This document shows, piece by piece, positions 1 to 29,049 of a stretch of DNA of 29,049 nt (within the stretch, counting starts at the first letter, position 1; every line of letters starts with the position of its first letter). The position numbers were made by a program, and so were the translations under genes. This DNA is from a virus. Under the pieces are notes generated by a model, which was not told the origin of the DNA, searched no databases, and saw only the letters and a program-made list of their open reading frames with translations. Where the stretch lies: positions 1 through 29,049 of the IMG/VR virus record IMGVR_UViG_3300048625_000072. One strand, 5' to 3'.

Positions 1-650
1 TGGTTGAGGATGAATCTATCAGACCTGTGTTGGGCGTTGACGTTGCTCGTTTTGGTTCTGATGAGAACCGGATGTACATTAATCGTGGCGGTCGTGTGCG
101 TTTGTATAGCGATGGTTCAGATGATGGTGGGGCTTGGTCTAAAACTGATTTGATTACTACGGCTCGTAAGGTGCATGAGGCAGCGCAGCGTGTTGGTGCG
201 CGGTTGGTGAATGTTGACGTTAACGGTGTGGGTGGTGGTGTTGTTGATGCACTGGTTACGTTGAATGAGTTTAGTGATGCTGTTTATGATGTTGGTGCGA
301 TTGCTGGTTCTAATGCGTCGCCGGATAATTTGCGTTGGTTTAATGCGCGTGCTTGGCATTATGATACGTTGCGTCAGAAGATGTCTGATGGTTTGGTTGA
401 TTTGGATTATGAGGATTCTGGTTTACGTGAGGAGTTGGTTTCGCAGACTTATAAGTTTTCCGCTAAGGGTGCTGTGCAGATTACTTCTAAGGATGAGATG
501 AAGAAGTCTGGGTTGCGTTCTCCTGACTCGTTGGATGCTGCGATTTTGTCTGTGATTGATTTTGTTGAGCAGTCTGGGCCGACTGTTGGTGATGTTATTG
601 AGTATGAACCTGAGGTTGAACATTCTTTTTATTCTCAGAACTTTTGGTGA
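1..650 (+). CDS. terL: Terminase large subunit, C-terminal nuclease part (5' truncated)
   Basis: The reading frame is open from the left edge (first whole codon at base 3) to TGA at 648-650, so only the last ~215 residues are present. They form the RNase H-fold nuclease domain that cuts concatemeric DNA during packaging. The first acidic motif is GVDVARFGSDEN, an RNase H-type Asp strand. The second is VDVNGVGGGVVDAL, and the third is the late DSLDAAILSVIDF. The ATPase half lies outside the window. The portal follows after 22 bases, the usual order in siphophages. The identification rests on motifs and synteny. Confidence 0.9.
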   Translation, partial: VEDESIRPVLGVDVARFGSDENRMYINRGGRVRLYSDGSDDGGAWSKTDLITTARKVHEAAQRVGARLVNVDVNGVGGGVVDALVTLNEFSDAVYDVGAIAGSNASPDNLRWFNARAWHYDTLRQKMSDGLVDLDYEDSGLREELVSQTYKFSAKGAVQITSKDEMKKSGLRSPDSLDAAILSVIDFVEQSGPTVGDVIEYEPEVEHSFYSQNFW

Positions 651-660
651 TTGAGTCTGC

Positions 661-672
661 TAAGATTGTTTT
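661..672 (+). promoter_or_regulatory. Leaderless-type -10 box before the portal gene
   Basis: TAAGAT lies at 661-666 with 6 nt before the ATG at 673, so transcription would start at or next to the A of the start codon. No Shine-Dalgarno sequence is visible in the 22-base gap. No clear -35 box is seen. This is one of eight such sites in the window and is a weaker match than the TAGAAT members. Confidence 0.45.
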
Positions 673-2187
673 ATGTCTAAAATTCCTACAAATCTTTCTG
701 GTTCTCGTAAGAATCTTCCGGGTTATTCGCAGCTTTCTGAAAGGATTGCTGAGCTTTCTGTGGAGAATGAGAGACTGTCAGAGAATTATGCAGCGATTGC
801 TCGCGCTACTTTGGAGTTTGATGAGGTTGGTTGGTCGCCTGTTAACCAGTTGACTGTGAATCATGGTGTTACTTTGGAGCATGTTAAGCAGATTGCTTTC
901 AATGCTCGTATGCAGATGAACAATAATGCGGTGTTGAATCGTGGTGCTGCTCTTCGTGCGTCGTATGTTTTTGGTCGTGGGTTTAAAATGTCTTCGGGTA
1001 ATATGCCGTTGCAGCCACGTTACCAGTCGATTATTGATGACTCGATTAATCAGCAGGTTCTTTTTTCTGAGGCTGCATGTAAGAAGAATGAGAAGATTCT
1101 TTTTAGTACAGGTAATTTTTTTGCGCGTTGGGATATTAAGAATCGTCGTTGGGCGCGTATTCCTATTGAGCAGATTACTGGTTGGGCTGTTGACCGTGAC
1201 GACCCCGAGATTTTGAATTATGTTTTGCACGAGTATGACCGTGTGATTTCTGTTAATGCTGATGGTTCGCAAAAGACAGAACATGTGAAGGTTTGGTATC
1301 CTCTGGATTATACGAAGAATCCGATGCCGAAGATTAATACTATTCCTGTTGACCGTAACTTTGTTTTGGTTGACCACCGCGAGAATGATGACACTGGTTC
1401 TTTGTGGGGCATGCCTGACTGTCTTCCTGCTTTGCCGTGGGCTTGGGCTTACAGCGAGTATTTGAAGGATGGCTCGAAAATGTTGAAGGCTCTTTCGAGT
1501 ATTGCTTGGCAGGTTAAGTCGAAGACTAAGAATGGTCAGTCTAATTCGTCTGCTAAGTTGTTGAATAACCGTCAGGTTGCTGCTACTGCTGTTACTGGTT
1601 CGGATGTTGAACTGTCTGCGATGCCACGCAATAATGCTGTTGACTTAGATACTGGTCGCCCGCTTGCTGCGATGGCTGCTACTGCGATGGAAGTTAGCGT
1701 TGATGCTTTGTTGTCTGGTACTGGAACGACTGCTTCTGGTTCGCAGGTTTTGGACCAGTCAACCCTGAATGCTGCTTATGGTCGTCAGGGTAACTGGGAG
1801 GCTTTCTTTACGCGTGTGCTGCGTGTGATGGGTGTTCGTGACCCGAGCGTTAAGTTTAATAAGATTATTGTTGACCCCGGCTACCGTAATGTTCAGTCGC
1901 TTGGTCAGGCTTGGCAGACTGGTTTGTTTGACCCTGCTATTATTCAGGCTGCTTATGCTGAGGAGCTTGGCATTGAAGAGCGCGGTATGATTCCTGATGG
2001 TGTCATGGTTCCAAATAATGAGGGTTCTGTTGCAGCTACTAAGGCCCCAGTTTCCGGTACGAAGCCGGGTGCAGACACTACTGGCATGACTGATGTGTCT
2101 ACGGGTCAGGGCCGTAGTGGTGCCGGTGTTGGCGATTTGTCTAACGGTGACAATACTTTAAGGAACCAATCTAACATTCCGCAGTAA
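673..2187 (+). CDS. Portal protein
   Basis: This 504-residue protein has the size and position of a siphophage portal, the dodecameric ring at the capsid vertex through which DNA enters and to which the tail attaches. The N-terminal third carries a helical segment and the phrase RGAALRASYVFGRG. The middle has FFARWD and an Arg/Trp-rich region (RRWARIPIEQITGWAVDRDD), then the stem-like helices around MPDCLPALPWAWAYSEYLKD. The C-terminal ~45 residues are Gly/Ser/Thr-rich and look disordered. The ATG at 673 follows a TAAGAT box by 6 nt and has no Shine-Dalgarno. Terminase lies upstream and the protease downstream. The family is recognised from composition and synteny, not from a search. Confidence 0.85.
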   Translation: MSKIPTNLSGSRKNLPGYSQLSERIAELSVENERLSENYAAIARATLEFDEVGWSPVNQLTVNHGVTLEHVKQIAFNARMQMNNNAVLNRGAALRASYVFGRGFKMSSGNMPLQPRYQSIIDDSINQQVLFSEAACKKNEKILFSTGNFFARWDIKNRRWARIPIEQITGWAVDRDDPEILNYVLHEYDRVISVNADGSQKTEHVKVWYPLDYTKNPMPKINTIPVDRNFVLVDHRENDDTGSLWGMPDCLPALPWAWAYSEYLKDGSKMLKALSSIAWQVKSKTKNGQSNSSAKLLNNRQVAATAVTGSDVELSAMPRNNAVDLDTGRPLAAMAATAMEVSVDALLSGTGTTASGSQVLDQSTLNAAYGRQGNWEAFFTRVLRVMGVRDPSVKFNKIIVDPGYRNVQSLGQAWQTGLFDPAIIQAAYAEELGIEERGMIPDGVMVPNNEGSVAATKAPVSGTKPGADTTGMTDVSTGQGRSGAGVGDLSNGDNTLRNQSNIPQ

Positions 2188-2195
2188 ATGTAGTG

Positions 2196-2208
2196 TAGAA
2201 TATTTAAT
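2196..2208 (+). promoter_or_regulatory. Leaderless-type promoter before the capsid protease
   Basis: GTGTAGAATA is present, with TAGAAT at 2196-2201 and 7 nt before the ATG at 2209. There is no Shine-Dalgarno between the portal stop (2187) and this ATG. The same GTGTAGAATA string recurs at 7511-7519 before another gene with identical spacing, which supports a real promoter element. Confidence 0.65.
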
Positions 2209-3141
2209 ATGGCTACACTATTTACTGAGAGCGCTATTGCGCCGGTTAAGGCTGGCGATAATTGGCGTGCTGTTTTGATTACGCCGGGTAAGGGTTCGTC
2301 GGGAATCTATACTGAGTCCATGCTTAAAGAGTATGGTGCTCAGGCTTTTCCTAAGGGAACTCACTCCTATGTTGACCACCCGGTTTCTGAGGGTGAGATT
2401 CGTTCACCCAAGAACCTGATGGGTGTTCTTGCTGAGGATGCTTACTATGATGAAGCCGCTGGCGGTCTTGTTGCCGAGCTTCAGGTAATGCCTCACTGGA
2501 AAGATTTTGTGGAGGCTGTCGCCCCACACACAGGTTTGTCCATTTACGCAATGGGCGAGGGTAACCGTAACGATGATGGCGATGTTGTTGTCGAGTCGTT
2601 GGTTCCCAACATTCAGAATTCGGTTGACCTTGTATCTTACGCCGGTCGCCCCGGCTCGGGTCTTGCCGAGAAACTGTACGAGTCTGCGCTTGCCGCACAG
2701 ACTTCGGACAATGGTACTGTTGCTGAGACAGCCACAGCTCCAATCCCTACTAACGAAGAAGGAATCCCTAACATGGATGAAATCATGGCAAAGCTTGAGG
2801 AGATGAACGTAGCTATCGATGCTAAGTTCGCTGCTATTGCTGAAACCCTGTCGCCCGTCGAGGAGCCTGAAGAGGTTGAAGAGGTTAGTGTTGAGGCTGT
2901 TGCCGAGGCTCTTATCGCTGCTAATCTTCCTGAGGTTTCACGTAAGGCTGTATTTGAGTCGCTTCGCAACGGTGCTGACTTGACTGCTGCTATCGAAGGC
3001 CAGAAGGCTTTTGTTGAGTCGGTTAAGTCGCACCTCAAGGAATCAGCTGTTGCTGCTCCTGCCGCTGAAGAGACTATCGTTGTCAACACCGTCGAGAAGG
3101 CTGCTAGCCTCCGCGACATTCTTAACGTGAAGGTTGGTTAA
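2209..3141 (+). CDS. Capsid maturation protease with C-terminal scaffold-like region
   Basis: This 310-residue protein probably cleaves and shapes the procapsid. The N-terminal ~160 residues resemble phage prohead proteases. A His-containing HSYVDHP segment (H52, H57), a Ser in GLSIYAMG (S111), and SVDLVSYAG near D140 are candidate active-site or core residues. From about residue 185 the sequence becomes acidic and helical (MDEIMAKLEEM, then an EEPEEVEEV stretch), as expected of a scaffold. No separate scaffold gene is seen before the major capsid gene, so this part may act as the delta domain or be made separately from an internal ATG at 2773 (M189). The start follows a TAGAAT box by 7 nt. 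The exact peptidase family is uncertain. Confidence 0.75.
   Translation: MATLFTESAIAPVKAGDNWRAVLITPGKGSSGIYTESMLKEYGAQAFPKGTHSYVDHPVSEGEIRSPKNLMGVLAEDAYYDEAAGGLVAELQVMPHWKDFVEAVAPHTGLSIYAMGEGNRNDDGDVVVESLVPNIQNSVDLVSYAGRPGSGLAEKLYESALAAQTSDNGTVAETATAPIPTNEEGIPNMDEIMAKLEEMNVAIDAKFAAIAETLSPVEEPEEVEEVSVEAVAEALIAANLPEVSRKAVFESLRNGADLTAAIEGQKAFVESVKSHLKESAVAAPAAEETIVVNTVEKAASLRDILNVKVG
2773..3141 (+). CDS. Possible nested scaffold protein (in-frame internal start)
   Basis: The ATG at 2773 (codon 189 of the protease) is preceded by an AAGGAA at 2759-2763, nine bases upstream, a plausible Shine-Dalgarno. Translation from here would give a 122-residue acidic, helical protein beginning MDEIMAKLEEM. 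The arrangement parallels lambda C/Nu3, where the scaffold is the separately initiated C-terminal part of the protease. The alternative is that only the full-length fusion is made and self-cleaved. The evidence is position, start context and composition only. Confidence 0.35.
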   Translation: MDEIMAKLEEMNVAIDAKFAAIAETLSPVEEPEEVEEVSVEAVAEALIAANLPEVSRKAVFESLRNGADLTAAIEGQKAFVESVKSHLKESAVAAPAAEETIVVNTVEKAASLRDILNVKVG

Positions 3142-3146
3142 TTCCA

Positions 3147-3530
3147 ATGGCTATTAATGAAGTTTACAAAAAGGCCGATAGCCTCAGCTACGCTGTTAAC
3201 AGCGCTGTTGTTGCTGGCAACTTTGTTGTTCTCGGTGGCGTAAACGCTTCCACTTCGCCCACCGGTATTGTCGGTGTTGCAGAGGTAAGCGCAAAGCTCG
3301 GAGACGACACAAACTACTACGCAACACTGCGTCACGAAGGTGTGTTCACTGGTACTACCACTGACACTTCTGCTATCACAGTTGGTGCTCCCCTGTACCT
3401 TGCTTCGGCTGCTACCTACGGTACGGCTCTTACTGCTACAAGCACAAGCAACAAGTTTGTTGGCTACGCTTACACGGCTAAGGGTTCGACTACCGGCACG
3501 CAGACCATCGCAGTCCGAATCAACAACTAA
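3147..3530 (+). CDS. Small head protein, probable capsid decoration (DUF2190-like)
   Basis: This 127-residue protein sits directly before the major capsid gene. It is rich in Val, Gly, Thr and Ala and reads as a small beta-rich domain: AGNFVVLGGVN, then GIVGVAEVSA, a GVFTGTTT strand and VGAPLYLAS. That pattern resembles phage decoration proteins of the DUF2190 type, which bind the outside of the capsid shell. It starts 5 bases after the protease stop and has no strong Shine-Dalgarno, so it may be translated by coupling. Codons are C-ending for Phe, Tyr and Asn, as in the capsid gene, suggesting high expression. Function is inferred from position and pattern. Confidence 0.6.
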   Translation: MAINEVYKKADSLSYAVNSAVVAGNFVVLGGVNASTSPTGIVGVAEVSAKLGDDTNYYATLRHEGVFTGTTTDTSAITVGAPLYLASAATYGTALTATSTSNKFVGYAYTAKGSTTGTQTIAVRINN

Positions 3531-3541
3531 GGATATTAATA

Positions 3542-4696
3542 ATGTCTAACAAGATTAATCTCGTAGAAAATGCGATTGCTCGCATTGAAGAGAACACCAC
3601 GAAGCGTCAGATGGAAGCTGCAAAGCTTTACTTCGCCGCTAAAGAGGGCGACGTTCGCGCTCGCGTAACTCTTCAGGAAGGTATCTCCACTTCGGATGTT
3701 CCTACTCTTCTTCAGCCTGCAATCAATGTTGAGTTCCTTTCCAAGTATGCTGTTCAGCCTACTGTCTGGAACCAGATTGCTCAGGAGAAGCAGCTTGAGT
3801 TCAACACTGAGTACAAGTTCGGTAACTTCGTTATCGATGCTTCGTCACTTGGTAACGTAAACGGAAGCACTCACACTGCTGGTGGACTCCCCGTAGTTCC
3901 CGAGTACGCTGAGTACCCTGCTGTCAAGTTCACTACTTCTTCTTCGAGCGTTACACTGCGCGACAAGAAGGGTATCCGCGCACGTCTGTCGTGGGAAGCT
4001 CTCCGCAAGTCGGGTAACTTCGACCTCATCAACGAGTTCACTACCTACTTCGCTGTTGCTGCTGCTCGTGAAGAGGACTTCGTTCTTGCTAAGCAGTTCG
4101 TTACCGCTGGTGGAGCTGCTGCTTCCGCTTGGTCAGGTAAGGGCGTTTCGGGTAACCCGACTCTTGCTGGCGATGTTAATGCTGCTCTTGAGGCTCTCGG
4201 TGCTGCTAAGACTGCTTCGCGTAACTTCAAGGTTGACGGTAACCCGATTGCCGTAAACCAGTGGAAGCTCGTTCACGGTGTTGCACTTACCCCGACTGTT
4301 GACAAGCTGTTCAACCTGACCGGTGTTAGCCACCGTCAGACCACAACAGATGGCACGCTTGACTTCGCTGTCAACCCCGGTGTTTACACTGGTGGAATTG
4401 CTCCTGTTGAGTTCCCTGCACTCGATGGTGTTTCTGCTGGAGCAACGGATGACTTCTGGTTCCTCGTTCCCGTTAACCCCGTTCGCCCGAACTTCCACGA
4501 GTTCTTCCTCACTGGTGAGCGCGCTCCGCTCATCACCATCAAGGACAGCGGTCACATGTCGCTGGCTGGTGGAGAGGTTCCCGTTCGTGAAGGCTCGTTC
4601 GATGAGGATGACATTCAGACTCGTGTTCGCCACCTCGTTGAGGCTGGAACCATGAACTCTGATGGCTTCGTCTACTCGACTGGTGCTGGCGTTTAA
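3542..4696 (+). CDS. Major capsid protein (HK97 fold)
   Basis: This 384-residue protein forms the icosahedral shell. An N-terminal helical segment (MSNKINLVENAIARIEENTT) precedes the capsid core, and STSDVPTLLQPAINVEFLSKY is typical of the start of the HK97-fold domain. AEYPAVKFTTSSSSVTLRDKKG resembles the backbone-helix and P-domain strands. A late segment (residues ~305-325) resembles the end of the A-domain. A good AAGGAT Shine-Dalgarno (3529-3534) precedes the ATG by seven bases. Codon use is strongly C-ending (TTC, AAC, TAC), unlike the terminase and portal, which fits a very abundant product. A rho-independent terminator begins 20 bases after the stop. Confidence 0.88.
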   Translation: MSNKINLVENAIARIEENTTKRQMEAAKLYFAAKEGDVRARVTLQEGISTSDVPTLLQPAINVEFLSKYAVQPTVWNQIAQEKQLEFNTEYKFGNFVIDASSLGNVNGSTHTAGGLPVVPEYAEYPAVKFTTSSSSVTLRDKKGIRARLSWEALRKSGNFDLINEFTTYFAVAAAREEDFVLAKQFVTAGGAAASAWSGKGVSGNPTLAGDVNAALEALGAAKTASRNFKVDGNPIAVNQWKLVHGVALTPTVDKLFNLTGVSHRQTTTDGTLDFAVNPGVYTGGIAPVEFPALDGVSAGATDDFWFLVPVNPVRPNFHEFFLTGERAPLITIKDSGHMSLAGGEVPVREGSFDEDDIQTRVRHLVEAGTMNSDGFVYSTGAGV

Positions 4697-4716
4697 TTAT
4701 CACTCCATTAAGATTT

Positions 4717-4742
4717 GCCCCTCGCTTCGGCGGGGGGCTTTT
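4717..4742 (+). terminator. Rho-independent terminator after the major capsid gene
   Basis: A nine-pair stem GCCCCTCGC/GCGGGGGGC (one G-U pair) closes on a UUCG tetraloop (4726-4729) and is followed by TTTT. It lies 20 bases after the capsid stop and before the promoter of the next gene. Confidence 0.88.
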
Positions 4743-4749
4743 CTTATGT

Positions 4750-4762
4750 TAGGATAGAGGTT
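4750..4762 (+). promoter_or_regulatory. -10 box just before the cysteine-rich gene
   Basis: TAGGAT at 4750-4755 with 7 nt to the ATG at 4763. The upstream terminator makes a new promoter necessary here. AGAGG at 4756-4760 could act as a very close Shine-Dalgarno, so leaderless initiation is likely but not certain. Confidence 0.55.
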
Positions 4763-5254
4763 ATGGAAGAATACGATATGCTTAATGACCGTCAGCGTAA
4801 ACAGGCTGAACAGTATGCTGAACTTGCTGTAGAGTATGGCATGTTTGACCAGACTACTGGCGCTAATGGTGCTCACTATGCACCAGCGAAACTAAACCCT
4901 TTTGTGAAAGAGGGAATGGCTTGCAAGAATTGTGTGTTCTTTGATGAGGCCGGCAACCAGTGCCAGATTGTTTCTGGACCTATTGAGCCTGAAGCAGTTT
5001 GCAAGCTGTGGGTTATTCCAGAGAATCTTCTTGTTGGGGTACAGCCACCTAAGGCTATGGAAGCTGCAATCAACATTAAAGAGTTTTATATTCGTAAGGA
5101 TGCGCCCGGTTGTAAGGGTAGCTGGGCCACGGTTGATGGTAAGGGTGATATTGTAACCTGCCATGAAACTAAAGACCAAGCAGTCAAGCATATGGTTGCT
5201 GCGTCTATCGGTGCTGGCGAGCAGCCCGGTGGTGAGTGGTCACCTAAAAAGTAG
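4763..5254 (+). CDS. Cysteine-rich protein with HiPIP-like CxxC cluster
   Basis: This 163-residue protein has two recognisable parts. Residues 54-80 hold C54-x2-C57-x9-C67-x12-C80 in a context (KNCVFF, then VSGPIEP and CKLW) resembling the high-potential iron-sulfur-like or zinc-ribbon motifs found in phage head-region proteins. Residues ~107-145 hold a small domain (CKGSWATVDGKG, VTCHETKDQAVKHM) of the kind seen appended to actinophage head proteins. I chose ATG 4763 rather than 4715 because the earlier start lies upstream of the terminator hairpin and has no ribosome site. It is a single-gene unit with its own promoter, between capsid and connector genes. The metal bound and the role are unknown. 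Confidence 0.7.
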   Translation: MEEYDMLNDRQRKQAEQYAELAVEYGMFDQTTGANGAHYAPAKLNPFVKEGMACKNCVFFDEAGNQCQIVSGPIEPEAVCKLWVIPENLLVGVQPPKAMEAAINIKEFYIRKDAPGCKGSWATVDGKGDIVTCHETKDQAVKHMVAASIGAGEQPGGEWSPKK

Positions 5255-5268
5255 GCTTGATTCTACTG

Positions 5269-5280
5269 TAAGATAGAATT
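5269..5280 (+). promoter_or_regulatory. Overlapping double -10 box (TAAGATAGAAT)
   Basis: TAAGAT at 5269-5274 overlaps TAGAAT at 5274-5279. By the spacing seen at other sites (6-7 nt), the first box would start RNA at 5281-5282, the first bases of a hairpin. A similar overlap (TAAACTAGAAT) occurs at 26281-26291. Confidence 0.55.
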
Positions 5281-5345
5281 GCATGGTTCCTCCTCCAATC
5301 CAGCCATGCTTGGCCCCCCGTTGTAGCTTATGCTCCGGGGGGCTT
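5281..5345 (+). ncRNA. Candidate small RNA with anti-Shine-Dalgarno loop
   Basis: Between the promoter at 5269 and the terminator at 5313-5345 there is no credible gene. The predicted RNA begins with a six-pair hairpin, GCATGG (5281-5286) with CCATGC (5304-5309), whose loop contains CCTCCTCC (5289-5296). A strong G+C terminator hairpin follows. The loop is a perfect nine-base complement (with the following A) of TGGAGGAGG at 24937-24945, the ribosome site of the metallophosphoesterase gene, and pairs with shorter stretches of other Shine-Dalgarno sites. The alternative is an untranslated remnant or a 26-codon ORF from 5283, unlikely because it runs through the terminator. The call is structural inference only. 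Confidence 0.35.
5313..5345 (+). terminator. Rho-independent terminator upstream of the connector operon
   Basis: A perfect eight-pair stem, GCCCCCCG (5313-5320) with CGGGGGGC (5336-5343), encloses a 15-base loop that can itself form AGC-TTAT-GCT. The following tract is TTCCCC, poor in T, so termination may be less efficient than at 4717 or 9107. Confidence 0.65.
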
Positions 5346-5355
5346 CCCCATGAGG

Positions 5356-5367
5356 TAGAATAGAGTT
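5356..5367 (+). promoter_or_regulatory. Leaderless-type promoter of the connector/tail operon
   Basis: TAGAAT at 5356-5361 is followed by 6 nt and the ATG at 5368. It lies immediately after a terminator, and no Shine-Dalgarno is seen (TAGAGTT precedes the ATG). This is one of the clearest members of the family. Confidence 0.68.
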
Positions 5368-5763
5368 ATGGCAAATACAGGCGTAGCACCCGTAGACTTG
5401 GGTTCAAACATTGGTCGTGTTCGTGTACTACTCGGAGACACTGACCCAACAAATATTGTTAACACTACTGGCGAATATCTTTTCTTCAGCGATGCTGAAA
5501 TTGAATCTATTCTTACCATGTATGGTGATAATCCTAAACTGGCTGCTGCACGCGCTCTTGAGACTATTGCGGGGTCGCAAGCGCTTCTGCTAAAGTCGTG
5601 GTCATCTGATGACTTGACAGTTAATGGTGACCGTATCGCTAAGGAGTTACGTGAGACTGCTAAGCAGTTGCGCGCTGAGGCTGCCGATTGGGAGTCTAGT
5701 GATTTCTATTCACTGATTCAAACCATTGATGCTGATGACCCTACGGTGACGTGGTGGAATTAG
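5368..5763 (+). CDS. Head-tail adaptor (HK97 gp6-like connector)
   Basis: This 131-residue, mainly helical protein has the usual features of phage head-to-tail adaptors. An opening GRVRVLLGDTDP is followed by FFSDAEIESILTMYG and an Ala-rich helix (LAAARALETIAGSQALLLKSW). Such proteins form a ring bound under the portal. The position after the capsid genes and before a head-closure protein fits. The start is leaderless in appearance (TAGAAT, 6 nt, ATG). The next gene begins one base after its TAG stop, so the two are probably translationally coupled. Confidence 0.78.
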   Translation: MANTGVAPVDLGSNIGRVRVLLGDTDPTNIVNTTGEYLFFSDAEIESILTMYGDNPKLAAARALETIAGSQALLLKSWSSDDLTVNGDRIAKELRETAKQLRAEAADWESSDFYSLIQTIDADDPTVTWWN

Positions 5764-5764
5764 T

Positions 5765-6508
5765 ATGGGAACTTTCAATAATAAGCCTATAGACTTCAGC
5801 GCTATTAAAGTTCAGATGGCTTCTACTATGCATTCATGGATGAATGGTTCTATTCAAATCATTGACCCTAATACTGGTGATGCTACTTGGAATGAATGGA
5901 CTAATGAATATGCTGGAGGTGAACCTACAGTTTTATGGTCTGGTCCTGCGCGTATTCAGCATTTACGTTCTGAAACATCTTCTCCTGTTGGATACTCTGA
6001 ACTTGGTATTCGTGGTATCAGGGTTCAAATTCCATTAGATATTGAAGCTGGGTTCATTCGTAAAGGTTTGCAGATTATTGTTACTGATGGCGGTAATGAT
6101 TATGAACTTGAACAGTTGCAGTTTGTTATAACATCTGCAATTAATTCAAGCTATGCATGGGGTCGTACTATTGAGGCTGAGGTTGATATTAAATCAATTG
6201 CTAACTCTACTTGGTCTGGAATTGCTGGCAGTGTAGTATCTGGAACAACAGCTATTTCCGGAGCTACTGTGCGCACATTCCATCATGAAGATAACCTTTG
6301 GATAATGGATTATGAAACGACTACGGACTCACTTGGAAATTATGAACTTCCTGCGGATTCAGGTATACCCATCACTGTTGTTACTTCTGCTTCCGGCTAC
6401 ATTACTGATTATTACGATGGTGCTAATGGTTTCGACTTCGCAACAACCATAACACCCATCAACCATGAGGAGATGCAGGGAATCAATTTTGATTTGGTTG
6501 CTATCTAA
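5765..6508 (+). CDS. Head closure-type connector with C-terminal Ig-like (CarboxypepD_reg-like) domain
   Basis: This 247-residue protein has two parts. Residues 1-150 have the size and place of an actinophage head-closure or head-tail connector, including SGPARIQHLRSE and a beta-rich core with GIRVQIPLD and GLQIIVTDGGNDYEL. Residues ~151-247 look like a carboxypeptidase-regulatory/CNA-B-type beta sandwich: SGIAGSVVSG, ISGATVRTF, TTTDSLGNYELP and ITVVTSASGYITDYYDG. Such domains are thought to be displayed on virions and to bind cell-surface carbohydrate weakly. ATG 5765 follows the adaptor stop by one base. The C-terminal end overlaps the next start as TAATG. The connector role comes from synteny, the domain call from pattern. 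Confidence 0.65.
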   Translation: MGTFNNKPIDFSAIKVQMASTMHSWMNGSIQIIDPNTGDATWNEWTNEYAGGEPTVLWSGPARIQHLRSETSSPVGYSELGIRGIRVQIPLDIEAGFIRKGLQIIVTDGGNDYELEQLQFVITSAINSSYAWGRTIEAEVDIKSIANSTWSGIAGSVVSGTTAISGATVRTFHHEDNLWIMDYETTTDSLGNYELPADSGIPITVVTSASGYITDYYDGANGFDFATTITPINHEEMQGINFDLVAI

Positions 6509-7050
6509 TGGCTAAGGGTGCTCTGTCTTTACGTCTTGATTCTTCTAATCTAGAAAAAACATTACAAAAACTTTATAATGTTATGGGTAGTGAAGCGGAA
6601 TCTACTATTGATAATATTGCAAAAATTGGCGAGGATAGTATGAGGTCAACTATTCTTTCAAGTGGAACTGATTGGTCTGCATTTAGAGCAGCCAATGGAT
6701 ATGGTTCAACTGGTCGTGTTTTAACTGGACAAATGCTTTCATCTATTAGTAGTCGCATTAGAAATGGTACTAAACAATTCCTTATAGAGGTTGGATTTAT
6801 TAAAGGTCCACGAGAAGATTACTATAAATATCAAGAATATGGTATTAAGAAAAACAAATGGCGTTTTGTTGGATTTGGTATGGGAAGTTCAGGACCTAAT
6901 GCTTCAGATGGTATGCACTTTGCCCCATCAAATCCAAAACCAATTCAAGGAATGTTTGCTTTGCGTGATGCAAAACTTGATATGCAAGAAGTATCCGCTA
7001 GAGAATTAAGCAATGCTAAAAGACGTATTAAATCTAGGATGAAAAAATGA
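6508..7050 (+). CDS. Tail completion protein (HK97 gp10-like)
   Basis: This 180-residue protein sits between the head-closure and tail-terminator genes, the standard place for an HK97 gp10-type tail completion protein. It starts with a helical region (NLEKTLQKLYNVMGSEAESTI), then SSGTDWSAFRAANG and STGRVLTGQMLSSIS, followed by YYKYQEYG, the tyrosine/glycine turn commonly seen in this family. It ends in a basic helix (NAKRRIKSRMKK). The start overlaps the upstream stop (TAATG at 6506-6510) and its own stop overlaps the next gene (ATGA at 7047), so the three genes form one tightly coupled unit. Codons are A/T-rich compared with the capsid gene. Confidence 0.7.
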   Translation: MAKGALSLRLDSSNLEKTLQKLYNVMGSEAESTIDNIAKIGEDSMRSTILSSGTDWSAFRAANGYGSTGRVLTGQMLSSISSRIRNGTKQFLIEVGFIKGPREDYYKYQEYGIKKNKWRFVGFGMGSSGPNASDGMHFAPSNPKPIQGMFALRDAKLDMQEVSARELSNAKRRIKSRMKK

Positions 7051-7505
7051 GTGGTTTAAATATTATTACTACGCAGGATTCTATTTCTGCGCATGTTCGT
7101 GCCACATTTTCTGGCTACCAAGTTTATGATGATGTTGTTTTGGATGATGAGTTTATTTCAAAGCGTGGAAACAATGTCAAGCCATATATTGTTTTAACAT
7201 ATGGCGGCTTACGTAATTCTGGAAACTTAGGTTCTTTTGCTGGAGTAAGACATGATGAATATTATTCTGTAGTTGATGTTTCTGTTATAGCATCAACACC
7301 AAATCAGGCACGTCGCTCTATGAACGTAATTCAAGATTCATTGATTGGGTGGAAGCCAACTGATTCTACACCAATGAAGCTAGAAAGCGGAATGACTATT
7401 CTTGGAATCCCAAATAGTACTGGGTCAATTGTTTCATATTTGGCTAGTTTCAGATTGCGTTATGCACTTAATACAACCGACATTGGTACTCCAATTGCTC
7501 CGTAA
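7047..7505 (+). CDS. Tail terminator protein
   Basis: This 152-residue protein lies between the gp10-like gene and the tail-tube genes, where siphophages keep the tail terminator that caps the tube and joins it to the head. It has the alternating strand-helix look of that family. NIITTQDSISAHVRATFSG is followed by VKPYIVLTYGGL, a central YYSVVDVSVIASTPNQARRSMNVIQDSLIGW and a final strand SFRLRYALNT. The start overlaps the previous stop (ATGA). The stop is followed within 8 bases by a new promoter. The role rests on synteny and pattern. Confidence 0.68.
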   Translation: MSGLNIITTQDSISAHVRATFSGYQVYDDVVLDDEFISKRGNNVKPYIVLTYGGLRNSGNLGSFAGVRHDEYYSVVDVSVIASTPNQARRSMNVIQDSLIGWKPTDSTPMKLESGMTILGIPNSTGSIVSYLASFRLRYALNTTDIGTPIAP

Positions 7506-7512
7506 TCTAGTG

Positions 7513-7525
7513 TAGAATAGATACT
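7513..7525 (+). promoter_or_regulatory. Leaderless-type promoter before the tail-tube genes
   Basis: TAGAAT at 7513-7518 is followed by 7 nt and the ATG at 7526. The string GTGTAGAATA matches the one before the protease gene. There is no Shine-Dalgarno in the 20-base gap. It would boost the abundant tail-tube proteins. Confidence 0.65.
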
Positions 7526-7801
7526 ATGGTACTTGCACGAAACACTATCTCCGGGCAGATTGCTGATGTAGCGCCCAAGATGCTTGAACACCCACAGTTC
7601 AAGAACATTCTTGAGGTCGTTGACGAAGGCGCTAAGCCATACATTGCCGAGCTTTATAAGTCAGGCACTAAGCAGGAAAAGGCTGCTGGTAAATCCAAGA
7701 AGAAGGAACAGGCCCGAGTGGTCGAAGCCATCATCGAAGACGAACCTGTAGTCGAAGATGAAGAAATCGAAATCTACCCTGAAATTAAGGAAGAAAACTA
7801 A
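7526..7801 (+). CDS. Small conserved-type protein preceding the tail tube
   Basis: This 91-residue protein has an N-terminal ordered part (residues 1-46: GQIADVAPKMLEHPQFKNILEVV, then EGAKPYIAELY) and a charged tail of alternating Lys-rich and Glu-rich blocks that is probably disordered. Short proteins of this form, often with an HP-F-K and EVV pattern, occur just before the major tail gene in other actinophages; their role is not known to me. The start is leaderless in appearance. Its TAA overlaps the next ATG (TAATG). It uses C-ending codons like the tail-tube genes after it. Confidence 0.55.
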   Translation: MVLARNTISGQIADVAPKMLEHPQFKNILEVVDEGAKPYIAELYKSGTKQEKAAGKSKKKEQARVVEAIIEDEPVVEDEEIEIYPEIKEEN

Positions 7802-8316
7802 TGGCAAACACACGACTTTATCGTGAGAACATTACGTTCCTTCTCGCTCACCCGGAGGCTTTCGCAGACCGCACTGCCCCCACAGCAGCTGAACTGAACA
7901 ACGCTGTGCTTGTTCACAATATCACCTGCGCCCTGAACGAGGCTGGAACAGAGTTCACTCTTGGAGACTCGGACACCGATGATACCCTAACCTTCTGCTC
8001 GAAGGCTGGAATCAAGACCCCGACTTTCTACAACCCAACAGTTGCAATGGAAGCATTCCGTGATGCTAACGTTACAGCTGAAGGCGAATTTAATGAAGCA
8101 TTCGACCTTCTCGCATTCCCCGACATTGAATACATTGCTATCCTCCGTATCGGTGGAAAGAGCAGTGACGCATTTGTAGCTGGCGATGTTGTCAAGATGA
8201 TTGCTGTTAAGACTGACTATGGCACAGACGTAGTAGGAAATGGCGAGAATATTCGTATCGCTCAGGCTTTCCTTCCCAACGACTTTGTTAACTGGAACTA
8301 TGAGGTGGCTGCATAA
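7801..8316 (+). CDS. Tail-tube protein, copy 1
   Basis: This 171-residue protein is probably a tail-tube subunit. Its N-terminal segment, HPEAFADRTAPTAAELNNAV, clearly matches NAFANYAAPTAAEINAS in the next gene, and both then have a conserved strand pattern ending in a late FLP (AQAFLPNDF here, TVTFLPQGD in the next). The tandem genes are therefore paralogues. It lacks the C-terminal Ig-like domain of its neighbour. C-ending codons suggest an abundant product. It is placed as tail tube by synteny: tail terminator upstream, chaperones and tape measure downstream. Which of the two forms the main tube is not clear. Confidence 0.62.
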   Translation: MANTRLYRENITFLLAHPEAFADRTAPTAAELNNAVLVHNITCALNEAGTEFTLGDSDTDDTLTFCSKAGIKTPTFYNPTVAMEAFRDANVTAEGEFNEAFDLLAFPDIEYIAILRIGGKSSDAFVAGDVVKMIAVKTDYGTDVVGNGENIRIAQAFLPNDFVNWNYEVAA

Positions 8317-9080
8317 TGACCGACGTAAAGGTTCCCGCATCGGGAAACATTCGAGTTTGGTGGGCGCTTCCTAACGCTTTCGCAAACTACGCTGCCCCTA
8401 CAGCTGCCGAGATTAATGCATCGCTTGACATCTCTGACGCTATCTCTTGGAATGACTTCGGTTTCGCACTGAACGCATCTAACACAATTGATGACCCAGC
8501 TATTACTGCACTCGGTAAAGTATCTGACCGTGGTGCTGCGCAGTTCGGTGGAGCTATTTCGTTCTACTACCCCGGCGCTTTTGGTGATGCATCTAACAAG
8601 TACTCGCTAGTATATGATGCACTTGACCAGCCTCGCACAAGCGGATTCCTTGTAGTTCGTGTTGATGGTGAGAACCATGCAGCAACAGCCTCAAGTAATG
8701 AACTCGTTCATGTGTTCAAGGTTATGACTGATGGTTACGCTGAAACAATCGTTGGCGAAGAAGCATTCCGTTACACTGTAACGTTCCTTCCTCAGGGTGA
8801 CCTTGCAGTTCGCACTCTTGTTGCTTCTGGAACCCCTACAACTGTTGGTATTGTTGAAGGTATTGGCACTGTTATGACTGCTGGCGAGAAGCTTCCTCTG
8901 CACGCTTATCTGAATGAGACTCGTGTTTACACGAATGGCCTTAAGTGGACAAGTTCTGACCCTGCTGCTGTTTCAGTATCAACTGCTGGCGTTCTCACAT
9001 GCCACACAACAGCAACTACAACCATCACTGCTACATACAAAGCAACTGGTGCTACTGCTACGTTCCTTGTAAACGACTAA
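8316..9080 (+). CDS. Tail-tube protein, copy 2, with C-terminal BIG2-like domain
   Basis: This 254-residue protein has a tube-type domain (residues ~1-175) related to the preceding gene through the APTAAEINAS segment. A C-terminal bacterial Ig-like (BIG2) domain from about residue 187 contains the typical TNGLKWTSSDPAAVSVSTAG, then VLTCHTTATTTITATYKATG. Ig-like domains at the end of tail-tube proteins stud the tail of several siphophages and are thought to aid surface attachment. The start overlaps the previous stop (TAATG). A strong UUCG terminator follows, so the operon that begins at 5356 probably ends here. Confidence 0.75.
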   Translation: MTDVKVPASGNIRVWWALPNAFANYAAPTAAEINASLDISDAISWNDFGFALNASNTIDDPAITALGKVSDRGAAQFGGAISFYYPGAFGDASNKYSLVYDALDQPRTSGFLVVRVDGENHAATASSNELVHVFKVMTDGYAETIVGEEAFRYTVTFLPQGDLAVRTLVASGTPTTVGIVEGIGTVMTAGEKLPLHAYLNETRVYTNGLKWTSSDPAAVSVSTAGVLTCHTTATTTITATYKATGATATFLVND

Positions 9081-9106
9081 GCATATCCCGACAAGGATGA
9101 CGACTG

Positions 9107-9128
9107 GCCCCTCTTCGGAGGGGCTTTT
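9107..9128 (+). terminator. Rho-independent terminator after the tail-tube genes
   Basis: A perfect seven-pair stem, GCCCCTC (9107-9113) with GAGGGGC (9118-9124), has a UUCG tetraloop and a TTTT tail. Its left arm is the same GCCCCTC as the terminator after the capsid gene. Confidence 0.9.
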
Positions 9129-9139
9129 CGTTTATATGA

Positions 9140-9173
9140 TAGGATGTTTCTATCAAACTTTATGGAGGATTTA
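9140..9173 (+). promoter_or_regulatory. Promoter and ribosome site of the tail chaperone gene
   Basis: TAGGAT at 9140-9145 would start RNA near 9152. GGAGG at 9164-9168, five bases before ATG 9174, is a strong Shine-Dalgarno. This unit therefore has a short leader and decides the start against the earlier ATG at 9144, which lies inside the -10 box. Confidence 0.6.
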
Positions 9174-9827
9174 ATGTCTGAATTAACACCAGAAGAACTT
9201 TCTAGCAATGCTAGAAATCCAAAAACTTTCAGTATTATAAATGTCATTAATGATAGAGCCTATCCATCAGAGGAGGTTGCTATTTATCTTGATGAAAAAT
9301 CTGCTTATTTGGCATCTCAGGTTGATGAAAAGATTTCAGAACTTGATTCAAAAATTACAAAAAATACTACTGCTGAAATTCTAAAATCTTATGAACAAGA
9401 GCGTAGTGTTCTTTCTGAAAAACGAAAAGAACTTTTAAATTCAATTGCTGAAAGTAAATATGTTTTTACTATTACTGGAATTGCTGAAGGCAGACGTGAA
9501 GAAGTATTTGAAGAGTGCGTAAAAGTATTTCCTTTGGAATATGTTGAAGAAAAAAATGCTCTCACTGGAGAGTCTGTTAAAACAGATATTGAAAATAAAG
9601 AACGAGATAGACTTTTCACTAATAAACTTTGGCTTGAACATATCACAAAAATTACTGCGCCAGATAGTAGTGTTCAAGATACATTAACTTTTGATGAGAT
9701 TGTAAAGATTAGGCATGGTCTACCACTGATAGCTAGTGGTGCAATCACTGAGTCTATTGAAAAGATTCGTTTGGCTTCAGCAATTTTTATGATTGAAGTT
9801 GATGAAGATTTTTTAGCCAAGCCTTAA
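9174..9827 (+). CDS. Tail assembly chaperone, N-terminal product (gpG-like)
   Basis: This 217-residue acidic helical protein comes directly before the tape measure, the place of the lambda G/GT chaperones that coat the tape measure during tail assembly. It begins MSELTPEELSSNARNPKTFS and has charged helices through the centre. The slippery heptamer T TTT TTA (9809-9815) lies in frame four codons before the stop, so most ribosomes end at 9827 while some shift to -1 and make a longer product. The start is ATG 9174 with GGAGG five bases upstream. Family identity rests on position and on the frameshift signal. Confidence 0.75.
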   Translation: MSELTPEELSSNARNPKTFSIINVINDRAYPSEEVAIYLDEKSAYLASQVDEKISELDSKITKNTTAEILKSYEQERSVLSEKRKELLNSIAESKYVFTITGIAEGRREEVFEECVKVFPLEYVEEKNALTGESVKTDIENKERDRLFTNKLWLEHITKITAPDSSVQDTLTFDEIVKIRHGLPLIASGAITESIEKIRLASAIFMIEVDEDFLAKP

Positions 9828-9859
9828 CGTGGGATAATAATAAATATTTTGCTACGTTA
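9809..9859 (+). promoter_or_regulatory. -1 ribosomal frameshift signal
   Basis: TTTTTTA at 9809-9815 is read in frame as T TTT TTA, the canonical X XXY YYZ slippery heptamer. Nine bases downstream, TAACGT (9825-9830) can pair with ACGTTA (9854-9859) to form a six-pair stem that includes the zero-frame stop codon. The -1 frame is open from 9806 to the stop at 10271-10273. Confidence 0.78.
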
Positions 9860-10273
9860 TTGAGTGCTGCTGTTGCTTCTGGGCAGCCACCACTTGCTGT
9901 TATTTTTAATAATCCTGAACATGATAAATGGAATGAATGGGATTATAAACTTTTCAAAGCTCACTATATTTTGCAGGACTGGTATCGTGATGGCATTCCT
10001 ATCTGGTGGGATGAGTCAGACCGGGTAACGTTTGATGCAGTTCCTCGCATATCAAAATCCCGTGCGGCTATTGATAAGGCTCAAGAAGCAGCATCATCTG
10101 GTAATAAAAAACCTGTTCATGGAAGATATTATATTGCTGAACCACGAGTAATGGATGGTGGCAGTTTGCCAACTCGTGAAGAATGGGCTGAAGAACAACA
10201 ACGTAAAACTGTTAAACAGCCACAAGCTGAACATAAACATAAAGAACCTAATATTGTTCAAGGTCGAAAATGA
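9815..10273 (+). CDS. Tail assembly chaperone, -1 frameshift extension (gpT-like)
   Basis: This frame supplies the C-terminal ~152 residues of a fusion of about 366 residues, made when ribosomes slip at 9809-9815. The junction reads DEDF then FSQALTWDNNKYFATLLSAA. The extension has tryptophan/aromatic clusters (HDKWNEWDYKLFKAHYILQDW, split here from the following YRDGIPIWWDE) and a polar, disordered end. A stand-alone start at TTG 9860 has no Shine-Dalgarno, and the frame is open well upstream of it, so expression by frameshift is preferred. The tape measure gene follows after 54 bases. Confidence 0.75.
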   Translation, partial: SQALTWDNNKYFATLLSAAVASGQPPLAVIFNNPEHDKWNEWDYKLFKAHYILQDWYRDGIPIWWDESDRVTFDAVPRISKSRAAIDKAQEAASSGNKKPVHGRYYIAEPRVMDGGSLPTREEWAEEQQRKTVKQPQAEHKHKEPNIVQGRK

Positions 10274-10283
10274 GATAATGCTG

Positions 10284-10327
10284 TAGAATTATAGTAACGC
10301 TTTCTATTTTGATTTGAGGTTCCAGCT
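10284..10327 (+). promoter_or_regulatory. Promoter and ribosome site of the tape measure gene
   Basis: TAGAAT at 10284-10289 predicts an RNA start near 10296-10297. GAGG at 10316-10319, eight bases before the TTG start, is the ribosome site. Unlike several other genes here, this one would have a leader of about 30 nt. Confidence 0.5.
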
Positions 10328-13300
10328 TTGGCTAGTGATAGTGACCTTACACTTTCCGTACGTCTTGATACTATTGGTTTTAACCAAGACATTAAAGATG
10401 TACTTTCTAGTGTAAAAAATATTAAAACTCAAATTAAAAATATTCCTGCTGCTGAAATTAAAGCACAGATAGGTGTATCTAAAGCTGAGCTTAATCGTCA
10501 ACTTGATAAGATTGTTACTGACGCAAATAAGAGGGTTCAAGAAAAAGCTGGAATTAATCTTGTTCAATCTGATGTTGCTGCTACAAAGCGAACAGCATCT
10601 GAGCAAAATAAGATTTATCAGTCGTCTTATGATAATCAAGTTTCATTTGCTAAGGCTCGTGCAGCTGAAGAAGAACGACTTCGTAAAGTAGAACTAACAT
10701 CATTTCAAGCAAATATTAAAGCTAGATATTCTGCTGAAGATTCTTTAAATAAAGCATTAAATAATCTTTCTTCTCAACGTAGAAAAGAAGAAGCTAAAGC
10801 TGCTGCTGAACAAGCTAGAGTTGTTGCAGCTCAGCAACGTGAAGCTGCAAGAGTTCAAGCAAATGCCCCTAGGGCGGCATATCAGAATATTGAAAAAACT
10901 GCTATTGCAAAAGCTTTCTTCCCGGCCGATTTTACAAAAGATAAAATAAATGGTACTACAGTTGCTACAGATAAAGTAACTTATTCTGTAGAACGATTTG
11001 CTAATCAACTTCCACGTTTACGCTATGCGCTTTATGACGTTAGCAATAATGTTGGCATTATGGGGCTGGCTTTAACTGGTGCTGCTGTAGCTTCTGGTGT
11101 TACTTCAGCAAAGTTTGAACGTGACTTTGCTAATGTTGTAAGAACAACTGGTGTAAGTGGTAAAGCAGTTCAGGAACTTAAAACACAGTTCCTCGACCTT
11201 GCAACTACTATTCCAGTTTCATGGAGTGAACTCACAAATGTTGGTACTCTTGCCGGTCAGCTTGGAATTGCAAAAAACCAAGTAACAGACTTTACTCAAA
11301 CTGTTGCAATGTTTTCTGCAACAACAGATGTTTCAACTACTGCCGCAGCTACTGGCTTTGGTCGCCTTAATCAGCTTATTGGTGGAGTTGATGGACAGTT
11401 CAATAAACTTGCTTCATCTATTCTTGCTGTCGGTGTTAACTCTGTTGCTACAGAATCACAGATTATTACTGTAGCTGAAAATATTGCTTCTATTGGAAAC
11501 CTTGCCGGCTTTAGTGCAGACCAGATTATTGGTTTCTCTGGAGCATTAGCATCTGCTGGTATTCAGCCTGAACTTGCTCGTGGTTTGACTCAACGATTGT
11601 TTGGTGAAATCAATACAGCTATTTCTCAAAGCAGTGTTCAGCTTGAAAGTTTTGCAAAAATTTCTGGGATGACATCTTCACAGTTTGCTACTAACTGGAA
11701 GTCTGATGCCGCCGGAACTCTTGTTAGTTTCCTTAAGGGAGTTAATTCTGAAGGAAATAATGCTCAGGCCGCATTAGCATCTATCGGTATTACCAGCGTG
11801 CGTGATGTACCAAATGTTCTCAAGCTTGCTCAAGGCTATGGTGAAGTTGATAGAATCCTTGGTATTGCCGCTGATGGCTGGTCGCGTAATACTGAACTGC
11901 AAAAGCAGTATTCAGTTATTACTGCAACTGTTGCAGAAAAGTTTAATCTCCTAGTTAATTCTTTTCAGGCTTTTATCGCGCAGTCTGGTTCTGGTATTAA
12001 TGCTCTTGGTGGTTTTCTAGATGTTCTTAATGGTGTACTTAAAGCTCTCGTAAAATTTGGGGAGACGCCTTTTGGTGCAGCGTTCACAACTATTACTACT
12101 TCAGTGGTTGGTCTTGCTGGTGTTCTTGGTCTTCTTGTTGCTGGTCTTCTTCGTGGTGTAGCAAGTTTTACTGCTTGGAAGGTTTCATCTATTGAAGCCG
12201 GTATTGCTGCTGGTGTTTTCTCAAAAGAAACTACAGCTGCTAATACTAGTGTTGCAACTCTTTCTACTGGTATGCTTCGCGCTGCTGCATCTTCTAAAGC
12301 TTTTAAATTAGCTTTAGCTTCTACAGGTATTGGTCTTCTTGTAACTGTTGGTTTGTCTTTAGCAGTTGAGGGTTTCAATGCTCTTAGCGATGCAATGAAA
12401 TCTTCATCTGATAAAGCCAAAGAATCATGGGGTTCTTTTGATGAGCTTTCTTCTGCGCTGAATAAAGATACTCAAATAATGAAGCAGGCTTCATCTACTA
12501 ATTCTGATGCTGCTGATAGTTATGGAAAAGTTACTAGTTCAGTTGATGGTGCAACGTTTGCTATTGGTAAAAATACTGCTGCTGTTTTAGCTAATAAGGC
12601 CGCTACTGAGCCTGCTATTCAATCTCTTGTAGAACAGGCAAATAAACTAAATGAAGCGTATGCTACGCAGGGTGGTCCTCAGTTTAATATTGAAGGATTC
12701 CTTACGGCTGCCGCTAAGAATGATACTGTTGGTGCGCAGAAGATTCTTTCTGATTATCAAGCTAAAGCAAATGCTTTTGTTACTGGCATGACTAGTGAAC
12801 AGTTCACTGCTTTCACTCAAAAATATGGTGATACTCTAACGCAAGTAGATTCAATTACTAATTCATCTATTGGCTCAGCAGCTAAAACTATGGAATGGTT
12901 TAACGGCTCCCTTCAGGGCGCGGCAGACCAAGGTGTTATTGCCACATCTGTTGCTAAAGCACTCGGTGTTGGTATTGATTCTGCTTCAAATTCAACAATT
13001 GATTTTAACAAAAATCTTTCTGATACTAAAGATGCAGTTACTAGCGCATTCAGTCAAACAGATACACTATCAACTTTTGCTAGTGATTTTGAAACACTCA
13101 CTAAAGGAATTGCCACAGCTGGTACAAGTTTTTCATATCTCGACTCTACGGGTAGACAGAATCTTACTAATCTTCAGTCATCTATTACAAGCACAATTGT
13201 TGCTGCACAGGTTCTTGGTGTTGATAGTACTCAAGCTGTTGGCGCTCTTTTCTTGCAGCTTCAAAAGCAGGGTGTAGATACTGCTGCAATTATGAATGGC

Positions 13301-14659
13301 CTATCTGGCATGTCACTTCCCGGTGTTAATGTAGATACTCTTAATGGATATATTGCTGGAACAAAAAAACTTGATAGCGGTTCATCAAGTCTTACAAATA
13401 CTTTTGATGCTTTAAGCGCTTCAGCAAATGGGGCAGCAGCATCAACCGGCAACGTTGTTAAACAAGTACGTACACTTACTGATTATGCAAGTGATTTATC
13501 TACTGTTTGGAAGCGTGCGTTTGACATTAGATTCAGCAAGCAAGATAGTCTAGATAAAATTGCTAAGGGTTGGCGTGATATTTCTGACGCTACTAAAGAT
13601 GCTAAAGATGAGATGGATAAACTCAATGCCGACTTAAATGGCATGACATCTGATAAGTCTTTGAAAGAATATTTTTTGAGTGTTGCCGAAGCAATGGGAG
13701 ATACTGTCCGAGCTGCCGAGCTTCGTGCAGAAATTGCTGGTATCAATAATGACATATCTAAAACAACAACAAGCTTGACTAAGGCTCAAGATAAAAATAG
13801 TAAGACTCTTGTTGGTAATAGTACTGCTGCTATTAGTAACCGAGAAACTATTCAGGGCATGGTTACTTCATACCAGTCATATATTCAAAGCCTTGCATCT
13901 TCTGGAGCAAGCCAAGCGACATTGCGTACTGCTATTGGTCAGGCTCAAACAGATTTTGTTAATCAAGCTACTCAACTTGGCTATAACTCTACAGAACTTA
14001 AAACATATACAACAGCTTTTACAGATATGAAGACTGCTGTTGACAATGTTGACTCTAAGGTTACAGTTAGTTTTAATGGCGATGCTGCATTAACTGCCGT
14101 AAAAGAGTGGGCAGCTAAAATGAAAACTGAGGGAACCAATGCCGGAACTACTTTTGGTAATTCATTTACTTCTGGCGTGAAAACTGCTGTTCATGCTGGT
14201 GTTACACCATTCCTTAAGGAAGCTATTCAGGCTCAACTTACTCAAGCTAAAACTAATGCCGCTCTTTTCCCAACTACACAGAACAAAGCTAACGTAACTT
14301 TTTGGCAGTCACAACTTGATGCCTATAAAGGTTTCGCTGTTGGTGGATATACCGGCGCTGGCGGAAAATATGATGTTGCTGGTCTTGTTCACCGTGGTGA
14401 ATATGTTATTCCTAAAGAGGGAGTTAATCAGTCAACTGGTCTTCCAAACTTCATGAATCAACCACGTATGTTTGCTCAGGCAATGTTATCTGGTACACAG
14501 TCTGGTACTGCTATGGTTATGCTTTCCCCTCAAGACCGTGCCCTGCTTCGCAACATTGGCGGCTCTGGTGATGTTGTACTGTATGCTAATAATGAGGCTC
14601 TCGCACGTAGCGTTAATGCCGGAAATAAATCTATTGTTGCAGCTGGAGGTCGCCCATAA
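10328..14659 (+). CDS. Tape measure protein
   Basis: At 1443 residues this is the longest gene; it sets tail length and probably helps DNA enter the cell. The N-terminal ~180 residues are coiled-coil (Lys/Glu/Ala/Gln-rich helices). Residues ~260-370 match the TP901-type tape-measure core: FERDFANVVRTTGVSG, TIPVSWSELTNVGTLAGQLG and MFSATTDVSTTAAATGFGR. Two hydrophobic stretches follow (around VVGLAGVLGLLVAGLL and ALASTGIGLLVTVGLSLAV). The C-terminal end has the usual VGGYTGAGGKYDVAGLVHRG and EYVIPKEG motif. The start is TTG with GAGG eight bases upstream. At roughly 0.15 nm per residue the tail would be about 215 nm long. The stop overlaps the next start (TAATG). Confidence 0.92.
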   Translation: MASDSDLTLSVRLDTIGFNQDIKDVLSSVKNIKTQIKNIPAAEIKAQIGVSKAELNRQLDKIVTDANKRVQEKAGINLVQSDVAATKRTASEQNKIYQSSYDNQVSFAKARAAEEERLRKVELTSFQANIKARYSAEDSLNKALNNLSSQRRKEEAKAAAEQARVVAAQQREAARVQANAPRAAYQNIEKTAIAKAFFPADFTKDKINGTTVATDKVTYSVERFANQLPRLRYALYDVSNNVGIMGLALTGAAVASGVTSAKFERDFANVVRTTGVSGKAVQELKTQFLDLATTIPVSWSELTNVGTLAGQLGIAKNQVTDFTQTVAMFSATTDVSTTAAATGFGRLNQLIGGVDGQFNKLASSILAVGVNSVATESQIITVAENIASIGNLAGFSADQIIGFSGALASAGIQPELARGLTQRLFGEINTAISQSSVQLESFAKISGMTSSQFATNWKSDAAGTLVSFLKGVNSEGNNAQAALASIGITSVRDVPNVLKLAQGYGEVDRILGIAADGWSRNTELQKQYSVITATVAEKFNLLVNSFQAFIAQSGSGINALGGFLDVLNGVLKALVKFGETPFGAAFTTITTSVVGLAGVLGLLVAGLLRGVASFTAWKVSSIEAGIAAGVFSKETTAANTSVATLSTGMLRAAASSKAFKLALASTGIGLLVTVGLSLAVEGFNALSDAMKSSSDKAKESWGSFDELSSALNKDTQIMKQASSTNSDAADSYGKVTSSVDGATFAIGKNTAAVLANKAATEPAIQSLVEQANKLNEAYATQGGPQFNIEGFLTAAAKNDTVGAQKILSDYQAKANAFVTGMTSEQFTAFTQKYGDTLTQVDSITNSSIGSAAKTMEWFNGSLQGAADQGVIATSVAKALGVGIDSASNSTIDFNKNLSDTKDAVTSAFSQTDTLSTFASDFETLTKGIATAGTSFSYLDSTGRQNLTNLQSSITSTIVAAQVLGVDSTQAVGALFLQLQKQGVDTAAIMNGLSGMSLPGVNVDTLNGYIAGTKKLDSGSSSLTNTFDALSASANGAAASTGNVVKQVRTLTDYASDLSTVWKRAFDIRFSKQDSLDKIAKGWRDISDATKDAKDEMDKLNADLNGMTSDKSLKEYFLSVAEAMGDTVRAAELRAEIAGINNDISKTTTSLTKAQDKNSKTLVGNSTAAISNRETIQGMVTSYQSYIQSLASSGASQATLRTAIGQAQTDFVNQATQLGYNSTELKTYTTAFTDMKTAVDNVDSKVTVSFNGDAALTAVKEWAAKMKTEGTNAGTTFGNSFTSGVKTAVHAGVTPFLKEAIQAQLTQAKTNAALFPTTQNKANVTFWQSQLDAYKGFAVGGYTGAGGKYDVAGLVHRGEYVIPKEGVNQSTGLPNFMNQPRMFAQAMLSGTQSGTAMVMLSPQDRALLRNIGGSGDVVLYANNEALARSVNAGNKSIVAAGGRP

Positions 14660-15558
14660 TGTCTAATCAAATGTGGATGGGTATTCCAACCAAACATATG
14701 CAATGGGTTCCGTGCCCATTAATTGATTCAACTATTACACGTAATAGAAATATTCAACGTGTACAGTTTGAGAATGGTGGAGGAGACATGCGTCGCTCTG
14801 CTGGTTATCAGATGGAATATAACCTTAGCTTTAATGGACTAGCGCATGAGGTTGATGGTATTGATGCTTTCAACAAGTTTGCTTCAGGTTTTTATGGTGA
14901 TGGATATGTTTATATTGCACACCCCGCAGCGTTTGAAACTAATTTGTTTAGTGCTGGTTGGGCTACTCCATCTCTTGTTGAGCAGGGCTGGCCTAAAATT
15001 TTTGATGGTACTTTTACTTACGTAAATAATAGCGATACTTCTGCTGTAGAAGCATATAATCAGCCAAGCAAATCTGTAAAGTATGTTCTTACTTCAACCC
15101 CTAATACTATTCCCGATAAACGCTTTACCATTCCGATTCCATTAACACATACTCTCCATATCGGCGCTTCTTATACTGCCACTGGTAATGCAATTATTGC
15201 TATTCGCCCCATATTAATTAACAATCAATATGATACTGTTGGCAGTTTAAATTCTTTGCCTTATGAGTTATCGACTAGAATGAATACTATATTTGAAGGT
15301 TCAATTTATTCTGCTGTAGAAGTTTTCATTACTCGCACGGATTATTCATATGAAGAATCTGCTGTAATAGTTACATCTATGATGGCTCAGCTTCACCCTA
15401 TTGGGACAACACCTACTCTTACATCTAAGCATTATACAGGTGAGGGAAGCACTGGTCTAATGTTTGCTGATTCAGCAATTGTTGAAACATATTCTTACAT
15501 GTATCCTCCACGTAAAGGTATTAGTACTGTATTGGTAGAGGTTGAAGCATGGCGCTAG
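14659..15558 (+). CDS. Distal tail-type minor tail protein
   Basis: This 299-residue protein is the first gene after the tape measure, the position of the distal tail (Dit) or equivalent baseplate hub protein. It opens MSNQMWMGIPTKHMQWVPCP, contains RRSAGYQMEYNLSFNG and a segment FASGFYGDGYVYIAHPAA, and ends ISTVLVEVEAWR. This opening and the GDGYVYIAHPA stretch are like minor tail proteins that follow the tape measure in other actinophages. It is beta-rich with no transmembrane segment. It overlaps the tape measure stop and the next start by a few bases, so the tail-tip genes are one coupled unit. Confidence 0.7.
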   Translation: MSNQMWMGIPTKHMQWVPCPLIDSTITRNRNIQRVQFENGGGDMRRSAGYQMEYNLSFNGLAHEVDGIDAFNKFASGFYGDGYVYIAHPAAFETNLFSAGWATPSLVEQGWPKIFDGTFTYVNNSDTSAVEAYNQPSKSVKYVLTSTPNTIPDKRFTIPIPLTHTLHIGASYTATGNAIIAIRPILINNQYDTVGSLNSLPYELSTRMNTIFEGSIYSAVEVFITRTDYSYEESAVIVTSMMAQLHPIGTTPTLTSKHYTGEGSTGLMFADSAIVETYSYMYPPRKGISTVLVEVEAWR

Positions 15559-15962
15559 AAATTGAGATGACTGGCTCTGGAACTATTGGGCCTATTCTTC
15601 CCAACTGGACTGTAACAGAAAATGCTACACCAGTAATGATTGGTGAGTATGCTTCTGGGGCTGGTGCTGTATCATTTTCCGCAGTGGCTAAAGACGATTC
15701 TTTATTCCTTGCTAATAATAATGTTGTAACAACATACACAGATTTTGCTAAAGACCTTGGAAGTGTTAGTGGTGTTGTTAAATCTATTTCTCAATCTGCT
15801 GGGACTATTAACGTAACGCATGTCAACAAGCTTTCTTTATTTGATGCTGATTATAATATTCCATATTTGAATTCTGGTAATCTCTGGACTGCTGTAGACT
15901 TGTTAACACAACTTACTGGAACAAAGCGCATTAGTATTGCGCCTTTTGAGGAGATTATTTAA
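15549..15962 (+). CDS. Small tail-tip protein
   Basis: This 137-residue, beta-rich protein starts inside the end of the previous gene (10-base overlap; AGAGG at 15537-15541 is the probable ribosome site). It begins MALEIEMTGSGTIGPILPNW, and its centre reads GEYASGAGAVSFSA followed by a DDSLFLANN turn. It ends in a helix (LWTAVDLLTQLTG). It resembles a first domain of tail hub proteins, so it may be a separate subunit of the hub with the next gene product. The stop overlaps the following ATG (TAATG). The function is inferred from position only. Confidence 0.55.
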   Translation: MALEIEMTGSGTIGPILPNWTVTENATPVMIGEYASGAGAVSFSAVAKDDSLFLANNNVVTTYTDFAKDLGSVSGVVKSISQSAGTINVTHVNKLSLFDADYNIPYLNSGNLWTAVDLLTQLTGTKRISIAPFEEII

Positions 15963-18900
15963 TGCCTAATGTTGGTTTTGGTGCTAAATCAACAGCAACA
16001 ACTTCCTTTACTGGTGCTGGAATTTATACACCTATTGGTATTGGTGCTCGTCGCCTCGCGGCTAATGGTCTTGGACCTCAGATTATTACTAATGTTTATG
16101 GTTACCTTAAGGGTAAAGGTGGAACCTGTGTTGGCACACTATATGTTGGAAGTTCATCACTTGCTGGGGTGAGTCTTCCAGCGGCGGCTGATGCATCTGT
16201 TGGTACAGGTTATTTAAAAACTTCTGACTGGTATATTGCTAATGGAACTACAGCAAACTATGGTTTTAATCGAACTAGTGGAGCTTCTTTTTATTTTGCT
16301 CGTGGTGGTAGTGGAACTACGTATGATACTTCTGGTGGTTCATGGACTGGTACGGCTGCTGGTGCATATACTTATGTTCAAGCACCGAATGCTCCGGGTA
16401 ATCTTAAGATTACGTCAACAATCATGGGCCAAGCTAGTGTTTCATGGAACCATGCTGGAACTGGAACTCCCCTAGTTACTGGTGACAATGGTGGAACAGT
16501 TGTAACTGGTTCCCGTTTGCAATATTCTCTTGTTGAAACTTTTGGTAGTGGTGTTACTACAGTTGAACTTTCTGGTATTGGAACAGTAACTGCAAGTATT
16601 ACTGGGCTTACTCCGGGTGCTACATATTTTTTCCGTGTTGCTTCTAAGAATGCTGTAACAACAGCAGCTAGTACAACATCTGTTTGGTCATCAACTAAAT
16701 CAGTGTTTGTTATGGTTGATGCCGCTACAGCCTATGAGACGTTGCACCCTTCACGTAATGCTGTAGCTACTTTACAGAATGGAACCTTCTGGTCACTCAC
16801 TGGTCATGGCGTTGGGTTTGACCATGATGGAAATATTCTTCAAGCAAGTGAATGCCAGTACACATACAATTATTATGATAGTCAAACTGCTAAATACATG
16901 ACACAATCTGGTATTGCTGAATATAATATTCTTCGCATCAGCGATATTATTTCAGATATTCCAAGTAACTATACTGGTCGGCCTCTTGACCCGTTTATTG
17001 TTTACCCATCATTCTTTGATTCGGATGTTATGTATGCAAATAATATCCAGTATGGTTCTTTCTTGCCTCGTCGCGTTAATGATACATACAATAGCGTTTA
17101 CCGTATGGCTTATAAGACACGTCTTTGGTATCCAGATGCCAATGATTGGCTATCTACTCGTAACTATTACAAGCATGAAGTTTCTTGGAAGGGCCTTCCG
17201 GAAGATAACTACCTGCACACTGGTCAGCAATATTATTACAGCATTGATAATGCTACAAAGAATCTTTACATTGCAGTTCAATACATTGATGCTTCGGGTG
17301 CTTTAAACTCTGCCGAATCTACAGTATCGTATGCGAGTTTAGGTATTACTGGTCCAGAAGAATTTAATGTATATGTTGAATATACTTTTAATGCTGCACT
17401 TCAATATGTTTTGCGTGTATCAATTTGTCCAAGCAATAACATAACAGATTTTGTTACAGCAACAGTTACATATACAACTAAGCGTGCAGATATTTATAAT
17501 TCACCAGTTGATATTGCTGGCGTTGCTCGCTCAATGTATATTACACATACGACATATCAAGATGCTATCCCGCCCTATAACTGGGAGCTTGAAAATGTCG
17601 GTTATGTTACGGATAAGTTAACTTATGCTCAGGGAAAGATTAGTCCCGCTCCGGGACCTGCTATTGGTGTGAACATGAATGGTTGGGAGTATCTTCAAGA
17701 TGCTGCTTCATCATCAAATATGGAGTTGTCTCTTAAAGGTGACAAAATTAATGTTCGCTATTCTGGTGTTAATGAAATTGATTTAAGCAATATTGTTCCA
17801 TCTTTCTCTATAACACCTACTACTACATTTACAGGTAAGAGCATTGAGGTTGGATATAACAATGCTTCAACCATTAGTTCATCTGAACTTGTACTTCCAA
17901 CTGCATCATCACAGTTAAGTACGGGTGAACTCTCAACTCAAGCCCTTCCGGCTGCACCATTTACATCTATCTCATCATCGAATTATCGCCCCGGTGAAAT
18001 GTATAATGCTTTCTTTGATAAAAACCAAAGCTTTAGTGTTAAGGTTGGTGAGGTTTTAAGTAAGACTGTTAAAACAAATAACTATCCTTTATTCCTGGCG
18101 CAGCCTACTCGTGTTGTTTCAATCACAGACCCAACAACTGGTAAGGTTTTATTTAGTAGTGCGAAAGATTTGTATAGTCAATATTCCGTATCGGATAGCG
18201 TCGGTCATCTACTTGGTGCATATGCTTTTGAAGCTAATGGCGGAAAAGTTGAAGTAGCTATTAACCCAGATATTCCTAACGCTATTGATATTACATTTAC
18301 TGGACCAGAAAAAGAAATCCCATCATATACTGGACCATATAGTCTAAGCATTAATGATGGCAAGACCTCATGGGCTTCTCTTTCAATTGTTGGTTATGGT
18401 TTGAAAACTGAACCACAAAAGATTAACATTCTTACTGGTTCAACTGAAAGTAAAACTCCGCAGGATATTGCTCGCACGGTCGTTAACCCATTCGTTGATA
18501 CACTTGAGCGTGCGTATGACCGTGGTGCTTGGGCTGCCATTGATGCTGCTGGTCCTCGTGTTTCAATTAGTGGTTCTATTCCTACTACATCTTTGCCAGA
18601 TAATGGTTTTGGTGTAACACCGGGTTCTGTAATTCAATACAATAAAAATACTTACCGTATCAATGACATTACTATTGGTGCTGTGCAGACATCGTTTAAC
18701 GCTACACGCTATGTTACTGTTAGTGATTTTGATAATGCATGGAAATATAATGGTTCTCCTAGAACTGTTGGATTCCATGATGGTGTCTGGGATGGCAGTG
18801 ATGTTCAGGATGAAATTCTTTTAACATACTATGGAACTGATGGTATTGGAAGTATCATTATGGGTATTGATAGCACTGGTGAAATTGATGCTGTAACCAA

Positions 18901-19051
18901 TCCGTATTTCTTCTTCAATATTAATGGTGCTTCTAGCAATATGAAATTACTATTTGATGATGACGGTGTGCCATATTATGATTTTATTACTGCCGGAGAA
19001 CAAGCAACTTTGCTATACTTAGATACAGACTTCAGCCCCTACTATGTGTAA
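15962..19051 (+). CDS. Large minor tail protein with fibronectin type III domain
   Basis: This 1029-residue protein is probably the tail-tip hub or central fibre. Residues ~1-140 form a Gly/Thr/Ala-rich beta region. Residues ~142-250 are a fibronectin type III domain, opening APNAPGNLKITSTIMGQASV and SWNHAG and closing ITGLTPGATYFFRVASKNAV. The middle (250-620) is aromatic-rich and looks like a carbohydrate-binding jelly roll (SWKGLPEDNYLHTGQQYYYS). The C-terminal third includes AQPTRVVSITDPTTGKV and a helix QDIARTVVNPFVDTLERAYD, like hub proteins. It is coupled to the previous gene by TAATG. A fresh -10 box follows immediately after the stop. Confidence 0.7.
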   Translation: MPNVGFGAKSTATTSFTGAGIYTPIGIGARRLAANGLGPQIITNVYGYLKGKGGTCVGTLYVGSSSLAGVSLPAAADASVGTGYLKTSDWYIANGTTANYGFNRTSGASFYFARGGSGTTYDTSGGSWTGTAAGAYTYVQAPNAPGNLKITSTIMGQASVSWNHAGTGTPLVTGDNGGTVVTGSRLQYSLVETFGSGVTTVELSGIGTVTASITGLTPGATYFFRVASKNAVTTAASTTSVWSSTKSVFVMVDAATAYETLHPSRNAVATLQNGTFWSLTGHGVGFDHDGNILQASECQYTYNYYDSQTAKYMTQSGIAEYNILRISDIISDIPSNYTGRPLDPFIVYPSFFDSDVMYANNIQYGSFLPRRVNDTYNSVYRMAYKTRLWYPDANDWLSTRNYYKHEVSWKGLPEDNYLHTGQQYYYSIDNATKNLYIAVQYIDASGALNSAESTVSYASLGITGPEEFNVYVEYTFNAALQYVLRVSICPSNNITDFVTATVTYTTKRADIYNSPVDIAGVARSMYITHTTYQDAIPPYNWELENVGYVTDKLTYAQGKISPAPGPAIGVNMNGWEYLQDAASSSNMELSLKGDKINVRYSGVNEIDLSNIVPSFSITPTTTFTGKSIEVGYNNASTISSSELVLPTASSQLSTGELSTQALPAAPFTSISSSNYRPGEMYNAFFDKNQSFSVKVGEVLSKTVKTNNYPLFLAQPTRVVSITDPTTGKVLFSSAKDLYSQYSVSDSVGHLLGAYAFEANGGKVEVAINPDIPNAIDITFTGPEKEIPSYTGPYSLSINDGKTSWASLSIVGYGLKTEPQKINILTGSTESKTPQDIARTVVNPFVDTLERAYDRGAWAAIDAAGPRVSISGSIPTTSLPDNGFGVTPGSVIQYNKNTYRINDITIGAVQTSFNATRYVTVSDFDNAWKYNGSPRTVGFHDGVWDGSDVQDEILLTYYGTDGIGSIIMGIDSTGEIDAVTNPYFFFNINGASSNMKLLFDDDGVPYYDFITAGEQATLLYLDTDFSPYYV

Positions 19052-19063
19052 TAGGATTGTATT
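19052..19063 (+). promoter_or_regulatory. -10 box before the first fibre gene
   Basis: TAGGAT at 19052-19057 overlaps the last base of the previous gene's vicinity and is followed by 6 nt to ATG 19064. AGGA in the same bases could instead be a Shine-Dalgarno, so this site is ambiguous between a leaderless promoter and a ribosome site. Confidence 0.4.
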
Positions 19064-20179
19064 ATGACTCAACCTTCAGCTCAACGGTTTATTATGGAAA
19101 ACCGCTTCCTAGCTAATAACACAACAATCAATAATAGTATTGATAACGAAATACAAAACCGTCAAACCGGTGATTCTACTACGCTAGCTGATTCTAAAAC
19201 ATATACTGATAGCGCAAATGCCGGAAACATGGCTATTCTAGTATCAAGTTCTGGTACTCGAAACTATGTACTTAATGGTGGTTTTGATATTTGGCAACGT
19301 GGAACAACATTCACCGGTACTGGTGGTTTTGGTCCAGACCGTTGGTATGTTCAGCCAACATCTTCTTCAACTTGGTCACAGGACCCAGTTTTGGTAATGC
19401 CAGATTCTCCTTATTCTTTGAAGATGACTGCGGGTGCTTCTGGTGCCCAGTTTTATGCATATCAAATTATTGAAACATTGAATGTTACTCCGCTTATTGG
19501 CAATAATGTTATGTTGAGTGCTTATGTTTCATGTTCGATTAATGCTACAGTTCGTGTTGGTATTGAATGGTCTTCAACAGTTGATGCTGGTATGGGTGCT
19601 ACTTGGACTATGGCTAACTCAGATACGATTGTTGCTACTAGTGCATATTATCAACGTGTATATGTTGATGTTCCTATTCCGTTGACTGCTAGGTCTTTAC
19701 GTATTGTTATTTCTACAGATAGTGTTATGACAGTTGGTTCAACATTTAATATTGCTGATGTTCAAATTGAAAATGGTTTGACTCTTCCAACTAATTTCCA
19801 CCGCCAGAATGAATCTTACCAAACTGAACTTGCAGCTTGCCGTCGATACTATTATCGAACACCTGTTCCAGCAGTTGGTCATCCTTGGACTATGGGGTAT
19901 AACACTACAACTCTTTTGTCTACACATTTCTTGACGTTCCCTGTTCCTATGCGTATTGCTCCAGTTGCACTTGAGCAGAGTGGTACTGCTGCGCACTTTG
20001 CAATTACTAATACTGCTGGTGCTGCTGTTGCTTGTACTGCCGTGCCGACACATGTAAGTGCAAGTACTCGTGGCGCTCGCATTGCAACAACTGTTACTAC
20101 CGCTGTTGTCGCAGGTCAGGGAACAATGCTTCTTGCAAACAATATTGCTGGCTATCTTGGATGGAGTGCAGAACTGTGA
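19064..20179 (+). CDS. Tail fibre/receptor-binding protein with carbohydrate-binding-like domain
   Basis: This 371-residue protein has an N-terminal polar helix (residues 1-55: NNTTINNSIDNEIQNRQTGD and ADSKTYTDSANAG), likely a trimeric stalk. A jelly-roll domain then opens NYVLNGGFDIWQRGTTF (residues 67-83) and GPDRWYV (90-96). The NGGFDIWQRG...DRW signature is common in phage tail fibres and resembles carbohydrate-binding modules. Residues ~255-371 form a small C-terminal beta domain. It is the first of three fibre genes. Its TGA overlaps a GTG start for a 42-residue protein. Confidence 0.72.
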   Translation: MTQPSAQRFIMENRFLANNTTINNSIDNEIQNRQTGDSTTLADSKTYTDSANAGNMAILVSSSGTRNYVLNGGFDIWQRGTTFTGTGGFGPDRWYVQPTSSSTWSQDPVLVMPDSPYSLKMTAGASGAQFYAYQIIETLNVTPLIGNNVMLSAYVSCSINATVRVGIEWSSTVDAGMGATWTMANSDTIVATSAYYQRVYVDVPIPLTARSLRIVISTDSVMTVGSTFNIADVQIENGLTLPTNFHRQNESYQTELAACRRYYYRTPVPAVGHPWTMGYNTTTLLSTHFLTFPVPMRIAPVALEQSGTAAHFAITNTAGAAVACTAVPTHVSASTRGARIATTVTTAVVAGQGTMLLANNIAGYLGWSAEL

Positions 20180-20304
20180 CCCTCAATAATGTTATTGCTG
20201 TTGGTGATGACCAGAAGTGGAAGGCTGAAGTTGAACGTCAGTTGAAAGAACTTCAAACCGCTGTGACTATTCTTAATAATCAACTTAATGCTCGGAGCCG
20301 TTAA
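20176..20304 (+). CDS. 42-residue coiled-coil protein
   Basis: GTG at 20176 overlaps the TGA of the fibre gene (GTGA) and reads 42 codons to a TAA that overlaps the next ATG (TAATG). The product opens MTLNNVIAVGDDQKWKAEVE and continues with a heptad-like helix (RQLKELQTAVTILNNQL). This looks like a short trimerising or dimerising coiled coil. The frame is open further upstream, but that part is Cys-rich, out of frame with the fibre gene and has no start context, so it is a shadow. It may be a fibre-associated chaperone or adaptor; the function is unknown. Confidence 0.6.
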   Translation: MTLNNVIAVGDDQKWKAEVERQLKELQTAVTILNNQLNARSR

Positions 20305-21158
20305 TGCCTAATACTAAAAAATATAGCATCTACTATGCCGATGGTGAAACACCACTATCGATTGCCACTATCACGGCACAGCAGGCAACATCTGTTGATA
20401 ATGCTATTGATAGTTTGAATCAATATGCTGGTCGAGTTGTTGAAGACAACAATGAACGTGATACTTTGTTTACTTCTCCAGCTCAGGGAAATACTGTTTT
20501 CCGCAATGATACTGGTAACGTTGAACGTTATTATGATGTGTATGATGTTAACAGTAATCCGTCTGGAAAGTCTCCAGCTGGATGGTATCCTGAACCACAA
20601 GTTTTGAATCCAATTATTCCCGCTACTGCTTCTGTTACTGGCTCACAAATTGAAATTAAAGATGATGGAACTATCCTCTTTAATGGTATGACCAGCTGTA
20701 CGCTTATGTCAGTATTTAGCAAAGCTTTTAACCATTACCGTATCGAATTTAATTTTACTTCTACTACTGCATCTACACAGATTAAATATAATTTAAATAC
20801 TGGTGGAGCTGATTATGTTACTGCAACACATCAGCAAATTAATAATGAACTTGTTGTTACTGGTGCTGCTACTGGAACAAACACATATACTTATACTAAT
20901 ACGGGTACTTATGGAATTCTTGCTCGCTCTATTGGTGCTGGTGGATGCTCAGGTTACATGAACCTCTACAATCCTTATACCGCACAAGATACTTCGTTGC
21001 CATCTGTATCTAAATATGGCGTATCTAATTCAATGAGTCGCACAACTCAGGGATATTACAGCACATACATTTCAGCTACTAGCTCGTATGAAAGCATCAG
21101 CATCCTCCCAGTTACTGGAACGGTTACTGGAACCATGCGCATTTACGGATTTAATTAA
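20304..21158 (+). CDS. Second tail fibre protein
   Basis: This 284-residue protein has an N-terminal region that reads as fibre attachment (YADGETPLSIATITAQQATS, then FTSPAQGNTVFRNDTGNVE and SPAGWYPEPQ). A C-terminal domain of ~160 residues begins near GSQIEIKDDGTILFNG. Its end resembles the end of the large collagen-like fibre at 21762. Both have an NPY(T/S)A segment, then a long aromatic beta region, and close on GTMRIYGFN here and [10 protein letters not shown] there. The start overlaps the previous TAA. It is followed after 8 bases by a small gene with a KLGLT motif, and the same pairing recurs after the collagen-like fibre. Confidence 0.7.
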   Translation: MPNTKKYSIYYADGETPLSIATITAQQATSVDNAIDSLNQYAGRVVEDNNERDTLFTSPAQGNTVFRNDTGNVERYYDVYDVNSNPSGKSPAGWYPEPQVLNPIIPATASVTGSQIEIKDDGTILFNGMTSCTLMSVFSKAFNHYRIEFNFTSTTASTQIKYNLNTGGADYVTATHQQINNELVVTGAATGTNTYTYTNTGTYGILARSIGAGGCSGYMNLYNPYTAQDTSLPSVSKYGVSNSMSRTTQGYYSTYISATSSYESISILPVTGTVTGTMRIYGFN

Positions 21159-21166
21159 GGATTAAA

Positions 21167-21415
21167 ATGACTATCTCTCTTGATGACCACGAAGATTATG
21201 TTGACATTACCCCAGATGGTAGTGTTACCCGTATTTTTAAAAATGTTAATCCTGTAGAGGATGATGTTCGCTCTAAAGAAGCAGCAGACTTTCTCGCCTA
21301 TGAGGATTTTATTTTGCGCAAACCTAAACTCATGGATTCAGGCATCGAGAAACTCATTAAGCTTGGCCTAACTAAGGATGAGGTTATGGCTTTGCTTGGA
21401 ACATATAGCGCATAG
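21167..21415 (+). CDS. 82-residue fibre-associated protein with KLGLTxDE motif
   Basis: This small acidic protein follows the second fibre gene, with an AAGGA Shine-Dalgarno just upstream of ATG 21167. Its N-terminal part is polar (HEDYVDITPDGSVTRIFKNV). The C-terminal 23 residues hold LIKLGLTKDEVMALLG, which matches [16 protein letters not shown] at the end of the 48-residue protein at 24758. That helix-turn-helix-like hairpin looks like a small binding motif. Both proteins follow a fibre with related C-terminal ends, so a role in fibre folding or attachment is plausible but unproven. Confidence 0.65.
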   Translation: MTISLDDHEDYVDITPDGSVTRIFKNVNPVEDDVRSKEAADFLAYEDFILRKPKLMDSGIEKLIKLGLTKDEVMALLGTYSA

Positions 21416-21423
21416 CGTGCTGG

Positions 21424-21465
21424 TATACTAGATATAAACCTATACTTAGCAGAGACTTATTAACC
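21424..21465 (+). promoter_or_regulatory. Possible promoter before the small membrane protein gene
   Basis: TATACT occurs at 21424-21429 and again at 21441-21446 in a 50-base gap. Either would act as a -10 box. No Shine-Dalgarno is clear before ATG 21466 and the predicted leader would be 13-30 nt, so this is weaker than the TAGAAT sites. Confidence 0.35.
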
Positions 21466-21750
21466 ATGTCAGACTTGAACCAGCCAACAGACCTTAGCAT
21501 TGCTGTTTCTGTTGGTCGTATTGAGGAAATGATTAAGTCTTTGTTTGAACAGAACAAGGAGCAATCGTTGTCTATGCGCGACCTTGATATGCGTGTTCGT
21601 GACCTTGAACAAGCCATCCAGCGCATTGAAGCTAAGCAAGTTCCCAAGCAACCTTGGTATGCAATTGTTGGTGGAGTTGTTGGAATCATCACTGGCGTTG
21701 GTTCTTTGATTGCTCTGCTCACGATTCTTAGCAACATCAATACACCGTAG
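21466..21750 (+). CDS. Small coiled-coil protein with one C-terminal membrane segment
   Basis: This 94-residue protein has an N-terminal helical part with heptad character ([17 protein letters not shown], then [20 protein letters not shown]). A single hydrophobic segment follows at residues ~64-89 ([20 protein letters not shown], then ALLTIL). There is no signal-peptide cleavage site. The coiled coil plus one membrane helix fits either a second holin/antiholin-like or spanin-like lysis protein, or a membrane anchor of unknown role. It is placed inside the fibre region, away from the endolysin, so lysis is only a suggestion. Confidence 0.6.
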
Positions 21751-21761
21751 GGGGTAGCGCT

Positions 21762-24757
<2,996 letters not shown>

Positions 24758-24761
<4 letters not shown>

Positions 24762-24904
24762 TAGATGAATCACCTGAGCCGATTAAGCTTCCATCTCCTG
24801 ATGAGATTATGGCAGAACGCATGATACTTATTGCATCTGCTCAAGCTAAATTAGAAAAGCTTGGTCTTACTGTTGATGAAGCAAAAGCTGTAATTGGCAT
24901 TTAA
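24758..24904 (+). CDS. 48-residue fibre-associated protein with KLGLTxDE motif
   Basis: ATG 24758 overlaps the stop of the collagen-like fibre (ATGA) and reads 48 codons to TAA at 24902-24904. The protein begins [20 protein letters not shown] and ends in [16 protein letters not shown]. That C-terminal motif is shared with the 82-residue protein after the second fibre. The overlap implies translational coupling and roughly matched amounts with the fibre. It is short enough to be missed by length-filtered gene finders. It could assist fibre folding; no known function. Confidence 0.65.
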
Positions 24905-24936
24905 TATATGGTAAGCTTGATTCCAATTGTTCCAAA

Positions 24937-24951
24937 TGGAGGAGGGCAACT
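24937..24951 (+). promoter_or_regulatory. Unusually strong ribosome binding site of the phosphoesterase gene
   Basis: GGAGGAGGG at 24938-24946 is six bases or so before ATG 24952. It is the strongest Shine-Dalgarno in the window, and its TGGAGGAGG (24937-24945) is perfectly complementary to the loop of the candidate RNA at 5289-5297. Confidence 0.7.
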
Positions 24952-26073
24952 ATGCCTAAGCACGAAGAACTATTCGACATCGCAGCATTCCAATCTGACC
25001 TTGCTGACATCAGCATTCCCTCGCGTGAGGTAGCTGCTCGTTGGGGTACGGGAAAAACTTTCATCGCCAAGCATCGTCAGCTTATGATGCAAGAAAGCAG
25101 CACCCCGGTAAACGAAGGCAACGGTCCACTCTGGAATCCGATAACAAACGCCAAGCCTACAATCGTGAAGTCAAATACTGCAACCCCGTTGACGAAGAGC
25201 GATTGGAAAACAGCAGTAATCTTTCCCGACCCTCAGATTGGTTTCCGCCAGTTTGATGACGGTTCGCTTGACCCATTCCATGATGAGTATGCTATGGATG
25301 TTGCGTTGCAGGTTCTTGCCTTCGAGCAGGAGCAGAATGGTGTTGACCAAGTAGTTAACCTTGGTGACTTCCTTGACCTTCCATCGCAGGGGCGCTTCGC
25401 TCAAGAAGCCACGTTTGCTAACACTACTCAGCTTGCTATTGATGCTGGTCACTTGTTCCTTGCCCAGCAGCGAGCCACTGCACCCAATGCAGATGTTGTT
25501 CTTATCGAGGGTAACCATGACCGTCGCTTGCAAAACTTTGTTGAGATTAATGCTTTGGCTGCGTTTGGGTTAAAGCGTGCGCAAGCTCCCGACTCTTTGC
25601 CTGTCATGTCGCTGCCTTTCTTGCTTCGTCTTGATGAGTTGAATGTTACATACATTGACTCATATCCTGCCGGCAAGCATTGGATTGCTGACAACTTGCG
25701 CGCTATTCACGGCAACAAGGTTCGCTCTAACGGTTCGACAGCTGCTGCTTACACAAATGACATGCCTCACATCTCTACCGTGTTCGGTCACACACACCGC
25801 CTTGAAATCCAATCTAAGACCACTTGGGACCGTGTTGGTAAGATTAGGTCAATGGCTATCTCTCCGGGCTGTCTATGCCGCGTAGACGGAGCTGTGCCTA
25901 GTGTTCATGGTTCTATTGGTGTTGATGGTCGCCCAGCTGTAGAGTATGAGAACTGGCAGCAGGGTGTAGCGGTTATCAAGTACAAAGATTCAGGCGAGTT
26001 CTTTGTTGACCTCGTGCAGATTGATGATGGTCGCACGGTTTATCAGGGTAAAGAGTTTAAAGCAAAAGTTTAG
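24952..26073 (+). CDS. Calcineurin-like metallophosphoesterase with N-terminal HTH-like segment
   Basis: This 373-residue protein carries most of the metallophosphoesterase signature: D93-P-Q95, G138-D139-F-L-D142, G187-N188-H189-D190, H253-G254, and G279-H280-T-H282. The first motif is DxQ instead of the usual DxH, so one metal ligand differs. Before this domain, residues ~20-45 (SIPSREVAARWGTGKTFIAK) look like a helix-turn-helix, suggesting nucleic-acid binding. It would hydrolyse phosphate esters; the substrate is unknown. It stands between fibre and endolysin genes, an unusual place for this enzyme. Translation starts at ATG 24952 behind GGAGGAGG. Confidence 0.82.
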   Translation: MPKHEELFDIAAFQSDLADISIPSREVAARWGTGKTFIAKHRQLMMQESSTPVNEGNGPLWNPITNAKPTIVKSNTATPLTKSDWKTAVIFPDPQIGFRQFDDGSLDPFHDEYAMDVALQVLAFEQEQNGVDQVVNLGDFLDLPSQGRFAQEATFANTTQLAIDAGHLFLAQQRATAPNADVVLIEGNHDRRLQNFVEINALAAFGLKRAQAPDSLPVMSLPFLLRLDELNVTYIDSYPAGKHWIADNLRAIHGNKVRSNGSTAAAYTNDMPHISTVFGHTHRLEIQSKTTWDRVGKIRSMAISPGCLCRVDGAVPSVHGSIGVDGRPAVEYENWQQGVAVIKYKDSGEFFVDLVQIDDGRTVYQGKEFKAKV

Positions 26074-26077
26074 GGTT

Positions 26078-26125
26078 TAGAATCTGCTATCCTAGATATT
26101 CGGCCCTTAAATTTTTGGAGATAAA
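26078..26125 (+). promoter_or_regulatory. Possible promoter before the 27-residue gene
   Basis: TAGAAT at 26078-26083, overlapping region after the phosphoesterase stop, and TATCCT at 26088-26093 are both possible -10 boxes. GGAG at 26117-26120 is the ribosome site five bases before TTG 26126. Confidence 0.45.
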
Positions 26126-26209
26126 TTGAACGACTCTGTTGACTTCGCTGGTGGATATGCTTGCCCCGTAGACCCTATGGATGCTATGCAGTGCGACAGC
26201 TGTCAGTAA
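26126..26209 (+). CDS. 27-residue cysteine-containing protein
   Basis: TTG 26126, with GGAG five bases upstream, opens a 27-codon frame ending TAA at 26207-26209. The product begins MNDSVDFAGGYACPVDPMDA and ends with MQCDSCQ, so it has three cysteines including a terminal CxxC. It has its own possible promoter and lies just before a terminator, forming a compact unit. Size, start codon and lack of homologues known to me make this uncertain. It could be a tiny metal-binding protein or a leader-type peptide. Confidence 0.45.
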   Translation: MNDSVDFAGGYACPVDPMDAMQCDSCQ

Positions 26210-26246
26210 TATGTTAAACTAAATTTGCGATAATCTCGCTGGCCTT

Positions 26247-26272
26247 AAGCCCTCAGGAAACTGGGGGCTTTT
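26247..26272 (+). terminator. Rho-independent terminator before the endolysin
   Basis: Stem AAGCCCTCAG (26247-26256) pairs with CTGGGGGCTT (26261-26270), ten pairs with one G-U, closing on a GAAA tetraloop and running into TTTT (26269-26272). It separates the small gene from the lysis genes. Confidence 0.88.
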
Positions 26273-26280
26273 GTGCATGA

Positions 26281-26310
26281 TAAACTAGAATCCCAAACAA
26301 AGGAGATAAT
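26281..26310 (+). promoter_or_regulatory. Promoter and ribosome site of the endolysin gene
   Basis: TAAACT (26281-26286) overlaps TAGAAT (26286-26291), giving predicted RNA starts around 26293-26299. AGGAG at 26301-26305 is five bases before ATG 26311. The upstream terminator means this promoter is needed for lysis gene expression. Confidence 0.6.
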
Positions 26311-26991
26311 ATGGGCGACGCATGGGGCGGCTACAAGAATGGACAGATTCCCGGTGGTGCGATGTATAAAGTTCAGGGATACTATATGCGCCCTGACGCA
26401 GCACACGCAATGATTGCAGCTATCGAAGAAGCTACAAGACATGGTATCAAGGTAGCAATCAATGAGGCATATCGACCTCTTGGAATTCCTGCCGACCAGA
26501 ATATTCGTGATGAGTTTAAGACTTCAACTAAATGCTCAAACCAGTGGTTTCAGTATGGGCGTATGAAGCGCGGTGAAACACCCGCAGCTGCTTACCCCGG
26601 AGGAAGTATTCACGGCTGGGGACTCGCTTGTGATTTGAACTCATCTCCGGGAGCAAATGGTTCTGGTAATCCACAGCTTGTAGCTATTATGAAAGCTCAT
26701 GGATTTATTTTTGATGTTAATAGTGAATCTTGGCACGCACACTTTACTGGAATCCCTGCCCCTATTCCTGAGCCTACGCTTTCGCAGAAACTTTTTTGGT
26801 CACGTATGCAGAAGTATCTTCAGCAATGGTGGGGCTACACTGGTGCTATTGATGGCATCGCCGGCGAGGGTACATGGACCTCATGTCAGAAGTGGCTTGC
26901 TGCGCACTGGCTTTACAAGGGGGTATGCGATGGCGTGCCGGGTCCCCAGACCTATGCTGCCATGCAGCGTGCTGGTTGCAAGTTGCGGTAG
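26311..26991 (+). CDS. Endolysin: M15/VanY-like peptidase with peptidoglycan-binding domain
   Basis: This 226-residue protein cuts the peptide part of the cell wall to release progeny. The peptidase domain (residues ~1-150) has S99-I-H101-G-W-G-L-A-C-D108, the zinc-binding SxHxxGxAxD pattern. It also has E139-S-W141-H142-A-H144, giving the catalytic Glu and the third zinc ligand. After a Pro-rich linker (PAPIPEPT) a C-terminal domain (residues ~158-226) has two half-repeats, WGYTGAIDGIAGEGTW and YKGVCDGVPGPQTYAAMQ, as in peptidoglycan-binding modules. There is no signal peptide, so a holin is needed for export. The TAG stop is the first half of the next gene's -10 box. Confidence 0.88.
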   Translation: MGDAWGGYKNGQIPGGAMYKVQGYYMRPDAAHAMIAAIEEATRHGIKVAINEAYRPLGIPADQNIRDEFKTSTKCSNQWFQYGRMKRGETPAAAYPGGSIHGWGLACDLNSSPGANGSGNPQLVAIMKAHGFIFDVNSESWHAHFTGIPAPIPEPTLSQKLFWSRMQKYLQQWWGYTGAIDGIAGEGTWTSCQKWLAAHWLYKGVCDGVPGPQTYAAMQRAGCKLR

Positions 26992-27000
26992 AATATTAGT
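26989..27000 (+). promoter_or_regulatory. Leaderless-type promoter of the holin, overlapping the endolysin stop
   Basis: TAGAAT at 26989-26994 is followed by 6 nt and ATG 27001. Its TAG is the endolysin stop codon. There is no Shine-Dalgarno within 20 bases. The overlap shows how tightly these boxes are packed against genes. Confidence 0.65.
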
Positions 27001-27207
27001 ATGAAGATTTTTACTAAAGAGTTCTGGTCCTACGCTGGTGACCGTGCAATCAAAACATTCGCACAGACTGCCATTGCAACTATCGGTACTACTGCTGTTG
27101 GCGTTACTCAGCTCGACTGGCTAGGTATTGTATCGGTTGCTGCCACTGCAACAATTATGTCTATCCTGACATCTATTGTTGCTCTCTCATCCAACACTGG
27201 AGAGTAG
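27001..27207 (+). CDS. Holin
   Basis: This 68-residue protein begins MKIFTKEFWSYAGDRAIKTF, then has two hydrophobic segments (roughly residues 18-36 and 40-62: IATIGTTAVGV and LGIVSVAATATIMSILTSIV). The FW...RAIKTFAQT opening is typical of small two-helix holins encoded after endolysins in Gram-positive phages. It would form membrane holes that let the endolysin reach the wall. It has a leaderless-type start (TAGAAT, 6 nt, ATG). It is the last plus-strand gene, 105 bases from the convergent minus-strand genes. Confidence 0.82.
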   Translation: MKIFTKEFWSYAGDRAIKTFAQTAIATIGTTAVGVTQLDWLGIVSVAATATIMSILTSIVALSSNTGE

Positions 27208-27278
27208 TTAATAAGCCTTACTATCCAAGCGGCTTCGGCCCCAAGTAATAGAAAGGCATGGTGAATCCATCTATAAGT
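27208..27278. other. Short gap between convergent gene blocks
   Basis: No gene or clear promoter is seen in these 71 bases. Small inverted matches occur (GGC-TTCG-GCC near 27231, ATGG-TGAAT-CCAT near 27259), too short to name. Confidence 0.5.
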
Positions 27279-27306
27279 AAACCCCTCGGGAAGTTCCGGG
27301 GGGTTT
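27279..27306. terminator. Bidirectional terminator between late and early blocks
   Basis: AAACCCCTCGG (27279-27289) pairs with CCGGGGGGTTT (27296-27306), eleven pairs with one G-U, around a six-base loop. The plus-strand tail is TTTATTTATTA. On the minus strand GGGGTTTACTT follows. It stands between converging genes and can serve both. Confidence 0.82.
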
Positions 27307-27311
27307 ATTTA

Positions 27312-27698
27312 TTAGTACGAAGTTTTCTTGCCGTCAGATATGTAGGCAAGTTTTAGTGAAGGGTCTAGTTCTTTGAGGATAGCTAGGTTGCTTCGCTTTG
27401 AATCTACGAACTCGGTAACATTGTGAGTCTTCATGACTGCGAGCTTGCGTTCCATGCCGGGCTTGCCACTGCCTGTGGTAAAGTAAATACCTTGGCAGCC
27501 GGGCAAATTATCCTTGACCCATGCCCTAGTTGCTCGCTGCACGGCAGTGTTCTCACCTCGCGCAGTGATGATGATGAACTCTCCACTGGGCTTGTAGATA
27601 ACGGGGGCCTTTTCTAGCATTCCAACGATGGAGGCTGTACCGAATGTTTTGCTCCAGTCGGTGCGTGCCAGCGTGTTATCTAGGTCGTATGCAATCAT
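27312..27698 (-). CDS. HAD-superfamily phosphatase
   Basis: This 128-residue protein has the four HAD motifs: DLDNT at residues 5-9 (nucleophile D5, acid D7), ITARG with T45, K85 in ERKLAVMK, and FVDS with D99. No cap domain is present, so the size is that of a minimal HAD phosphatase of the kind found in phage 5'-nucleotidase or polynucleotide 3'-phosphatase genes. The substrate is not clear; nucleotide or DNA-end repair is plausible beside a resolvase. It starts at ATG 27698, 6 nt after a TAGAAT box, and is the last gene of the minus-strand block. Confidence 0.8.
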   Translation of the reverse strand: MIAYDLDNTLARTDWSKTFGTASIVGMLEKAPVIYKPSGEFIIITARGENTAVQRATRAWVKDNLPGCQGIYFTTGSGKPGMERKLAVMKTHNVTEFVDSKRSNLAILKELDPSLKLAYISDGKKTSY

Positions 27699-27710
27699 AC
27701 TTCTATTCTA
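27699..27710 (-). promoter_or_regulatory. Leaderless-type promoter of the HAD gene
   Basis: On the minus strand TAGAAT (27710-27705) is followed by 6 nt and ATG (27698-27696). The same bases encode the final Val-Glu-stop of the resolvase gene. This shows that the element is used on both strands. Confidence 0.65.
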
Positions 27711-28155
27711 CCGGACCGAAGTATTGAAGCAGGGTTGGCATGTGATGTGTACGCTTAGCCCATGCGAGTGCATGCCGTGCCGAGTCCATTGCATGTTGCT
27801 GTCCGGGCCAGTACAGATTGTGCTCTTTAAGCTTGTCGTTATCGACGTGTGCTTTGAAGCCGTTGCCTTGTGAGAAGGTTGGTACTTTCATAACGTGTTC
27901 GTATACGGCAATGACCCCTTCGATTCTGAGTGGGTCTACGTTGGGGTTTGGTGTGCGCCCGTCGAGTCTAAAGTTTTCGTATACTACTACATCGAATGGG
28001 AGCGGCTTGCCGTCTGGCAGTAGGAACTTTACGAAGCCCTCTATACCTTCAGTGATTTGATGGTGTGCAACGTGCGTGAGTGGCGTGTTATTGTCGTACT
28101 GCCAGATGCTTACGCCTGTTGTTCCACCGGGGTCTAATGCGAGTAGTGTTTTCAT
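27703..28155 (-). CDS. RuvC/RNase H-like Holliday junction resolvase
   Basis: This 150-residue protein opens MKTLLALDPGGTTGVSIWQY, the DPGGTTG strand of RuvC-like nucleases (D8). Further acidic residues follow at E60 in VVVYENFRL and D124 in MDSARHALAW, the three-acid pattern of this fold. Phage RuvC-like proteins resolve branched DNA before packaging. The ATG overlaps the TGA of the DUF3310-type gene (ATGA), so they are coupled. The end of the gene carries the -10 box of the HAD gene. Confidence 0.8.
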   Translation of the reverse strand: MKTLLALDPGGTTGVSIWQYDNNTPLTHVAHHQITEGIEGFVKFLLPDGKPLPFDVVVYENFRLDGRTPNPNVDPLRIEGVIAVYEHVMKVPTFSQGNGFKAHVDNDKLKEHNLYWPGQQHAMDSARHALAWAKRTHHMPTLLQYFGPVE

Positions 28156-28352
28156 TTACTAATTCTTTCTATCTCGCGCTGTACATACCAGAGCGCTTTC
28201 TGTAGGTCTTCAAGTTCCAAGGATGGGTCTTTATATCCGGCACGGCAAAGGTATTTCACTGCGTTGCCGCGACAGAAGTTCATGTCTTGTGTTATCTCGA
28301 TAACATCTACAGCGTAGCGCGTATAGTGGTTTGGATTGATGGGGTCGCTCAC
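28152..28352 (-). CDS. DUF3310-type small protein
   Basis: This 66-residue protein begins with NPNHYTRYAVDVIEITQDMN, then has FCRGNAVKYLCRAGYKD and LEDLQKALWYVQREIE. This is the pattern of the DUF3310 family, widespread in phages near replication and nucleotide genes and sometimes annotated as a nucleotide kinase; the true role is not established. The start is GTG 28352 with GGGAG seven bases upstream, and the GTGA overlap with the previous stop suggests coupling. A 20-base segment around this start is repeated at the next gene start upstream. Confidence 0.85.
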   Translation of the reverse strand: MSDPINPNHYTRYAVDVIEITQDMNFCRGNAVKYLCRAGYKDPSLELEDLQKALWYVQREIERISK

Positions 28353-28364
28353 TTGTCGTCTCCC
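28345..28364 (-). repeat. 20-base repeat at a stop/start junction, copy 1
   Basis: The same 20 bases occur at 28566-28585. On the minus strand they encode the end of one gene (GDDK then TGA), and supply the Shine-Dalgarno (GGGAG) and GTGAGC start of the next. Confidence 0.9.
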
Positions 28365-28573
28365 ATAATATAGTTTAAGTTGTTATCTTGGATTATGGAT
28401 GGCTCGTTTTCCGAGATAAGCGCGAGTGTCACATCAAAGTCGCCGTTATCGTTAGCAACCCACGCCTCTAGTAGCGCGATGATACGTTCACGCTGTTCAG
28501 CCCAGCCCGTAATGTAACCAGCCTCGTAAGAGTTTTGGCGCTCTTCTAGTTCAAGCGCAGTTGGTTCGCTCAC
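28349..28573 (-). CDS. 74-residue acidic helical protein
   Basis: This protein starts at GTG 28573 (MSEPTALELEERQNSYEAGY) and ends in MGDDK. The centre reads ITGWAEQRERIIALLEAWVA, mainly helical. I do not recognise the family. A short RE-R pattern (EQRERIIALLEA) resembles RERERICRIIDA in the adjacent gene, and both proteins end in GDDK, so they may be diverged relatives from a local duplication. It overlaps neighbours on both sides (GTGA), so it is an integral part of the operon. Confidence 0.6.
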   Translation of the reverse strand: MSEPTALELEERQNSYEAGYITGWAEQRERIIALLEAWVANDNGDFDVTLALISENEPSIIQDNNLNYIMGDDK

Positions 28574-28585
28574 TTGTCGTCTCCC
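28566..28585 (-). repeat. 20-base repeat at a stop/start junction, copy 2
   Basis: This is identical to 28345-28364. It joins the end of the 99-residue gene to the start of the 74-residue gene in the same way. Confidence 0.9.
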
Positions 28586-28869
28586 TTGATAAGAGGGTTG
28601 AAGAAGCTGTCATATTCGCCCGTCTCATCAGCAAGCCGACGCAAGTTTTCGAGGTGCGCTACTCGCTCCCCATGAATGAGTGCAATAAGGTCATCACCGA
28701 ACATGTCGATTCGGGTGCAATCCTCAGTGCATTTACACACGTTTGCGTCAATGATACGGCAGATACGTTCACGCTCGCGCAGTTCACCTTCATGAATTAA
28801 TGCATCAACAATTAAAGAAGTTTCCTCATCAAGGCCAGTGAGTTCAATAACTTTATATTGTTTAGTCAC
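28570..28869 (-). CDS. 99-residue helical protein with CxCxxxC cluster
   Basis: This protein begins at GTG 28869 (MTKQYKVIELTGLDEETSLI). A helical part (HEGELRERERICRIIDANVC) leads to KCTEDCTRIDMFGDDLIAL. Cysteines in RICRII and VCKCTEDC could bind metal. The end is FFNPLIKGDDK. I do not recognise the family. Similar Cys-containing small proteins with an ERERI helix are common in actinophage early regions. The start lies inside the end of the upstream 33-residue gene (8-base overlap), so translation is probably coupled. Confidence 0.6.
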   Translation of the reverse strand: MTKQYKVIELTGLDEETSLIVDALIHEGELRERERICRIIDANVCKCTEDCTRIDMFGDDLIALIHGERVAHLENLRRLADETGEYDSFFNPLIKGDDK

Positions 28870-28963
28870 TCTTAGTTCCGCGCTCCATCAAAGCTTGCGC
28901 ATTTGAAAGTGCAGTAGCTGCACTAAACAACTGAATCTTGGGTGCTACCTTTTTGTCGCTCAT
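28862..28963 (-). CDS. 33-residue protein
   Basis: ATG 28963 is preceded by GGAG five bases upstream and opens 33 codons to TAA at 28864-28862. The product begins MSDKKVAPKIQLFSAATALS and ends NAQALMERGTKSD, an amphipathic helix with basic ends. It overlaps the upstream stop (ATGA) and the next start, so it belongs to the operon despite its size. No function is recognised. Confidence 0.62.
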   Translation of the reverse strand: MSDKKVAPKIQLFSAATALSNAQALMERGTKSD

Positions 28964-29049
28964 AGCTTCTCCTTTAAATCCTTCATGCTAATGATGCGCT
29001 GGTCATATAGGCAATGGTCCAGCTTGTTATTCTGCCATACTACCGTAAA
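28960..29049 (-). CDS. 3' end of a further minus-strand gene (truncated by the window edge)
   Basis: On the minus strand a frame is open from the right edge to TGA at 28962-28960, giving 29 residues that end ISMKDLKEKL. The stop overlaps the ATG of the 33-residue gene (ATGA), as at other junctions here, which supports it as a real coding frame. Too little is present for identification. Confidence 0.6.
   Translation of the reverse strand, partial: FTVVWQNNKLDHCLYDQRIISMKDLKEKL

Follow-up and report, generated by a model that had tools for sequence, protein, structure and literature searches.

The window, by which we mean the whole 29,049-nt stretch of viral DNA analyzed here (positions 1 to 29,049 of IMG/VR record IMGVR_UViG_3300048625_000072), carries on its plus strand a major capsid protein gene (3542–4696; PF25209 Phage_capsid_4, E 1e-17), followed by an intrinsic terminator (4717–4738, plus strand) that parts the capsid transcript from the unit described below. 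Next comes a small leaderless gene (4763–5254, plus strand; no match in a Pfam search) with a TAGGAT box 6 nt 5′ of its ATG at 4763; the mechanically called start of this frame, TTG 4715, overlaps the capsid terminator (region 4715–4769), and the ATG is the likelier start. A gene-free gap of 113 bases (5255–5367) separates the stop of the small gene (5254) from a gene for an adaptor-like protein of 131 aa (5368–5763, plus strand), leaderless, with a −10 box of its own (TAGAAT, 5356–5361, plus strand) 6 nt 5′ of its ATG. A Pfam search with the adaptor-like protein returned no match, and its relatives are annotated either as hypothetical or as “Putative adaptor protein Ad1”. Annotation of the capsid gene is likewise uneven: the RefSeq entries for phages CN1A, Molivia and Amigo (L009, L012 and L013) call it a “head maturation protease”, whereas its homologue in the window has a match to Phage_capsid_4, and for the Arthrobacter phages the GenBank records give major capsid protein. 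Elsewhere in the window, a long gene with collagen-like GAT/GPT repeats (21762–24761) probably encodes a tail fibre.

Within the gene-free gap lies a predicted small RNA of ~64–66 nt (5281–5344, plus strand), consisting of a hairpin (P1), a linker and a second hairpin (P2). Its predicted start, 5281, is preceded at 6 nt by a −10 box, TAAGAT (5269–5274, plus strand), for which a −35 match is absent; an overlapping −10-like box, TAGAAT (5274–5279, plus strand), lies 1 nt from the hairpin and is probably not used. Since a consensus promoter scan of the window returned no −35/−10 pair, the promoter would be of the −10-only type. P1 (5281–5309, plus strand; GCATGG/CCATGC, 8 pairs in the fold) holds CCTCCTCC (5289–5296) within its loop, which is 13 nt long in the minimum-energy fold; the exposed loop reads CCUCCUCCAAUC (5289–5300, plus strand), and its extension CUCCAAUC (5293–5300) is the complement of the GATTGGAG start-associated sites found in two relatives, G002 and G003. 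P2 (5312–5344, plus strand) has an internal bulge and is terminator-like in most relatives; the window has GUUGUAGC there in place of the family consensus GUUGAGC and shares with two near-identical relatives one extra base after the bulge. As a 66-nt RNA (5281–5346), the sequence folds into exactly two hairpins at −32.7 kcal/mol (z = −4.3; none of 200 shuffles reached this stability). An earlier note on this DNA had pointed to the gap and its size, the double −10 boxes and the 5281–5309 hairpin with its loop motif, all of which we recover; its “strong terminator” stands as to the strength of the hairpin but not as to a T-run, which the window (TTCCCC) and several relatives lack, although several others (L034, L029, L326) have T-rich terminator ends.

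To see this element in its relatives, we picked loci by protein alone, through either the capsid or the adaptor. The element is kept in many phages of Actinobacteria and in a few others, mostly directly 3′ of the capsid gene and in one general layout: a −10 box, usually ~6 nt away, a P1 hairpin with C(C)UCCU in its loop, a short linker and P2. It stands 5′ of the adaptor gene in the near relatives and in ~30 further IMG/VR contigs, and occurs also in Clavibacter phage CN1A and Stenotrophomonas phage Jojan60. In Pseudanabaena phage Pan2 and the Microbacterium phages ISF9, Lyell, PhillyPhilly and Wolfstar, the CUCC-loop hairpin is nested in a longer outer hairpin; the Arthrobacter phages Amigo and Molivia have one terminator hairpin only, with the loop TTCCTCC. 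The RNA lies 3′ of the capsid gene but 5′ of an unrelated gene in L326, L331, L334, L337 and L346, and hundreds of bases further down in L348, L352, L354 and L369. Some capsid relatives, e.g., OlinDD, Lifes and Nonagon, have no such RNA in the available stretch.

Several loci depart from this layout. In L320, two consecutive CUCC-loop hairpins (TATCCTCCTG and TTCCCCCTCTCCTG) followed by a P2-like hairpin stand ~560–680 bases after the capsid stop. In L328, L358 and L330, ~70–110 bases after the capsid stop, the outer stem of P1 is longer and interrupted, and the P1 loop, TTTACCTCCTTTC/A, is almost identical to the 16S tail. One 44-kb contig (G006; IMGVR_UViG_3300037348_000018) carries the RNA and its neighbor genes at both ends (2209–2284 and 43128–43203), probably because the assembled genome is circular or terminally redundant.

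Among 300 genomes of the host-candidate family (that of a Microbacteriaceae MAG) we found no native copy: the sole true match is the MAG’s phage contig, and three weak matches are other hairpins. Scanning IMG/VR with the P1 pattern recovered true RNAs at this locus only, with no copies elsewhere. By these searches the element is a phage trait. A scan of IMG/VR with the P2 pattern alone was rejected, nearly all of its matches being chance occurrences in coding sequence, and a capsid profile built from 13 sequences was too divergent for scanning.

Compensatory change supports both hairpins. In an alignment of 27 sequences, which was fitted to the model so that the score leans towards it, the covariation score was 0.549 compared to 0.149 for shuffled sequences and collapsed on sliding; paired cells amounted to 93.9% (69.6% when shuffled), and both sides had changed in 17 of the 21 pairs. 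This holds across clades for every one of the five pairs modelled in P1 and for 12 of 16 in P2, where the invariant pairs are the G-C before the bulge and the G-C and A-U after it, the bulge being flanked by GAG/CUC. A MAFFT alignment of 18 sequences from one clade agrees (0.341 compared to 0.117 shuffled, again collapsing on sliding). Compensated P1 stems in relatives include GCGTGG/CCACGC, GTAGC/GCTAC, CCAGC/GCTGG and GTGGTCG/CGACCAC, with 25 distinct inner stem arms among 30 hand-listed lineages; the perfect pairing score for that list (“own paired 1.0”) was set aside as evidence, being circular for stems picked by hand. The earlier note had proposed looking for compensatory bases in relatives and held that relatives keeping the terminator alone would speak against its reading; the compensated changes are there, and relatives retain hairpin and loop.

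The combination of features is also enriched well beyond chance. Using a strict rule (a −10 box, a spacing of 4–8 nt, a hairpin of at least 5 pairs and CTCC in the loop), we recovered it in 22 of the 49 lineages selected by capsid (clusters at 90% identity for which the sequence was long enough), compared to 1.6 expected from dinucleotide shuffles; the same search with other loops gave 2 lineages for GGAG, 9 for CCCC and 7 for TTTC. The count of 22 of 49 is approximate, since two calls are doubtful (L016, and L321, in which the rule picked out a terminator while the true RNA is at another position) and several true members, e.g., L028, L328, L330 and L358, are missed by the strict rule. A covariance model built solely from the clade of the MAFFT alignment matches clades with another downstream gene (L326, E 5e-7; L331, 1e-6; L341, L334 and L346, 5e-5), and also L034, L028, L352 and L004. 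Against this model, whose clade is not that of the window, the window gave a sole match, at 5279–5345, which is weak (16.3 bits, E 0.18); the window RNA is tied to the family by L001, which is nearly identical, and by L004, L028 and L034, where the RNA has the same location. No Rfam family matches at the gathering threshold, and relaxed thresholds applied to the RNA of the window and relatives returned only a chance-level ar14 match. Sub-threshold Rfam matches to RsmY (E 0.07) and BTnc231 on the minus strand of L352 (2624–2763, after the capsid gene) are probably chance. We are highly confident that this is a real, conserved and apparently undescribed RNA family, and the comparison of relatives lends strong support to the suggestion of a phage small RNA with an anti-Shine-Dalgarno loop.

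The 30 hand-listed lineages, whose hairpins were picked by a CTCC loop with the −10 box playing no part in selection, also bear on where the RNA begins. TANNNT lies 4–7 nt 5′ of P1 in 25 of them, and L034 has one −10 box only, TATGAT, at 6 nt; this nearly fixed distance places the RNA start most likely at the foot of P1, in agreement with the earlier proposal that transcription begins on the first hairpin bases. The same list yields the loop core: CCTCCT occurs in 24 of the 30 P1 loops, of which only CTCC, and not the outer bases, was used for selection. As RNA, this core, CCUCCU, is a copy of the 16S rRNA anti-Shine-Dalgarno tail, and several loops copy 7–10 bases of that tail (L337, UCACCUCCUU; L330, ACCUCCUUUC). 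An exposed complement of the Shine-Dalgarno sequence, conserved under structural constraint, is one feature expected of an anti-Shine-Dalgarno sRNA, and we observe it here. We consider it likely that the loop is kept for pairing with Shine-Dalgarno sequences.

Because the window, a 29-kb fragment, lacks most of the early region, we examined long contigs of relatives for targets; of the relatives that offer such contigs, G002 and G003 are the closest. G002 has a capsid 99% identical to that of the window and the same loop, and GATTGGAG stands at 7 of its 38 start sites (0.17 expected, p = 6e-10); in G003 it stands at 4 of 58 (0.26 expected, p = 1.5e-4). In both, no other NNNNGGAG start-associated 8-mer is as frequent as GATTGGAG, GGAG at starts is preceded most often by the four bases GATT, and all GATTGGAG start sites are on the strand opposite the structural genes. 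The flanks of the seven G002 sites are unrelated, so the sites are not copies of one longer repeat. Only the GGAG part of GATTGGAG can pair with 16S rRNA, and the CUCCAAUC part of the loop is kept in the window, L027, L028 and L034 while the stems change. Genes with such a site include those for SSB (PF00436, phrog_44) and a DNA polymerase III beta-clamp relative (PF02767), as well as phrog_12365, a conserved unknown whose gene carries the site in G002 and G003 alike.

Beyond this clade the matching is less distinct. In 14 of 15 other sequences tested, the window included, GATTGGAG occurs at 0 or 1 start site; Pan2 (ON968453.1) has it at 4 of 83 starts (p = 7.5e-5), though the loop of its RNA is CCUCCUUUCG. 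For CN1A and ISF9, with UUCU after CUCC in the loop, AGAAGGAG ranks first and is close to a generic Shine-Dalgarno sequence. Across 15 phages, loops match their own ribosome-binding sites only slightly better than foreign loops do by duplex energy (p = 0.009), and exact own-loop matches of at least 8 nt give p = 0.14; specific target matching is thus clear only in the window’s clade. In the window itself, the earlier note had named as targets a phosphoesterase gene and the tail-chaperone gene, whose ribosome-binding sites do contain a nine-base (TGGAGGAGG, 24937–24945, plus strand) and a seven-base (TGGAGGA, 9163–9169, plus strand) complement of the loop; G003 keeps GGAGGAGG at the former, and the tail-chaperone orthologues in both G002 and G003 keep TGGAGGA. 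These possible targets are plausible but weak, as the structural strand carries both and chance matches are to be expected of C/T-rich loops, and the early-strand genes with GATTGGAG in G002 and G003 appear to be better candidates.

Translation signals differ between the strands. With gene starts called mechanically and “early” read from strand and gene content, strong Shine-Dalgarno sites precede 68 of 152 early-strand genes compared to 37 of 175 on the structural strand (p = 6e-6, five phages pooled); the contrast is significant alone in four, but not in CN1A, nor in the window. Some structural-strand genes, e.g., that of the tail chaperone, keep strong sites. In almost every lineage with the RNA (L053 and L207 being exceptions), the gene that follows it is leaderless and has little Shine-Dalgarno sequence, and nearly all RNA-bearing relatives share the layout of the adaptor-gene promoter, with its −10 box 6 nt 5′ of the ATG. 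In lineages without the RNA, a Shine-Dalgarno sequence is present at this gene in nearly all (exceptions L018 and possibly L228). As both the RNA and the leaderless neighbor are clade traits, confounded by common descent, this is an association rather than proof. The earlier statement that many genes are leaderless thus holds for the gene after the RNA but not genome-wide: 8 of 27 structural-strand genes in the window look leaderless by the mechanical test.

Taken together, the reading we favor, and for which we see about an even chance, is that of a trans-acting late anti-Shine-Dalgarno RNA whose main role would be repression of early genes. A small phage RNA would start at the foot of P1 and end at P2, and would be made late, along with the structural genes; P1 would expose a copy of the 16S tail, which would pair with Shine-Dalgarno sequences and lower translation of the mRNAs that depend on them. 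Its chief targets would be the phage’s own early (replication-strand) genes, the leaderless operon after the RNA being spared, and in the window’s clade the extension CUCCAAUC would add specificity by matching GATTGGAG at early-gene starts. The two-hairpin structure, the compensatory changes, the loop core, the promoter distance, the leaderless neighbor and the GATTGGAG match in two relatives are read directly from sequence; transcription, its timing and amount, and repression of translation by pairing we infer. Alternatively, GATTGGAG could simply be the form that ribosome-binding sites take in this clade, with the RNA having no effect on it.

The loop would also suit a global decoy, an abundant RNA that pairs with Shine-Dalgarno sites at large, shifts translation from host mRNAs to leaderless phage mRNAs and has no particular phage targets. 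Recurrence of the 16S-tail core, of up to 10 nt (L337, L330), in unrelated stems fits such a role, as do the leaderless adaptor gene and the weak overall target matching among 15 phages; we nevertheless think it unlikely, given that these phages have strong Shine-Dalgarno sites of their own on the early strand and at some structural genes, that very high amounts of RNA would be required, and that the GATTGGAG match in the window’s clade points to phage targets. Slightly less probable still is a cis-acting transcription element, in which P1/P2 form a regulated terminator or an antitermination RNA (as HK022 put) heading the tail operon, with the C-rich loop binding a factor. The nearly fixed position upstream of the structural operon, the invariant GAG/CUC and bulge of P2, which suggest more than a plain terminator, and the T-run missing from several members, the window among them, would be explained, but in nearly all members a separate promoter lies 6 nt 5′ of the adaptor-gene ATG, T-rich terminators end several members, the RNA can also precede an unrelated gene or lie hundreds of bases away downstream, and the identity of the loop with the 16S tail would be left without explanation.

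Titration of a host RNA-binding protein, e.g., Rho or a cold-shock protein, by C-rich loops (that of P1 and, in one clade, the P2 loop ACCCCCUUCCC) appears very unlikely: in the L029-type clade both hairpins do have C/T-rich loops, but other clades lack the C-run in P2, and it is CCUCCU in particular, not C/T-rich sequence of any kind, that forms the core (CTCC in 22 lineages, CCCC in 9, TTTC in 7). Least credible, and in our judgment highly improbable, is that the gap holds nothing more than a common terminator and promoter plus a C/T-rich hairpin that arose by chance, or else a very short leaderless gene of 26 codons (ATG 5283) for a peptide. The window hairpin does contain an ATG and P2 is terminator-like, but covariation and loop enrichment argue against chance, and the ATG is absent in relatives L034 and L029 while the frame is shifted in L025, which is one base shorter than the window; with neither start codon nor frame conserved, the peptide reading was rejected. 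An antisense reading was rejected as well, the minus-strand start codon after GGAGGAGG being lost in L004.

The late anti-Shine-Dalgarno RNA that we favor has counterparts among known bacterial and phage systems. In 6C RNA of Actinobacteria, the UCCC-motif sRNAs of Firmicutes and Yfr1 of cyanobacteria, exposed C-rich segments have been proposed to pair with G-rich ribosome-binding sites. The phage RNA shares such an exposed segment and is set apart from these by Rfam search, in which no 6C covariance-model match was found on the RNA of the window or relatives. The alpha-r14/NfeR1 (“cuckoo” RNA) family of Alphaproteobacteria (RF02344) has loops with an unchanged CCUCCUCCC anti-Shine-Dalgarno motif on very different stems, and NfeR1 lowers its target mRNA by pairing at the ribosome-binding site with no need for Hfq (PMC10746234). 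The phage RNA likewise combines a CCUCCUCCC-type loop motif with variable stems (CCTCCT in 24 of 30, CTCC being preselected), and the double hairpins of L320 recall the repeated anti-Shine-Dalgarno hairpins of alpha-r14 RNAs; the latter, however, are chromosomal, with three such hairpins and no bulged P2, whereas the phage RNA is viral and nearly fixed in place within the structural module. The RF02344 ar14 covariance model scored the window at 9.9 bits (E 6.1) against a cut-off of 58.8, which does not place it in that family. The endoribonuclease RegB of phage T4 inactivates early mRNAs at GGAG of translation initiation regions, while late mRNAs escape (PMC3014915); RegB is a protein nuclease made early, whereas the proposed phage agent would be an RNA made late that blocks by pairing. 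The phage RNA is thus best read as resembling alpha-r14/NfeR1 in action and RegB in logic, yet belonging to neither.

A further parallel lies in the start-associated sequences (SAS) of cluster K mycobacteriophages and cluster EF Microbacterium phages, over-conserved at ribosome-binding sites and composed of a Shine-Dalgarno core and bases unpairable with 16S rRNA (PMC3203893, PMC7302621), for which the cluster K authors leave open whether RNA or protein is the binder (PMC3203893). The SAS sequence, GGGATAGGAGCCC, differs from the GATTGGAG of the window’s clade, and the first 50 kb of TM4 contain ten GATAGGAG sites but no complementary CTCCTATC RNA. A widespread actinobacteriophage class may be entertained, if tentatively, in which a late non-coding RNA mimicking the 16S tail would serve as a translational switch and silence Shine-Dalgarno-led early phage (and host) mRNAs via start-associated sequences co-evolved with its loop, the structural operon escaping because it is leaderless.

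This work adds to phages an apparently undescribed, covariation-supported RNA family, which is recognizable in cultured phages (Clavibacter CN1A; Microbacterium ISF9, Lyell and PhillyPhilly; Stenotrophomonas Jojan60) and is therefore directly testable. If the proposed role is true, the RNA would be a counterpart of T4 RegB, would provide a reason for the existence of leaderless phage genes, and would suggest what sort of partner, open to testing, the so far unexplained start-associated sequences of other actinophages might have.
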